Notes under the pieces: model-generated
The model's database searches: none
Told to the model about the DNA's origin: nothing
What the model saw: the letters and a program-made list of their open reading frames with translations, nothing else
Part shown: in pieces, positions 1-64,000 of the stretch
How positions within the stretch are numbered: the stretch's first letter is position 1
How the letters are laid out: the number at the start of each line of letters is the position of its first letter
DNA from: Kiritimatiellaeota bacterium B1221
GTDB taxonomy: Bacteria; Verrucomicrobiota; Kiritimatiellia; SS1-B-03-39; UBA6053
DNA length: 64,000 bases
Reading direction: 5' to 3'
Assembly: GCA_029269125.1 (NCBI GenBank)
Contig: JARHXX010000001.1
Span: 1 to 64,000 of the forward strand
Position numbers and translations under genes: made by a program

Positions 1-152
1 CGGGGCTGGATGGCGGGTGCGAGAGATGAGGGTTTACGACAAATACGGAACGGGATACTCCGCACGCCGGGACGAGCCCAGCGCTGGGGGAAAAATCGGG
101 AATGTCCTGGTTGCAGAAACAACCGGCAACACATCCAATATGATTTCCGAAG

Positions 153-665
153 TCAGGACAACAAACGCAATTGATCTATAATTCGGTCCACCACCTCGGA
201 TGCCCGACATTTATCAACATCAATCTGAAGGGGAAATTGCTGATAGTACACCTCGCGTTCTGTCATCAGTTTTCGTATTTGCCCCATAGAATCACTTCCC
301 TGAAGCAACGGTCTGCGAGGATCATTTCCTACCCGACGAAAAACGGTTTCAGGTTGTATGCGCAAACACACCACCCGGGATTGATGCAACAGGTCACGTA
401 AATTGTCCGGCTGCGTAACAATTCCTCCCCCGCAGGACACCACTGTGGCCTCAGATGCCAATGCCTCCTGAAGGCATGCCCGCTCCATTTTCCGGAACGC
501 ACCCTCCCCCTCTTGGGCAAAAATTTCGGGTATACTCTTCCCGGCCACTTCGACAATTTTCTCGTCCAAATCCAACCAGCTCCAGCCCAGACGTTTTGCC
601 AACAGTTGTCCCGTCTGGGTTTTTCCCGATCCCATAAAACCGACTAAAAACACAGGTGATGTCAT
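153..665 (-). CDS. aroK: Shikimate kinase
   Basis: Phosphorylates shikimate at the 3-hydroxyl with ATP, the fifth step of chorismate synthesis in the cytoplasm. The 170-residue length is normal for the family. A Walker A loop GFMGSGKT lies at residues 9-16 (Lys15), followed by the DLDEKI segment that binds shikimate and magnesium, the GEGAFRKMER stretch, the SCGGG loop near residue 80, and RPLL in the lid. The start overlaps the stop of the prepilin peptidase gene by four bases (ATGA), so translation is probably coupled. It is the last gene of an aroE-pilD-aroK operon. The 152 bases beyond its stop to the window edge hold no gene I can support. Confidence 0.96.
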   Translation of the reverse strand: MTSPVFLVGFMGSGKTQTGQLLAKRLGWSWLDLDEKIVEVAGKSIPEIFAQEGEGAFRKMERACLQEALASEATVVSCGGGIVTQPDNLRDLLHQSRVVCLRIQPETVFRRVGNDPRRPLLQGSDSMGQIRKLMTEREVYYQQFPLQIDVDKCRASEVVDRIIDQLRLLS

Positions 666-1516
666 AATCCAGGACCCGCGGGCAACACCAGGTTCATATA
701 CGCATCAAAAAGCTGATCGCCGCCAAACAGCCAAATCAATGCGGCAGCAGACAGATAAGGTCCGAATGGAATGCGCCCCCCCAATTCACTCTTGCCCATC
801 AGAATAAGACTCACCCCAACTATAGATCCCAGCAAGGCGGAAGCAAAAACCACAAACAAGGTGGCGCCCCCCCCCAGAAAGGCGCCAATGGCTCCCAATA
901 ATTTCACATCCCCAAAGCCCATGGCATCCTTTTTAAATGCGAGCTTCCCTAAGACCCCCACCAACCAAAGCAGGCCAAACCCAAGTGCGGCACCCTTGAC
1001 CGAAGCCCATAACCCCATCGTCCAAAGCACCTCTCCATGTAAAGCCGGCACCAAAGCACTCAGAGGAATGCCAATGATGATCCCGCCCCAGGTCACCCGG
1101 TCCGGAATCCAAAAATCATCCAAATCAATGCCGGTGCCCAACAAAAGACCAAAGGTCATCAGCCAATGACATAACATCACCCATGACGGGCCTTCCACAA
1201 TCCACAAAGCCAAAAACAGTGCTCCCGTAATCGCCTCAATAATGGCATATCGCATCGAAAAACCGGTGCCGCAGTTTCGACATTTCCCCCGCAAAATAAA
1301 CCAGCTCAACACCGGAATATTGTCATACCAGGCAATGGGCTTTTCGCATTTAAAGCAGTGGGAGCCCGGCCAGGATACCGACATTTCTTTTTGAATCCGG
1401 TAAATACACACGTTCAAAAAGCTGCCCCAAATTGCTCCAAAAACCCACACCATCCCCCACACAAAGGGAGACTGCCAATAGGCCGGGGGGAAAAGTTCCG
1501 GATCAAATAAAGCCAT
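662..1516 (-). CDS. pilD: Prepilin peptidase (type IV leader peptidase/methylase)
   Basis: Inner-membrane aspartic protease that cleaves type IV prepilins or type II secretion pseudopilins and N-methylates the new end. The protein has 284 residues and is strongly hydrophobic. The N-terminal methylase part contains GSFLNVCIYR and two CxxC pairs (CFKCEKP and CRNCG) that would bind zinc. The protease aspartates are in GIDLDDFWIPDRVT and in the GFGDVKLLGAIGAFLGG motif. Its start shares one base with the aroE stop (TGATG), and its stop overlaps aroK by four bases. No pilin or secretion gene is next to it, so its substrates are encoded elsewhere. Confidence 0.95.
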   Translation of the reverse strand: MALFDPELFPPAYWQSPFVWGMVWVFGAIWGSFLNVCIYRIQKEMSVSWPGSHCFKCEKPIAWYDNIPVLSWFILRGKCRNCGTGFSMRYAIIEAITGALFLALWIVEGPSWVMLCHWLMTFGLLLGTGIDLDDFWIPDRVTWGGIIIGIPLSALVPALHGEVLWTMGLWASVKGAALGFGLLWLVGVLGKLAFKKDAMGFGDVKLLGAIGAFLGGGATLFVVFASALLGSIVGVSLILMGKSELGGRIPFGPYLSAAALIWLFGGDQLFDAYMNLVLPAGPGL

Positions 1517-2400
1517 CAGTTCCCCTCCCCGTAAACGTGCGCACGAAGCGCGGCCCGCATCACTTCAACCGGCACCGGCTGACCCGTCCAGATCTCCAGT
1601 GATCGAACACCCTGATGCAGCAACATCCCTAATCCGTTCACCGCCTCAGCCCCGGCTTCATCCGCCACTTTCATGATGGGTGTCACTTTTTTCACATAGG
1701 TCATATCCAACAGACATTGACCGGCTCGAAAATGTTCCCGTTTCAACAGGGTGTCATCCCCATCCTTCATCCCCTGAGAGGTGGATTGTAAAAGAATGCT
1801 GCAACTTTGGGTTTCATCAACGGCAGGCGGCCAGGACAGACAACACTTCAGTTGTATTTCAGGAAAACGTTCACGTAATTCTTCAGCCAAAGTCTCCGCC
1901 CGACTGGCCGTCCGGTTGGCCAAAAAAATGGTCGACGCTCCATCCGCAGCGGCTTGCAGTGCGGCGGCCCGACCCGCGCCTCCACAACCTAACACCAATA
2001 CGTCTTCGCCCTGAAACCCTTTTCCAAACGCTTCTTTGAGCGCCTGACTCAGTCCGTAACCATCCGTGCTGTGCCCCTCCAGTGTCCCGTCCGAATGAAA
2101 CACCACGGTATTCACCGATCCTGAAAGTTCAGCGGACTCGGCCAAACGGTCCATGTTTTGAAACGCAACTTCCTTGAGAGGAATGGTGAGGTTCGTACCC
2201 CCAAAGCCCCTTTTCCCAAAAGTGCGGAGTGTATCCATCAACTGCTCCGGGGGCGTATCAAAAGCAAGATAAACCGCATTAAGCCCCATCGCCTGCAAAG
2301 TCGGATTATGCATGGCCGGACTCAGGGAGTGCGATATCGGATGCCCGAGTACCGCAAAGACTTGGGTCTGGGATGAGATAGAAAAAGGTCGATCGATCAT
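1516..2400 (-). CDS. aroE: Shikimate dehydrogenase (NADP+)
   Basis: Reduces 3-dehydroshikimate to shikimate, the step just before AroK. The protein has 294 residues. The substrate-binding N-terminus shows VLGHPISHSLSPAMHN, GTNLTIPLKE with the catalytic lysine, and NTVV followed by HSTDGYG. The Rossmann domain starts at about residue 130 with VLGCGGAGRAAALQA and continues to FLANRT, the usual NADP-binding arrangement. First gene of the operon; 1-base overlap with pilD. AroE and AroK act in sequence, so their shared operon makes sense, while the prepilin peptidase between them has no obvious pathway link. Confidence 0.96.
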   Translation of the reverse strand: MIDRPFSISSQTQVFAVLGHPISHSLSPAMHNPTLQAMGLNAVYLAFDTPPEQLMDTLRTFGKRGFGGTNLTIPLKEVAFQNMDRLAESAELSGSVNTVVFHSDGTLEGHSTDGYGLSQALKEAFGKGFQGEDVLVLGCGGAGRAAALQAAADGASTIFLANRTASRAETLAEELRERFPEIQLKCCLSWPPAVDETQSCSILLQSTSQGMKDGDDTLLKREHFRAGQCLLDMTYVKKVTPIMKVADEAGAEAVNGLGMLLHQGVRSLEIWTGQPVPVEVMRAALRAHVYGEGN

Positions 2401-2442
2401 CCAAACTTCTTTGCCCGAAATTCAGACGAAGTAAAGGGCGGA

Positions 2443-2652
2443 ATGTGGCCGCGGACCTTTTGGGTCCGAAGCGTGGGTTTGACCGACACCCCCGGGAGCC
2501 GGTTCACCGCCGAAATGCCGAAAGCGACGGGTTTCAATGATGTTACAGAAGCTGACATTCAGGAGGCGGTAAATTTATTAAACCACCGTCCCAGGAAAAC
2601 CGGAGGTTACCGGACACCCCACGAGATCTTCATAAGAAAAGAAGCCGCATAA
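2443..2652 (+). pseudogene. IS30-family transposase, C-terminal remnant
   Basis: Only the last 45 or so residues resemble a transposase: from about base 2515 the frame reads MPKATGF, DVTEADIQEAV, LLNHRPRKTGGYRTPHEIF. This is the typical IS30 C-terminal signature (LNxRPRKxLGxRTPxEVF). The 24 residues before it do not look like IS30, and the DDE catalytic core is absent. No terminal inverted repeats are visible. I read it as the tail of a dead element. Recognition is from memory of the family motif, not from a search. Confidence 0.7.
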
Positions 2653-3162
2653 AAAAGCATGAGACAAGGATGAGAGAGAAAACGAGTTCAATGCGCCGCT
2701 TCATTGCGGCCCGGTAAGTCTTCAACTTCAGCTTCATTGATCTGGATAATTTTGCCTTTCTCAGGCATCGTTTTCGTGTTTTCGCTCATGGTTGTCCTTA
2801 TTGAACCAGAACTCAGAAAAAATGTGCGCAAAATTCTATACCTTATCTTTTGACACCTATGCAGAACAGGAAGAAAGTGTTCGCCTAAGTGCGGCCATCG
2901 GTGATTTCCCTTATGGAGCTCTGGTGGTGATTGCAGTGCGGGAAGATGCCACCCGGCGATTACGGCCAGCACCCAAAGTTCGTTGTACCGTTTGGGAGCC
3001 CAGACCGGGATCTTGAACAACCTCTACCGGAGCTCTTACATTCTGGTTGGAATGAAAGGACTGGCGATGGGAGGAGCGACAGAACTGACCGGCTCGGTAA
3101 AGCTTCTATTCAGATCCACACAATTGGAGTAGCTTTACAGGAAGACCGAGGATAACGTCAGA
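2653..3162. other. Decayed gap with no convincing gene
   Basis: About 510 bases between the IS30 remnant and rph. Short frames exist on both strands, but none has a recognisable domain, except the possible transposase start at 2688-2789 and a weak pseudopilin-like stretch near 2900-3010 on the minus strand. There is no RNA gene and no clear terminator. It looks like a graveyard of mobile or duplicated sequence. Confidence 0.5.
2688..2789 (-). pseudogene. Possible N-terminal remnant of an IS256-type transposase
   Basis: A 33-residue frame starts MSENTKTMPEKGKIIQINEAEV behind a plausible ribosome site (AAGGA, seven bases upstream). The KGKIIQI(N/D)EAEV stretch resembles the first residues of many IS256/mutator-family transposases. 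The expected continuation (about 400 residues with the DDE core) is missing and the frame stops after LPGRNEAAH. The likeness covers only about 12 residues, so a chance match is possible. Confidence 0.4.
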
Positions 3163-3903
3163 TTACTCGTTCAATGCAGCCAACTGCATTGCCATCAATT
3201 CTTTATTCCCTTTTTCGGCAATATCCAACATCGCGTTGAGTTCTTCCCGGCTGTAGGTGCCTTCTTCTGCGGTACTCTGCACTTCAATAAAGTTTCCACT
3301 CGCGGTCATTACGGTATTCGCATCCGTGGAGGCGGCAAAATCTTCTTCGTAACAGAGATCCAGCATGGGAACGCCTTTGACAATTCCTACCGAAATTGCA
3401 GCCACTTGTTCCGTCAACGGATCTTTTTTAAGTTTGCCCTCTTTCTGCAACTTGCGAATCGCCAAGACCAAAGCCACGTAGGCACCGGTGATGGATGCGG
3501 TACGGGTTCCCCCGTCGGCATTGAGCACATCGCAGTCGATGGTGATGGTTTTAGGTCCCAGCTTTAACAAATCAACGGAAGCGCGCAGAGAACGTCCAAT
3601 CAGGCGTTGAATTTCAATGCTGCGTCCATTGGGATTTGCTCCGGGACGACGGCTGCGTTCTTCCGTAGAGTACGGCAACATACTGTATTCCGCGGTCAGC
3701 CAGCCGCCGGACACTTTTTGATAGCGCATCCAGCCGGGAATTTTATCCTCAATGTTAACGGCACAAATGACTTGGGTTTTTCCGAATGAAATCAGACAGG
3801 ATCCCGTAGCCGCAGGTGCGATGTTCTTTTGAATGGTGACCGGACGCAGTTGGTCATTTTTCCGTAAATCTGAACGGAGGGCGTCAAAGCTATTGGCTTC
3901 CAT
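3163..3903 (-). CDS. rph: Ribonuclease PH
   Basis: Phosphorolytic 3'-5' exoribonuclease that trims tRNA 3' ends after the CCA. The 246-residue protein covers the whole RNase PH fold: QLRPVTI near the start, GSCLISFGKTQVICAV, the RNA-binding segment GWLTAEYSMLPYST followed by ERSRRPGANPNGRSIEIQRL, and NADGGTRTASITGAYVAL. The C-terminal half contains DLCYEEDFAASTDANTVM and the EEGTYSREEL region. It lies 23 bases downstream of a tRNA-Arg gene on the same strand, a potential substrate. The start codon is the only good one, just ahead of the conserved part. Confidence 0.96.
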   Translation of the reverse strand: MEANSFDALRSDLRKNDQLRPVTIQKNIAPAATGSCLISFGKTQVICAVNIEDKIPGWMRYQKVSGGWLTAEYSMLPYSTEERSRRPGANPNGRSIEIQRLIGRSLRASVDLLKLGPKTITIDCDVLNADGGTRTASITGAYVALVLAIRKLQKEGKLKKDPLTEQVAAISVGIVKGVPMLDLCYEEDFAASTDANTVMTASGNFIEVQSTAEEGTYSREELNAMLDIAEKGNKELMAMQLAALNE

Positions 3904-3926
3904 AGGAAGGGCCTTATTCTAGAAAA

Positions 3927-4003
3927 TGGTGCTCCCGGCGGGGTTCGAACCTGCAACCTTCGGCTTCGGAGGCCGACACTCTATCCAGTTGAGCTACGGG
4001 AGC
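3927..4003 (-). tRNA. tRNA-Arg (anticodon CCG)
   Basis: Read on the minus strand, a 7-bp acceptor stem (GCTCCCG with CGGGAGC) is followed by a D arm, an anticodon stem TCGGC/GCCGA with loop CTCCGAA, a T arm containing GGTTCGAACC, discriminator A and an encoded CCA. The anticodon CCG reads the CGG arginine codon. It sits between serC and rph, all on the same strand. Confidence 0.95.
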
Positions 4004-4065
4004 GTAGTAAAACGGAGGGCGTTTCTAACCTGAAAACAGATCAGAAAGCAATCCGAAAATCAGCT

Positions 4066-5145
4066 TTATGCGTTGGCTTGCTCAAATTCCTTCATAAAGG
4101 CAATCAAAGCGTCCACTCCGGCTTCGGGCATTGCATTGTAAATAGAGGCTCGAATGCCTCCCACCGAACGGTGTCCCTTGAGTCCATCCAACCCTTTGGC
4201 AGACGCTTCCGCAATGAATTTCTTTTCGAGTTCTTCAGTTGCCAGGCGGAAAGTCACATTCATGGTGGAACGGAACTCTTTCACGGCGGTGCCTGAATAG
4301 AAATCGGTGGCATCAATGGCCTCGTAAAGTTCTGCCGCTTTGCGGTCGTTTTGGGCTTCCATCGCTTCCAGTCCGCCCTTCTTCTTTAACCAGCGGCTGA
4401 CCAAACAAAGCAGGTAAATGGAAAAGGTCGGCGGGGTATTAAACATGGAATCATTGGCAATGTGGGTCGTATAGCGAAGCATTTCAGGAACGCTGTCGGG
4501 CACCCGTTCAGCCAAATCTTTCCGAATGATAACCATGGCAACCCCGGCCGGACCCAGATTTTTCTGCGCACCCGCGTAGATCAATCCAAAATCGGACACG
4601 TTCAAACGGCGGGAAAGAATATCCGAAGACATGTCACACACCAACGGTGCATCGGACTTGGGAAACTCTTTGATTTGAGCACCGGAGATGGTTTCGTTGG
4701 AGCAGCAGTGCAAATACGCCGCATTGGGGCTCAGCTTCAGCTCTTCCTGACGTGCTTGACGGGTGGGAATTTCAGATCCGCAATCCGCAGCAATATTCAC
4801 CTTGCCAATGATAGAGGCCTCTTTAATCGCTTTTTTGCTCCAGGCACCGGCATTAATGTAATCGGCAACCTGACCTTCCCCCAACAGATTCATCGCAATC
4901 TGTGAAAATTGAGTGGTGGCTCCACCCTGCAGGAACAAAATGGCATACTCCTCGGGCACATTCAGCAATTCACGGAAATTGGCCAGGGCCTCCTTGTGAA
5001 CCGCATCGTAATATTTTCCGCGATGGCTCATTTCCATGATGGACATGCCGGAACCCTGATAATCAAGCAGTTCAGCTTGCGCCTCTTCCAAGACTTCGGT
5101 GGGGAGGGTTGCGGGTCCGGCACTAAAATTATAAATACGGTTCAT
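4066..5145 (-). CDS. serC: Phosphoserine aminotransferase
   Basis: PLP enzyme that makes 3-phosphoserine from 3-phosphohydroxypyruvate and glutamate in serine synthesis (also used in the B6 pathway of some bacteria). The protein has 359 residues, typical for the family. Diagnostic stretches are NFSAGPATLP at the N-terminus, the GSGMSIMEMSHRGK region, FLQGGATTQF, and YAGAQKNLGPAG, which carries the PLP-binding lysine (Lys195). The C-terminus has GLKGHRSVGGIRASIYNAMP. It stands alone between an uncharacterised membrane protein gene and tRNA-Arg. No serA or serB is visible here. Confidence 0.96.
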   Translation of the reverse strand: MNRIYNFSAGPATLPTEVLEEAQAELLDYQGSGMSIMEMSHRGKYYDAVHKEALANFRELLNVPEEYAILFLQGGATTQFSQIAMNLLGEGQVADYINAGAWSKKAIKEASIIGKVNIAADCGSEIPTRQARQEELKLSPNAAYLHCCSNETISGAQIKEFPKSDAPLVCDMSSDILSRRLNVSDFGLIYAGAQKNLGPAGVAMVIIRKDLAERVPDSVPEMLRYTTHIANDSMFNTPPTFSIYLLCLVSRWLKKKGGLEAMEAQNDRKAAELYEAIDATDFYSGTAVKEFRSTMNVTFRLATEELEKKFIAEASAKGLDGLKGHRSVGGIRASIYNAMPEAGVDALIAFMKEFEQANA

Positions 5146-5236
5146 GAGGTTTGTTTCCTGGGTTGAGTATTGCAGGGACTCATAAACGGGATTTCCAAGA
5201 GATCAATTCAAAATCCCAAAAAGCCGAAACTTGAGA

Positions 5237-6130
5237 TCAATCCCCGTTCGAGTGCATTTTCAGTTTTGCCAATTCTTTGAGCAAACGCTCATGCACACTG
5301 CATTGATGACCATACCGCAAACAGGCGCGACTTCCGAACAGCATCAACAGGAAGCATCCCAGCGGAAAGAATATGCAGTCAAACAAGTAACCCGCAATCA
5401 ATTGCACGGTCCACAAAGACATTTCCGAGGCTTTTTGCCGCAGGTAATTCGAAATCTGCTCCAACCGTTCCGGAATTTGTTTGATGCGGGCCAACATGCC
5501 CTCGTCCAAGCTTTGGTTATCAGGAAACAGCGTCTCCCCTGCTTCAGCAAAACCCGCCTGGGCCGCATCCACCGTCGGTTGCGTAATCTGTTGAGACAAT
5601 GCGGAAGCAGCCAAAATCGACAGGGGTAAGAAAAGATAAAGCACCCAACCCGCAAAGCCCGTCAAGATACCGATATCCCGAAGCACTTGGGGTGGATGCC
5701 GCCAAACACATCCCATTGCCAACCAGACAAAAAAGAGACCCAACACGATTTGCCCCAAGAAACCGGCCACCTCCAGCAGATACTGCATCGACAGCAGACA
5801 AATGCTGCCCAGCAACAGCGTTCGCCAGGCAATATCCACATAATCATAGGCCGACTGCACCACATCCCCAATCTGCAACTGAAGAGAAACCCCGGCATTC
5901 ACCCCGCCGGTACTCCCCTCCACCACCGCCAACCCGGCCTTCAGCCCCGACATCACCCCAAAACCGGACAACGCTTTCTCAAAATTCTCCGCCAAATATT
6001 GGTTATTTTGCTGCTCCAGCTTTCCCAGTCCCGCGCGTTGAATCCACGGATCCACCCGGCCGGTAAAACAAAGCGCAGCCACTGCGGCACAGAGAACGGC
6101 ACCACTCCATTGAACCCACTTCGATTTCAT
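5237..6130 (-). CDS. Uncharacterised polytopic membrane protein
   Basis: I do not recognise this 297-residue protein. It begins with a basic end and a hydrophobic segment (residues 9-25), followed by a soluble, probably extracytoplasmic stretch to about residue 100 (rich in Gln, Asn and Gly). Further hydrophobic segments lie near 103-120, 123-142, 151-180 and 245-268, with a helical amphipathic stretch (about 200-240) between the last two and a basic C-terminus. It overlaps the preceding glycosyltransferase gene by four bases (ATGA), so the two are probably made together. A role in cell-surface glycan handling is a guess from context only. Confidence 0.7.
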   Translation of the reverse strand: MKSKWVQWSGAVLCAAVAALCFTGRVDPWIQRAGLGKLEQQNNQYLAENFEKALSGFGVMSGLKAGLAVVEGSTGGVNAGVSLQLQIGDVVQSAYDYVDIAWRTLLLGSICLLSMQYLLEVAGFLGQIVLGLFFVWLAMGCVWRHPPQVLRDIGILTGFAGWVLYLFLPLSILAASALSQQITQPTVDAAQAGFAEAGETLFPDNQSLDEGMLARIKQIPERLEQISNYLRQKASEMSLWTVQLIAGYLFDCIFFPLGCFLLMLFGSRACLRYGHQCSVHERLLKELAKLKMHSNGD

Positions 6131-7329
6131 ATCCCCATGGCCTCCACATACCGCGAAGCAATAAGATCCGGATCAAAAAGCCGCTCGGCCCACTTTCGGG
6201 CGGCCTTTCCCATTTCCTGCCTGCGTTTGACATCGTCGATCAGCAGGGCCACCTTTTCCCGAAACTCTTGACCGCAGGCCGGATCAAACAAATCCCCTGC
6301 CGGACACCCGTCCAATACTTCCGAAATCCCATCCAATCGGGCCGCCAGCACCGGCAGTCCACAGGCCATATTATGCACCAAGGTACTGGTCACATGAAAG
6401 TGATCCCCGGGAATTCCCTTCCGCATCACCAAACCGATATCCGCAGACTGCAGCGCCACCGCGATCTCTTTCATTCCCGGCAACCACCGGGTTAAAATCA
6501 CCCTCTCCTCCAACTGATGATGCGTTACAGACCGCTGTAAATCTTTCATCTCCGGACCGTCACCAATCAATAGCAGTTTCAGTTGCGGAAAACGTTTCTG
6601 AAGATCCACCATCGCCTTCACCAACCGGATATTTCCTTTGTTCGGATGCATAATCCCATGATGCACCATCACCACATCCTCATCACCTATTCCCCAGGTC
6701 TGTCGGAAGGACTTTCGTACCTGCTGATCTTCGAGCGGTGAAAACAATGTCAAATCTACCGGATCGGGCACCACTGAAATTCTATTTGCATCCACCCCTT
6801 TGTCTTGCAGATAAGATTTCGCCGCGTCCACCCGGGTAAAGATCCGCTCTAATTTTCTCCAGGCTGCCAGATCCATTTTTTGCACCCCACTGCCGAGAAA
6901 ACGAAGCCAGGGATTTTTCTCTGCATAAATTTCCAGAAAAAAATCATGCACGGTAAACATCAATGTCCCCCGATATCCCCAACGCAGTAAAGGCGCGCTC
7001 AATGGCAGGGTCTCATCCACAAACACCACATCAAAACCTTCACGGGAACATTTCCAGCCTAAGAAAGGTAATCCCGCCAGCCACAGCAAAGCCTTAAAGT
7101 GTTTATCCCATACAGATGCACGGTTTACAGTAAAAAGACCCGCATGCACGATCAACCTCTCTTTCAACGTCCCCGTCAATTCGGGGCCGCCTCCATAACC
7201 GAAATGATGAACTTCCGCGCCATTCTCAAGCAGCTTTTCAACCATCGCCGGCAAAGCAGGTAAAAAATCCACATGTTCCCCTGCCCCATACCGAAAAAGA
7301 ACGGCCACTTTCCGGGAATTTTCCTTCAT
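6127..7329 (-). CDS. Glycosyltransferase, GT4-like
   Basis: A 400-residue GT-B fold enzyme that would transfer a sugar from a nucleotide-sugar donor; the acceptor is unknown. The N-terminal domain begins KVAVLFRYGAGEHVDF. The C-terminal domain starts near residue 210 with VVMVHHGIMHPNKGN, followed by LLLIGDGPEMKDL and a donor-site region ending in TSTLVHNMACGLPVLA. I chose the start at 7329 because it overlaps the cutA stop by four bases (ATGA); an in-frame ATG at 7398 would bury 23 extra residues in cutA. The stop overlaps the next membrane protein gene by four bases. It lies in a queD-cutA-glycosyltransferase-membrane protein run. Confidence 0.85.
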   Translation of the reverse strand: MKENSRKVAVLFRYGAGEHVDFLPALPAMVEKLLENGAEVHHFGYGGGPELTGTLKERLIVHAGLFTVNRASVWDKHFKALLWLAGLPFLGWKCSREGFDVVFVDETLPLSAPLLRWGYRGTLMFTVHDFFLEIYAEKNPWLRFLGSGVQKMDLAAWRKLERIFTRVDAAKSYLQDKGVDANRISVVPDPVDLTLFSPLEDQQVRKSFRQTWGIGDEDVVMVHHGIMHPNKGNIRLVKAMVDLQKRFPQLKLLLIGDGPEMKDLQRSVTHHQLEERVILTRWLPGMKEIAVALQSADIGLVMRKGIPGDHFHVTSTLVHNMACGLPVLAARLDGISEVLDGCPAGDLFDPACGQEFREKVALLIDDVKRRQEMGKAARKWAERLFDPDLIASRYVEAMGI

Positions 7330-7652
7330 ACCTGCTTTCCAACCCAATCCACAAAATCCGCATTTGCCTCCACCGGAAAGGAACTGATGCAGGGACATTC
7401 ATAGGGATGTATCTTTTCCAACACCCCCTGCAGCTCATAGGCTTTTTCCGCAGGAGTTTTTAAAATCAGCAAAAACTCCTCTTCCTGTTTTTGCTCTCCT
7501 TCCCATTCGTAAAAACTCAACATGGGCCCCAGTAAATTTCCACAGGCCGCCAAACGGGCACCCAGCACCTGCGTCACCAATGCTTTACCCGTTTCCCGAT
7601 CAGGAACCGGCACATAGAACAAACGCAAAGGGGCTTCAGCCGGCTTTGACAT
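7326..7652 (-). CDS. cutA: CutA1-family divalent-ion tolerance protein
   Basis: A 108-residue ferredoxin-like protein of the trimeric CutA1 family, linked in E. coli to copper tolerance, though the biochemical role is unsettled. Family marks are the RETGKALVTQVLGARLAACGN stretch near residues 18-38, EEEFLLILKTPAEK, and the C-terminal KIHPYECPCI followed by VDWV. The start at 7652 puts the Met directly before the conserved domain and overlaps queD by 17 bases; a longer frame to 7730 is entirely inside queD and unlikely. Its stop is coupled to the glycosyltransferase start. Confidence 0.88.
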   Translation of the reverse strand: MSKPAEAPLRLFYVPVPDRETGKALVTQVLGARLAACGNLLGPMLSFYEWEGEQKQEEEFLLILKTPAEKAYELQGVLEKIHPYECPCISSFPVEANADFVDWVGKQV

Positions 7653-8064
7653 TTTCCGTGATCTCCGCCACCGAAGACGCGGTTTCCCAAATGCGGACCG
7701 TAAAGGCATCCACTTGCTTCTCAGAAGCAAAAGCCGGCCGCAGACGTTGAATAAACATCCCGCAAATATTTTCCACAGTGGAAGGATGCGGAATATAAAT
7801 GCGCTTCAGATCCATTCGTTCCAACAATTCGCGAACTTCCTCATCCGTGTCCTGGCACAAAAAAGCGTGGTCCAGTTCATTGATAAAGGGTTTCACTTTG
7901 GCGGAGATATCCGCGAAATCGATCACCATCCCTGTTTCCGGATTCACCTCCCCCTCCACTTCCACTACCAGTCGATAAGAGTGACCATGCAAATTCTTGC
8001 AGGCACCATCATGCATCGGCAGACGGTGTCCCATTTCCCAGCGGAATTCTTTAGCAATTTTCAT
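7636..8064 (-). CDS. queD: 6-carboxytetrahydropterin synthase
   Basis: Converts dihydroneopterin triphosphate to 6-carboxytetrahydropterin, the second step from GTP toward queuosine. The 142-residue protein has the zinc ligands His13 (MGHRLP), His26 and His28 (LHGHSY), and Cys22 as the probable catalytic residue. The MVIDFADI stretch and the LDHAFL motif (second active-site His) follow. It lies 136 bases downstream of queE on the same strand, the next enzyme in the pathway. The 17-base overlap with cutA ties the two genes in one transcript. Confidence 0.94.
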   Translation of the reverse strand: MKIAKEFRWEMGHRLPMHDGACKNLHGHSYRLVVEVEGEVNPETGMVIDFADISAKVKPFINELDHAFLCQDTDEEVRELLERMDLKRIYIPHPSTVENICGMFIQRLRPAFASEKQVDAFTVRIWETASSVAEITENVKAG

Positions 8065-8115
8065 TTATTTGGATGGAGGATAAAGGATGACTCAATACGG
8101 ATAAAAAAAACTTAT

Positions 8116-8151
8116 AATCGAAATCGCTATCGATATCGAAATCGAAATCGA
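8116..8151. repeat. Tandem hexamer array, consensus WATCGM, six units
   Basis: Between queE and queD, six consecutive 6-base units read AATCGA, AATCGC, TATCGA, TATCGA, AATCGA, AATCGA. Shorter or more diverged arrays with the same consensus occur at 26388-26405 and 28467-28502, also outside genes. Confidence 0.85.
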
Positions 8152-8177
8152 AGTATTTTCTTTTCCATATCATCCCC

Positions 8178-8202
8178 AGTCCACGCACGGAGTGCGTGGA
8201 CT
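8178..8202. repeat. Perfect palindromic hairpin at the end of queE
   Basis: An 11-bp perfect stem (AGTCCACGCAC with GTGCGTGGACT) around a 3-base GGA loop. It touches the queE stop codon at 8201. On the queE strand it is not followed by a T run, so it is not a typical intrinsic terminator; it may be a REP-like element or an RNA-stabilising hairpin. Confidence 0.75.
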
Positions 8203-8848
8203 ACACACCTCTAGCCTGCGGATCCCATATAAACTTATGGATCTGAAGTTGCATCCTTACCGGCAGTCCGTCATCCAGAATCCATTCCGCCAAATCGGCA
8301 AACTCGACCGATCCCCAAACCGGCGAAAACAGCACCGGACAGATGGCAGTCAGATCTTCCCGCAAAATCAAATCTTTGGCCCACTCGTAATCCAAACGGT
8401 CTTTGATCACAAATTTCAGTTCGTCCCCTGCATTGAGCACTTTCAGGTTTTCCATACGGTTCCGCGACATCATTCCGGAACCGGGACATTTCACATCCAT
8501 GATCCTTCTCACCCGCGGATCCACCCCCGAAATATCCAACGAACCTGAAGTCTCCAGCATCACTTCATACCCCTCTTCACACAGACGTCGCATCAAAGGA
8601 ATCGCGCCCTCCTGAACCAAGGGCTCTCCCCCCGTGACTTCCACCAATTTACAGGGATAGCCGGAAATCGAATCCAGCACCTGATCGATCGACATCTCCT
8701 TCCCTTCGTAAAAAGTGTATTCGGAATCGCACCACGCACAGCGTAAATTACAGAAGGACAAGCGAATAAAGATGCAAGGCCAGCCGGAACGCTCGCCTTC
8801 GCCTTGAATACTAAAAAAGATTTCGTTTATTTGGAGCTTATCAGACAT
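8201..8848 (-). CDS. queE: 7-carboxy-7-deazaguanine synthase
   Basis: Radical-SAM enzyme that turns 6-carboxytetrahydropterin into 7-carboxy-7-deazaguanine, the step after QueD. The 215-residue protein starts with the substrate/SAM loop FFSIQGEGERSGWPCIFIRL. The cluster-binding cysteines are Cys33, Cys37 and Cys40 in CNLRCAWC, the CX3CX2C spacing of this family. VTGGEPLVQEGAI is the GGEP motif contacting SAM. queC and queF are not in the window. A 15-base-loop hairpin (8869-8893) lies just upstream, but I could not match it to a preQ1 riboswitch. Confidence 0.95.
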   Translation of the reverse strand: MSDKLQINEIFFSIQGEGERSGWPCIFIRLSFCNLRCAWCDSEYTFYEGKEMSIDQVLDSISGYPCKLVEVTGGEPLVQEGAIPLMRRLCEEGYEVMLETSGSLDISGVDPRVRRIMDVKCPGSGMMSRNRMENLKVLNAGDELKFVIKDRLDYEWAKDLILREDLTAICPVLFSPVWGSVEFADLAEWILDDGLPVRMQLQIHKFIWDPQARGV

Positions 8849-8898
8849 GACATCGGAGTATCAGGTTACCCGCCATAGACAAGCAAAAGCGGGATGGA

Positions 8899-9693
8899 TC
8901 ACATGACCGTGTCATCAAGGTCAGCCCGCGATCCATTGCCGGCTTTCGGTTCCACGATAATCACCGTTATATTATCAAAACCGCCCGCTTCATTAGCTTT
9001 ATTCACCAAATCCGCAGCCGGATCCACCGAACTCAAAGAAAGGATATCTCCCATTTGCGCATCCGGGACCATATTATAGAGTCCGTCACTGCATAACAAA
9101 AAGAGATCGCCGGCTTTCACCTCAATCTCTGCACGGTCGACCAATACATCGTCTCGCACTCCCACGGCCCGGGTGATCACTCCCGCCATAAACATCGGAA
9201 TCATCGCTGTATCTTTAATTCCCGATTCCGCCGCCAGGGAATGATCTTGAGTCAACGCTTCTAAATTCCGGTTTCGATACCGGTAAAGTCGACTGTCCCC
9301 CACGTGCAACACACAGGCACGACTCATATCCTTCACATCAAAACAAATCACCACTACCGTCGTTCCCATCCCGCTAATGCCCCGAACCTCCGCCTCCTTC
9401 TTGATAATACCACTCGCCTCTACAATGGCCTTCTCCACCAAATCCACTATTTCCGGGAAAGAGAGATCCTGCCCGTTTTTAGATTGAAAGGTCCGGGTCA
9501 TTTGCTCCACAACCTGCTGGCTGGAGAAATCGCCTCCGTCTACTCCGCCCATCCCATCAGCGACCAGGAAAACGCCATACCGGGCAATCACCCCCAACGA
9601 ATCCTCGTTCCGTTGACGCCGCTTCCCCACATCGGTTCGACTGAAAATCCGAAACTGTACAGGATTCACCATTCCGGGCGGTTGCTCACTCAT
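8899..9693 (-). CDS. PP2C-family protein serine/threonine phosphatase
   Basis: Metal-dependent phosphatase of the Stp/PrpC type that removes phosphate from Ser/Thr of proteins. The 264-residue protein has the bacterial PP2C motifs in order: RTDVGKRRQRNEDSLG, VFLVADGMGGVDGG with metal-binding aspartates, GTTVVV, LHVGDSRLYRY, the TQDHS loop, FLLCSDGLYNMV and DNITVIIV. There is no membrane segment or extra domain. No partner Hanks-type kinase is nearby, so its substrate cannot be read from context. The gene stands alone between queE and the exonuclease gene. Confidence 0.93.
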   Translation of the reverse strand: MSEQPPGMVNPVQFRIFSRTDVGKRRQRNEDSLGVIARYGVFLVADGMGGVDGGDFSSQQVVEQMTRTFQSKNGQDLSFPEIVDLVEKAIVEASGIIKKEAEVRGISGMGTTVVVICFDVKDMSRACVLHVGDSRLYRYRNRNLEALTQDHSLAAESGIKDTAMIPMFMAGVITRAVGVRDDVLVDRAEIEVKAGDLFLLCSDGLYNMVPDAQMGDILSLSSVDPAADLVNKANEAGGFDNITVIIVEPKAGNGSRADLDDTVM

Positions 9694-9786
9694 AAACCCT
9701 GGGTCCTGCTCGTACGGTTTGGAAGATAACGAATATTTGTCATACTAGATTCATACTACCGGAATAATCATTAGGCAATAAGCAAT

Positions 9787-10380
9787 TTAAGAAGCCATTC
9801 CACGTTTTTTCTTCAATTCAACCAAAGCCAAATACAATTTTCGGGAAACCCAGGCATCCGTCGCAGCATACTTTTCCTGCTTTTCACTTAAAACATCGGT
9901 CGCCCAATTGGACACCTGGGCCCCTTTACTGATCCTTCCATCCAACAATAATGCCGACAAAGGCCGCAGCCCGGTATTTCGAAAGAGTAAACTCTCCGCC
10001 ATTTTCCCCACATCTTTGAATCCGGCATCATCAAAAGGTTCCAAATCTTTCAACTCCTGAACATCCCGCTTAATCGCCACACCCGCTTTCACAATTTTAG
10101 GATTCGCCAGTACCGCAAAAAGCGGTTTCAAATCTGATATTTTTTGCAATTGAAACATCCACACTTGGGATTCGCCGCCTAACTGCAGGAGACTCGGCAA
10201 ATAGGACTCCCCTTTTCGAAAGGCGGGACGGGTTTCCGTATCAAAACCCAAAACGGTTTCAGCTTCAATATCCGCCAATACTTCCTGCACCCCCTCATCA
10301 CTTTTTATCAGGGAATAAGGACCCGTATACTCCAATAAAGGCTTCTCATTGATTTCGGCTTTGGTTATGGAATAATTCAT
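9787..10380 (-). CDS. RNase D-like 3'-5' exonuclease (DEDDy fold)
   Basis: A 197-residue protein with only the exonuclease domain. Exo I is VLGFDTETRPAF (Asp-x-Glu), the middle Asp is in the AGVAIKRDVQEL stretch, and Exo III is YAATDAWVSRKLYL with the conserved Asp and a Tyr four residues earlier. It lacks the HRDC domains of full RNase D, as do many small RNase D-like proteins and the WRN exonuclease domain. Its ATG overlaps the ATG of the divergent lipoprotein gene by two bases, so both promoters must lie inside the opposite gene or the start sites are further in. Confidence 0.85.
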   Translation of the reverse strand: MNYSITKAEINEKPLLEYTGPYSLIKSDEGVQEVLADIEAETVLGFDTETRPAFRKGESYLPSLLQLGGESQVWMFQLQKISDLKPLFAVLANPKIVKAGVAIKRDVQELKDLEPFDDAGFKDVGKMAESLLFRNTGLRPLSALLLDGRISKGAQVSNWATDVLSEKQEKYAATDAWVSRKLYLALVELKKKRGMAS

Positions 10381-10978
10381 GAAAACTCTCTTTTACTTTA
10401 ATAGATTAAACAGGCCGCACCTTGCCCTTTCCTTGCTTCGCTTGCAACTCTTGAGCCTCATTTTTCTGGGGATAAGTGGCTGCGTAAGCACACCGCCCCC
10501 CCATTTAAGCACCCTCCTTCCCGAAGGCTACTACAAGTTCTCCTGCCCCATCGTTTACAAAAATGGATTTGTTGAACTCAGCCATAAAGACGGACTGGTT
10601 CATGTACAGCTTCTGGAAAACTTCACCGGAAACTTCTCCTTCAAGGTTTCGGACAGCGGCGCACTGGAAATCACCAAAGACAATATGGATTACCCGGGCC
10701 TCAAAAGAACATTTAAAGGCGAGGGACAAATCATTCGCCCCGGGAATGCCGAAGGAAACGCCGTGGTTTGGCTGAAATCCGTGGGCCCCGTCAGTCGCAA
10801 TCACCGTGAAGGCGAATGGGTGCTCTATGCCGCCTCCGCCGAAGAAACCGCGTCATTTCTGCGCAAACAAAAAGCGCTTGAGGCCAGAAAAGCCCGGGCG
10901 GAAGCCGCCAGCCAACGAAATACGGAACCGATACCGTCCCCTTCAAAAGAGGATCGGGCCGCCGGTGCAAATCAATAG
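10379..10978 (+). CDS. Putative lipoprotein, function unknown
   Basis: 199 residues with a lipoprotein signal: basic start, hydrophobic stretch and the lipobox LGISGC at residues 30-35, so the mature protein would begin at Cys35 and be lipid-anchored. The body (residues 45-150) is a compact, probably beta-rich domain with no family I recognise. The C-terminus from about 160 is charged, with an Ala/Arg/Lys/Glu-rich helix and a disordered Ser/Pro tail. It is transcribed away from the exonuclease gene with overlapping start codons, and no other gene follows it closely. Confidence 0.75.
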   Translation: MKTLFYFNRLNRPHLALSLLRLQLLSLIFLGISGCVSTPPPHLSTLLPEGYYKFSCPIVYKNGFVELSHKDGLVHVQLLENFTGNFSFKVSDSGALEITKDNMDYPGLKRTFKGEGQIIRPGNAEGNAVVWLKSVGPVSRNHREGEWVLYAASAEETASFLRKQKALEARKARAEAASQRNTEPIPSPSKEDRAAGANQ

Positions 10979-11196
10979 ATTTACATTCAGAGTTTCATTC
11001 CTTTTGGGTACAAAAACCCATGACTTCCCTCCCGCCTGCGTCTCCGGCAGGAATTACGGGAATCTCCGGTAATAATTCCTCACGAAAATAGCGGATTTTG
11101 TGGTTGCACCCAAGCAGGACTTCGGGTATGTACCCCCTTCCACTTTCAGATAAGGCCGTTCATTCAGAACGGAATCACGACTATAAAGGATTTATC

Positions 11197-11448
11197 ATGG
11201 CTAAATTAAATACCCGTGGCGCCAAAAAAACCACATCCGGCAGCACTATCACCCGTAAAGGTCTTCCCAAGAAGTCCGGCGGCATTGGTCTGAACACCAC
11301 CGGCATCAGCAAACGTACATTCAAAACCAACGCCCAACGGAAAAAAATCCGTTTCACAGATGGCACGGTTCGCACCATGTGGGTTAAAGCTTCCGACTTG
11401 AAAGCCGGAAAATACGATAATCCCCGCAAAGAAGACTTCCTTATTTAA
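11197..11448 (+). CDS. rpmB: 50S ribosomal protein L28, cysteine-free form
   Basis: Large-subunit protein L28, 83 residues. The recognisable part is TTGISKRTFKTNAQRKKIRF followed by DGTVRTMWVKASDLKAGK, matching the L28 core. No cysteine is present, so this is the zinc-independent (C-minus) type. The start at 11197 is chosen over a longer in-frame ATG at 11098 because AAGGA sits seven bases upstream and the protein then begins with a basic ribosomal N-terminus. rpmG follows after 21 bases. An inverted repeat GGAATTA/TAATTCC (11050-11079) and another CCGTTC/GAACGG (11156-11172) lie in the leader. Confidence 0.88.
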   Translation: MAKLNTRGAKKTTSGSTITRKGLPKKSGGIGLNTTGISKRTFKTNAQRKKIRFTDGTVRTMWVKASDLKAGKYDNPRKEDFLI

Positions 11449-11469
11449 CCCATTTTCTGGAGCAAAATT

Positions 11470-11628
11470 ATGCCACGCGATCTCATTAAACTCGTTTCCT
11501 CCGAAGGGACCGGTCACTTTTACACCATGACCAAAAACCAAAAACTCAAACCCGAGAAAATGGAAACCAAAAAATTCGATCCGGTTGCCCGTAAACACGT
11601 TGTTTACCGCGAAGCGAAAATCAAGTAA
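11470..11628 (+). CDS. rpmG: 50S ribosomal protein L33, cysteine-free form
   Basis: A short gene of 52 residues. It reads [18 protein letters not shown], then TMTKNQK and [19 protein letters not shown], matching L33 at its KFDPxxRKHVxYxExK end. There are no cysteines, so it is the zinc-independent version. It is cotranscribed with rpmB and ends 24 bases before a strong intrinsic terminator. The two cysteine-free proteins together could be either the only copies or zinc-starvation paralogs; the window cannot tell. Confidence 0.93.
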
Positions 11629-11652
11629 GGCTCACCCCTTTCCTTTGATCAG

Positions 11653-11679
11653 AAACCCGCCATTCGGCGGGTTTTTTTG
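11653..11679 (+). terminator. Intrinsic terminator after rpmB-rpmG
   Basis: Stem CCCGCC/GGCGGG with loop ATTC, followed directly by seven T residues. It closes the two-gene ribosomal operon. Confidence 0.9.
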
Positions 11680-11784
11680 TGCCTGAAAATGAAACAGGTC
11701 TCCCTCCCCGTTCCTTTTACATTTATTCAATATCGGTATTCACTTCGCGGGACCCGGTACGGCATGTTCCAGTATCCTTTCCAC

Positions 11785-12370
11785 AAAGCTGATCCCCCTT
11801 CAGACCATCGGGCGCCAGGATGGAACCATAAGGACCCTGGAACCAGCCCATCCGGAGACCTTGCCACTGGTGGCCACAAACGCATTATACCGGTCATGGG
11901 GACGTTCATCCGAACTGTTGTAACGACAGACCGTTTTATTTTTCTCATCATCGTTACTGCGTTAATAAGAATACCTGCTGCTGATAGCCGGGTACCCCGG
12001 GAGCAACCATTCCACATACGGAACCAACCGCAGACACCGCTCGTTGTCAGAATCATTCCGAAGTGTGAATTCCCAAATTTCGACCGGCTCATCTGGAGCC
12101 AGAAAAACACGGCCCTGGATTGCCGTCCGGGCAAAAGTCATTTCAAAACGGGAAGTCCCCAACCCCGCGGAAACCTGATACTCCCCTCCTTTCACCCGAC
12201 CCGGCAACCACCCGGTATGCCACGTTCTGCCTGAGCCCGCATCCTGCACGTAAAAATACCGGCGCCCGTCCCGAACCGCATCCACACATCCACGCGGATC
12301 ATTGTACATCAAGGCTGGATCATTAAATTTCCCGTCCCCACCCCCAAATTGATTGCCCCCTTACATAAGG
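11785..12370 (-). pseudogene. Broken GH94-type carbohydrate phosphorylase (cellobiose phosphorylase-like) fragment
   Basis: Part of the N-terminal beta-sandwich of a GH94 phosphorylase. The minus strand reads NDPRGCVDAVRDGRRYFYV, GLGTSRFEMTF, PDEPVEIWEFTLRNDSD and LVPYVEWLLPG, then stops at 11962. A second frame just downstream continues the same family with SSDERPHDRYNAFVATSGKVSGW (about 11850-11910), showing a frameshift. The catalytic (alpha/alpha)6 barrel is absent. The upstream end loses its frame near 12370. A functional family member would be about 800 residues, so this is clearly a remnant. The rest of 11680-12570 holds nothing I can identify. Confidence 0.75.
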
Positions 12371-12563
12371 TGATCATTCCACAAAAAGTTAATTTGCCCC
12401 GTGGCGGCGCCAGCAGATCCGTAATATGATATTCACGACCGCCGGATGAGAAATGACCAAATGTTTTTTACATGAAACCTGCACTTGTAAGAATGAAGAG
12501 AACCGATCATCAACAACAGTTGAGACAACATAGCGCAACTGTAATGTATACCGAAACCACCAC

Positions 12564-12600
12564 AAATAAAAAACCTGCAAACCGTAAAGTTTGCAGGTTT
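12564..12600 (-). terminator. Intrinsic terminator after tRNA-Arg(ACG)
   Basis: A 12-bp perfect inverted repeat (AAACCTGCAAAC with GTTTGCAGGTTT, 6-base loop) at 12571-12600, followed on the minus strand by a T-rich run. It lies right after the tRNA gene. Confidence 0.8.
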
Positions 12601-12604
12601 AAAA

Positions 12605-12681
12605 TGGTACACCGGAGAGGGTTCGAACCTCCAACCTTCTGATTCGTAGTCAGATGCTCTATCCAGTTGAGCTACCAGTGC
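12605..12681 (-). tRNA. tRNA-Arg (anticodon ACG)
   Basis: On the minus strand: acceptor GCACTGG pairing with CCGGTGT (two G-T pairs), D arm, anticodon stem TCTGA/TCAGA with loop CTACGAA, T arm with GGTTCGAACC, discriminator A and encoded CCA. ACG (modified to ICG) reads CGU/CGC/CGA arginine codons. A hairpin terminator follows. Confidence 0.94.
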
Positions 12682-12745
12682 ATGAGGGGGGTATTGTTGC
12701 CCTTATTTCACTCTTTTTGCAAGTGAAAAGTTCTAAAAAAAACAC

Positions 12746-13507
12746 TTATTCTTTCACCCGAACCGGCGTACCCGATGGAAGCAGGATAAACAGCTCCTCC
12801 ACATCTTCATTCCGCATCCGCACGCAGCCTAATGAAACCGCCTGTCCGATTTTTTCAGGTTCGTCTGTGCCGTGAATCCCAAATCCTTTCACGTCCCATC
12901 CCAGCCAATGCGTGCCAATTTTATGCCCCGGATCCCCGTAGGGAATTTTTTCTTTACTGACCGGATGCCACCAATCCGGATGGACAATGCGGTCGGTAAT
13001 TTTAAAGTCCCCCTCCGGAGTATTTGCTGTTGCACCGGTGGAGACATCATAGCGTTTAAAAAATTGGCCGCCTAAATATAAAGTAGCGGTATTTTCACTT
13101 TTATCGATCACCACATCGAAAGGCTCCACCAACACTTTAATACGCCGTCCCAAGCGAATATTATTAGAGCTCATCCGATTCATCGCTTTCAGCAATTCAA
13201 TGGTGGTGCCGGCCCGCCGGGAAATTTTGCCCAGGGTGTCCCCGGGTTGAACTTCCAACCAAATGCAGCCCGGCTGCTCATAAGGAGACATCAATAAAGC
13301 CATATTCATTTCCCCTGCCCGCATCAGGATCTCTTGCTTTAGGTCTTTATTCTCTGTCAAACCTGCGGCCCGTATCAAGGTGTCACGCGCTTCCACCCAG
13401 CGCCCCTCCCGGTAGGCAAGCTCCCCGCGTGCAACCATGGGCTGTACGTCCGCCCCCCAAACAAGAGAGGTCCATAAAACATACAGCAGTAAATAGCGCG
13501 CTCTCAT
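12746..13507 (-). CDS. L,D-transpeptidase with LysM domain
   Basis: Secreted cell-wall enzyme that would form 3-3 peptidoglycan crosslinks or attach proteins. The 253 residues comprise a signal peptide (about 1-18), a short helical region resembling a TPR-like repeat (25-70), a LysM peptidoglycan-binding domain (about 84-128: VQPGDTLGKISRRAGTT), and a YkuD catalytic domain. The active site is HGTDEPEKIGQAVSLGCVRM, with His212 and the nucleophile Cys228. Transcribed after parC, whose stop is next to its start (1-base contact at 13507), so the three genes parE, parC and this one may be one operon. Confidence 0.93.
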   Translation of the reverse strand: MRARYLLLYVLWTSLVWGADVQPMVARGELAYREGRWVEARDTLIRAAGLTENKDLKQEILMRAGEMNMALLMSPYEQPGCIWLEVQPGDTLGKISRRAGTTIELLKAMNRMSSNNIRLGRRIKVLVEPFDVVIDKSENTATLYLGGQFFKRYDVSTGATANTPEGDFKITDRIVHPDWWHPVSKEKIPYGDPGHKIGTHWLGWDVKGFGIHGTDEPEKIGQAVSLGCVRMRNEDVEELFILLPSGTPVRVKE

Positions 13508-15585
13508 CAGAAGTCCAACACCGCGTTAGGATCCAAATCAGATTCATCATCCCAGTTCCGGGGTTTTTTGATGCCGATATTGTTCACCTTTTTCATGGTG
13601 ATCTGGTTGCCCTTGGTTTTTGCTCCTTTCACCTGATAATCCGCGACCTTCAGCAACTGCTGGTGCACCCGCTGATTTTTCATGGGAGCAAACTTCACAT
13701 ACACATGCTCGGCCCCGCCTTCTTCAAACAGAATCACCTTGTTTTTCCCCTTGGGACATAAACTGTAATCTTTATTCTGAATACAGCCCCCGAAAGTGAA
13801 GCGCTTGATAAAGCTGGTTTGATTATGAGTATAGCAGACCAGGAATTCTTTATCCCGATCGTAAATACCAACATATTCAATATCCTTGCCCAGGAATTGT
13901 TTGTCCGGCGGTGCCATCAGTTGATACCGGCCATCCCGCCACACCACGATAATCTTATCCAGGGAGCTGCATTCAAGAAGTTCTTCACCCTCACGAACAT
14001 TGTATCCCAGATATCCCGCTTTTTTATCATAACGAATCTTGAGCTCACTGGCAGTCAATTTACGCACTTCAATTTTCTTGAACCCATCTTCATGCACTTG
14101 GGTAAGTCGTGGATAGTCTTTTGCGTATTTTCTCTTCAGTCCCTTGAGGAAATCAACGGCATAATCCACAATTCGTTTGAGGTTTCGCTCCACCTCTTCC
14201 AAGGCGAGCAGGATATCCTCCAAGTCCTTACGGTTTTTATCCATATCAAAGCGACTGATCCGTTTAATGCGGACGCCCAACAACATTTCCACATCATCCA
14301 TGGTCACATCGCGCTTGAGTAGCTTCCGGAATTTGTTCACCCCATCCAGCACCGCCTTCTGCACCAACGCATAAGTCTTACATTCTTCAATGTCTTTGTA
14401 GATCCGGTTTTCAATAAAGATCTGCACCAGGGTTTTGTTATGGAATTCATCTAGCAAGCGGTTCTTCTCCCACTCCAACTCCTGCTCCAGAATCCTCAGC
14501 AGACGGTCACTTAACTTCCGCAGCACATCATTCACCGTGAGTTCCACCGGACGGTTGTCCTCAATACACATGATCATACTGTTCACCGAAATTTCACAGT
14601 CCGTGAAGGCATACAGTTTCTGAATGGTGATATCCGGATCCTGTCCGGCCACCAACTTCAGCTGCAACTCTACTTTTTCCGCGGTGTAATCCTGAATAGA
14701 CCGAATTTTAATTTTCTTCTTCCGGATCGCATCCTCAATGGTCTTAATCAGTTGCTCGGTCGTGGTGTTGTAAGGCAACTCCCGAATAATCAGATCTTTC
14801 CCGTCTTTCTCAATCACCGCCCGGACTTTTACTTTGCCCCGGCCCAGATCATACTCACTGGCATCCATCACCCCGCCGGTCAAAAAGTCCGGCAGCAGCT
14901 TTTTCGGACTCCGCCCTTTGAGAATCTCCATCTGCGCCTGCAGCAGTTCTCCGAAGTTGTGGGGCAGAATCTTGGTGGAAAGCCCCACCGCAATCCCTTC
15001 TGCACCCAACATCAATAACAAAGGCAGCTTGGAAGGTAACAGCACCGGCTCTTCATTCCGTCCGTCATAGCTGGGAATGAACTTGGTCAGATGCTTATTA
15101 AAAATCTGTTCCCGGGCCAGGGGGGTCAATCGGCATTCAATATACCGCGAAGCCGCCGCCGGATCGCCAGTATGTAGATTTCCGTAGTTCCCCTGACCTT
15201 CAATCAAATAGCGTTTATTCGCCAAGGTCACCAAAGCATCGGCAATCGACGCATCCCCGTGAGGATGGAATTGCATGGTGTACCCCACAATATTGGCCAC
15301 CTTAATAAATTTGCCGTCATCATTGCGGAACAAAGACCACATAATCCGGCGCTGAACCGGTTTGAGACCATCTTCCAAACTGGGAATCGCCCGATCTTTG
15401 ATCACATATCCGGCATATTCCAAAAAGTTGAAATCCACCAGGTCTTTGAGTACGGGTTCGTCTTCATCCCCCTCCCAGGTACTTTCAACTTTTTCAGGCT
15501 CCTGCTCGGTATCGGTATCAGCACCGGTATCCACTTCTGGAGTGTCCCCATCCTCAAACAAATCTTTTTCGTCGTCCTTGATCAT
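13507..15585 (-). CDS. parC: DNA topoisomerase IV subunit A (GyrA/ParC family)
   Basis: Breakage-rejoining subunit of a type IIA topoisomerase. 692 residues from the chosen start: acidic N-terminal tail of about 45 residues, then DGLKPVQRRIMWSL, the FHPHGD motif, GQGNYGN, and AASRYIECRL with the catalytic Tyr148. A long coiled coil follows (about 330-470). The C-terminal domain is short and I see no QRRGGKG gyrA box, which favours topo IV over gyrase. Start at 15585 chosen because GGAGGA is correctly spaced before it; six codons upstream is another ATG. A 38-codon ORF bridges the gap to parE. Confidence 0.92.
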   Translation of the reverse strand: MIKDDEKDLFEDGDTPEVDTGADTDTEQEPEKVESTWEGDEDEPVLKDLVDFNFLEYAGYVIKDRAIPSLEDGLKPVQRRIMWSLFRNDDGKFIKVANIVGYTMQFHPHGDASIADALVTLANKRYLIEGQGNYGNLHTGDPAAASRYIECRLTPLAREQIFNKHLTKFIPSYDGRNEEPVLLPSKLPLLLMLGAEGIAVGLSTKILPHNFGELLQAQMEILKGRSPKKLLPDFLTGGVMDASEYDLGRGKVKVRAVIEKDGKDLIIRELPYNTTTEQLIKTIEDAIRKKKIKIRSIQDYTAEKVELQLKLVAGQDPDITIQKLYAFTDCEISVNSMIMCIEDNRPVELTVNDVLRKLSDRLLRILEQELEWEKNRLLDEFHNKTLVQIFIENRIYKDIEECKTYALVQKAVLDGVNKFRKLLKRDVTMDDVEMLLGVRIKRISRFDMDKNRKDLEDILLALEEVERNLKRIVDYAVDFLKGLKRKYAKDYPRLTQVHEDGFKKIEVRKLTASELKIRYDKKAGYLGYNVREGEELLECSSLDKIIVVWRDGRYQLMAPPDKQFLGKDIEYVGIYDRDKEFLVCYTHNQTSFIKRFTFGGCIQNKDYSLCPKGKNKVILFEEGGAEHVYVKFAPMKNQRVHQQLLKVADYQVKGAKTKGNQITMKKVNNIGIKKPRNWDDESDLDPNAVLDF

Positions 15586-15698
15586 GCCTGTTCCTCCGAA
15601 CAATAAATCCCGATGCCGATTTCCCGACCTCCGATCTCCGGCATTCCAACCTTCCCACTTTCCAACCCTCCCATTTTCTCACTTTCCCGCTTCTTCAT
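15582..15698 (-). CDS. Possible 38-residue intercistronic ORF made of a purine-rich repeat
   Basis: The frame starts with an ATG overlapping the parE stop (ATGA) and ends at a TGA overlapping the parC start (ATGA-type), so it exactly fills the spacer. It encodes MKKRESEKMGGLESGKVGM, then PEIGGREIGIGIYCSEEQA. The DNA is a degenerate repeat of GGGAAAGTGAGAAAATGG-like and GGTCGGGAAATCGG units. No domain is recognised. It may simply be a repeat that keeps translation coupled between parE and parC, rather than a functional protein. Confidence 0.35.
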   Translation of the reverse strand: MKKRESEKMGGLESGKVGMPEIGGREIGIGIYCSEEQA

Positions 15699-17509
15699 AC
15701 CGCGTCCTCCTCAATCTCCAAATGATTCAAAATGTACTCCCGACGTTTGGGCGTATTTTTTCCCATGTAAAATTTCAGGATATGCTGCACTTCATTCACA
15801 TCATCAATATGTACCGGTGACAAGCGCATGCCTTCGCTGATAAATTCCCTGAATTCTTTAGGCGAAATCTCCCCCAGTCCTTTAAATCGGGTAATTTCAG
15901 GATTTTTCACTTCCTTGAAGGCCAACACCCGCTCCTCTTCGGTAAAACAATAACGGGTCTCCTTTTTATTCCGCACCCGGAACAGTGGGGTTTCCAAAAT
16001 CATTAAATGCCCCTCCCGCACCAAGGGTTGGAAAAACTTCAAAAAGAAGGTAATCAACAGATTTCGAATATGCATACCGTCGACGTCGGCATCGGTGGCC
16101 AGCACCACTTTCTGATAACGGAGATTCTCCACCGTCTCTTCAATCCGCAAAGCCTGCATTAAATTGTACAGCTCATCATTTTTATAAATCGCATCCCGCT
16201 TTAGTTCCGCCACATTCAGCGGTTTTCCCTTGAGGGTGAAAATCGCCTGGGTGTTGGGATTCCGACAGGACACCATCGATCCGGCCGCGGACTGACCCTC
16301 GGTAATGAAGATCATGGACTCTTCGCCCTTTCCCTTCTCTTTGTCCAAATGCACCCGGCAATCTTTCAACTGGGGAATCCGAATGGAAATCGCTTTGGAT
16401 TTTTCCCGCGCCATCTTTTTGACCGCGTTGATCTCTTTGCGCATCTTCTGCGTTTCTTCAATCTTCAGAAATGCCCTTTCCGCCGCTTTGGGATTCTTAT
16501 GGAGCATGTCCACAATCACATCCCGCACTTCATTCACCAAATCCGAGCGGATCTCCGAATTTCCCAATTTGTTTTTGGTCTGTGATTCAAAAATGGGCTC
16601 CTTCAATCGAATCGCGACCGCGCCGATCAAGCCTTCCCGCACATCATCCCCGTCATATTTCTTTTTCGAAAATTCGTTAAACGCCTTCAGCACCCCTTCC
16701 CGGAATGCACTCAGATGCGTCCCCCCGTCGGCAGTATATTGACCATTGACAAAGGACCAATTCTCCTCCCCGTACAACTGGGCATGGGTCAGCGCAATTT
16801 CCAGCGTTTTACCCTGATAATGCAAGGGCGGGTAAATCGCTTCCGAATCCGATTCCTCCAGAATCAAATCCAGCAACCCCTTCTTGGCTTCCATCTTTTT
16901 GCCGTTGAAGCGCATCACTAACCCGGCATTCAAATAGCTGTAAAACTTTAGGCGGCGGAGAATGTACTCCTCCCGATACTTGAATTTTTTAAAAATCGTA
17001 TCATCCGGACAGAAACTCACCAGGGTGCCATCAGGCTCATCGGTCTTCCCTTGATCTTCACCCACCAAAGCCCCTTTTTCAAAAGTCGCTTCGAAAAACT
17101 TCCCCTCGCGGTAACTGCACACCGTAAAGGTATCCGAAAGCGCATTCACCGCCTTGGTACCCACGCCATTGAGCCCCACCGAAAACTGAAAGACTTCGTC
17201 GTTATACTTCGCCCCGGTATTGATTCGGGATACACAGTCGATCACTTTCCCGTGTGGAATCCCCCGACCATAATCCCGAATGGTCACATCATTCCCGTCC
17301 AATCGAATGTCGATCTGTTTACCAAACCCCATGATGTGCTCATCGATCCCGTTATCCACCACCTCTTTCAGCAGAATATAGATGCCGTCATCATAATGGG
17401 CCCCACTGCCTGTGCGTCCAATATACATCCCCGTTCGAGCCCGGATGTGCTCGATCGAAGATAGCGTTTTAATCTTACTTTCGTCGTAATTGTGCTTCGC
17501 TTTACTCAT
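15695..17509 (-). CDS. parE: DNA topoisomerase IV subunit B (GyrB/ParE family)
   Basis: ATPase subunit of the topoisomerase. The 604 residues include the GHKL ATPase domain (EVVDNGIDEH, RDYGRGIPHG, GLNGVGTKAVNALS), a transducer domain, and the TOPRIM metal site (FITEGQSAAGS, then ATDADVDGMHIRNLL). The C-terminal segment has ITRFKGLGEISPKEF. The length matches ParE rather than the longer proteobacterial GyrB. Upstream of parC with the small bridging ORF. The second type IIA pair (gyrAB) is not in the window, so assignment as topo IV is from length and C-terminal features. Confidence 0.92.
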   Translation of the reverse strand: MSKAKHNYDESKIKTLSSIEHIRARTGMYIGRTGSGAHYDDGIYILLKEVVDNGIDEHIMGFGKQIDIRLDGNDVTIRDYGRGIPHGKVIDCVSRINTGAKYNDEVFQFSVGLNGVGTKAVNALSDTFTVCSYREGKFFEATFEKGALVGEDQGKTDEPDGTLVSFCPDDTIFKKFKYREEYILRRLKFYSYLNAGLVMRFNGKKMEAKKGLLDLILEESDSEAIYPPLHYQGKTLEIALTHAQLYGEENWSFVNGQYTADGGTHLSAFREGVLKAFNEFSKKKYDGDDVREGLIGAVAIRLKEPIFESQTKNKLGNSEIRSDLVNEVRDVIVDMLHKNPKAAERAFLKIEETQKMRKEINAVKKMAREKSKAISIRIPQLKDCRVHLDKEKGKGEESMIFITEGQSAAGSMVSCRNPNTQAIFTLKGKPLNVAELKRDAIYKNDELYNLMQALRIEETVENLRYQKVVLATDADVDGMHIRNLLITFFLKFFQPLVREGHLMILETPLFRVRNKKETRYCFTEEERVLAFKEVKNPEITRFKGLGEISPKEFREFISEGMRLSPVHIDDVNEVQHILKFYMGKNTPKRREYILNHLEIEEDAV

Positions 17510-17708
17510 AGGTCAATCAATAGAAATAATGAAAAAAGATCCGTAACATAGACGGGGCAATCTGTGAACCTTTTCTTCGCAAGACATGCGGCCTTTTTCC
17601 TTCAGACCTGTGCCTTGCGGGCCGTACTGATACAGAGGGCATCAATAAACCCAAGCCCCTGCAAATTGCACCTCGCCTTTGTCTGAAAAGTATGAATAGT
17701 TACAGCAT

Positions 17709-19790
17709 ATGCAATTATTAAAACGATATAGATGGTCTCTTTTATCATTTATAGGAATTTCTCTTCTGTTTGTATCGGCTTACTGCTGGGAAGCGCGACA
17801 GCTACAGGAACAGCTGATCCAGGAAAACCAGGAACGCGCACGTATAACCGATACCGTTTTAAATGCGCAAATCAGTCAGTTGGTACAGCTGCTGCACTCT
17901 TTTTCTCTGCAAAAAAAAATTCCGGATGCCTTGCGTTATCCGGACGCCCCCCTGCCCACCGATCTGGTCGATATGGCTAAAAACTTGATGGTGCTCAATA
18001 ATATCGACCAATTCCGTTTAATACTTCCCAATGGGGATGAACGGCTGCGGGTTGATGATCACGGGCACTTTGCCGGTAAAGAGGATCTACAAAACAAGTA
18101 CAACCGGGACTACTTTCAAGAGGCCATTCAGCTCCCCCCCGGATCCGTGTACATCTCAAAATTTGATTTAAACATGGAGCACCAAAAGCTCGAATCCCCC
18201 ATCAACCCCACCATCAGACTTTCGAATACGATCCAAGGCTCCGATGGTAACCCTCTCGGCTTAATGGTGATGAACATTAAGCTCACCTTCCTGTTTCAAG
18301 AGCTTAAAAACCTCTATCCGGATATTTCCCCCTACTTCCACATGCTGAATGAACAGGGGTTTTTTCTAATTCATCCGAATCCGCAATTCACATGGGGACA
18401 ATATTTTCCTGACCGGGCCCACGCAAACCTTAAAAAAAGAAACCCGGATTTATGGAATGAAATTATCAGCAAAACAGAAGGGTTCCAGAAAGATTCTGAA
18501 GGCATCACCATCTGGAGAAAAGTTAAATTAAACGTTCACAAAGACAACCAGCTCCAAATTGTTCTGGCCCCCCCTTACAAACTGGTTTTATTGAGAATCC
18601 CCAAACCCGTTATCTCCGCGCGATTAGCCCACCTCCGTATTATTGCGCTCGCTTCATACTGCATTTTTTCGTGCGCACTCATCGCTTTATATTGGCTGTT
18701 TGCTGAACGGCGACAGGCACTGAAAATTGCGGAAGAGGCCTTTGATCATGCGGCGATTGGCATGTCCCTTCTCAAAACCGACGGCACATTCATCAAAGTG
18801 AACCATGCGATGACATCACTTATCGGTTACCCGGGATCCAATTTAATCGGCCGCAATTTTGCGGAACTCACCCACCCCGAAGACCTTAAAACCTGTCAAA
18901 ATCTCGTAAAGGATTTGCTTGCGCACAACATCCGGACCTTCGAAGTGGAAAAACGATACCTGCATTCAAATGGTAAGGAAATCTGGGTGCTGCAAACCGC
19001 TACCCTTGTTCAGAATACGAAAGGCGCACCCCTCTACATCATTTCTCAAACCCGTGATTTATCCGATCGCATTCTCCATGAACACCAACTCCTCGAAGCC
19101 AACGAAAGTCTGGAGCGCTCCAACCGGGAACTTGAACAATTTGCCTACGTCGCCTCTCACGATTTACAGGAACCCCTGCGGATGGTTTCGAGCTACACCC
19201 AGCTCCTTGCCCAACGGTATGAAGGACAATTAGACGAAAAAGCGGATAAATATATCGCCTATGCCGTCGATGGCGCAAAGCGGATGCAGACACTCATAAA
19301 TGACCTGCTCAGTTATTCCAGAGTCGGAACCGGTAACGAATCCCTTCAACCCGTCGATTGCGAAAGTGTTATCCGGGATCTCAAACAAACATTTTCAAAA
19401 CTACTGGATGAAACCCAAACCGAACTCACCACCACCCAGCTCCCCGTCGTGCAGGCCAGACGAACCGAATTGACTCAAGTTTTCCAAAATCTGATTCATA
19501 ACGCCATCAAATTTAGCGGGGCGGCCCCACCTCAGGTGGAAATCTCCGCCCGTCGGGACCAAAACCACTGGCTCATATCCGTCAAAGACCATGGGATAGG
19601 TATTGACCCTCAATACCACGAAAGAATTTTCACCATCTTTCAACGCCTCCACAAGCGGGATTCATATCAAGGAAGTGGCATCGGCCTTTCGATTGTAAAA
19701 AAAATAGTGGAAGACCATGGCGGACGTATTCAAATTGAATCCCAACTGAATCAGGGTGCCACCTTTACCTTTTCATTTCCCGCCGCCTAA
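17709..19790 (+). CDS. Membrane PAS sensor histidine kinase
   Basis: 693 residues. A transmembrane helix at about 10-28, an extracytoplasmic sensor region of about 270 residues (Cache-like by size and position), a second helix near 305-328, a PAS domain (about 340-455), a DHp helix pair with the phospho-acceptor His484 (ASHDLQEPL) and a HATPase domain with HNAIKF (N box), DHGIGIDPQY and GSGIGLSIVKK. The kinase core resembles the Cph1-type group. It is the first of three genes in the same direction; a Rcp1-like response regulator follows after 32 bases and is its likely partner. The sensed signal is unknown. Confidence 0.9.
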   Translation: MQLLKRYRWSLLSFIGISLLFVSAYCWEARQLQEQLIQENQERARITDTVLNAQISQLVQLLHSFSLQKKIPDALRYPDAPLPTDLVDMAKNLMVLNNIDQFRLILPNGDERLRVDDHGHFAGKEDLQNKYNRDYFQEAIQLPPGSVYISKFDLNMEHQKLESPINPTIRLSNTIQGSDGNPLGLMVMNIKLTFLFQELKNLYPDISPYFHMLNEQGFFLIHPNPQFTWGQYFPDRAHANLKKRNPDLWNEIISKTEGFQKDSEGITIWRKVKLNVHKDNQLQIVLAPPYKLVLLRIPKPVISARLAHLRIIALASYCIFSCALIALYWLFAERRQALKIAEEAFDHAAIGMSLLKTDGTFIKVNHAMTSLIGYPGSNLIGRNFAELTHPEDLKTCQNLVKDLLAHNIRTFEVEKRYLHSNGKEIWVLQTATLVQNTKGAPLYIISQTRDLSDRILHEHQLLEANESLERSNRELEQFAYVASHDLQEPLRMVSSYTQLLAQRYEGQLDEKADKYIAYAVDGAKRMQTLINDLLSYSRVGTGNESLQPVDCESVIRDLKQTFSKLLDETQTELTTTQLPVVQARRTELTQVFQNLIHNAIKFSGAAPPQVEISARRDQNHWLISVKDHGIGIDPQYHERIFTIFQRLHKRDSYQGSGIGLSIVKKIVEDHGGRIQIESQLNQGATFTFSFPAA

Positions 19791-19822
19791 AAAAGTAAGC
19801 CCCCATACCCACTGACCAGAAT

Positions 19823-20257
19823 ATGACGCCCACAATAAAACTTTTGTTAATTGAAGATAACCAGGCCGATGTCGATTTAATCATAGAAAATTTAAACGGC
19901 TCCAAACTCCTCAACCACTTATCCGTCGTCAGTGACGGAATTGAGGCCATGCGCTTCCTCAACCGACAGGAGGAATATTCGGATGCCCCCACCCCCGATC
20001 TAATTCTCCTCGATTTAAATATCCCCCTCAAAGCAGGATTTGATGTGCTTGCAGAAATTAAATCCAACGAAAAGCTCGCACGCATACCGGTTGTGATTCT
20101 CACCTCATCCCAGGCGGAGGAAGATGTCTTACGATCATACGAATTACATGCCAATGCCTACGTGACCAAACCGCTTGATTTAATGGGCTTTGCCGAAATC
20201 GTGCAGGGTATAGAAAACTTCTGGTTTTCCGTGGTGAAATTCCCCCCACTGGAATGA
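19823..20257 (+). CDS. Single-domain response regulator, Rcp1-like
   Basis: 144 residues, only a receiver domain. Acidic residues EDNQAD at the start, phospho-acceptor Asp64 in LILLDLNIP, the Thr/Ser of VVILTSSQ, and the lysine of YVTKPLD are present. The C-terminal tail (GIENFWFSVVKFPP) is characteristic of the Rcp1 group that works with Cph1-like kinases. No DNA-binding or other output domain, so it may pass phosphate on or bind a target protein. Sits between two kinases, suggesting a phosphorelay. Confidence 0.92.
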   Translation: MTPTIKLLLIEDNQADVDLIIENLNGSKLLNHLSVVSDGIEAMRFLNRQEEYSDAPTPDLILLDLNIPLKAGFDVLAEIKSNEKLARIPVVILTSSQAEEDVLRSYELHANAYVTKPLDLMGFAEIVQGIENFWFSVVKFPPLE

Positions 20258-20339
20258 GCTCGAAACAATCCCCATTTTTAAAATTATCTTCACTTTACGC
20301 TCTTCTCTCTTATAGTTTCGGAAAACAGCTATTGATCTC

Positions 20340-22580
20340 ATGAATACATTTACCCCATCTTTACGCGCACTCCTCGTTGAAGATAATCCAGCAGACGCGG
20401 ATCTGGTTATCGAAAGTGCTGGCTTTGAAGTCCATCGAACCGTGAATTTTGAAGTAGAAGAAGATCTCGCCTCCGCATTAACCGCGATTCAGAAGAATCC
20501 ACCTGATATCGTTTTATTGGACCTGGGGCTACCGGATAGTCAAGGGATCCCGACCTTCGAAAAATTACACCAGGCTTATCCCGATATTCCGGTAATCGTT
20601 CTCACCGGCAACCATGATACCAATCTGGCCATCAAATGTATCGAACTGGGAGCACAAGATTTTCTCGCCAAAGGCAAAACCGAACATTTTATCAGTGGCG
20701 CCATTCACAATACCGTCGCCCGGGCACGTACCCAACGCGCACTCAACGAATCACGTAGAAATCTCCAGGGCATGATCGAAGACAGCCCGGATGCCATTTT
20801 GGTTTTAGACAAATCCCATTATGTCCTCTTCGCAAATGAAGTGGCTTCGCACCTCCTCGGCGAACAGGCAGATATTGGACAAAGCATCCAGATCCCCCTG
20901 GCGGAAAACACCCTTCAGGAATTCGAAATTCGCCCCCCCGACAGCCCTCCCGCAATCGTGGAGGTCCGGATGGGAAACACCTCCTGGTACGGTGCACCAG
21001 CCTATATTTTAACCTTAACCGACATCACCAACCGCCGCCAAACGGAAAAAGAAAAAGAACGTCTACTCGCAGCCATCGAACAGATCGAGGACACCGTTAT
21101 CGTCATCCATTTGGATGGAACCATCGAGTATGTAAACCCCGCCTTCAAAAAAACCAGCGGATATGATCCTGAAGATATACTCGGACAATCCATTAGCCAG
21201 CTCTTCGGGGATGAAGAGCATCCCGAAATGTTTGCCCAACTCCAGGAGACCCTGAAGGCAGGGAAGGTGTGGCGGGGCCGCATAGAACAAAAATGCAAAA
21301 ACGGAACTTCCTACACGGTCGAATCCACAATTTCTCCGGTGAGCGGTCAGGATGGGAAACTGATAAATTTTGTGGCCGTCAATCGGGATATTACCGATCA
21401 TCTCCGCATCCAGAACGAAAAAAACACCCTGCAAGAACAATTGGTCCAATCACAAAAACTCGAATCCGTGGGCCGGCTCGCAGCCGGCATCGCCCACGAT
21501 TTCAACAATATGCTAAGTGTGATTCTGGGCTATGCGCAAATTATTCAGTGCAGAATCAAAAAAGACACCCCCTTGTATAATGAAGTCAAACACATCGAGG
21601 ATGCAGCTCAGCGCTCTGCGGTCCTGACCCGGCAACTTCTCGCATTCAGTCGCAGACAAACCCTGCAAATGAGTGCCACGGAACTAAACAAAATTGTTCT
21701 GGGAATTGAACCCATGCTCCGCAGAGTGATTGCCGAAAATATTGAATTGAAATTTAAACTTACTTCATCGACCACCCGGGTGATTGTCGATCCGGCCCAA
21801 ATGGAACAAGTAATCATGAATTTGGTTGTGAATGCCAAAGACGCCATGCCCAGAGGCGGCATCATTCTCATTGAATCAAAACTGATTGAGGTGGATAAAG
21901 CGTATACCAAGTGGCAACCCGATCTTCCGATCGGGCATTATGTGCAACTCGTTATCACCGATAACGGCTGCGGCATCTCTCCCGATTTAATCGAAAACAT
22001 CTTCGAACCCTTCTTCACCACCAAAGAAGTTGGAGACGGCACCGGCCTGGGGCTTTCAATGGTTTACGGCATTATCAAACAATGTGAAGGCAGCATTCAG
22101 GCATACTCCGAAATGGGTCGCGGCACTGCTTTCAAAATCTTCCTCCCCTTATCCTGCGAAGAAAGCCTCCCCGAAATCACCACGCCAACGCTCCTCCCCC
22201 CCCAATCAGAAAAACAATATCATATTCTGGTAGTGGAAGATGAAAAATTCATTCGGAATTTAATGGCCACCCTCATTCCGCAGATGGGACATCAGGTGAC
22301 CGTCGCATCGAGTGGCAGGGAGGCCTTGCGGCTTATCGAAGATCAAAAATTCATCCCGGATCTATTAATTACTGATGTGGTGATGCCGAATATGAGCGGA
22401 ATCGATTTGATCGCTCAAGCCCGGAAACTCATCCCCAATCTAAAATACCTTTATATGTCCGGGTATACAGATCACAGTATCGCCACCCATGGGACCCTCG
22501 AACCGGGAAGCCCCTTTATTCACAAACCCTTCACCCTCTCAGAACTCACCACAAAAGTGGAAGAGTTAACCTCAGCGTAA
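20340..22580 (+). CDS. Soluble hybrid histidine kinase (REC-PAS-PAS-HK-REC)
   Basis: 746 residues without a membrane segment. An N-terminal receiver domain ([25 protein letters not shown]), two PAS domains (about 137-225 and 240-360), a DHp with His386 in [20 protein letters not shown], HATPase ([32 protein letters not shown]), and a C-terminal receiver with Asp679 in [13 protein letters not shown]. Receivers at both ends suggest a multistep relay in which the preceding regulator or membrane kinase feeds the first receiver. A hairpin terminator-like structure follows. Confidence 0.92.
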
Positions 22581-22594
22581 CTTGCATCCATCCC

Positions 22595-22629
22595 GTCAGA
22601 TGCGGCGACCTTTTCAGTCGCCCTCTGAC
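22595..22629 (+). terminator. Probable terminator between the hybrid kinase gene and smc
   Basis: Stem GTCAGA / TCTGAC enclosing GGCGAC / GTCGCC with an internal bulge and a 7-base loop, followed on the plus strand by TTTATTC. It lies in the gap between the convergent kinase and smc genes and may serve both. Confidence 0.5.
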
Positions 22630-22630
22630 T

Positions 22631-25600
22631 TTATTCAGCTTCTACTTCGTCTAAAGGGGGCAACTGCTTGGATTTCCGCACATCCGCGATATCTTTATCG
22701 TGATCCGTTAATTTCACCGAAACCACTTTGGACACCCCTTTGTGCTCCTGGGTAATGCCATAGAGTACATCTGCAGCCGACATGGTTTTCTGGTTATGCG
22801 TAATCACAATGAACTGTGAATCCTTTACAAAGGACTGAACCAAACTCACAAAGCGGCCAATATTCGCATCATCCAAAGCCGCATCCAATTCGTCCAGAAT
22901 ACAGAAAGGACTGGGCTTCACAGTATAAAGAGCAAACAGTAGCGCCACCGCGGTCATCGTCCGTTCACCACCGGAAAGCAGACTGATCACCTGAGGTTTT
23001 TTACCGGGAGGTTTCGCCACAATATCAATCCCGGATTCAAGCACGTCTTCTTCATCCACCAATTCAAGAAAAGCTTCCCCACCCCCGAAGAGTTGTTTGA
23101 ACATTTCTTGAAAATGCGTGTTCACCAAGTGGAAGGTTTTATTAAACATCTCGGTGGTGGTTTCATTGATGCTATGAATACTTTCCAACAAAATCTTTTT
23201 GGCTTCCACCAAATCTTCCTGTTGTGCCATCAGGAACTGATAGCGGTCTTCCTGTTCGGTATACTCTTCTATCGCCACCATGTTGACCGGCCCCATAGAC
23301 TCCAGCTTGTTTTTCATGGACTCCACCGTACGTTCCAAATCAGACCAGTCCGGCGCTTCCCCATTCTCCCATTCAGGCTCTTCACTTTTATGAATTTCCT
23401 GAATGCTCACATGATAAGCCTCGGTCACCCGCTGAACCAAATTCTCCAATCTCACCCGACGCTGAGCCAAATCCACATCCAGATTCCCCGCTTCGCCCGT
23501 CAACTTTTCGATGCGCAACCGCTTTTCGCGGAGCGCCTGCTCCTCCTTGCGCAACCGTTCTGAACGCTCGGTGCGAGCCTCCCTCTCCTGTTCAATCTCC
23601 CCGTTTTTCTGGGTCAACTGCACTTCCAAAGGTTCAATTTTGGATTGAGCGGATTGCATTTCCTCCTGCAGATTCAATACCCGTTGTTCGTAGGTGTTGA
23701 TACCTTCATTCCGCTCCTTCACCGTGGTTTCCAACTCGTGAATCCGCTCCTGCAAATTCTGTTGCTGACGTTGCAACAGCTCTACTTTCTGACGGTGTTC
23801 CGCAAATTTAATCCGCTGATCCGTAGTCGACTTCAGCCCCACATTCCGCGCTTCCTCCGCAGCGTCAAAAGCCTGGGCCGCCGCTTCAATTTCCGCCTTT
23901 AAGGTGTCCTGACTGGCACGGGCGGCCTCCATCTCTTCCACCATTTGATGACGCTCCGCATCCGAAGCCGAATGCGTCTCATTCAGGGTGGCCAATTGAT
24001 TGCTCAACTGTTTCAAACGAACCTGCCCCTGATCCATTTCCAATTTGGCATTCCGCAACTCGGCCTCTAATCCGGCCAATTCACGGTTCACCGCCTGCAT
24101 TTCCTCACGGGCCGCCCGCAGACGTTCCTGCAGCTGACTTTCTTCCCCCTGTGCAGCTTCCAGGGCCGCGCGCAAATCTTCCGTGGTTTCAGTTTCCCGG
24201 TTAAGAGACTGCTCTGTTTCAGTAATTCGTGCCTGCAAAGCCAGAGGGTTTCCCTGATCCTGATCCCCGGAATAAACCTCCATGGACCCATCCCCCCTTA
24301 AAATATGACCCTCAGGACTCACAAAGACCTGACCCGGCCCCGGGAGCCCTGCAGATTCAAGGTTCGGCACCCAACGTACATTCTGAAAAAGCCGGTTCAC
24401 CAATGGCTGTACTTCCGCGGAAGATTTCACCCTCTCTAAAAAGAGTTCGCCGGGACCGTCCACCGGACTGCCGCTTTCCTCCACCCCCCCAATGGCCAAA
24501 ATTCTCGCAGAGCCTAGTTCCTGCCCCGCCAACACATCATGAATGGCCTGTAATTGAGAGACGTCCTTCACCAGCACCGCATCAATCGTGCTCCGCAACA
24601 GGGACTCCAAAGCTTTTTGGGATTTTTTATCCGTACGAATTTTCTGAGCCAAAGCCCCCACAATCCATTTCCGATCCAATCCCGCAAACTCATCTTTGGA
24701 TAACAATGCCCGCGCACCCGCCGGAAATTGTTCCTGCTCCGCTTCCTGATTCCGCAAAACTTCCAAACGGGCTTTAAGCCCCGCAACCGTTTTGTCCATC
24801 TCCCCCAAAGCCTGACGCTTTTCTTTTACCGAAGAACCTTGCTCCTGCTGCTGCTGCACCCCTTTTTCCACCCGGGCACGCAGGGCTTGCTCACGGGTTT
24901 GCAGTCCTTCAACCTTGCTGGTCAAATCCCTGACTTTATCCTGACGCCCCCCCTCAAGATTTTCCAGCTCCGAAATGCCTTCCCGCAAACGCTCCTGTTG
25001 AACCATCCGACCGCGTTCCCGCTGTTCAAAATCACGGATTTTCCCTTGTGCACGGTTGGCCGCCTGCTCAAACTGGTTAAGTTTATTTCGCTTTTCCCGT
25101 AATTTTTCACGTAATTCAGAAGAAGTAACTTCCAAATGCTTCACTTCATCCTGCCGGGCCTGCAAGGCGGATTCGGCCTCTTCTTTCAGTCCCTTGGCTT
25201 CCGATAACGCTTTGCCGCTTTCTTCCAGATTTTGACGATGCTGCTCCAAACGACTTTGCGCCTCTTCGGCATCCCGACTGTCACGATTGGCATAGGATTT
25301 CATTTCCTGTATCCGCTCGCCATTCACCCGTACGGATTCCTTTGCCTGATGTAATTCATTGCGAATTCCAACCGCGGCTTCCATTTTATCCGCAATCACC
25401 TTGTCCACGGTCTCAAGTTCTTCCCGAAGCGTACTGATGCCCATCTCTTCATTTTCAATATCCGTGCGCCCCTTTTCAACCGCCTGATGAAGTTCATCCA
25501 ATTTTACTTCCCGGTCCCCAATCGCCTCTTGCATTTCCATCAGACGATGCCGGCTCAGCCACATATCCTGCCCGCGTAAACGGGTTTGAATTTCCTGATA

Positions 25601-26242
25601 ACGACGCGCCTTCCCCGCCTGACGCTGCAAAGAAACCATACGCCGTTTCACCTCCCGGATCACATCATCCAAACGCAATAAGTTCTGATCCGTCCGATCC
25701 AATTTCGCCAAGGCCTCCCGGCGGTCCGCCTTGAATTTGGTAATACCACTGGCCTCTTCAAACACCATCCGGCGATCTTCCGGACGTGAACTTAAAATCT
25801 GGTCAATTTTCCCCTGTTCCAGAATCGAATAACTGTTCCGCCCCACGCCGGTGTCCATAAATAAACGATGAATATCCCGTAACCGGCAAGGCTGCTTGTT
25901 CAGATAATATTCACTGTCCCCACTCCGGAACAAACGACGGGTAATGGTCACTTCATGAAAGTCCGTTTTTAAAACATCTTCACATTCGGCCATCGTCAGG
26001 GACACTTCCGCCATATTGGTCGGTTTATACCCATCCGCCCCGTTGAAAATCACATCCATCATCTTGCCGCCCCGCAGCGCCTTCGCACTCTGCTCCCCCA
26101 ATACCCAGCGTACCGCATCCGCAATATTGCTCTTTCCACAGCCATTCGGCCCCACAATCGAGGTCATACCCGGCAGGAAGTTCATTACCGTCTTTTCGGC
26201 AAAACTTTTAAAACCTAGAAATTCAACTTTTTTCAGATACAT
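22631..26242 (-). CDS. smc: Chromosome segregation protein SMC
   Basis: Large ATPase that, as a dimer, organises and segregates the chromosome. 1203 residues, normal for bacterial SMC. Walker A in IVGPNGCGKSNIADAVRWVL (about 30-49) with GEQSAKALRGGKM, a long N-terminal coiled coil (about 170-500), a hinge near 510-670 (AGARALLSKDEFAGLDRK, ILRGDGSMEV), a second coiled coil to about 1050, then LSGGERTMTAVALLFAL and the Walker B FCILDELDAALDDAN. The ScpA/ScpB partners are not in the window. Stands alone on the minus strand. Confidence 0.97.
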   Translation of the reverse strand: MYLKKVEFLGFKSFAEKTVMNFLPGMTSIVGPNGCGKSNIADAVRWVLGEQSAKALRGGKMMDVIFNGADGYKPTNMAEVSLTMAECEDVLKTDFHEVTITRRLFRSGDSEYYLNKQPCRLRDIHRLFMDTGVGRNSYSILEQGKIDQILSSRPEDRRMVFEEASGITKFKADRREALAKLDRTDQNLLRLDDVIREVKRRMVSLQRQAGKARRYQEIQTRLRGQDMWLSRHRLMEMQEAIGDREVKLDELHQAVEKGRTDIENEEMGISTLREELETVDKVIADKMEAAVGIRNELHQAKESVRVNGERIQEMKSYANRDSRDAEEAQSRLEQHRQNLEESGKALSEAKGLKEEAESALQARQDEVKHLEVTSSELREKLREKRNKLNQFEQAANRAQGKIRDFEQRERGRMVQQERLREGISELENLEGGRQDKVRDLTSKVEGLQTREQALRARVEKGVQQQQEQGSSVKEKRQALGEMDKTVAGLKARLEVLRNQEAEQEQFPAGARALLSKDEFAGLDRKWIVGALAQKIRTDKKSQKALESLLRSTIDAVLVKDVSQLQAIHDVLAGQELGSARILAIGGVEESGSPVDGPGELFLERVKSSAEVQPLVNRLFQNVRWVPNLESAGLPGPGQVFVSPEGHILRGDGSMEVYSGDQDQGNPLALQARITETEQSLNRETETTEDLRAALEAAQGEESQLQERLRAAREEMQAVNRELAGLEAELRNAKLEMDQGQVRLKQLSNQLATLNETHSASDAERHQMVEEMEAARASQDTLKAEIEAAAQAFDAAEEARNVGLKSTTDQRIKFAEHRQKVELLQRQQQNLQERIHELETTVKERNEGINTYEQRVLNLQEEMQSAQSKIEPLEVQLTQKNGEIEQEREARTERSERLRKEEQALREKRLRIEKLTGEAGNLDVDLAQRRVRLENLVQRVTEAYHVSIQEIHKSEEPEWENGEAPDWSDLERTVESMKNKLESMGPVNMVAIEEYTEQEDRYQFLMAQQEDLVEAKKILLESIHSINETTTEMFNKTFHLVNTHFQEMFKQLFGGGEAFLELVDEEDVLESGIDIVAKPPGKKPQVISLLSGGERTMTAVALLFALYTVKPSPFCILDELDAALDDANIGRFVSLVQSFVKDSQFIVITHNQKTMSAADVLYGITQEHKGVSKVVSVKLTDHDKDIADVRKSKQLPPLDEVEAE

Positions 26243-26387
26243 GCTTTTACACTCTCGATTCTACAAATAGGGCCCCGTTTACATACAGAGTTTTGCGGTG
26301 AAAACAACTCAAAGACCGACAAGGAGATTCGTCCACACTATCATGTGTAAAATTCCGCTTACAACTACAATATCTTGTGGTTTTCCC

Positions 26388-26405
26388 AATCGAAATCGAA
26401 ATCAA
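26388..26405. repeat. Short hexamer array (AATCGA x2, AATCAA)
   Basis: Three units of the same hexamer family as at 8116-8151, in the 174-base gap between smc and the YceH-like gene. Confidence 0.55.
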
Positions 26406-26416
26406 AAAAAACGCAT

Positions 26417-27085
26417 TTACTCAAAATTTGCCCGAAAGGCCTCAAAAGCCCTCCCCAAATCCTCCAGCGCCTTTTCCAGAGTCTCCACCCGCCCGGTGAG
26501 GGCCTCGATTTGCTGCGCTTCCTCGGAAGGGGGTATCTCGATTTTAGATACAGATTCAGGCGAAACCTCCATCAGATGCTCTCCACAAAGTTGATGCGCA
26601 TACCGCGACTCACGCCGGCCGCCCGCCTTGGGCAACTTCACCACCAGCACCACCCCGCCCACCATCGACAATGAGTCCAGGGCCTCCTCCATCTGTTCCT
26701 CATTCGGATTCACCCCCATTCGGGGCACCCGGTTTTTCAATTCAGCCAGGGTTTGCGGCCCCCGCAATATCAACTCGGCCATGATTGCCAGCTCCAGATC
26801 GCTTAACCCGTAACGATCTTGAAAGCCATGCTCGAATTTCGGCACCCGCGCCCCAGCTTCATGCACCAAGGTCACCAGTTTCTTCTCCTGACGCAAACTG
26901 TACAGCACCCGCTCCACCACCTTGGTGTCCAACTCCATCTGCGGATCACGGTTGGACTTCTGATTACAGGCCGCAGCCAAAGACGAAAGCGTCAGCGGAT
27001 AATACTCCGGCGTCGCCATCGACTTCTCCAGCAATGCCCCCAATACCCGCGCTTCCACCACTGATAAAATTGTGTCCGATTCCAT
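26417..27085 (-). CDS. YceH/DUF480-family winged-helix protein
   Basis: 222 residues made of two winged-helix-like halves. Family marks: VEARVLGALLEKSMATPEYYPLTL near the start, ACNQKSNRDPQMEL, and LRGPQTLAELKNRV with LPKAGGRRESRYAHQLCG. The C-terminal 45 residues form a coiled coil. Start at 27085 chosen because it is where the DUF480 family normally begins and a GGAA sits upstream; an in-frame ATG at 27190 adds 35 residues that do not resemble the family. Function in bacteria is not established; a DNA-binding role is suggested by the fold. Confidence 0.88.
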   Translation of the reverse strand: MESDTILSVVEARVLGALLEKSMATPEYYPLTLSSLAAACNQKSNRDPQMELDTKVVERVLYSLRQEKKLVTLVHEAGARVPKFEHGFQDRYGLSDLELAIMAELILRGPQTLAELKNRVPRMGVNPNEEQMEEALDSLSMVGGVVLVVKLPKAGGRRESRYAHQLCGEHLMEVSPESVSKIEIPPSEEAQQIEALTGRVETLEKALEDLGRAFEAFRANFE

Positions 27086-27247
27086 AAATATTCCAAATTT
27101 GAGATTTAAAATAGCTGTAAGCCTGATCTCCCCCCCAAATTTATCAAGCTTTACCAACTTTGGACTGCAGTCCTGCGCATAAAAAAACATCCGCTATCCC
27201 CGATTCTTTCCGTTTGAAATCCCTCAAACTTCAGACATAACCCCTCT

Positions 27248-28408
27248 ATGTCCAACCTCACCGACCTTCTCTCCCGCCTGATCGCCACCCCTTCCGTAAA
27301 CCCCGCCCATAGCGACGATCCCGGCATCACCGGCGAAAAACGCATGGCCGAACTCTTTTTTTCCATTTTCCAAGCAAAAGGACTCCAAACCGAAATGATT
27401 TACCCCATGGGGAAAGAAAGGCCGGCAGTCATCGGAAAATCTCAACCCGAAGAGATCCGTTCTACGCTGATGCTCGAAATGCATCTGGACACGGTCGCGG
27501 TTGCAGGCATGACCATCGACCCCTTTCAAACCGAGATCACAGACGGAAAACTTTACGGACGAGGGGCCTGCGACATGAAAGGCTCCATGGCCGCCCTCTT
27601 TCATGCGCTCACCCCCGAGCGAATTCAAACACTCAGCGAACGGGGGATCCAACTCATCCTTTTGGGAGCACCCGACGAAGAAACCGGACTCGGGGGCTCC
27701 ACTAAACTTGCGGCCGAAGGCTTGGGTGCGGATGTGGCCATAGTGCTGGAACCCACCCGCTGCCTGCCGGTGATCGCACATAAAGGTGCCCACTGGTACG
27801 AAGTCCATTTACGGGGACGTTCCGGACATGGCAGTCAGCCCCATACCGGCGTAAGCACCAACGCCGCTCTGGCCGAATTCCTCCCCGACCTGTTTCAAAT
27901 ACATGCAGATCTCACTGCGGCGTACCAACATCCCCTGCTTGGCACCTCTTCCTTGAACATCGGAAAGATTTCCGGTGGCCAAACCTATAATATCATCCCC
28001 GAACACACCCTTCTCCAGCTCGATCGACGCGTCATTCCCAACGAGGCACCGGAACTCTTTCAAGTGCAGGTCAACCAACTCATCGAAAAACAGGTCCAGC
28101 AAAACCTCCTCCTCAGCGGAGAATGCCTTCTGCACAGTCACACCGATTCTTTTGCCACCGAGGAAGACAGCCCCTTGGTGAAATCTCTCCAAGCCGCCAT
28201 CACCCGGGTTACCGGAGAGCCCGCCCCCTGCTCCGGCACCTCCTGGGTCAGCGACGCCTCTCCCTTCAGCCGGACCTGCGGACAAGTCCTCGTATTCGGC
28301 CCCGGCGATATCGCCCAGGCACACACCGAAGACGAATACATCGAAATTGAACAACTGGAACGCGGCGCCAAAATCTTCACTGACTTCCTGGATCACTTCA
28401 ATCCGTGA
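27248..28408 (+). CDS. M20-family metallopeptidase (ArgE/DapE-type deacylase)
   Basis: A zinc-dependent deacylase of the acetylornithine deacetylase / succinyl-diaminopimelate desuccinylase / carboxypeptidase G2 group; the substrate cannot be assigned from sequence. 386 residues. Metal and catalytic residues: His79 and Asp81 in LEMHLDTVAV, Asp109 in GRGACDMKGSM, Glu144/Glu145 in GAPDEETGLGG, Asp/Glu near VLEPT, and a C-terminal His in AQAHTEDEYI. The lid domain runs from about 185 to 290. The next gene is 95 bases downstream on the same strand with a hexamer array between them. Confidence 0.88.
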   Translation: MSNLTDLLSRLIATPSVNPAHSDDPGITGEKRMAELFFSIFQAKGLQTEMIYPMGKERPAVIGKSQPEEIRSTLMLEMHLDTVAVAGMTIDPFQTEITDGKLYGRGACDMKGSMAALFHALTPERIQTLSERGIQLILLGAPDEETGLGGSTKLAAEGLGADVAIVLEPTRCLPVIAHKGAHWYEVHLRGRSGHGSQPHTGVSTNAALAEFLPDLFQIHADLTAAYQHPLLGTSSLNIGKISGGQTYNIIPEHTLLQLDRRVIPNEAPELFQVQVNQLIEKQVQQNLLLSGECLLHSHTDSFATEEDSPLVKSLQAAITRVTGEPAPCSGTSWVSDASPFSRTCGQVLVFGPGDIAQAHTEDEYIEIEQLERGAKIFTDFLDHFNP

Positions 28409-28466
28409 TACAGATATTCCCGTCTGTAACCGGACAAAGCCCACCTAAAACTTAGTCATTCTTAAA

Positions 28467-28502
28467 AATCGCAATCTATATCGGGTTCGGTATCGTAATC
28501 GA
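28467..28502. repeat. Degenerate hexamer array next to a start codon
   Basis: Six units: AATCGC, AATCTA, TATCGG, GTTCGG, TATCGT, AATCGA. The array ends one base before the ATG of the downstream membrane glycosyltransferase, so it occupies its ribosome-binding region. Same family as 8116-8151. Confidence 0.6.
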
Positions 28503-28503
28503 C

Positions 28504-30039
28504 ATGCGCATGAAACTCCCCATTCTGATTTCAGCCCTGGCCAGCCTCGCGCTCTTGGCCGTCGCCTTCTGGTGGGCGCCTCTCAATCAGGATGAAGGCT
28601 GGTATCTCATGGCTGCCAGACGGGTATCGCAGGGCCACATGCCCTATCGCGACTTCGCCTTTACCCAAGCCCCGCTTTTCCCCTACGTTTTCCAGTTTGC
28701 GCAGCCGCTGATCAGCACCATGGGGCTCGCAGGCGGACGCTTGGTCAATATCGGTTTTTCCCTGCTCACTTTCTTGGTGCTTCACCGCAGTCTACGATAT
28801 TTCGTGCCCAGACCCAGTCGTGCTTTCGCGTTCCTGCTCCTGATATGCATCCTGGGACTCAATGTCTTTCAAGCCCAGTACACCGTCACGGTAAAAACCT
28901 ATCCCCTTGCCGGCTTTCTCCTTACCCTCAGCATGCTTGGATGGATCAGCTACCAACAGACCCATAGACGCAGCACCCTGATGCTCTGCGCGCTGGCCCT
29001 GGCCGCCGCCACCGCCACCCGCCTTTCCGTCGGACTGTTTTTTCTTCCCCTCGGATTCACCCTGCTAGGCCAACGTAAATCAGACGGACAAAAAGCCTGG
29101 ATCAGCTTCGCACTGCTCGGACTGCTGGGGCTCAGCCTGTTTTTTCTACCCTTTCTGCTGCTTGCCCCCGAAGGCTTCAAATTCGGACTGCTGGATTTTC
29201 ACGCCGCCCGCGAGGTGAATTCTTCGTGGTTACTCAAAGCCGGATTTCTCTCTCGGGTTCTACAGTCTTACCTCCCCGCCGTTCTGGCGCTGTTCTGCCT
29301 GCTTCCCAATTGGAAACGCTGGCAACCCGGTTCCCGAAGTCTTTGTCTCGGTATCTTCGCGGTCACACTTCTGCACCTGCTGGCCCCCTTTCCCTACGAT
29401 GATTATCAGGTGGCGCTCTATCCACTGCTGGCCCTGCTCATCACCATCGAAACCTCTCATCAACTTCCCGGCGTAAAACAAATCCGCCTGGCCCCTTTCC
29501 TCTTGATGGCCTGCCTGCTCTTCGCCTTTTCCTCCCCGCAACTTCCCCGCTGGTTCTCAAACGGACAGGACCGCATCTGGTTTAAAACCAAAGCCCAATC
29601 AGATCTGGCACTGCTTCGGGAAAAAGCAGAATTATTGCGGACGGAATTCACGAAAACCCCTACAAAAATTTTGACCATGGATACCTACATCCCCATCGAA
29701 AATGGAATGGAAATTCCCAGGGGACTCGAAATGGGACCTTTCAGCTATTTCCCTGATCTCGACACGGAGGACGCGAAACGGTACCAAGTCGTGAATCAGG
29801 AACTCCTCATGGATCTTATCCGCAATTCGGATGCTGATATCGCAACTTTCAGCGGATACACCTTCGCCATTGAATCCCCTTGGATTACCCCAACCGCGGA
29901 TCACATAAGGCAAATATACTGGGACTTGATGTTAGAAAGATTTAATTTAATCACGGTCTTTGAGAACTTTGGACAAGGCCCTTCTCAATTGGTGATTCTC
30001 GCAGATTCAGAGCTGCGACAACGCCTCGGAAACGATTAA
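28504..30039 (+). CDS. Membrane glycosyltransferase, GT39/ArnT-like
   Basis: 511 residues with roughly nine to ten hydrophobic segments up to about residue 355, then a soluble C-terminal domain of about 150 residues. The first loop carries the acidic pair of polyprenyl-sugar transferases (NQDEGWYLMAARR), followed by YRDFAFTQAP. This architecture fits enzymes that move a sugar from a polyprenyl-phosphate donor to an acceptor outside the cytoplasmic membrane. The acceptor is unknown. No Shine-Dalgarno is visible because the hexamer array fills that region. Confidence 0.75.
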   Translation: MRMKLPILISALASLALLAVAFWWAPLNQDEGWYLMAARRVSQGHMPYRDFAFTQAPLFPYVFQFAQPLISTMGLAGGRLVNIGFSLLTFLVLHRSLRYFVPRPSRAFAFLLLICILGLNVFQAQYTVTVKTYPLAGFLLTLSMLGWISYQQTHRRSTLMLCALALAAATATRLSVGLFFLPLGFTLLGQRKSDGQKAWISFALLGLLGLSLFFLPFLLLAPEGFKFGLLDFHAAREVNSSWLLKAGFLSRVLQSYLPAVLALFCLLPNWKRWQPGSRSLCLGIFAVTLLHLLAPFPYDDYQVALYPLLALLITIETSHQLPGVKQIRLAPFLLMACLLFAFSSPQLPRWFSNGQDRIWFKTKAQSDLALLREKAELLRTEFTKTPTKILTMDTYIPIENGMEIPRGLEMGPFSYFPDLDTEDAKRYQVVNQELLMDLIRNSDADIATFSGYTFAIESPWITPTADHIRQIYWDLMLERFNLITVFENFGQGPSQLVILADSELRQRLGND

Positions 30040-30182
30040 AACCCTTCGAAGTGCCCCCGTTAACCGGGCTTCACATAAGAGGCTTTAGAGCTCCGCGTTT
30101 CAAAACATATCAGCACCCAGGTTCCGCGTGCCCATCGGCATAAATGCCTAGAGAGAAACCGCGTAAACCCGGGAACTCCCAA

Positions 30183-31196
30183 CTATTTCTCCAGCAACCC
30201 CTCTCCCTGAAACACCCGGTACAAATACACCAGCAGCGGCACCACCAGGGACAGCACAATCACCAGCCCGATATTCAGCCAAAGCACGGTGATATACGGC
30301 GCAGAGGCATTTTGCACAGTCAGCGATGTCCCGTCGTCAAAGCGGAAAAACACCGGATATTCCATATGCACCCAGCCGGTGAGAAAAGCCACGGTTTGTA
30401 ACCCCGCCGCAAAACGTGCCTGCCAGGCTTTCCGGTTTTTCAATGCATGCACCATCCAGCCGATGCCACCGAGTGCGATCATTTGTGCCCCCACCTGAAA
30501 TCCCGATACAAACTTTTCAGGCGTCACCAATGCATGATACCCGCCCCAAAGCAACACGCCCCCCCCACTTAAAAAAGTAGCAATAAAAAATCCCCGAATC
30601 CGACTTTTCAGCACATCCCGTTCTTTATCCGTCTCCACTTCCCCGAAAAAAAACACCGAAGCCAGATATCCAAACACCGCATTTACAAAGATCGCACAAA
30701 ACAATCCCATCATCGTAAACCAGGGACGCAGGTAAAGATCCGCATAGCCATAATCCGGATGGGTACTCAGTTTGGGCAAATGTGCCAACGTCGCCGCTAC
30801 TATAAACCCGAAAAACGTGGGGGTGAGTATGGAACTCACCCTGAAAACCGCGTCATAAATTTTCAGATTTTTCCCGGGATCCGGATCGTATTTCCGAAAG
30901 GTGAAAAAACTGCCCCGCAACAAGATCCCCAACAAAGCCAGACTCAGTGGCAGATACAAAATCGTGCACAGCGTGGTGTACACTTTGGGGAAGCCGACAA
31001 ATAAAATCACAATCACCGCGATCAACCACACATGGTTCGCCTCCCAAACCGGACTCAGGGTCGCCTGCAATTTCTTCTGCAGTCCCGGATGTTTCCCCAA
31101 CGTCGCCTCTAACAATCCCCCGCCAAAATCCGCTCCGCCAAACAACGCATACACCGCGATCACAATAATCAGAAAAGCAAAAGTGATGAAACTCAT
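30183..31196 (-). CDS. cydB: Cytochrome bd-type ubiquinol oxidase subunit II
   Basis: 337-residue polytopic partner of CydA, needed for heme assembly of the oxidase. Motifs include FGGADFGGGLLEATLGK near the N-terminus, WEANHVWLIAVIVILFVGFP, and RGSFFTFRKYDP. Its start overlaps the cydA stop by four bases (ATGA). No cydX or cydDC is visible in the window. Confidence 0.94.
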   Translation of the reverse strand: MSFITFAFLIIVIAVYALFGGADFGGGLLEATLGKHPGLQKKLQATLSPVWEANHVWLIAVIVILFVGFPKVYTTLCTILYLPLSLALLGILLRGSFFTFRKYDPDPGKNLKIYDAVFRVSSILTPTFFGFIVAATLAHLPKLSTHPDYGYADLYLRPWFTMMGLFCAIFVNAVFGYLASVFFFGEVETDKERDVLKSRIRGFFIATFLSGGGVLLWGGYHALVTPEKFVSGFQVGAQMIALGGIGWMVHALKNRKAWQARFAAGLQTVAFLTGWVHMEYPVFFRFDDGTSLTVQNASAPYITVLWLNIGLVIVLSLVVPLLVYLYRVFQGEGLLEK

Positions 31197-32503
31197 GATT
31201 CAGGCTCCCGTTCGGATTCAATCACAAACCATTTCCACAACAGTCCGAAAGAAAGAAATCCCAGGATGCCGTACAGGCCGAAAATCACCAGAAAATTCCA
31301 ACCCAGACCCGGAACCGGGGTCACGGAATCCGCAGTGCGCATAATCCGGTAAATGACCCAGGGCTGCCTCCCCACTTCCGTCACGATCCAACCCGCTTCT
31401 AGGGCGATAAAGCCCAAGGGGGCGAACCCTAATAACATCCATTGCCACCAACGCCTGGACATCAGGTCCCATTTCTTCCACTTGGCCACCAGCCAATAAA
31501 TCGAAACCATCAACATCAAACCGCCGACACCCACCATCACCTGAAATGCAATATGGGGGACCAAAACCGGAGGCCGTTCGTCTTCGGGAAAAGCGTCCAG
31601 ACCTTTCACTTCCGCATTAAAATTTCCAAACGCCAAAAAACTAAGCCCCCCCGGAATCCGGATCGCATATTTCACTTCCCCGGTTTCTTCATTCTGAATC
31701 CCCCCAATCAACAACGGCACCCGCGTTCCGGTTTCAAAATGCGCCTCCATCGCAGCCAGTTTCTCGGGTTGACGTTTCGCAACCGATTTCGCACTCAAAT
31801 CCCCGGTAATCGGCATCAGAAAAGAACTGATCACCAGACAAGGCATCAAATACATACTTGCCCGCAAATGAAAGGCCCTCCCTTTACCCCGTAGCAGGCC
31901 CAAGGCGTGCACCCCCAAAGCAGCCCCACTCACAGCCATAAAAGAGGCGCAAAGCATGTGGATCGCCTGCAAAGGCCATGCACGGTTAAACATCGCCTTC
32001 CACGGATCAATGTTTTCCGCCTGACCATTCACCCAGTCAAAACCCGTCGGGGCGTTCATCCATCCATTGGCCGCTATGACCAATAAACCGGACGATAACC
32101 CGCAGATCCCCACCATCAATCCGAAAAATAAATGCCGGTCCTCCGGAATTCTTCCCCACCCATATAAAAACAACCCCAAAAAGATGGCCTCCAGAAAAAA
32201 TGCAGCCCCTTCCAGCGAAAACGGCATCCCGAAAATGGGCCCCGCATGCTCCATAAATCCGGGCCATAACAAGCCCAGCTGAAAACTTAAAGCGGTGCCA
32301 CTCACCGCGCCGGTAGCAAAAAGAATTGCACTTCCCTTCATCCAGGCCCGCGTTAACTGTAAATCGATGGGATCCCGATCTTTTAAATACCGGCGGTAAG
32401 CCGCAAACATCAGGAAAGGCATCACCATCGATATGGCAGCAAAGATGATATGAAACGCCAGCGAAAAAGCCATTTGGCTGCGAGCCATGAGTAAATGATC
32501 CAT
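31193..32503 (-). CDS. cydA: Cytochrome bd-type ubiquinol oxidase subunit I (short Q-loop)
   Basis: Quinol-oxidising, oxygen-reducing subunit with three hemes. 436 residues from the chosen start. The N-terminal helix has ARSQMAFSLAFHIIFAAISM with the axial His18, then the GTALSFQLGLLWPGFM and GPIFGMPFSLEGAAFFLEA segments. The C-terminal GWIVTEVGRQPWVIY motif, with RIMRTADSVTP, matches cyanide-insensitive (CIO-type) subunits better than E. coli CydA, and the Q-loop is short. Start at 32503 has AGGGAAG right upstream; an ATG at 32554 would add 17 unlikely residues. Typical of respiration at low oxygen. Confidence 0.92.
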   Translation of the reverse strand: MDHLLMARSQMAFSLAFHIIFAAISMVMPFLMFAAYRRYLKDRDPIDLQLTRAWMKGSAILFATGAVSGTALSFQLGLLWPGFMEHAGPIFGMPFSLEGAAFFLEAIFLGLFLYGWGRIPEDRHLFFGLMVGICGLSSGLLVIAANGWMNAPTGFDWVNGQAENIDPWKAMFNRAWPLQAIHMLCASFMAVSGAALGVHALGLLRGKGRAFHLRASMYLMPCLVISSFLMPITGDLSAKSVAKRQPEKLAAMEAHFETGTRVPLLIGGIQNEETGEVKYAIRIPGGLSFLAFGNFNAEVKGLDAFPEDERPPVLVPHIAFQVMVGVGGLMLMVSIYWLVAKWKKWDLMSRRWWQWMLLGFAPLGFIALEAGWIVTEVGRQPWVIYRIMRTADSVTPVPGLGWNFLVIFGLYGILGFLSFGLLWKWFVIESEREPES

Positions 32504-32627
32504 TTCTTCCCTGTACGCTTGATGAAGAACGATTGCAAATCTTAGTAGTGGCAATTCATAATTAGAATCAGACAGATCCGACGCGGCCTGACCCGCTCCG
32601 ATCTGTCAGACACGCCACTCCCCTAAC

Positions 32628-32661
32628 ACAAAAAAACCACCTGCTGTTTCCAGCAGATGGT
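32628..32661 (-). terminator. Intrinsic terminator after rpsG
   Basis: On the minus strand: ACCATCTGCTG, loop GAAA, CAGCAGGTGGT (one G-T pair), then seven T. It ends the large ribosomal/RNA polymerase transcript. Confidence 0.88.
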
Positions 32662-32690
32662 CTTACGTGGTTTTCTCTTAAGCGAGAAGT

Positions 32691-33161
32691 CTACCAGCGG
32701 TAGTGAGCGAAAGCACGGTTGGCCTGCGCCATTTTATGGGTATCGTCACGTTTTTTAATGGCAGAACCCGTGTTGTTGTGGGCATCAACCAGTTCGCTGG
32801 CCAACGCATTGGCCAAAGGCATGCCTTTTTTGGCACGGGAATACTGAATAATCCAGCGCATGGCCAAAGAACGGCTACGCGGTGTGGAAAGTTCCATCGG
32901 CACCTGATAGGTGGCGCCACCCACGCGGCGGGATTTGACTTCCAATTGCGGACGCACATTTTCAATGGCGTTTTCAAAAACTTCTACCGGATTCTCTTTG
33001 GTCTTTTCTTCAACCAGACTGAGAGCGGTATAAATAATTTTCTGGGCAACGGTTTTTTTACCTTTGCGCATGATTTGGTTCACAAAACGAGTGATTTCCG
33101 TGTTCGAAAATTTCGGATCAGGGAGAACTTCCCGTTTAACTGAGCGGTGACGACGTGCCAT
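32691..33161 (-). CDS. rpsG: 30S ribosomal protein S7
   Basis: Small-subunit assembly protein that binds the 16S 3' domain. 156 residues, standard length: MARRHRSVKREVLPDPKFSN at the start, FVNQIMRKGKKTVAQKIIYT, VKSRRVGGATYQVPMEL and RSLAMRWIIQYSRAKKG. Follows rpsL by 26 bases. The usual fusA neighbour is not next to it; the transcript ends here at a terminator. Confidence 0.98.
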   Translation of the reverse strand: MARRHRSVKREVLPDPKFSNTEITRFVNQIMRKGKKTVAQKIIYTALSLVEEKTKENPVEVFENAIENVRPQLEVKSRRVGGATYQVPMELSTPRSRSLAMRWIIQYSRAKKGMPLANALASELVDAHNNTGSAIKKRDDTHKMAQANRAFAHYRW

Positions 33162-33187
33162 ATGATATTGTTCCTAAACGATGATTA

Positions 33188-33568
33188 TTAGTTTTTAACT
33201 TTAGGCTTCTTTGTTCCATATTTGGAACGGCCTTGATTACGTCCGTCAACCCCTAAACAGTCAAGGGCACCCCGAACAATGTGATAACGAACACCGGGAA
33301 GGTCAGGTACACGACCACCGCGAACCAATACCATACTGTGTTCCTGAAGGTTGTGACCTTCACCGGGAATGTAAGCGGTGACCTCTTGACCATTGGTCAA
33401 ACGTACACGGGCAATTTTCCGCAAAGCGGAGTTCGGTTTTTTCGGAGTTTGGGTTTTCACCAACAAACAAACGCCACGACGTTGCGGACACTGTTGCAAC
33501 GCACGTGATTTACTCTTTTTCCGGATAGGTTTGCGTCCGGTACGCACAAGCTGATTAATGGTAGGCAT
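33188..33568 (-). CDS. rpsL: 30S ribosomal protein S12
   Basis: Decoding-site protein of the 30S subunit. 126 residues: [43 protein letters not shown] (with the usual lysine of the decoding loop), then [20 protein letters not shown]. In most bacteria the second loop reads GGRVKDLPG; here codon 88 is CCT (Pro) in place of the lysine. The lysine at this position is a known streptomycin-resistance site in E. coli. Located 75 bases after rpoC. Confidence 0.98.
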
Positions 33569-33643
33569 AAATTTTTTCCTTAAGATACTGAAATCGGGGC
33601 GGAGGCCTTAACACAAAGCCCCCCCTCCTGACAACTCCCTAAC

Positions 33644-36600
33644 TTAACTTTCAATTGATTTTTTTTCTTCGAACATTTCTTCTCCAAGCAGTTCATCGGC
33701 CGAAATCGGCTCTGAAGCATACTTGAGGCGGATATCACGGTACATTTCAAAGCCGGTTCCGGCCGGAATCAAGTGTCCCATGATGACATTTTCTTTAAAT
33801 CCACGCAAATTATCACGCTTGGTAAGCGCGGCGGCTTCGGTCAGTACACGCGTGGTGTCCTGGAACGAGGCGGCGGAAATAAAACTTTCTGTTTCCAGAG
33901 CGGCTTTGGTGATTCCCAACAATACCGGTGAAGCTTCCGCGGGACGGCGGCCTTCACTGACCGCTTTCTCGTTGATATCTTCAAAGGTCAGGCGGTCAAT
34001 CTGATCGCCAGGCAGGAGATCGGTATCCCCCGCATCGGTGATTTTCACTTTGCGCAACATTTGGCGTACAATCACTTCAATGTGCTTGTCGTTAATTTCC
34101 ACACCTTGCACACGGTATACGGACTGTACCTGGTTCACCAAGTATTCCTGCAAAGCGCGGGGTCCGCACACTTCCAGCAACTCTTGAGGCGTGACAGGTC
34201 CTTCCGTCAACTGCTGACCCTTCTTCACGTGATCTCCACGGAAGACCACCACATGTTTGCCCATCGGAATCAGATGTTCTTCGGACTCACCGGTTTCAGG
34301 GTCATGAATCATCAAGCGACGTTTGCCGCGCGTGGATCCTTCGAAGTCAACCGTTCCGTCAATTTTAGCGATTTCCGCTGCATCTTTGGGTTTACGGGCT
34401 TCAAACAGTTCAGCCACCCGGGGCAGACCCCCGGTAATATCGTTGGTACGGGCCGCTTTACGAGGTGTTTTAGCCACCACCGTACCGGCAGCAACATCCG
34501 CCCCTTCCGTCACGGTAACCTGCGCTCCGGAAGGAATCGCATACGCATTCAGGGTCGCTTGATCCGGGGAATGGGGATCGGTCACGATAATCTGAGGATG
34601 CAAATCTTCTTTGTGCTCTAAAACCACGGTGTTTTCGAGACCGGTTTGCGCATCCAATTCCTTGCGTATGGTCACACCTTCGATGAAGTCATGGAACTTC
34701 ACTTTACCCGTGTGCTCGGAAATAATCGGCACGTTATGGGGATCCCATTTCATAAAGGCTTCCCCTTTCTTAACCTTCTCACCATCTTCAATGAAGATTT
34801 GTGATCCGATCATGGTGGTATGACGCTCAAGTTCGCGACCCTGCTTGTCAAAAATACCAATGGATCCGTTCTTGTTCAATACCGTCCAGGCTTTTTCTCC
34901 CTCTTCGGTCGTGACCGGTACCGCACGTACATCTGTGTAACGCATGACACCCGTGTTCTTGGCGGAAACCTCAGGATTGTTGAATACACCACTCGCAACC
35001 CCACCCACGTGGAACGTACGCATGGTCAACTGGGTTCCGGGCTCACCAATGGACTGAGCCGCAATGATTCCCACAGATTCACCCAACATGCCCGGTGCAC
35101 CGGTCGCAGGATTCACCCCGTAACATTTGATACAAACCCCGCGTTTACTTTCACAAGTCAGCGCAGAACGAATTTTCATCATTTCAATACCGGCATGGTC
35201 AATACGGTCGGCAACCACTTCATCAATCAGTTGACCTTCGGCCACAATGATTTTCCCGGAAGAAGGATCCAGTACATTCTGCTGAGCGGTACGGCCAATG
35301 CAGCGCTCGCCTACAGAAACCAACTCCTCGTCCCCTTCCATGATGGATTGAACTTCGATACCATTTACGGTGCCGCAGTCATCTTCCACCACGATAATAT
35401 CGTGGGAAACATCCACAAGTTTACGGGTCAGGTAACCGGAGTCGGCCGTCTTCAACGCCGTATCCGCCAAACCTTTACGGGCACCGTGGGTACTAATGAA
35501 ATATTCGAGTACCGTCAGTCCTTCACGGAAGTTGGATAGAATCGGACGTTCAATAATTTCACCCGAAGGCTTGGCCATCAAACCACGCATACCTGCAAGC
35601 TGACGGATCTGCTGTTTGGAACCACGGGCTCCGGAGTCCACCATCACGTAAATCGGATTAATGTGGTCCTGGTTGTTGTTGTATTCCATCGCCCGGAACA
35701 TCACGTTAGTGATTTCCTCGGTGGTATGCGTCCAGATGTCAACGATACGGTTGTAACGTTCGCCATCGGTAATCACACCCTTACGGTATTGGGTTTCAAC
35801 TTCTTCCAGCTGTTTGTTGGCCGCTTCAAGCAGCTTGTGCTTTTCATCGGGGATATTCATGTCGATAATTCCAATGGAAATACCGGACATGGTGGCTTGA
35901 TCAAAGCCCAGTTCTTTCAAACGGTCCAAGGCATTTACCGTTTCGGCATGACCCGCATTCTGGTAACAGCGCCAAATCAAATCACCCAAAGTCTTCTTGG
36001 TCACCACCTTATTCAGGAAACCAAGATCTTTCGGCCAAATTTCACTGAAGAATACACGTCCCACGGTTGTGGTGATCACAGATTTTTCTGAGTCACCAAA
36101 AATGGTTTCAGTCTGATAATCCGGATTCTTATAACGAATACGGCTGTGAATGTGCAACACCCCTTCATCATGTGCAGTGTGTACTTCATGCGCATCGGCC
36201 AAAATAGGCAGATGTTCTTGCGGATCAAGCTTTCCTGTACGTTCGGCAATCCGATCGCGCTGCGAAGGACTGGTCACATAGTAAGCACCCAAACAGATAT
36301 CCTGGGACGGCGTGGTGATCGGACGACCACTGGACGGCGAGAAGATATTGTTACTGGCCAACATCAACAGACGGGTTTCCATCTGCGCTTCCACAGACAG
36401 CGGTACGTGCACCGCCATTTGGTCTCCGTCAAAGTCGGCGTTGTACGCGGTACAAACCAAAGGATGTACCCGAATCGCGGAACCTTCAATCAAGGTCGGT
36501 TCAAAGGCCTGAATGGAGAGACGGTGAAGCGTCGGCGCGCGGTTAAGCAACACGGAATGCCCCTTGGTCACTTCTTCAAGAATGTCCCAAACCTCATCAG

Positions 36601-37831
36601 CTTCGCGTTCAATCAGTTTTTTGGCAGAACGTACAGTGTGCACGATCCCCAACTCTTTCAGTCGACGGATAATGAAAGGTTCGAACAGAACCAGAGCCAT
36701 CTTCTTGGGAAGACCACACTGATGCAGTTTCAGATCCGGCCCCACCACAATCACGGAACGACCGGAATAATCCACACGTTTACCGAGCAAGTTCTGGCGG
36801 AAACGACCCTGTTTCCCTTTAAGCATATCACTTAAAGATTTCAACGGACGGTTTCCCGGACCGGTGACCGCACGACCATGACGCCCGTTGTCCAACATCG
36901 CGTCCACAGCTTCCTGAAGCATGCGTTTTTCGTTACGGATAATCACGTCCGGCGTTTTCAACTGCAACAGACTTTTCAGACGGTTGTTACGGTTGATGAC
37001 CCGGCGGTACAAATCATTCAAATCTGAAGTGGCAAAACGTCCACCTTCCAAAGGTACCAACGGACGAAGGTCCGGGGGAATCACCGGAAGGGCTTCCAGA
37101 ATCATCCATTCCGGACGGGTGTCGGAATCGAGAAACGCCTGCATGGTTTTCAGACGTTTGGTCAGTTTCTTCAGAATCTGTTTGGAACCGGTGTTCTCAA
37201 TACCTTCCTGAATGTCTTCAATTTCAGCCGCAATATCAATTTTGGCAATCAGGTCACGGACCCCTTCCGCACCCATTTTAGCAACAAATGCGCCTTCACC
37301 GTATTTGTCTTCCGCTTCGCGCATTTCCATTTCGCTGAGCAGTTGTTTTTCTTCCAGCGGGGTATCGCCGGGATCCACAACAATATAATCTTCGTAATAG
37401 AGAACGCGCTCCAAAGCGCGGGCCGTCATGTCCAATACCATTCCCAAACGGGTCGGGGTGCATTTGAAAAACCAAATGTGGGAAACCGGTACCGCCAATT
37501 CGATCAGCCCCATGCGCTCACGACGTACGCGGGACAAAGTGACTTCCACACCACAACGGTCGCAAATCACATCTTTGTGTTTAATTCGTTTGTATTTACC
37601 ACAGGCACATTCCCAGTCTTTGGTCGGACCAAAAATTCGTTCACAGAACAAACCACCCTTTTCAGGTTTGAATGTCCGATAATTAATGGTCTCAGGATTT
37701 TTGACTTCCTGGTGTTCTCCATTGCGGTAAGCCCAGGAGCGAATCGTCTCCGGGGAAGCAATAGAAATTGTGGCGTAATCTACGCCCGTGTCGTTCAGGC
37801 TGGGGATGAGGTTATGTTCTGTATTTTCCAC
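33644..37831 (-). CDS. rpoC: DNA-directed RNA polymerase subunit beta'
   Basis: Catalytic subunit of RNA polymerase. 1395 residues. N-terminal zinc finger CACGKYKR...CDRCGV, the absolutely conserved [15 protein letters not shown] holding the catalytic Mg ion, the bridge helix region around [19 protein letters not shown], and the second zinc site with [15 protein letters not shown]. The C-terminal region ends with [18 protein letters not shown]. Downstream of rpoB across an 86-base spacer with a perfect hairpin. No large lineage insert is obvious. Confidence 0.98.
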
Positions 37832-37878
37832 CGTGAGATTTCTCCGTTTGCAAAGTTTCGTTTTTAAATTATCAGGCT

Positions 37879-37900
37879 CCGGGAGGCAAAAGCCTCCCGG
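37879..37900. other. Perfect hairpin in the rpoB-rpoC spacer
   Basis: CCGGGAGGC, AAAA loop, GCCTCCCGG (9 perfect base pairs). No T run follows on the transcribed strand, so it is more likely an RNA processing or stability element than a terminator. Confidence 0.7.
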
Positions 37901-37917
37901 TTAAAGTTCAGTCAGAT

Positions 37918-40900
37918 TTAGGCTTCTTCCTGGTGTTCAACCCGAATATCGAGTCCCAGGGCCATCATTTCCTTCATCAGAACGTTGAAGGATTCAGGAG
38001 TTTCAGATTCCAGTGAGTTCTGACCTTTTACAATCGCCTCATAGATTCGGGTACGTCCTGCCAAGTCATCCGACTTCACAGTGAGTACCTCCTGCAGGGA
38101 GTACGCGGCACCATACGCTTCAAGTGCCCATACTTCCATTTCTCCGAAACGTTGTCCACCGTACTGCGCTTTACCACCCAGCGGCTGCTGAGTCACCAAG
38201 GAGTATGGTCCAACTGCACGGGCATGAATTTTTTCACTGACCAAGTGATGCAGTTTAAGCATGTAAATCATCCCCACAACCACTTTTTGGTCAAACCGCT
38301 CGCCGGTACGCCCGTCAAACAGCGCCGTTTTCCCGGAACTGGGTAAGCCCGCCTGATCCATGAGTTCCCAAATCTTCTCTTCGGGAATCCCGTCAAATAC
38401 CGGTGTGGCAGCACGCAGCCCCAGTTTATGACAGGCCCAACCTAAATGGGTTTCAAGTACCTGCCCCACGTTCATACGTGAAGGTACACCCAGAGGGTTC
38501 AATACGATATCAACCGGTGTTCCATCAGGAAGGAACGGCATGTCTTCTTCAGGCACAATACGGGCAATCACCCCTTTGTTACCGTGGCGACCCGCCATCT
38601 TGTCACCGACAGACAGTTTCTTTTTGCTGGTCACGTAAACTTTTACGCGTTTGACCACGCCGGGATCCACTTCGTCACCACTTTCCAAACGATCCATGTT
38701 ACGATCGTATTCATCCTCGAGTTCCTCAAACTTGCTGTTGAACTCGGAAATAATTCCTTCGATTTTGATCTGAATCGGACTCGGATCAATTTCGATGTTC
38801 TTATGAGCCGCAGCCAGTTTGCGAAGCAGGGTTTTGGTGATCTTCCGGTTAGCCGGAATAATGATCTCATCCGTCTTGGAATTGATCACGTCCAGCGGAA
38901 TCTTTTCACCCAGCAGAATGTTACTCAACGCTTCGGTCAACGCTTCAGTGATCTCAGAAGATTTATTTTTGTGATCTTCATGAATCGCTTTGGCCTGACG
39001 GCGTTTTTCACTCGGAGTCAATTTGCTTTTCTTGCTGGAGTTGCGTGAAGCAATTTTCACATCCATCACAATCCCGGTCGTTCCCGAGGGAACCGTCAGG
39101 GACGTGTCACGGACATCTGCAGCTTTTTCACCGAAAATCGCACGCAGCAGGCGCTCTTCCGGTGCCAGTTCGGTTTCACTCTTCGGGGTGATTTTACCCA
39201 CCAGAATATCTCCGGGTTTCACTTCCGCACCTACGCGGATGATCCCGTCGTGGTCGAGGTTTTTCAGCGCTTCTTCCCCGACATTGGGAATATCACGGGT
39301 GATTTCTTCAGGACCCAATTTTGTGTCCCGGGCATCACACTCGAAATCTTCAATATGCAATGAGGTGTACACATCGTCTTTGACCATGCGCTCATTCAAC
39401 AGAATCGCATCCTCAAAGTTGTATCCGCACCAAGGCATGAAAGCCACCAGCACATTCCGTCCCAGCGCCAGATCACCCATATCAGTCGCCGCGCCATCAG
39501 CAAGAACTTCTCCCAATTTCACCTTTTGACCTACTTTGACAATCGGCTTCTGGTTGGCACAAGTACCGGCATTGGTCCGCATGAATTTACGCAACTCGTA
39601 ATGTTCGAATTGATCTTCAGGGGTTTTCTTTCCTGGCATTTTGCCATCACGGCTCACGTAAACTTCATTTGCAGTCACCCGGGCGACAATGCCGGCTTTC
39701 TCAGCCACGACCACCACACCTGAATCACGGGCAACCCGCGCTTCCACCCCGGTACCCACATAGGGACGGTCGGTGATCATCAGCGGTACAGCTTGACGCT
39801 GCATGTTGGATCCCATTAACGCACGGTTCGCATCATCATGCTCCAAGAAAGGAATCAATGAAGTCGCAACCGATACCATCTGCAACGGAGAAACATCCAT
39901 GTGGGTCACTTCATCGCGACTCACCAATTCAAACTCACCCGCACGACGTACGGAAACAGTCTCATTTACAAAAGATCCGTCTTCGTTCAGCGGCGCATTT
40001 GCCTGGGCAATCACATAACGCTCTTCATCATCAGCATTCAGGAATTTGGCATGCTTACTGACTTTTCCGTCTTTCACTTCGCGATAGGGACTTTCAATGA
40101 AACCAAATTCATTGACCCGGGCGTAGGTGGACAGTGAACTGATCAAACCAATGTTCGGTCCTTCCGGTGTTTCAATCGGACAGATACGGCCATAGTGAGA
40201 AGTGTGTACGTCACGAACTTCAAATCCGGCACGTTCACGGCTCAGTCCACCCGGTCCCAAAGCGGACAAACGGCGTTTGTGAGTCAATTCGGACAACGGA
40301 TTGGTTTGGTCCATAAACTGTGAAAGTTGTGAACGGCCAAAGAAGTCTTTAATAACCGCAGACAGCGCTTTGGGATTCACCAAACGCTGCGGGGTCAGTT
40401 TTTCAACGGTCGCATCAATCATGGTCATGCGTTCACGGGCCAAACGTTCGGTACGAGCCAGGCCCACACGAACCTGTCCTTCCATCAATTCACCCACGGT
40501 ACGGACACGACGACTTCCCAAGTGGTCAATATCATCGATAAATCCTTCGCCCATTTTCAGGCCGACCAGGTATTTCACCGCTTCAACAAAATCCTCTTTT
40601 TCTAAAACCCGGGAATCGGGATTGGCAGTGAGATTTAATTTCTGACGAATTTTGTAGCGCCCTACCCGACCCAAGTCGTAACGGCGGGGATCACCAAAGA
40701 TCCGCTTCAGCATCTGTTGGGCATTGGCCACGGAGGGGGGATCTCCCGGACGCAGTTTCGCGTAAATGTCTTTCAGCGCTTCTTCCATATCCCGGCTGGG
40801 ATCTTTCTCAACGGATTTCAGGAAAATACCTTCATCTTTACTGATATCAATCACTTGCGTGGAAGTGAAACCGGCAGCGGAAATCTGGGAAACCAGATCC

Positions 40901-41667
40901 AAGGTCATGGGTTCATACCGGCGGGCAATGATGTTTCCTGAATCCTCGTCCAGAATATCATCTTTTAACACCAGGTTGTGCAAAGCGGATTCTTTAATCT
41001 TTTTGGCAACATTGATTTTCTTGAAACTGTAAAAAATGCTCAACAGTTCTTCATCTGTGCTGTAGCCCATGGCCCGGAACAAAGTCGGTGCCAAAACTTT
41101 CCGGCGGCGACGTTTGCGGTCGAGGTATACATAGATGAGATCATTGGTATCAAATTGCACTTCAATCCAGGAACCCCGGTCGGGAATAACACGGAAAGAA
41201 TAAAGGGTGCTGCCGTTGGCATGAGTGGATTGCTCAAAGCAGATACCCGGTGAACGGTGTAACTGACTCACAATGACCCGTTCCGCGCCGTTAATGATGA
41301 AACTCCCATCACGGGTCATCAGCGGAATATCACCCATGAAGATGTCTTCTTCACGGACTTCGTCGCCATCTTTCAAACGGAATGTCACATACAGCGGTGC
41401 CGCGTATGTTTCCCCTTCCTTAATGCATTCAACCTCTTCCAGCTTGGCGGGTTGAATTTCGTATTTGACGTAGTCCAGAATGCACTGTCCGTCATAACTC
41501 TCAATGGGAAAAATTTCTTTAAATACGGCTTCAAAACCAACGGGTTCCCTCTTGAGGGGATCGATCGAGGCTTGGAGGAAATCTACAAAGGATTTCTTTT
41601 GGATATCAATTAAATTTGGAGGAGTGGCGACTTCCTCAATTTTGCCGTAATTTGTACGTTCAACCAT
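37918..41667 (-). CDS. rpoB: DNA-directed RNA polymerase subunit beta
   Basis: Second large subunit of RNA polymerase. 1249 residues. The rifampicin region reads [20 protein letters not shown], then [20 protein letters not shown]; these are the sensitive-type residues apart from a Thr at the second Asn of DQNN. Other marks are [19 protein letters not shown], the [12 protein letters not shown] motif and [20 protein letters not shown] near the C-terminus. It follows rplL across a 138-base spacer with two hairpins. Confidence 0.98.
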
Positions 41668-41713
41668 ATGCAGCGACCTTTAAGCGAATAAGAAAACAGG
41701 GGGTAGGAAAAGC

Positions 41714-41784
41714 CTGTATATCCTGAGGGGATATACAGACATAGAAAGGGGTCACCATCCCGCTAGCGCGAGATGGTGCCCTTT
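41714..41784. promoter_or_regulatory. Two tandem hairpins in the rplL-rpoB spacer
   Basis: The first is a perfect 10-bp stem (CTGTATATCC / GGATATACAG, 41714-41738). The second (41744-41784) pairs CACCATC with GATGGTG, with flanking AAAGG/CCTTT pairs. E. coli has an attenuator and an RNase III site at this position; these may play the same role, as inference. Confidence 0.6.
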
Positions 41785-41805
41785 ACAAGAGTAATCAAGT
41801 ATTTT

Positions 41806-42222
41806 TTACTTAACTGTGACAGAGGCACCAGCTGCTTCGAGCTTGGTTTTGATTTCCTCTGCTTCTTCTTTAGAAGCACCCGCTTTTACCACGGCATCGG
41901 CTGTTTCGGCCATTTCTTTGGCTTCTTTCAGTCCAGCACCTGTGATAGCGCGCAATTCTTTAATAACAGCAATCTTAGAGCCACCGGGGCTGGTCAAGAT
42001 TACGTCAAACTCGCTCTGCTCTTCAGCAGCGCCACCAGCGTCTCCACCACCGGCAGCCGGAGCTGCAGCGGCAACCGGAGCGGCTGCGGATACGCCCAGA
42101 CGGTCTTCCAGGGCTTTTACGAGTTTAGACAATTCGAGAACGGAAATGGTTTCGATCCAATCCACGAACTCAGCCATTTTGCCTTCGAGCTCAGGTGCTT
42201 CAGTTTTAGTTTCTTCAGACAT
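41806..42222 (-). CDS. rplL: 50S ribosomal protein L7/L12
   Basis: Stalk protein that recruits and activates translation GTPases; several copies per ribosome. 138 residues: N-terminal dimerisation helix domain (about 1-50, [20 protein letters not shown]), an Ala/Gly-rich hinge (about 52-70), and the C-terminal domain with [32 protein letters not shown] and a final [20 protein letters not shown] region. 65 bases after rplJ. Confidence 0.98.
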
Positions 42223-42287
42223 GACAGATTCTCCTTAAGGATTCTTTAGTTGGTTGAAATTACAATTTTCAGGGTTTGGTTGGTGAC

Positions 42288-42806
42288 TTAGGCTTCCGAC
42301 TTTTTAGATTCGACAGCTTTCAGCACGTACAAGAGTGAGGTTAATTTAGCGTTCAGTACGCCTACAGTCTGCGACATCGGTGCCGCCAAAGTTCCCAAGA
42401 GTTTGGCACGCATATCGTCTTTCGACGGCATGTCTGCCAGGGATTTGAGATCGGATTCGGACAAGAATGCCCCCTCCAATGCACCCATTTTCAAAGTGGG
42501 AACTTCGTTTTCTTTGATAAAGTCTCGGAGAACACGAGCAACGTCCGTGACTTCCCCTTTTCCGGTTACCATTGCCGTACGGCCGGACAGGCCGTCTTTC
42601 AACTCTTCGCCACCCAGGTCTTCAGCCAGGTGTTTGAAAAGACGGTTTTTTACAACATGGAATTCGGCATCCACTTCGCGCAGTTTCCCACGCAGGTTCT
42701 GGGCTTTCTCCACGTTCATGGAACCGTAATCGGTCATAATCACAAACACGGAGTCTTCCACACGACCGCGGATTTCATTCAGCATAGATTCTTTTTCTGG
42801 TCTCAT
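42288..42806 (-). CDS. rplJ: 50S ribosomal protein L10
   Basis: Anchors L7/L12 to 23S rRNA. 172 residues: RPEKESMLNEIRGRVEDSVF, VEKAQNLRGKLREV, VVKNRLFKHLAED, and the C-terminal L12-binding helix (about 140-172). Starts 12 bases after rplA, so the long L10-binding leader found before rplJ in E. coli is absent. Confidence 0.97.
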   Translation of the reverse strand: MRPEKESMLNEIRGRVEDSVFVIMTDYGSMNVEKAQNLRGKLREVDAEFHVVKNRLFKHLAEDLGGEELKDGLSGRTAMVTGKGEVTDVARVLRDFIKENEVPTLKMGALEGAFLSESDLKSLADMPSKDDMRAKLLGTLAAPMSQTVGVLNAKLTSLLYVLKAVESKKSEA

Positions 42807-42818
42807 GGTCGTATTTCC

Positions 42819-43517
42819 TTAGCTCAGGTTGAGTTCGCGGCTTTCCAGAGCCAATCCGGGGCCCATGGTGCTACTGACAGAACATTTCTTCACGTAGATG
42901 CCTTTCACAGTCTGCGGTTTCGCGGCCATTACTGCCTCAATCACCGCTTTTCCGTTTTCGATCAGCTGATCTACTTCAAAAGAAAGTTTACCGAAGGGAA
43001 CATTGACGTTACCGGCTTTGTCCATTTTGAACTCAACCCGTCCCGCTTTGAACTGTTTTACCGCCGTGGCAGTATCTTCAGTAACGGTTCCGTTACGGGG
43101 ATTCGGCATCAGGCCGCGGGGACCCAGGACTTTACCCAGTTTACGAACTTCAGTCATGGCTTCAGCCGTAGCAATAGCAATGTCGAAATCGACCCAGCCA
43201 CCTTTGACTTTTTCCACCAATTCCATAAATCCGACTTCATTCGCACCCGCAGCTGTGGCCGCTTCCGCAGCATCACCACTGGCGAAAACAATCACTTTAA
43301 TGTCTTTACCGGTTCCGTGCGGTAACGTGATACTTCCACGCACTGCCTGATCGGATTTGGTGGGATTCACTCCCAAACGAAAGGCCATTTCCGCAGTTTC
43401 ATCAAAACGGGCGAAGGAATTCTTTTTCAGAAATTCCAAAGCATCGTTTAAAACAAAAGCTTTGTCACTGGCCAAATGCTCAACGACTTTACGATATTTT
43501 TTTCCACGTTGTACCAT
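42819..43517 (-). CDS. rplA: 50S ribosomal protein L1
   Basis: L1-stalk protein that helps release deacylated tRNA and can act as translational repressor of its own operon. 232 residues: RGKKYRKVVE at the start, RLGVNPTKSDQAVRGSITLPHGTGKD, and KLGKVLGPRGLMPNPRNGTV, the family signature. Its start shares a base with the rplK stop (TAATG). Confidence 0.98.
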   Translation of the reverse strand: MVQRGKKYRKVVEHLASDKAFVLNDALEFLKKNSFARFDETAEMAFRLGVNPTKSDQAVRGSITLPHGTGKDIKVIVFASGDAAEAATAAGANEVGFMELVEKVKGGWVDFDIAIATAEAMTEVRKLGKVLGPRGLMPNPRNGTVTEDTATAVKQFKAGRVEFKMDKAGNVNVPFGKLSFEVDQLIENGKAVIEAVMAAKPQTVKGIYVKKCSVSSTMGPGLALESRELNLS

Positions 43518-43939
43518 TATACCACCTCAATGCCCATACTACGGGCGGTTCCGGCGATCATCATCACAGCGGCATCCATATCCGCAGCGTTCAAATCTTC
43601 CTTTTTTTCTTCGGCAATCGCAACCAATTGGTCGCGGGTGACTTTACCCACTTTATCACGGTTCGGTACGCCACTGCCTTTGGCAATGCCTGCTGCTTTT
43701 TTCAGCAGTACCGCCGCGGGCGGGCTCTTCAGCGTGAAGGTGAAGGAGCGATCCTGATACACCGTGATTTCCACGGGAATAATCAGTCCGGCCTTGTCCT
43801 GCGTTGCCGCATTATATGCTTTGCAGAATTCCATGATATTCACGCCCTTGGCACCCAAGGCCGGCCCAATGGGCGGCGCTGGATTTGCCTGTCCGGCGGG
43901 AATCTGCAGTTTAATCAGTCCTGTAACTTTTTTAGCCAT
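43517..43939 (-). CDS. rplK: 50S ribosomal protein L11
   Basis: GTPase-centre protein. 140 residues: [60 protein letters not shown] and a C-terminal RNA-binding domain ending [13 protein letters not shown]. Located 15 bases after nusG. Confidence 0.98.
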
Positions 43940-43954
43940 TACGGTATTTCCAAA

Positions 43955-44506
43955 TTAGCTTATTTTTTCAACTTGCCAGTATTCCAGCTCCACGGGAGCG
44001 GTACGGCCAAAAATGGAGACGGTGACCTTCAACTTTCCACGTACCGGGTCGATTTCCCCCACCTCTCCGGTGAAGTTCTCGAACGGTCCGTCGTTGATCT
44101 TGATGGTTTCGCCTTCGGTGAAATTGATCTTTGGGGTTGGTTTCTCTTTCTTGTCTTCCACTTGGTTCAAAATGGAATCCACCTCGCTTCTCCGCAACGG
44201 TGCCGGCTTGTCGCCGCCAATAAAACCAATGATCCCCGGCGTTTGCTGGATAAAATGCCAGGTACGCTCGTTGATGCTATGGTCTTCGTTGTAAAGAGCC
44301 AGTTTACCTAAAATGTAGCCGGGATAAAATTTACGGGTGAGTTCCCGCTTTTTCCCCATTTTCACTTCAGATACTTTTTCCGTCGGTATGAGAACCTCTT
44401 CAATGAGATCCCCCATTTCTTCGATTTCCAGACGACGCATCATGTTTTCACGAACTTTGAATTCGTGTCCCGATAACGCCTGTATCACAAACCATTGTTT
44501 ATCCAT
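43955..44506 (-). CDS. nusG: Transcription termination/antitermination factor NusG
   Basis: Binds RNA polymerase and couples it to ribosomes and Rho. 183 residues: NGN domain (WFVIQALSGHEFKVRENMMR, then RKFYPGYILGKLALYNE) and a KOW domain at about 125-180 (EGETIKINDGPFENFTGEV). 33 bases after secE, standard order. Confidence 0.97.
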   Translation of the reverse strand: MDKQWFVIQALSGHEFKVRENMMRRLEIEEMGDLIEEVLIPTEKVSEVKMGKKRELTRKFYPGYILGKLALYNEDHSINERTWHFIQQTPGIIGFIGGDKPAPLRRSEVDSILNQVEDKKEKPTPKINFTEGETIKINDGPFENFTGEVGEIDPVRGKLKVTVSIFGRTAPVELEYWQVEKIS

Positions 44507-44539
44507 GGATTCTTACTCCTAAATAGATCAAAGCACCGC

Positions 44540-44737
44540 TTAGAGCAGTACCCGTACCAGGGTCCGCAACAGTGCATCCGAAAAGGAGACAAAAGCGCCC
44601 ATAATGAAAAAACTCACAACCACCACCAAGGTGGACTGACGCAATTCGCTCCAAGTGGGCCAATTACATTTTAACAGCTCCGCCTGCACATCCCGAAGGA
44701 AGGTAGACAAACGGGCGATGGGATTTAAGTTTTCCAT
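44540..44737 (-). CDS. secE: Preprotein translocase subunit SecE
   Basis: Short 65-residue SecE with one transmembrane helix (about 36-58, TLVVVVSFFIMGAFVSFSDA), preceded by the amphipathic segment RDVQAELLKCNWPTWSELRQ that clamps SecY. Position between tRNA-Trp and nusG fits the conserved order. Confidence 0.95.
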   Translation of the reverse strand: MENLNPIARLSTFLRDVQAELLKCNWPTWSELRQSTLVVVVSFFIMGAFVSFSDALLRTLVRVLL

Positions 44738-44782
44738 ATTTGGTTTGGATCTTGATTAAATGAATGAAAAGACAGAAAAGAC

Positions 44783-44858
44783 TGGCAGGTCAGGAGGGCC
44801 TCGAACCCCCAACCCCCGGTTTTGGAGACCGGTGCTCTGCCAATTGAGCTACTGACCT
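44783..44858 (-). tRNA. tRNA-Trp (anticodon CCA)
   Basis: Acceptor AGGTCAG/CTGACCT, anticodon loop CTCCAAA (CCA), T arm with GGTTCGAGGC, discriminator G and encoded CCA, on the minus strand. It sits between tuf and secE, a conserved location in bacteria. Confidence 0.96.
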
Positions 44859-44870
44859 GGCAGAAGATGG

Positions 44871-44931
44871 GCGGGGATTTCTCCCCGCTTCATGAATTCC
44901 ATCCCTGTTCCGATTCTTCGGGACAGGGATG
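44871..44931. other. Two hairpins between tuf and tRNA-Trp
   Basis: GCGGGGA/TCCCCGC with a 4-base loop (44871-44888), then a 14-bp stem CATCCCTGTTCCGA / TCGGGACAGGGATG with loop TTCT and one G-T pair (44900-44931). Neither is followed by a T run on the minus strand, so read-through into tRNA-Trp is likely; they could be processing sites that separate tuf mRNA from the tRNA. Confidence 0.65.
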
Positions 44932-44943
44932 AAAGAAGAGACT

Positions 44944-46152
44944 TTACTTGATGATTTCGGTCACGCGTCCAGCACCCACGGTGCGGCCACCTTCACGAAT
45001 CGCAAAGCGCATGTGTTGCTCCATCGCAATCGGCTGAATCAGCTCAACTGTCATGGACACATTGTCACCAGGCATTACCATCTCAACGCCTTCCGGCAAT
45101 TCGATGTCACCTGTAACGTCGGTTGTACGGAAGTAGAACTGAGGACGGTATCCTTTGAAGAAAGGAGTGTGACGTCCACCTTCGTCTTTAGACAAGACAT
45201 ATACTTCAGCCAAGAAAGTTGTGTGCGGGTTGATGGTTCCGGGCTTCGCCAAAACTTGTCCACGCTCAACATCTTCTTTCTTGGTTCCACGGAGCAAGCA
45301 TCCAACGTTGTCACCAGCCTGACCTTGTCCCAATTCTTTACGGAACATTTCAACACCAGTACAAGTGGTTTTTGCGGTGTCGTGGATTCCCACGATTTCG
45401 ATTTCTTCACCGGTTTTGATCATTCCACGCTCAACACGACCGGTAACAACTGTTCCACGACCTTCGATAGAGAACACGTCCTCAATCGGCATCAGGAAGG
45501 GTTGATCCACATCGCGCTCAGGCTCAGCAATGTAGCTGTCCAAGGCATCCATCAAGTTGGTGATGGATTCGCATCCCGCATCATCAGCAGACTCAGCGTT
45601 CAAACCTGCAAGTGCAGATCCTTTAACAACCGGAAGGTCATCACCGGGGAATTCATATTTAGAAAGCAATTCACGAACTTCGAGTTCTACGAGCTCAAGC
45701 AACTCTTCGTCATCAACGAGGTCAACTTTGTTCATGAATACAACGATGAAAGGTACACCTACCTGACGTGCGAGCAGGATGTGCTCACGGGTCTGGGGCA
45801 TGGGACCGTCCACAGAAGATACTACGAGAATCGCGCCGTCCATTTGAGCAGCACCGGTGATCATGTTTTTTACATAATCAGCATGACCGGGACAGTCAAC
45901 GTGAGCGTAGTGACGGCTGTCACTTTCGTATTCTACGTGAGAGGTTGAAATTGTAACAATCTTAGAAGCATCACGACGACCTTGTGACTCGGAAGCTTTC
46001 GCAACTTCATCATAAGCAATCGGTTGAGCAAGACCTTTAAGAGACTGAACGTGCGTGATCGCAGCCGTCAGGGTAGTTTTACCGTGGTCAACGTGACCAA
46101 TGGTTCCCACGTTAACGTGAGGTTTTGTGCGTTCGAATTTTTCCTTCGCCAT
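44944..46152 (-). CDS. tuf: Elongation factor Tu
   Basis: GTPase that delivers aminoacyl-tRNA. 402 residues. G1 [10 protein letters not shown] (19-28), G3 [14 protein letters not shown]4 NKVD, followed by [11 protein letters not shown] in the G5 region, domain 2 with [14 protein letters not shown] and domain 3 with [10 protein letters not shown] and [13 protein letters not shown]. Flanked by tRNA-Thr upstream and tRNA-Trp downstream. No second tuf copy is in the window. Confidence 0.98.
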
Positions 46153-46255
46153 GGTAGTGTGCCTGTGGTTTGGGTTAGTTGTTAGTGTAGTGAAATCATG
46201 ATTCCAACTCCCGAAACGAACCTTTCCCCTACCCGCTGCATGACAAAATGAATCG

Positions 46256-46331
46256 TGGAGCCCACGAGCGGGATTGAACCGCTGACCTCATCCTTACCAA
46301 GGATGTGCTCTACCAACTGAGCTACGTGGGC
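46256..46331 (-). tRNA. tRNA-Thr (anticodon GGT)
   Basis: Acceptor GCCCACG/CGTGGGC, anticodon stem CATCC/GGATG with loop TTGGTAA (GGT), T arm with GGTTCAATCC, discriminator T and encoded CCA. Upstream of tuf on the minus strand. Confidence 0.96.
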
Positions 46332-46465
46332 CTATTTTGTCAGAAATTTTAGCCTCCCGGGATCATGGCGACGAATCGCACAGTCTCGGTACATCGGATA
46401 CGAAATCTGTTCATCCCGAGCCCGTCATGCGGATAAAGCAAGTCAGGGTTTGGAAATGAGCGCGC

Positions 46466-46495
46466 ACCTTAATCAGGATTTCTTTCGGTTGTCAA
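46466..46495 (-). promoter_or_regulatory. Candidate promoter for the tRNA-Thr/tuf operon
   Basis: On the minus strand a perfect -35 TTGACA (46490-46495) is preceded by an A-rich stretch resembling an UP element, with an 18-base spacer to a poor -10 TAAGGT (46466-46471). It would give a leader of about 130 bases before tRNA-Thr. The -10 is weak, so this is only a candidate. Confidence 0.35.
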
Positions 46496-46592
46496 AGGGG
46501 AAGTGCATCTTTTTTCGTTTTTCTTTCATAGCGTATATGAGATCGGACAGAACGGCCGGATCAGACCGTTCCCCGTCCATCGCATTCCTTTT

Positions 46593-47066
46593 TCACAAAA
46601 CCTCGGTTATCCTAAAGCTTCGTTTGGCAAACGTAAACACTTCTTCCACCTTTTTCCCCAATAAAACCTGGGCAATTGGCGACTGCAACGTCACCAACCG
46701 TATCATCTCCCCCTCCACCTCCACCTCTTCGCCTCCCCCTGCAGGCACTAGAAAATAGAGTGGGATCTCTCCACCAGGCTCTTCAACCCGCACCAATGCG
46801 CCCATCTCCACTCCCGCTGCGGGCATCACCGCTTTGGGCTGAAATGCGCGTAATTTTGACAAAACATCCCGCATCTCCGCTACCCGCATGGCCTGCCCTC
46901 TCGCCAAATAGGAAGTTTCGAGCGAAAAAGTCTCATATTTACTCCGCGCTCGGTGCTCCGCATCTGTCGCCAACGAAGCCGACGACTTGGCCGCCGTCTC
47001 CATATCCTGCACCTGCTTTTCAATGTGTTGTAAACATTTCTGAAGTATTTCGATTTTGGACTGCAT
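46593..47066 (-). CDS. GreA/GreB-family protein
   Basis: 157 residues. The second half (about 80-157) is the Gre C-terminal FKBP-like domain: GALVRVEEPGGEIPLYFLVPAGGG, IRLVTLQSPIAQVLLGKKVEEVF and a short tail. The N-terminal half contains HRARSKYETFSLETSYLARGQAMRVAEM, as in Gre-like proteins found in Bacteroidetes and Proteobacteria that lack the long acidic-tipped coiled coil. It probably binds the RNA polymerase secondary channel, but transcript-cleavage ability is doubtful. Confidence 0.75.
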   Translation of the reverse strand: MQSKIEILQKCLQHIEKQVQDMETAAKSSASLATDAEHRARSKYETFSLETSYLARGQAMRVAEMRDVLSKLRAFQPKAVMPAAGVEMGALVRVEEPGGEIPLYFLVPAGGGEEVEVEGEMIRLVTLQSPIAQVLLGKKVEEVFTFAKRSFRITEVL

Positions 47067-47150
47067 CCCTTATCCTTATCCAGAAAGATCCCACGGGTAA
47101 ATCCCCATTGTGATGTAAACCGCGGTCTTCAGATTTTATCTTTCACCCGG

Positions 47151-50100
47151 TTATTTCTTCGCATCATAGGTCCCATCCAACATTTCACGAACCACGCGTA
47201 TCAGTAATTTGGAACTGAATGGTTTCGATAAAAAGGCCCGGTTTGTATGTTCAAGATCATCATGACTCATAAAATCAGCCGTGTATCCTGAGATATAAAT
47301 ACACTTGATATTCGGATAGTGCAGCACCAACCGCCTGAGCAGATCCGGCCCGCTCATACCGGGCATCACCACATCGGTTATAATCAAATCCAGTTTTTCC
47401 GCATACTTCTCCACCAGCTCCAAGGCCTGCAAGGGCGATTCAGCCGCGAGCACCTGATACCCCTGCTGCTTCAGAAACAAACTTGTAACCGTGAGAATCG
47501 CTTTTTCATCCTCCACCAACAGTATGGTCTCCGTTCCCCCGGGAACCCCTTCAGAAGCCACCCGGGACTCCGACTCCGCCTTCCGGCGTGACAGGGGTAA
47601 ATGAACGTTAAAAGCGCTGCCTTTACCCAGTGCACTCTCAACCTGAATGAATCCTCTGTTCTGCTTCACAATGCCATGTACGGTCGCCAATCCCAAACCC
47701 GTTCCCTCGCCGACTTCTTTGGTCGTATAAAACGGTTCAAAAATACTTTCGATCATTTGTGGACTCAAGCCTTTGCCTGTATCCTCCACCCGCAACCGCA
47801 CATATTCCCCGGGCGCAGCATCCGAGATCAGCGCACACGCTTGCGGATCCACAACCCTTTTGGCTGCCGAAAGCGTGATCGTCCCCACCCCTTCGATCGC
47901 ATCTCTCGCATTCACACAGAGATTGGTCAGGATTTGATCCAGCTGCGACCGGTCCATATACACCGCCAACCCTTCTCGGCTCGGTTTCCATTCCAGCGCA
48001 ATATCCTCACCAATGAGACGCTGTAAAATCTTCAACATGGCCTGCACCGTTTCGTTCAAATCCATTCGTTTCGGTTTCACAATCTGCTTCCGTGCAAAGG
48101 CGAGAAGTTGCCGGGTCAGATCTGCAGAACGTTCGGAAATCTTCCCAATATCATCAAGCCATTCCGCCACCGGGTCATCGGGTTCCACTTTACTTTTACA
48201 GAGCTCCACATACCCCATAATCCCTGTGAGCAGATTATTGAAATCATGTGCAACCCCTCCGGCAAGACGTCCGATCGATTCCAGTTTCTGTGATTGACGC
48301 AGGGTTGCCTCCAGCTTCACTTCATCGCTTTTGTCACGGGCATAGAGATTCAGGTAGCCCCGCTCCAGAATCGGCGTCAGTGTAAGGTCAAAAATGGATT
48401 GATTCATCTCCATATCCATTTTGGTCACCTTGCCCGCTTCAAAGGCTTTTTGAATCATCGGCCGCCACTCCTCAGGAATTTTTTCTCCAATCCTGAGCCC
48501 CGGCTCGGTTAAGAGTGTTAATGCGGCCGGGTTGGCATGGGTGAGAGTCAGGTCCTGAAGAATCCGCAGTACCGGATTGGGATTTTCTTCCGGAAAACGC
48601 GCCCAGTCCGAAATCCGTTCCTCGATCTCTTTGCGTTCTGTTATATCATGCCCAACCCCCAAAACACCTACCAGCTCCCCTTCTGCATCCACCACGGGCG
48701 TTTTGGTAATTTCATACCACACATCCTTCCCTGCAGAAACATGCCTGAGCGGTTCTATAAAAGTGCCGGACTTTAGATTTTGGATGGCAAGACGATCCTG
48801 CTCAGCACAGATCTCCGCCTGCGTTTCCGGAAAAAAATCAGAATCCCTTGACCCGAAAACGTTTTCTATGGGAGTGCCCACCAATTCAGCAAATGGCGCA
48901 TTGCATACTATAAAGACCCCATCCCGGTTCTTCATCCACAACAAATCTGGATTGGCATTGATCACCTGTTCAAGTAAAGTCCGACTGCGTTCAATCTGTT
49001 TTGCCGCCTCTTTCCGTTCCGTAATATCCGTCAATGACCCCACCACTGCAACCACCTTGCCCTCCTCTACCACCGGGGCTTCGCGCACTTCTGCCCAAAA
49101 GGTGTGTCCCTGCTTGTGCAGCAACTCCATTTCATACGTCGGCTGCGGCTTCCCTGTACGAATCGCCCGTTCCGTCCGTTCAGCCCCTATTTGATTTTCA
49201 GGGAGATCCGAAGTTAAATCCCTCCAGTTTACCAACGCCTCTTCAACTTCATACCCCATGATGTTTTTTACCTGCTGACTGATGTACGTCAGCTGCCCCT
49301 CAGGTGTATGCGAATAGAAAACATTGGTACTGTGTTCAATGATTCCTCGAAACCGCTTTTCATTTGCCTCCAGCTCATACTCAGCATTTTTGGCTGCCGT
49401 AATGTCCTGATTGGTGCCTGTAACACGCACCGGCGAATGGCGTTCGTTAAAGATCACTTTACCGAAAGCACGTATATGACGGATCTGGCCATCACCGCGG
49501 ATGATGCGGTATTCATTATCGAATGTTTCTTCTTTTTTCTCCGAAACTAACGGTTTGTTTATCGACTGTATGAGATCCTCCGGATGCACAAAATTTTTCC
49601 AGGTTTGCAAATCCCCGTCAAAATCTTCCCGCTTCATCCCATAAATTTCCAACATCCGGTCGTTCCAAATGAGGTGGCCGCTTTGTATATCCCAGTCCCA
49701 TACCCCGAGCCCGCCCGCCTGGGTCGCCAGTCGAAACCGCTCTTCACTTAATCGCAAAGCCTCCGTTTTCCGAAGGACCATGTATCGTAAACTTCCCGTC
49801 CAAATCCATGCCATCAAACCTCCGAAAAGCAGCGTGACGATAACAACCCCGTAAACACGCCAATCCTGATAAAAAGGCTTATTTTGTTTAATGGAGATCC
49901 AATGGGAATAGATCTGTTTCCGATCCGTATCCGATATCGACTCCAGCCCCTTTTCCAGAATTCCCTGAAGAAGCGGCCAGTCTTTACGGCTGGCAAAACG
50001 AAGCTCCCAGACATGATCCTCCAGCACTTGGCCGACCTGAAGATTGGTAATCCCATGTCGCTCTATCACGTGACTGGCCACCGCAAGGTCCGTTAGCATT

Positions 50101-50705
50101 GAATCGATTTGCCCCGTGGATACCGCCATCAATCCTTCTTTGTGGTCACGCACACACACAACCTCAACTTCCGGATAATGCTTTTCCAGGTAATTTCCGG
50201 ACGCATCCCCTTCGACCACCGCCACCTGCCACCCTTCGCCTGTCTTGGAGAGCGCAGAGAACTTATGATCATTGCGGGTGAACAGCACAGAAGGAATTTT
50301 AAAATACGGCTCTGTAAACCGAAGATAGGCTTCCCGGTCAGGAGTGTTGTGAATATTTCCCACCACATCAACTTCACCCGCACGGGCCATTTCTAAAATT
50401 TCATTCCACGAATGACAATGCACCATTTCAAATCGAAATCCAAGCTGATGCTCTAAACGCTGCAGATAGTCTAGGGTTATCCCGTGGTAGCGGCCATCCT
50501 CCCCACGAAAACTCACAGGGGCATAACTTGGAGAGGGTGCAAAACGAATACGCCCATCATGTGCTTGAAGCCATGCCCTTTCCTCCTGTGTGAGCAAATC
50601 CTTTTCCGGAGGGCCCCGCCTGCCTGCCGGCACATCATGCGCCAGCAAAAAACCCATCACAAACCATCCAACCAAAATTTGGAATTGCCAACCCCTCATC
50701 GGCAA
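47151..50705 (-). CDS. Hybrid sensor histidine kinase with periplasmic solute-binding sensor and PAS domains
   Basis: 1184 residues. An N-terminal hydrophobic segment is followed by a bacterial solute-binding family 3 domain (about 40-275: IRFAPSPSYAPVSFRGEDGR, GEVDVVGNIHNTPDRE), so the ligand is likely a small amine or amino acid. A membrane helix lies near 285-305. Three to four PAS domains follow (about 315-810), the first with GVWDWDIQSGHLIWNDRML. The DHp carries His820 (GVAHDFNNLLTGIM), the HATPase has VNARDAIEG and DTGKGLSPQM, and the C-terminal receiver has Asp1111 (LIITDVVMPGMSG). No cognate regulator lies beside it. Confidence 0.9.
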   Translation of the reverse strand: MPMRGWQFQILVGWFVMGFLLAHDVPAGRRGPPEKDLLTQEERAWLQAHDGRIRFAPSPSYAPVSFRGEDGRYHGITLDYLQRLEHQLGFRFEMVHCHSWNEILEMARAGEVDVVGNIHNTPDREAYLRFTEPYFKIPSVLFTRNDHKFSALSKTGEGWQVAVVEGDASGNYLEKHYPEVEVVCVRDHKEGLMAVSTGQIDSMLTDLAVASHVIERHGITNLQVGQVLEDHVWELRFASRKDWPLLQGILEKGLESISDTDRKQIYSHWISIKQNKPFYQDWRVYGVVIVTLLFGGLMAWIWTGSLRYMVLRKTEALRLSEERFRLATQAGGLGVWDWDIQSGHLIWNDRMLEIYGMKREDFDGDLQTWKNFVHPEDLIQSINKPLVSEKKEETFDNEYRIIRGDGQIRHIRAFGKVIFNERHSPVRVTGTNQDITAAKNAEYELEANEKRFRGIIEHSTNVFYSHTPEGQLTYISQQVKNIMGYEVEEALVNWRDLTSDLPENQIGAERTERAIRTGKPQPTYEMELLHKQGHTFWAEVREAPVVEEGKVVAVVGSLTDITERKEAAKQIERSRTLLEQVINANPDLLWMKNRDGVFIVCNAPFAELVGTPIENVFGSRDSDFFPETQAEICAEQDRLAIQNLKSGTFIEPLRHVSAGKDVWYEITKTPVVDAEGELVGVLGVGHDITERKEIEERISDWARFPEENPNPVLRILQDLTLTHANPAALTLLTEPGLRIGEKIPEEWRPMIQKAFEAGKVTKMDMEMNQSIFDLTLTPILERGYLNLYARDKSDEVKLEATLRQSQKLESIGRLAGGVAHDFNNLLTGIMGYVELCKSKVEPDDPVAEWLDDIGKISERSADLTRQLLAFARKQIVKPKRMDLNETVQAMLKILQRLIGEDIALEWKPSREGLAVYMDRSQLDQILTNLCVNARDAIEGVGTITLSAAKRVVDPQACALISDAAPGEYVRLRVEDTGKGLSPQMIESIFEPFYTTKEVGEGTGLGLATVHGIVKQNRGFIQVESALGKGSAFNVHLPLSRRKAESESRVASEGVPGGTETILLVEDEKAILTVTSLFLKQQGYQVLAAESPLQALELVEKYAEKLDLIITDVVMPGMSGPDLLRRLVLHYPNIKCIYISGYTADFMSHDDLEHTNRAFLSKPFSSKLLIRVVREMLDGTYDAKK

Positions 50706-50930
50706 CCAGCTCTCACAAGCTTTCGAATGAGCGGAGAGACCTTTGGCTTCATTTGCAGATACCTATCCATATTTTAGTTATGCGGAAATTGTACAGATAA
50801 GAATTCATAAGTATTTAGAAACAATGTTGAAAATCTCTTTCACGAAAGCCCTTGCCGACACCTCTTGCTCCTGCACCAACTCTAAATCAAGGAATAAATA
50901 CGTTTTTAAGGTTGTTAAATAACCCCTTCC

Positions 50931-51386
50931 TCACGCTTTCAAATTTTGTTCAAAAAACCGGGCATGCGCCTGCGTGCGAATACGCTCCGCCTGCCACAAC
51001 TCCGCCTCCACATCGTAAAGTGTTCGATAACGACCTGAGACCCAAACCCGAATGCGGGCAGGAACCCCGACCTCGACCGAAGCCCGATAACGCAATTTTA
51101 ATTCACAGGTTGCCGCATAAACTCCAATTCCCATCAAGGCACAGGTCATCGCCTGATCGATCAGAAATGACTGCAACCCACCATGCACCATACCGTTAAA
51201 ACTGGTCATTTCATTCGTGAAATCCAGTTCCGCCAATAATACCTGATCACTCTCCAGACTGAAATTCAACTTAAACACCGGATGCAGGTACGCCATACAA
51301 TGCCCATGCCCCCGTTGTCGAAGCGTCTCCAAACGAAGCAGGTTTTGATTGGGGAAACCACGTTTTGAATCCTCGGCCGTCTCCAT
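50931..51386 (-). CDS. Hotdog-fold thioesterase, PaaI/YiiD-like
   Basis: 151 residues with one hotdog domain. The core motif is TSFNGMVHGGLQSFLIDQAM, with the Asn, HGG and acidic Asp typical of acyl-CoA thioesterases of the PaaI group. The first 35 residues are polar. It shares one base with the stop of the regulator gene upstream (TGATG), so it is probably produced together with it and under its control. Acyl-CoA substrate unknown. Confidence 0.85.
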   Translation of the reverse strand: METAEDSKRGFPNQNLLRLETLRQRGHGHCMAYLHPVFKLNFSLESDQVLLAELDFTNEMTSFNGMVHGGLQSFLIDQAMTCALMGIGVYAATCELKLRYRASVEVGVPARIRVWVSGRYRTLYDVEAELWQAERIRTQAHARFFEQNLKA

Positions 51387-52051
51387 CAGGACCCCTCCTG
51401 CAGATAATCCAAGGTGCGGCCCAGACTCAACCCGCCGGAAACCAGCACCTCAATATTGTTTTTTGAGAGCAATGATAACGCTTCCGGTCCGAAACGGCCC
51501 GCCACCACTTTAACGACTTCATTGTTTTTCAGCAATTCCACCGCCAACTTTGCGGCATTCTTTTTCACCCCGAAACCGGGATTCGCAACCAGCCATGGAA
51601 CCCCTCCCCCTTCCGGCACCAACACAAAGGAGGGTGTCCTGCCAAACATCCGCTCAACCGCAGAATCAGGCAGGACGTTTTCGCACGCCACCGCCAGACA
51701 AGAGCCCTCCACCTTTTTAACCAAACGCTTGGCTGTACCTTTCCGAATAACCGACGTTTCCAGTAACAAATCGTCGCCTGCATCAATCGATAAAGGCACT
51801 TTTCGCTCAATGCCCAACGCGATCCCCCGCCGCGCCCTCTCCAACATACGTCCAGCCGTACTTTTGGACACGCCCATTTTGTCTGCGGCCTCTTGAAGAT
51901 GATACCCCCGGCCATCCACCCACCGCATCATTTCAAAATCCTCAATCGCAACTTCCACCACAGACGACTGGTCTGCAGTCAAGCCTGCCGGCACATAGAT
52001 CACCGGAGACGGCAACCTTTCCATTTTTCGTGTTTTTGGGGGACGGGCCAT
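51386..52051 (-). CDS. DUF134 (UPF0251) regulator fused to a NifX-type cofactor-binding domain
   Basis: 221 residues. The N-terminal DUF134 domain has IYVPAGLTADQ, EVAIEDFEMMRWVDGRGYH and a helix-turn-helix YHLQEAADKMGVSKSTAGRM at about 50-70. From about residue 100 a domain of the NifX/NifB-C/dinitrogenase-cofactor family follows (KKVEGSCLAVACEN, ERMFGRTPSFVLV, VVAGRFGPEALSLL, NIEVLVSGGLSLG). Fusions of this kind suggest a metal-cluster or cofactor-sensing transcription factor. AGGAG precedes the start. Just upstream is a promoter whose spacer is a palindrome, consistent with autoregulation. Confidence 0.85.
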   Translation of the reverse strand: MARPPKTRKMERLPSPVIYVPAGLTADQSSVVEVAIEDFEMMRWVDGRGYHLQEAADKMGVSKSTAGRMLERARRGIALGIERKVPLSIDAGDDLLLETSVIRKGTAKRLVKKVEGSCLAVACENVLPDSAVERMFGRTPSFVLVPEGGGVPWLVANPGFGVKKNAAKLAVELLKNNEVVKVVAGRFGPEALSLLSKNNIEVLVSGGLSLGRTLDYLQEGS

Positions 52052-52097
52052 GATCAGTTTCTCCTTTTACCTTACGTCTGTTTTTAAACGCTCCGTC

Positions 52098-52127
52098 ATA
52101 TTATGGGATTATTCCCATAACCGTCAA
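52098..52127 (-). promoter_or_regulatory. Promoter with operator-like palindrome before the DUF134 gene
   Basis: On the minus strand: -35 TTGACG (52122-52127), 18-base spacer, -10 TAATAT (52098-52103). The near-perfect palindrome TTATGGGAATAATCCCATAA (52101-52120, 7-bp arms) fills the spacer and touches the -10. The predicted start would give a leader of about 40 bases. A repressor or activator bound here would control the regulator-thioesterase transcript, and might also affect the divergent apgM gene. Confidence 0.7.
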
Positions 52128-52243
52128 GTATCTATGCATAAAATTCATGTGTATAAAAGCGCTGGGCCTCCCCTACGATTTAAAGTGGACCTCTTCGCCT
52201 TCCCCTGTTAAGGAAACTCAACTTTAAAAAAGAAGGACGCTTT

Positions 52244-53434
52244 ATGAAAACGGTTGTGTTGATTGGTGATGGTATGGGTGATTGGCCCTGCCCGATTTTA
52301 GATGGAAAAACCCCGCTACAGGCTGCTGTGGCTCCAAATATGCGGAAAATTGCGGCCGCGGGGAAGTTATATCTGGCCGACACCGTCCCGCCCGGACTGC
52401 CTCCCGGCTCTGATGTCGCCAACTTGGGTCTGCTGGGCTATGATGCCCGCGAATTTTATACCGGACGTGCCCCTATTGAAGCCGCCGGTGCCCACCTGCC
52501 TTTAAAAGAAACAGACGTGGCTTTACGCTGCAACCTGGTCCATATCGCCGACAACAAAATGGTAGACTATTCTTCCGGGCACATTTCCACTGAAGATGCC
52601 GCCCCCATGATTGCCACCCTGCAGGAAAAACTGGGGCGCCCCGGCCTGAGTTTTAATACCGGCGTGCAATATCGCCACCTGGTCATTTGGGATGGCGGCC
52701 CCACCGACCCGGTCACGCAACCACCCCATGACATTTTAACTCAGGATATTGACAAATACCTTCCCCACCGGGGCCGCGCACAGGAACTGCTGGATCTGAT
52801 GGAAGCGTCCAAAGAAATTTTGGCCAACCATCCTGTCAATATCGCCCGCAAAGAACGGGGAGAAGTGCCGGTCACCCAAATTTGGTTATGGGGGCAGGGG
52901 CCCGCGCTTAAAATTCCCACTTATCAGGAACTCTACAACTTAACCGGCACCATTATTACCGCGGTGGATCTGGTGCGCGGCCTCGGGGTGCTCGCCGGTC
53001 TGGACACCCCCGAAGTTCCCGGTGCCACCGGCTGGGTCGACACCAACTACCAGGGCAAAGTCGACTATGCCCTCAAAGCCCTGGAGACCCAGGACTTTGT
53101 TTATGTGCATGTGGAGGCCCCCGATGAATGCGGACATGTAGGCGATGCAAAACTCAAAACCCAAGCCATTTCTGATTTTGATGCCAAAGTGGTCGAACCC
53201 ATCTGGCAAGCACTGGAAACAGCGGGAGCCCCCTACCGTCTGTTGGTCACCATGGATCACAGAACACCTGTCGAAATCCGTGGGCATTCCGCAGAACCCG
53301 TTCCTTTGGCCACCCTCGAAGGCCCGGTCGGAGCCGTCACCGAAGAATGCGATTTCGATGAATTTATCCACAATGGCAATATCGATATCCGCACCTTCGA
53401 ATGGATCCCGACCTGGTTGCGCGGAGAAGCATGA
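52244..53434 (+). CDS. apgM: Cofactor-independent phosphoglycerate mutase, archaeal type
   Basis: Interconverts 3- and 2-phosphoglycerate without 2,3-BPG. 396 residues, with the alkaline-phosphatase-like metal and serine motifs: VVLIGDGMGDWP (Asp9), PPGSDVANLGLLGYD (nucleophile Ser56), HVEAPDECGHVGD, TMDHRTPVEIRGHS. Length is about 100 residues shorter than the GpmI type. First gene of a coupled three-gene unit; its stop overlaps the next start by four bases. Confidence 0.92.
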   Translation: MKTVVLIGDGMGDWPCPILDGKTPLQAAVAPNMRKIAAAGKLYLADTVPPGLPPGSDVANLGLLGYDAREFYTGRAPIEAAGAHLPLKETDVALRCNLVHIADNKMVDYSSGHISTEDAAPMIATLQEKLGRPGLSFNTGVQYRHLVIWDGGPTDPVTQPPHDILTQDIDKYLPHRGRAQELLDLMEASKEILANHPVNIARKERGEVPVTQIWLWGQGPALKIPTYQELYNLTGTIITAVDLVRGLGVLAGLDTPEVPGATGWVDTNYQGKVDYALKALETQDFVYVHVEAPDECGHVGDAKLKTQAISDFDAKVVEPIWQALETAGAPYRLLVTMDHRTPVEIRGHSAEPVPLATLEGPVGAVTEECDFDEFIHNGNIDIRTFEWIPTWLRGEA

Positions 53435-54528
53435 GCGAAGTTGAATTCCCTCCTGATATCAAAGCCGGACTTTGCCATGACTGGCTGACCGGAATGCGCG
53501 GGGGCGAACGGGTGCTGGAATTGCTCGCAGATGCATTTCCCGATGCCCCGATTTTCACCCTGATTCATAAACATGGTGCGGTTTCCGACCGAATTGAGTC
53601 CCACCCTGTTCACAGCAGTCCCCTGCAGAAAATCCCCGGTATTTATGACCACTACCGTATTTTTCTGCCGGTGATGCCCATGATGGTTCGCGCCTGGAAA
53701 CCTTCCGCTGATCTGGATGTGGTAATCAGCACCAGCCACTGCGTGGCCAAGAGTATTAAAACCCAGCCCGGCACCCGCCATGTCTGCTATTGTTTCACTC
53801 CCATGCGCTACGCCTGGCTGTTTCACGAGGACTACTTCCCCCACCCGATCAAACGCATCCTGCTGAAACCGGTATTGGCCACGCTCAGAATTTGGGATAA
53901 AAACACCGCCCACCGGGTGGACCGCTTCGTCGCCATCTCCGAACATGTCCGCAAACGCATCAAAGAATTTTACGGACGCGATGCGGATGTGGTCTATCCC
54001 CCGGCGGACACCGATTACTTCCACCCCGGCACGGGCCCCCGCGAAGAGTATGACTTTCTCATCAGTGCCATGGTGCCTTACAAAAAGGTCGACCTTGCCA
54101 TCCGCGCCTACACCGCCAGCGGGTATCCGCTTAAAGTGATGGGCACCGGATCCGGTTTGGCGGACCTGCAAAAAATCGCCGGACCCAACATCGAATTTCT
54201 CGGACGCCAACCGGATGAAACCCTGCGCGAACACTACCAAAAGTGTCGGTTTTTAATTTTTCCCGGTGAAGAGGATTACGGCATTGTCCCGGTGGAGGCC
54301 ATGGCCTGCGGCACTCCCGTCATCGCCTACGGACGCGGGGGCGTCACTGAAACGGTGATTGCCGGAGAAAGCGGCATGTTTTTTGATCCGCAAACCCCGG
54401 AAGCCTTAAACAAAACCCTCGAACAAGCTGCCGAAAAGGACTGGGACCGCGAACAGATTCGCCAGCGGGCTGAACAGTTTGATGTCCCCCATTTTCTGGA
54501 AGGCATCGCCCGGGTTCTCCGTACATGA
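53431..54528 (+). CDS. Glycosyltransferase, GT4 family (mannosyltransferase-like)
   Basis: 365-residue GT-B enzyme. N-terminal HDWLTGMRGGERVLELLADA and the CYCFTPMRYAWLF region are typical of WbaZ-like mannosyl/rhamnosyltransferases of O-antigen and exopolysaccharide synthesis; the C-terminal half has IEFLGRQPDETLREHYQKCR and GIVPVEAMACGTPVIAYGRG, the E-x7-E donor site. Start at 53431 chosen because ATGA overlaps the apgM stop; a longer frame to 53401 lies inside apgM. Ends with an ATGA overlap to the transporter gene. Confidence 0.9.
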   Translation: MSEVEFPPDIKAGLCHDWLTGMRGGERVLELLADAFPDAPIFTLIHKHGAVSDRIESHPVHSSPLQKIPGIYDHYRIFLPVMPMMVRAWKPSADLDVVISTSHCVAKSIKTQPGTRHVCYCFTPMRYAWLFHEDYFPHPIKRILLKPVLATLRIWDKNTAHRVDRFVAISEHVRKRIKEFYGRDADVVYPPADTDYFHPGTGPREEYDFLISAMVPYKKVDLAIRAYTASGYPLKVMGTGSGLADLQKIAGPNIEFLGRQPDETLREHYQKCRFLIFPGEEDYGIVPVEAMACGTPVIAYGRGGVTETVIAGESGMFFDPQTPEALNKTLEQAAEKDWDREQIRQRAEQFDVPHFLEGIARVLRT

Positions 54529-55397
54529 ACGAAAGAAAGCTTGGACTGACGCAGGCTTATATTTCGGTCATCCTGATGGGGATCGGCATCACCGTGATTC
54601 AAACTCTGCCCATCCCCGCCCAGACGCTGGTATGGTACCGGGTCGCGATTGCTGCCCCGGGGCTGGCCCTGTATGCCTTACTCTCCAAACAACCTCTGTA
54701 TGTCCCGCGAAATATGAGGAATTCCCTGTTTTGGGCTGCCCTGCTGACGGGAGGACACTGGGTGACTTTGTTTATTTCCATTACCATGAGCACGGTGGCC
54801 ATCGGCATGATCAGCTTTTACTGCTTCCCCGTTTTCACCACTTTGTTTGAAGCCGCCCTGCAAAGACGTAAACCGGCGGCGCGGGATTTAGGGGTCGCCG
54901 CACTGGTTTTGGTGGGGGTAACCTTACTCACTCCCATCACCGGTGCTTCGATTGAATTATTGCCCGGAGTGCTCATTGGCGTTTTTTCCGGGATTCTTTG
55001 GGCCGGAAGAATGGTGGTGATCCGTCATCGCCTGAAAGAAATTTCCGGATTGGCCACCATGTTCTGGTCCATGGTGGTGATGATGGTATTCCTGAGCCCC
55101 TTTCTTATCCAGGCGCCCCCACCCTGGCAATGGGAGGGATCGGTCATCCGCGGAGTGCTTTTTCTCGGATTGTTTGTCACCGCATTTTGTCACACCCTGC
55201 TGCTCTCCAGCCTGCGCCATATCTCCGCCACCCTGGTGGGACAAATCTCCCCCATTCAAATCGTATCCGCGTCCCTCGCGGGCTGGCTTTTTCTGAAGGA
55301 GCCCCTCACCCTCCGCATCCTTGCGGGCGGATTGTTAATTGCCTGCACCGGATTTGTGGTCGCCAGGTTCTTTAAAGAACCCTCTGTAGATCCTTAA
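54525..55397 (+). CDS. EamA-family (drug/metabolite transporter superfamily) membrane protein
   Basis: 290 residues, about ten transmembrane helices forming two EamA repeats (roughly 5-135 and 145-285). The C-terminal repeat ends in QISPIQIVSASLAGWLFLKE, the usual end of an EamA repeat. Likely exports or imports a small metabolite; the substrate cannot be inferred. Coupled by ATGA to the glycosyltransferase. Its stop overlaps the stop of the convergent PEP-CTERM gene, so there is no room for a terminator. Confidence 0.88.
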   Translation: MNERKLGLTQAYISVILMGIGITVIQTLPIPAQTLVWYRVAIAAPGLALYALLSKQPLYVPRNMRNSLFWAALLTGGHWVTLFISITMSTVAIGMISFYCFPVFTTLFEAALQRRKPAARDLGVAALVLVGVTLLTPITGASIELLPGVLIGVFSGILWAGRMVVIRHRLKEISGLATMFWSMVVMMVFLSPFLIQAPPPWQWEGSVIRGVLFLGLFVTAFCHTLLLSSLRHISATLVGQISPIQIVSASLAGWLFLKEPLTLRILAGGLLIACTGFVVARFFKEPSVDP

Positions 55398-58300
55398 CCC
55401 CGCTTCCGGCGGCGGGCAAAGAAAAAACAGGTGACCATCGCCCCAAAGAATAGAGCCAGACTGGAGAGTTCAGGGACCGCGTAAATCATAACATCGTTCC
55501 CGTCACCTCCGGCATAATCGATCAGTAAATCCACATCATCCACGGTTGTCACCGTGGCTCCCTGCGCAAGCCCATTGAAAGTACCGGTGAGTGTTCCGCC
55601 TACGTTAATCAACATGATTTCCATATAGCCGGGAGCAGAAAGGAAAGTGGGAATCAAGTTAAGGTCCACATCCGTGAGCGTGACATTTCCCCATACATCA
55701 AGCTGGTCATACGCGACCTGCCCATTTTCCAGACGGTTCAACTCCATATTCAGTACACCGCCGGTTGCTTCGTAGTCACCATACACCACCAAAGTTCCCG
55801 GACTGTTCCCCGGGCTGATGGTCCCTCCGGATTGCGACAGGTTCCCGATTAAATTTCCAGACCCCGAAAGGTCTCCGTCGGAAACCGTGTAGGTGGCCAG
55901 GGTGATATCCCGGTCGCCAAAAGCATCTGTACTGGAAGTGCCGGCCACAGTGAAGATCCCGTCAATTTGTGAAGTGCCTCCGGAATGAATGTAATCACCG
56001 TTAATGAAAAAAGAGGAGGATCCTCCGACCTCGAAATGGCCTGCGGTTTGAGTGAAATCCCCTCCCGTTTCCAAAGAAGCACCATTTACAATTTCCAGGG
56101 TTCCGGAATTGGTCAGCGCACCGTCGAGTACAAAACTTCCGCCCTCCACGCGAAAAGTTCCCTGGTTATCCGACAGAGATTTATAGGCCTCAAAGGTGGT
56201 GTTTTCTCCGGCCACTTCAAGCGTTCCCATGTTGGTTTGAATTTCCTGCGTACCCCAATCCACCACGGTTGCGTTTCCTCCGCTGGAGCTGACCCGCCAG
56301 TTTCCGGTGAATCCTCCTTCGCTAAGATCGGTGACAATCACCAAATCCCCAGCTGTGAGGGTTCCTCCTGAGATTTCCACCCGGTTTCCATTGGTATTAA
56401 AAATACTGGTATCCTCAAATACGCTGTCTCCCTCTGTTTGAGTAAATGTGCCATTGACAGCCAGCATGCCACCATCCGAAACCGAAAGAACGCCCCGATT
56501 CCTTAAATCTCCCGCGGTGGTGAAATCGTGATTAGACAGAGAGAAGCTTCCTTCATTTTCGCTAAGCGTACTGAAGTAATCCCACACGATCGTTTCACCG
56601 GCATAGGAGACATTTGCGCGGTTGAGACGCAAAGCCCCATTGTACTCCGTTTGTATATCCCCAAAAATTTCTGACTCGGTCCAAACGACCCGGTTCGGAT
56701 TCATAGTAATTTGGGCGGTGCCTGAATCACTCACCAAATTCCAGGTGCCGCCATCCAGGATATCTAATTCCCCTCCCACCACATTGGCCACGTTCATGGT
56801 AACATCCAGATGCGCATCCGTGACGGTTAGAGTCCCCTGATTGTTTAAAACATCCGGGCGTTGATAAGGGAAGACCAGAGGAACAAATTCACTGAGCGTG
56901 GTGGTTCCATTGTTGACCGATATTTCTCCTGCATTCTCCAAAAAGATCCCGATATTAAGGTTGGAACCGGTGAAATGAAGTTCGCTGTCCGCATCTACTG
57001 ACACATGTGCCTGCAGGGTCCCTGCAATGTCGGCGGTTGAGTTCACCAAATCAATTTGAGTGCGGTGGGCATTGGCACCCAGAACACTATCCGCATCGAT
57101 ACTCAGACTGCTGTCCGTGAGGCTGAGATTCGTATAGTAGATGGCACTGTTATATAAGGAGATAACGGAGTCATTCGCGGCTGTCATTTGTCCATCCATC
57201 CGGTCATCGGAGATCGAGGCGGAGGTCATATTCACATCCAAAAATCCCAGCGTGGCATCATCGAGCAGGAAGGTCCCGTTGTTTTGGTCGAGTGCGGTAC
57301 CTGCGGTCATATTTCCGGTTGTGATATACATCTGCGCCCCATCCGAAAGCTGGGTTTCCCCCTGATGAATATACGAAACGACATCCGCAGTTACAAAGCT
57401 ACCTGAACCCGTGCCCATAAGATTTCCGAGTTGAAGGAGAGACAGGCGATTGCCCCCCGCGCTGGCGTAGCCCAATCCCAGGCTGCTGTCATCCACATCC
57501 AATAAGGTGTTGGCCCCTAACGTTAAAAGATCTCCATTCACCGCGGTAGGACCTGCACCCACAAAGGCCTGACTTCCTCCGCTTACCCGAATCGCCCCCC
57601 CTCCTGAAACCGTTGTATCCGTATTAAAAAGCAGCTCGGGATCGCTTCCGGTTCCCGACGTATCCAAATGAATCTCGCCACCCAGACCCAGGATGCTCTG
57701 CGAAAGCGTCAACGAACTGTCCCGGTCGATCTCTAAACTGGCTGTGCCTGGCATAAAAAGATTGGCCACGGCCTCATGCCCTCTCAGGGTGACTGCGGTC
57801 GTCCCTCCCATAAACACATTATTCGTTTCCCCGGGTTTGCTTGTCGCGACAGGCAGGTTCGACCAGTTTGCGGCCGTGTCCCAATATCCAGTTCCAGCAC
57901 CAGCCCAGCTGACATCGCTCAGAGCCACTTCCAGCGAGAAGCTTCCCCCGGAAAATGAAGAGAGACCTGAAAGGGTAAAGGTATCATCAAATACCTTCAA
58001 GCTCCCCACGCCTGCGATATCCGGATGCGAAAACAATGAAGTGGATTCGTCAAACAACGCGGCACTAAACTCACCGATCCCCAACATGGATGCGGAGAAC
58101 TGCAAAAGCTGAACTGCGAGTTCATCTTCAACGGTGAGAAAGGTCTGATTCCTCACTTCCGCCAAAAGGGAAAACATCACATCCACATCCACCTGAGTCG
58201 CATCCAGCATCGCGATTTCCGGCAAGGCCTCCCACAGACCTTTCCAACGGGTCACCTCCGATTCGACCCCATTCTCCAAAATGGATACAGGGCGGGAAAA

Positions 58301-59377
58301 GGTTAATTCAGCCTCTAGACCGGGAGTAAATTGAAAGTCCTGGGACATGCCGAAAGAAGGTCCGTATTCAATATTCAACAGGTCAACCGCAATGGATGCC
58401 ACATTGACCCCATGAATATCAACATCATACCCCACCCCAAGTCCATAAGGGGCTCCGATAACGAGTTGGGTGGCCATGGCATCAATATCCCCCCGAATAT
58501 CCATGAGCTGAGCAGACCCGCTGGTGGACATAGACCCATCCTCATTTGTTGTGGACGTGGTGGTTTCAATTACGGGGTTGTAGGGGGTGATGCTTCCGTA
58601 ATCAAATACCGGAGATGTGGGGGGGATCCGGACAGCCGTTCCGTCCACAGGCACCGGCGAGACAAAGGTATCCCCAAACACCGCGAGGTGATTGGGGTCT
58701 TCTCCATAAATATTATAGCTGAAGATATTGGGCGCAGTGTAACTGAGATCTAAACTTTCGGTGATGGTATCCACGCCCAAGCCAATGAGACCGTACGATG
58801 CCTCAATACTCGCAGAGGCATTCATCTCCAAATTGGACTCCACATCCAGTCCGGTAAAAGAAGTTTCGAAAACAGGGGAACCCGTAAGCCCATTACTCGT
58901 GGTGAGATTATTGTGTACGCCGATCCGCATTTCCGGCACATAAATATTAGGGTCATAACTAACAGAAGCATTGGCGGTGCCGGCGTCCAAATGAAAATAT
59001 GTCCTCAGACCGGCAGTCATCTCCGCCGAAAAATCCACCTTCAATCCCGTGCGGGTGTCTGCCCGCACTGCCGGTGTGCAACCCACGAATGGAATACAGA
59101 CTCTGGGAATAATCGTGGCATTCTGACTTCCTGTGAAACCTCCAAAACTTGTACTCACTGAGATTTCTTCGAATCCCTGAAAAAATTCATAGGTGATCCC
59201 GTCGGTATTGCTGTTTCCCCATATGCCCGTCTCAGCGGATGAAAACGAGACCGCATCCAAATCCACTAACACTTGTGCGAAAAGAGGGCTTCCTCCCAGC
59301 ATAAGCATAACCCCTATTGAAAAATGCAAAGACCGGATAATGGATATTCTGCAAGAAAAGGAAATTTTAGAATTCAT
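55394..59377 (-). CDS. Giant PEP-CTERM-type surface protein, autotransporter-like repeats
   Basis: About 1327 residues from the chosen start. Signal peptide at about 1-35 (MNSKISFSCRISI to GSPLFAQ). The middle and C-terminal parts (about 520-1200) are full of short repeats with NxGTLxVxxGxL and FTQTxG patterns, as in beta-helical passenger domains. Before the end is a domain with DYEATGGVLNMELN and GDGNDVMIYAV. The last 26 residues form a sorting tail: VPELSSLALFFGAMVTCFFF then ARRRKRG, that is a VPEP-like motif, a hydrophobic helix and basic residues. An in-frame ATG at 59431 would add 18 residues; neither start has a good ribosome site. The motif has Leu at the second Pro position. Confidence 0.8.
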   Translation of the reverse strand: MNSKISFSCRISIIRSLHFSIGVMLMLGGSPLFAQVLVDLDAVSFSSAETGIWGNSNTDGITYEFFQGFEEISVSTSFGGFTGSQNATIIPRVCIPFVGCTPAVRADTRTGLKVDFSAEMTAGLRTYFHLDAGTANASVSYDPNIYVPEMRIGVHNNLTTSNGLTGSPVFETSFTGLDVESNLEMNASASIEASYGLIGLGVDTITESLDLSYTAPNIFSYNIYGEDPNHLAVFGDTFVSPVPVDGTAVRIPPTSPVFDYGSITPYNPVIETTTSTTNEDGSMSTSGSAQLMDIRGDIDAMATQLVIGAPYGLGVGYDVDIHGVNVASIAVDLLNIEYGPSFGMSQDFQFTPGLEAELTFSRPVSILENGVESEVTRWKGLWEALPEIAMLDATQVDVDVMFSLLAEVRNQTFLTVEDELAVQLLQFSASMLGIGEFSAALFDESTSLFSHPDIAGVGSLKVFDDTFTLSGLSSFSGGSFSLEVALSDVSWAGAGTGYWDTAANWSNLPVATSKPGETNNVFMGGTTAVTLRGHEAVANLFMPGTASLEIDRDSSLTLSQSILGLGGEIHLDTSGTGSDPELLFNTDTTVSGGGAIRVSGGSQAFVGAGPTAVNGDLLTLGANTLLDVDDSSLGLGYASAGGNRLSLLQLGNLMGTGSGSFVTADVVSYIHQGETQLSDGAQMYITTGNMTAGTALDQNNGTFLLDDATLGFLDVNMTSASISDDRMDGQMTAANDSVISLYNSAIYYTNLSLTDSSLSIDADSVLGANAHRTQIDLVNSTADIAGTLQAHVSVDADSELHFTGSNLNIGIFLENAGEISVNNGTTTLSEFVPLVFPYQRPDVLNNQGTLTVTDAHLDVTMNVANVVGGELDILDGGTWNLVSDSGTAQITMNPNRVVWTESEIFGDIQTEYNGALRLNRANVSYAGETIVWDYFSTLSENEGSFSLSNHDFTTAGDLRNRGVLSVSDGGMLAVNGTFTQTEGDSVFEDTSIFNTNGNRVEISGGTLTAGDLVIVTDLSEGGFTGNWRVSSSGGNATVVDWGTQEIQTNMGTLEVAGENTTFEAYKSLSDNQGTFRVEGGSFVLDGALTNSGTLEIVNGASLETGGDFTQTAGHFEVGGSSSFFINGDYIHSGGTSQIDGIFTVAGTSSTDAFGDRDITLATYTVSDGDLSGSGNLIGNLSQSGGTISPGNSPGTLVVYGDYEATGGVLNMELNRLENGQVAYDQLDVWGNVTLTDVDLNLIPTFLSAPGYMEIMLINVGGTLTGTFNGLAQGATVTTVDDVDLLIDYAGGDGNDVMIYAVPELSSLALFFGAMVTCFFFARRRKRG

Positions 59378-59673
59378 GATGCTTGGTAAGGCTGTGTTTT
59401 TATCACTCGGATCGAAAATCCCATATTTCACATCAGATCACATAGAGACATCCTTTTTCGACCAACGGCACGGATTTATCGACGAACGACATTTTTACCG
59501 GTCTTTTGATGCTTAAAATGTCCTCCAAAGGGAGGTCATTTACGAAATACAGCTTTCTTGCTATTGGCTTTTCCTTGAAGTAGAGCACTTAGATATACGA
59601 TTATCCTGCATTCAGATCCTTTGTTTTCATTGAGCCGTATTCCTCACGGATCAGAGACCCTTATTTTTACAAC

Positions 59674-60828
59674 ATGACCCTCACCTTTCCTATTTTACAT
59701 ACCCGAACGGGATACAATCCCTGGCAACACCTCGCCTTCTGGCTGGTGACCACAGGTTTGGTAACCGTCAATATTTTGATGTCTCCCGGGGGGGGCGCGC
59801 TGAGTCCGCTGCTGACCGCGCGTATCGCTCTTCACCTGCTCTGTTTTGCGGCTGCGGTGTATTTTAACCTGAAGGTTCTGGTACCGCGCTTACTCGACAA
59901 GCAACGTTTTATCGCTTTCCTGCTGGCATTCATCCTCACCGCAATAGCCACGGCTTTTGTCATGTATCATGGGAATATTTTTCTGAGAGAACAGGTTTTC
60001 GGCGGAGGGGTCCCTCTCGGCCCGCAAGGCCACGGACCGGGTGGTAATGGTTTTGGTCCGCCTGCATTCCGGGGGGGGCTTCCGGGCAAATCCAATGGTT
60101 TCGGCTCCAACGCAAAATTCCGTCCGCCTTTCGCCAAGTTGATGCTGGTCTGGAGCATTCAGGCGATGATCGTGACGGGGCTCGCCTTACTGCTGCACCT
60201 CATCAATGCACTCCTGCGGCTCAAAGAGTCGGAACAACGGATTCTGGAAGCGGAGATCACTGCACTCAAGGCACAACTCAGCCCCCACTTCATCTTTAAT
60301 TCCCTCAACAATATCTATTCCCTCTCGCTGGCAAAATCCGAACTTGCGCCGGACTACACCATAAAACTTTCCAAAATCACCCGTTACATTCTAAGGGAAA
60401 TCAACCATGAACTGATCTCCCTGGATCAGGAATTGGCCTTCATTCGGGACTATATCGCGCTGGAGCGCATCCGCCTGAAAGACCGGGCAAACATCAGCCT
60501 CGAAGTCAAAGGCGACCCGAACGGCCATCAGATTGCCCCCCTCATTCTGCTCCCTTTTATCGAGAACATTTTTAAACATGGTGTAAACCCCGACCCTGAC
60601 CAAGCCGATGTGAGAATCATAGTGGAGATTAAGGATAGCGGTGAAATCAAGCTTTCCTTCACCAATACCCTGCTCGCAGATACAGAGCCCCCTCTGGAAA
60701 ATGCGACGGGTGGAGTCGGTCTCTCCAATGTGCGCCGCCGCCTGAAACTGCTTTATCCCGGAATCTACGACTTAAATATTACCGAAGGTCCCCAGCACTA
60801 CATTACCCATCTAAGGCTTGGCACATGA
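59674..60828 (+). CDS. LytS/YehU-type sensor histidine kinase
   Basis: 384 residues. Four hydrophobic segments at about 17-37, 50-70, 80-105 and 155-180. Between the third and fourth is a Gly/Pro-rich loop (about 107-152). Then the His_kinase domain of the LytS family with His205 in LKAQLSPHFIFNSLNNIYSL, and a HATPase with LPFIENIFKHGVNP and GGVGLSNVRRRLKLLY. It overlaps the response-regulator gene by four bases, so the two form a two-component system. Divergent from the PEP-CTERM gene across about 300 bases. Confidence 0.92.
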   Translation: MTLTFPILHTRTGYNPWQHLAFWLVTTGLVTVNILMSPGGGALSPLLTARIALHLLCFAAAVYFNLKVLVPRLLDKQRFIAFLLAFILTAIATAFVMYHGNIFLREQVFGGGVPLGPQGHGPGGNGFGPPAFRGGLPGKSNGFGSNAKFRPPFAKLMLVWSIQAMIVTGLALLLHLINALLRLKESEQRILEAEITALKAQLSPHFIFNSLNNIYSLSLAKSELAPDYTIKLSKITRYILREINHELISLDQELAFIRDYIALERIRLKDRANISLEVKGDPNGHQIAPLILLPFIENIFKHGVNPDPDQADVRIIVEIKDSGEIKLSFTNTLLADTEPPLENATGGVGLSNVRRRLKLLYPGIYDLNITEGPQHYITHLRLGT

Positions 60829-61556
60829 CAGCCCTTAACTGCCTGATCGTCGACGACGAACCTCTGGCCCACGGCGTCATCGAAAACTATGCGGCCCGCC
60901 TCCCGCATCTGAAAATCGTTGCCAGCTGCCTCAATACGGCCAGTGCCCATGAAGTATTAGACCACCAGGAAATCGATTTGATGTTTCTGGATATCCAACT
61001 GCCTCGCATGACCGGCACGACCTTTCTCGATAAACTTCCGGACCCGCCCTTGGCCATTCTTACCACCGCTCACGAAGACTACGCCATTCAGGGTTACGAT
61101 CTTGATGTGGTGGATTACTTGCTGAAACCCTTTGAGTTTGACCGATTCGAACAGGCCATTGCCAAAGCGGAAGTACGGTTTCAAGCCAGCACACCCAGCC
61201 TGCCCCCGCCTCCTCCAAAGCAAGACGAAAGCCAAACCCTTTTGGTTCGCACCGAAGGGTCGACCTTGCGCGTGCCCATCGCGTACATCTGTTACATCCA
61301 GGCCATGGGCGACTACACCAATCTCAAGCTCCGAAACGGTCGGACCCTCTGTTGTCACAGATCCTTAACTCAATGGGAAAAGATCTTACCCGAGGAAGGA
61401 TTTATGCGCATACACCGCTCCTACATCATCTCTCTGGATTGCGTGGATGAAGTGACCGCAAACCAGAATATCATCATTGATGACAACCGCATCCCGGTTG
61501 GGCGCACTTACCTGCGGAAATTTAAAACTTCATTACAAAAATTCTATCGGGGGTAA
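60825..61556 (+). CDS. LytTR-family response regulator
   Basis: 243 residues: receiver domain (1-120) with DDE at 11-13, Asp56 in LMFLDIQLP, Thr in AILTTAHED, Lys in DYLLKPF; then a Pro-rich linker (about 125-137) and a LytTR DNA-binding domain (about 140-243: LVRTEGSTLRVPIAYICYIQ, MRIHRSYIISLDCVDEV). Forms a pair with the LytS gene. The nearest candidate target is the divergent surface-protein gene, as inference. Confidence 0.94.
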   Translation: MTALNCLIVDDEPLAHGVIENYAARLPHLKIVASCLNTASAHEVLDHQEIDLMFLDIQLPRMTGTTFLDKLPDPPLAILTTAHEDYAIQGYDLDVVDYLLKPFEFDRFEQAIAKAEVRFQASTPSLPPPPPKQDESQTLLVRTEGSTLRVPIAYICYIQAMGDYTNLKLRNGRTLCCHRSLTQWEKILPEEGFMRIHRSYIISLDCVDEVTANQNIIIDDNRIPVGRTYLRKFKTSLQKFYRG

Positions 61557-61802
61557 CCCTCAGCAAAAAAGCTCAAAAACTGAATCCGGAAGTCCAAACA
61601 GTATAGGGTTCCGCCCTCTTTTGCATTTTGCCCCCCTTTTTTCTGAACCGTCCGGGTTATCCGCCTGCCAATGAGGAGAGCCGGATTGCCTCAACAGAAT
61701 CTGTTGTTCATACAATGAACATAAGACCGCAAACAAAGTACAAAGAAACCGCTCCGCTATTTAATCAAAATCCTGTTTCCACAGGCTTCTGCCGACAACC
61801 CC

Positions 61803-63131
61803 TCAGCAGGTTCGAAGCACATAACGGGTCAAACGGTAGGCCAAAACTCCCGAACATATATTTCCCAGGGCCAGCCCCCCCACCAGTCCGTTAAATCCGT
61901 AAAGGCAGCTGCCCGCATAACTGAAGGGAATCACAAAAAAGAAAACACGGCATAAATTGATCATCATCACGGGTTTAGGCTTTCCGGTGGCATTGAGAAG
62001 CTGGCTCATCCACGAACTGATATGAAGACCGGCGTGACCAAGTGCGGCAAATGTAAGATACCCTGCACTCATACGAATAACTTCAGCATCATCGCTGAAA
62101 ATTGCCGAAATCAAGGGCGCGGCCGGAAGCATCACCAAAAAAGTACAACCCGCATATACCAAAGCAAATCGAATACTGATACGTCGCGTTTCCTGTACCC
62201 GGCCATAGGCTTGCGCACCAAAATTTTGCCCCACAAATGGAACGATCGCCATGGCATAAGACATCGCAATCATAAACACAATCATCTCAATCCGTGTACC
62301 CGTCGCCATCGCAGCCACCGCACTTACCCCGCCGACGCCCGCGGCGAGTCGAATATAAAACCCCTGCGCCACCGGAGTTAATGCCTGCGTGAAGGCTGCG
62401 GGAATTCCCAACTGAATAATCGTTTTCCATGACTGAAGTGTATGTCGGAAATTCGCGGGCTTCCAGTCGATCAGATGATGTTTAAAATGCAAAAGCAGCA
62501 ACGACGCGCCCGCGCCGGTCCCCCTCGCAATCACTGTGGCAATGGCCGCACCTTTGATACCAAACGCCGGAATAGGTCCCCATCCGAAGATAAGTATATA
62601 ATCTAAAATCACATTGACCATGGCGCAGACAATCATCACCACCACCGGGCGCACCATATCCCCGGCCGCCCTCAGGCAGCTGTCACTCACCGGTGGTAAA
62701 ATCGCAAACACCGCGCCCATAAACCACACCTGCATGTACCCTTCCACCAGTTCTAAAACATGACCCTTTGCACCCAGAACAGTAAAAACAGGGGTAATCA
62801 AAAAATACCCTCCCGCACTGACCACTAAAGTACCGAGGATGGTCAACACCAGTCCGTCACTGACCGTCCGGCGCGCCAGCGGAAGATTTCCTGCCCCCAA
62901 CGCACGGGAAATAATCGAGGCCGCCCCGGTAGAAAACCCGATCGAAAGCGCCCCCACAATCATCACCACTGAAAAAGTAAACCCCATTGCCGCCAACTCC
63001 TCCGTCCCCAGACGGGACACAAAAAAAGTATCGGTGAGATTAAACACCATCATGGCGAATGTGCCCGCAATGGTGGGCAGGGTCAAACGTAACAGATGTG
63101 CCTTCACATCTCCTGAAAGTAATTTACTCAA
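61803..63131 (-). CDS. MATE-family multidrug/sodium antiporter
   Basis: 442 residues, 12 predicted transmembrane helices, NorM/DinF-like. The N-terminus reads LLRLTLPTIAGTFAMMVFNL, then TDTFFVSRLGTEELAAMGF, typical for the family. Start overlaps the stop of the RND gene by four bases (ATGA), so both efflux proteins come from one transcript. Substrates unknown. Confidence 0.93.
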   Translation of the reverse strand: MSKLLSGDVKAHLLRLTLPTIAGTFAMMVFNLTDTFFVSRLGTEELAAMGFTFSVVMIVGALSIGFSTGAASIISRALGAGNLPLARRTVSDGLVLTILGTLVVSAGGYFLITPVFTVLGAKGHVLELVEGYMQVWFMGAVFAILPPVSDSCLRAAGDMVRPVVVMIVCAMVNVILDYILIFGWGPIPAFGIKGAAIATVIARGTGAGASLLLLHFKHHLIDWKPANFRHTLQSWKTIIQLGIPAAFTQALTPVAQGFYIRLAAGVGGVSAVAAMATGTRIEMIVFMIAMSYAMAIVPFVGQNFGAQAYGRVQETRRISIRFALVYAGCTFLVMLPAAPLISAIFSDDAEVIRMSAGYLTFAALGHAGLHISSWMSQLLNATGKPKPVMMINLCRVFFFVIPFSYAGSCLYGFNGLVGGLALGNICSGVLAYRLTRYVLRTC

Positions 63132-64000
63132 TGGGACCCCCTCTTCCGTAAAGAGGTGACATCGTCAATCACCATGTACAAACAGGGCACCAGTAACAGC
63201 GCAATAAAGGTGGCAAACAAAATCCCGAATCCGAGTGAAATCGCCATGGGAATAAGAAATTTCGCCTGGCGGGAGGTTTCCAAAATCATCGGCATCAATC
63301 CGCCAAAAGTGGTGAGCGTCGTAAGTAAAATCGGCCGAAACCGTTGGATACCCGCGGAGATCACGGCATCGTGGGTACTCGCATGGTGGGCACGTCGCTC
63401 ATTGGCAAAACTGATAAGCACCAATGCATCATTGACCACTACCCCGCTGAGTGCCAGCATCCCAATAACCCCCATCATGGTCATTTCATAGCCTAAGAGC
63501 AAGTGACCGAAAATAGCACCAATGATCCCGAAAGGAATCGAGGCCATCACGATCAGGGGCTGGGAATAACTCTTAAAAGGAATCGCCAACAGCGCATAAA
63601 TCGCGAGCAAAACCAACGGCAGGGTAATCGCCATACTCCCAAAACTGTCACGCTGCTCGGCAGTGTGTCCTTCGTAACTGTAATCCAATCCGGGGTACTG
63701 CTCCAACAAATGCGGAAAGTACTCGGCATCTAATTTCGCCATGACTTCCCCGGCTTTGGACTTTGGACGTACATCCGCGGTCATCGTGAGCGTACGCACG
63801 CCATTACGTCGATTGATAGTGGTATATGAAGTGCCGATTTCGGTGTCCACCACATCCGCGAGCATCACCTCTCCCCCATCAGGAGTGCGCAAAATAAAGT
63901 TTTCAAAATGATACATCCGGGTGCGTTCGGCTTCGGGAAGTCGCACCATTACTTTCACCTCATTGCGACCGCGTTGCTGACGCAGCACTTCAGTCCCTTC
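63128..64000 (-). CDS. RND-type efflux transporter, C-terminal part (truncated by window edge)
   Basis: Only the last 290 residues are seen; the frame is open to the edge (the residues at the edge read GTEVLRQQRGRNEVKVMVRL, matching the porter domain of AcrB/MexF-like proteins). Later segments include LLAIYALLAIPFKSYSQPLI, MGVIGMLALSGVVVNDALVL and the final GGLMPMILETSRQAKFLIPM, all typical RND helices. A full-length gene would have about 1000 residues. Partner membrane-fusion protein and outer-membrane channel would lie upstream. Confidence 0.9.
   Translation of the reverse strand, partial: EGTEVLRQQRGRNEVKVMVRLPEAERTRMYHFENFILRTPDGGEVMLADVVDTEIGTSYTTINRRNGVRTLTMTADVRPKSKAGEVMAKLDAEYFPHLLEQYPGLDYSYEGHTAEQRDSFGSMAITLPLVLLAIYALLAIPFKSYSQPLIVMASIPFGIIGAIFGHLLLGYEMTMMGVIGMLALSGVVVNDALVLISFANERRAHHASTHDAVISAGIQRFRPILLTTLTTFGGLMPMILETSRQAKFLIPMAISLGFGILFATFIALLLVPCLYMVIDDVTSLRKRGSH

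Follow-up and report, generated by a model that had tools for sequence, protein, structure and literature searches.

A candidate autoregulatory operator embedded in the promoter of a DUF134-NifX gene, with counterparts upstream of most sampled DUF134 genes

Described systems closest to the locus

DUF134 proteins (UPF0251; PF02001, COG1342) are present in bacteria and archaea, and we know of no function assigned to them. A search of the open-access literature turned up no account of a DUF134 operator, and the family-wide operator described below appears to be undescribed; as a device, a promoter-embedded autorepressor is of an ordinary kind.

The closest solved helix-turn-helix domains by sequence are those of the SorC/DeoR repressors (B. 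subtilis DeoR, 7bhy and 8r7y; E = 8e-7). The DeoR segment ISRPTVSRL aligns with the DUF134 recognition helix, and its palindrome half-site, TTGAACA, resembles the TGAACA found in some DUF134 operators. DeoR Arg39, aligned with the arginine of the DUF134 S-R pair, contacts operator bases (PMC11229326). The DUF134 protein examined here, however, lacks a SorC effector domain by Pfam and fold search and carries an ORP/NifX-like domain instead, and judged by sequence the two groups share a related helix-turn-helix only. A second parallel is DVU2106, which regulates ORP-type genes and exerts negative feedback through a palindromic site lying over its own sigma-70 promoter (PMC3897727). This regulator of the Desulfovibrio orp operons resembles DUF134 in having a palindrome over the sigma-70 promoter of an ORP-type-gene regulator, but it is a sigma-54 enhancer-binding activator, whereas DUF134 is a small helix-turn-helix protein with sigma-70 promoters. 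Critical gaps remain in the regulation of Mrp/NifX/ORP-type metal-cluster genes in anaerobes (PMC6345978), for which DUF134 would be a candidate dedicated regulator.

The regulator locus and its promoter palindrome

We analysed a 64,000-nucleotide stretch of DNA (the window) that contains a DUF134 gene, the only PF02001 gene of its genome. The features of the locus are as follows.

52122-52127, minus strand: -35 element TTGACG; both congeners carry TTGCAA at the same place
52101-52120, minus strand: palindrome TTATGGGAATAATCCCATAA, predicted DUF134 operator; kept in the congeners G002 and G004, 17/20 match to the family
52100-52105, minus strand: preferred -10 element CATAAT, mostly from the operator's own end; spacer 16, 5/6 to TATAAT
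52098-52103, minus strand: alternative -10 element TAATAT, from the initial annotation; spacer 18
51386-52051, minus strand: gene for a 221-aa protein with a DUF134 domain (aa 2-92) and an ORP/NifX-like PF02579 domain (aa 129-207), by profile, model and fold search
50931-51386, minus strand: 4HBT (PaaI-like hotdog) thioesterase gene, its start overlapping the regulator stop (TGATG)

The initial annotation had placed a TTGACG-18-TAATAT promoter and a palindrome on the minus strand at 52098-52127, and both are present as described. In minus-strand order, TTGACG (52127-52122) is followed by a G and then by TTATGGGAATAATCCCATAA (52120-52101), which is 20 bp long with perfect 8-bp arms around a 4-bp centre and ends 49 bases upstream of the DUF134-NifX gene start (52051). 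The palindrome had been said to fill the spacer; it does cover 17 of the 18 spacer bases, but its last three bases lie inside TAATAT. By sequence, CATAAT (52105-52100) is the better -10 element, and with either candidate the -10 is partly built from the palindrome end.

The gene calls of the initial annotation were right. Profile matches place DUF134 (PF02001; E = 5.5e-11, 43.3 bits, cut-off 27, aa 2-92) and Nitro_FeMo-Co (PF02579; E = 3.3e-7, 30.9 bits, cut-off 26.3) in one protein, with the 4HBT thioesterase next. The recognition helix VSKSTAGRML (aa 61-70) carries Arg68, and the conserved S-R-x-T-x-x-(R/N/L) helix appears as SKSTAGR in the window protein and SRSTAGR in two orthologues. On sequence criteria the window protein is a divergent DUF134 subfamily: it scores above the Pfam cut-off and has the family's promoter palindrome, but it is fused to PF02579, its helix reads SKSTAGR rather than SRPTFxR, and its operator centre is AATAAT rather than CATATG. 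The structure model has a mean pLDDT of 72.8 and is unreliable at residues 1-16 and in the linker (92-115).

Inverted repeats of TTATGGGAATAATCCCATAA quality number 19 in the window, nested ones included, compared with 2-15 in 12 shuffles, and TTATGGG-N6-CCCATAA with up to 3 mismatches gives 2 window matches against 2.8 expected. Judged alone, the bare inverted repeat at 52101-52120 is not significant. Because it is unremarkable as a repeat, its meaning was sought by comparison, and its significance rests on conservation. Genome matches to TTATGGGA-N4-TCCCATAA at 3 mismatches (14 sites versus 17 in the control) were taken as chance.

Among 116 genomes searched, two congeners carry orthologues, with 66% (G004) and 57% (G002) protein identity; in a further congener, G001, neither the gene nor a close palindrome site was found. 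Conservation upstream of orthologues, the check proposed in the initial annotation, was run. In G004 and G002 alike the palindrome, as TTATGGGAATAGTCCCATAA and TTATGGGAATAATCTCATAA, stands at the promoter position it has in the window, each time preceded by TTGCAA and followed by TAATGT or TAATAT, in upstream DNA that is otherwise dissimilar and beside a different divergent neighbour gene. The site could in principle serve the divergent phosphoglycerate mutase gene apgM (52244-53434, plus strand), as it lies in the intergenic region common to both genes. In G002, however, apgM is about 3 kb off with other genes between, the palindrome staying with DUF134, and the family operator follows DUF134 across phyla. 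We therefore regard service to apgM as highly improbable, and apgM as sole target was rejected on the G002 gene order.

The overlap of the regulator and thioesterase genes, together with the same gene order in congeners, supports the co-transcription that had been proposed for them. The thioesterase is an operon partner in 4/5 congeneric genomes: the operon comprises regulator and thioesterase in the window; regulator, thioesterase and ABC transporter in G004; regulator, His-tailed NifX protein, thioesterase (which follows the NifX gene) and ABC transporter in G002; and, in G003, a canonical DUF134, whose operator is near-canonical, together with a thioesterase of 30% identity and a NifX protein. 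By these gene orders it is a stable, lineage-specific DUF134 partner in the genus. It is not the usual target of the DUF134 family. On another contig of the window's genome (G000:C133:4555-4815, L219) lies a second NifX-like gene, which stands alone and encodes a His-rich tail; no DUF134 operator was seen upstream of it. A comparable gene sits inside the DUF134 operon in G002 and G003.

A candidate family-wide operator and the DUF134 recognition helix

Matches with 2 mismatches in a scan of relatives with the window motif were mostly set aside. The exception, G085, from another family, has TTATGGGCATATGCCCATAA directly upstream of its DUF134 gene and led to the family motif. The upstreams of the other DUF134 genes of the class share the design of this site, and a palindrome of the form TTATG(A/G)GCATATGC(T/C)CATAA lies upstream of most sampled DUF134 genes. 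Within the class, the site occurs in 26/29 DUF134 upstreams (up to 5 of 20 mismatches), compared with 0.3% per shuffled upstream.

The search motif TTATGNNCATATGNNCATAA, derived from the class, was then run on 80 DUF134 loci from many phyla, which were chosen by protein pattern and not at random, and a few of which are genomes already in the class set. A genome-contig scan with a single protein had found no relatives, and a broad DUF134 alignment was too diverse as a query; a narrower alignment succeeded. In the 200 bases upstream, 58/80 loci have the site with up to 3 of 16 mismatches, compared with 0.25% of dinucleotide shuffles; by the same limits it is absent from 22. Loci with the site come from Chloroflexota, Acidobacteriota, Planctomycetota, Omnitrophota, Lentisphaerota, Gemmatimonadota, Zixibacteria, Bacillota and Deltaproteobacteria.

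Compared with the consensus TTATGRGCATATGCYCATAA, the window site agrees at 17/20 positions, with all three mismatches central and the arms intact, and so has the TTATG-RGCATATGCY-CATAA promoter palindrome of the family. It is the sole consensus match at up to 3 mismatches in the 4.52-Mb genome; the next best 20-mer of the window has 6. In the window, inverted repeats of similar size are not rare, as a functionless chance repeat would require, but the same position in two species with otherwise dissimilar upstream DNA and the 17/20 match to an operator present in other phyla leave chance hardly credible. The operator centre in the window's genus is AATAAT, against CATATG in the family, and carrying the family mode of binding over to this altered centre and its divergent DUF134 domain is an extrapolation from sequence. 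A different palindrome, TATGCGCATATGCGCATA, occurs in 1-8 copies per genome in several relatives (G033, G034, G060 and G018), mostly away from DUF134; it was set aside and looks like a different repeat family.

The operators coincide with predicted promoters. A sigma-70-like hexamer pair (up to 4 mismatches) accompanies 53/54 scored family operators, several of these promoters being perfect TTGACA-N17-TATAAT, and 51/54 operators overlap the -35 to +1 region. The preferred registers place the operator on the -10, immediately downstream of it or, as in the window, in the spacer, and the family -10 often falls at the operator's end, again as in the window. An operator over the regulator's own core promoter, as expected of an autorepressor, is therefore found in the window and the family alike, for predicted promoters. 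Strong promoters covered by the operator in several registers point to repression.

The last residue of the recognition helix S-R-x-T-x-x-R tracks base 5 of the half-site: Arg accompanies G in 120/134 half-sites and Asn or Leu accompanies T in 32/32 (Fisher 1.4e-23, for half-sites and relatives that are not independent). On the tree, four changes are needed per trait, with only one independent pair on well-supported branches, and we consider the residue-to-base-5 rule suggestive. The arginine of the window protein and both orthologues occupies this position, and the window operator retains the base-5 G that goes with Arg68. Two genes (L011 and L034) with S-Q instead of S-R have T at base 8, and Arg versus Gln may perhaps set that base. 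Two archaeal DUF134 genes with S-Q-P-T-F helices (L136 and L161) have TTGAAT...ATTCAA palindromes upstream, TTGAATATCTATTCAA and TTGAATACAAATTCAA, which are nearer to the B. subtilis DeoR half-site than to the bacterial DUF134 operator.

Candidate regulon, effector domain and predicted mechanism

Each of 45 genomes from other lineages has 0-2 sites with the strict motif and none with the reversed control. Six extra sites were inspected: three precede a further DUF134 copy (L210, L211 and L213) and three have no clear target. A few sites lie before other genes: an operon of P-loop ATPase, MBL, Mrp and NifX genes identified by Pfam (L178) and, by inspection only, a P-loop ATPase gene (L139), MBL and DUF1847 genes (L112), genes for a ZIP-like transporter and a second DUF134-like protein (L108), and, with DUF134 next in line, TatD or TrmO genes (L118 and L149). 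This distribution fits a small regulon centred on autoregulation. At L112, two DUF134-type operator copies lie about 120 bp apart between the divergent MBL-fold and DUF1847 genes (L112:3583-3726), with further copies upstream of DUF134 itself, which suggests tandem operators in Tepidanaerobacteraceae.

A site-gene association alone does not identify the binding protein, and the palindrome might be bound by another protein that controls DUF134 genes, such as a global metal or redox regulator. We think this improbable, as the strict motif hardly occurs away from DUF134 genes, a global regulator would be expected to have many other targets, and base 5 changes along with the DUF134 recognition-helix residue. 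It is very probable that the DUF134 protein itself uses the 52101-52120 site as its operator. Autoregulation, as the initial annotation proposed, is well supported by the comparative evidence: the palindrome before both orthologues and the operator before most DUF134 genes sampled.

As to the direction of control, DUF134 might activate its own operon, or repress itself and activate others in the manner of the unrelated DVU2106, which switches on the orp operons and uses an overlapping site to repress its own sigma-70 promoter (PMC3897727); the few operator copies that precede other operons would suit such a scheme. The sites, however, occupy the -35/-10 spacer, the -10 itself or the bases just downstream of it, places typical of repression, and many of the promoters are near consensus, where an activator is not needed, so that activation seems unlikely. 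Autorepression is the most likely role, with control by ligand-induced binding a further possibility.

The C-terminal domain of the window protein belongs to the ORP/NifX family (PF02579) by profile match and by the fold of its predicted model, which resembles ORP, MTH1175 and NifX; it differs in being fused to a DNA-binding domain, and any binding of a Mo-Cu-S, Fe-S or FeMo-type cluster is a prediction. The best PDB match is the Desulfovibrio gigas orange protein (2wfb; E = 2.6e-7, TM 0.80 by target), followed by MTH1175-like proteins and NifX (9ian). The commonest products downstream of DUF134 are Nitro_FeMo-Co proteins (20/92), DUF5320 (17) and NUBPL-type ATPases (7), together with the putative heavy-metal chelation families DUF364 (8) and DUF4213 (7). 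Because of the ORP/NifX-like fold and the Mrp/NifX/DUF5320 neighbours, metal-cluster sensing by the fused domain is plausible.

The site, its promoter register and its conservation are read directly from the sequence, as are the family-wide operator and the residue-base correlation; from these we infer binding, dimerization, repression instead of activation, and a ligand. A DUF134 helix-turn-helix dimer would bind the two half-sites of TTATGGGAATAATCCCATAA, and the bound protein, sitting between -35 and -10 and over part of the -10, would block RNA polymerase. The repressed operon would comprise regulator and thioesterase in the window, joined in sister species by a NifX protein and/or an ABC transporter. 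A metal cluster or a related ligand is probably bound by the C-terminal domain, and this binding would change DNA affinity. That TTATGGGAATAATCCCATAA is the operator through which the DUF134-NifX protein represses its own operon in this way is, in our judgement, a good deal more probable than any alternative. A broader proposal could go either way: that DUF134 proteins are widespread autorepressors with one operator design and helix-set specificity (Arg versus Asn/Leu at base 5 and perhaps Arg versus Gln at base 8), sensing metal-cluster supply to control Mrp/NifX/ORP-type genes, and that the window's genus has fused the sensor, changed the operator centre and recruited a thioesterase. The operator, the residue-to-base rule and the short list of target operons turn a "predicted DNA-binding protein" into a testable regulator family, and the window palindrome, as the local version of a switch before most sampled DUF134 genes, provides a concrete DNA target.

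Elsewhere in the window, positions 55394-59431 (minus strand) encode a 1345-aa repetitive autotransporter-like protein with a PEP-CTERM-like end made up of a hydrophobic segment and a basic tail.
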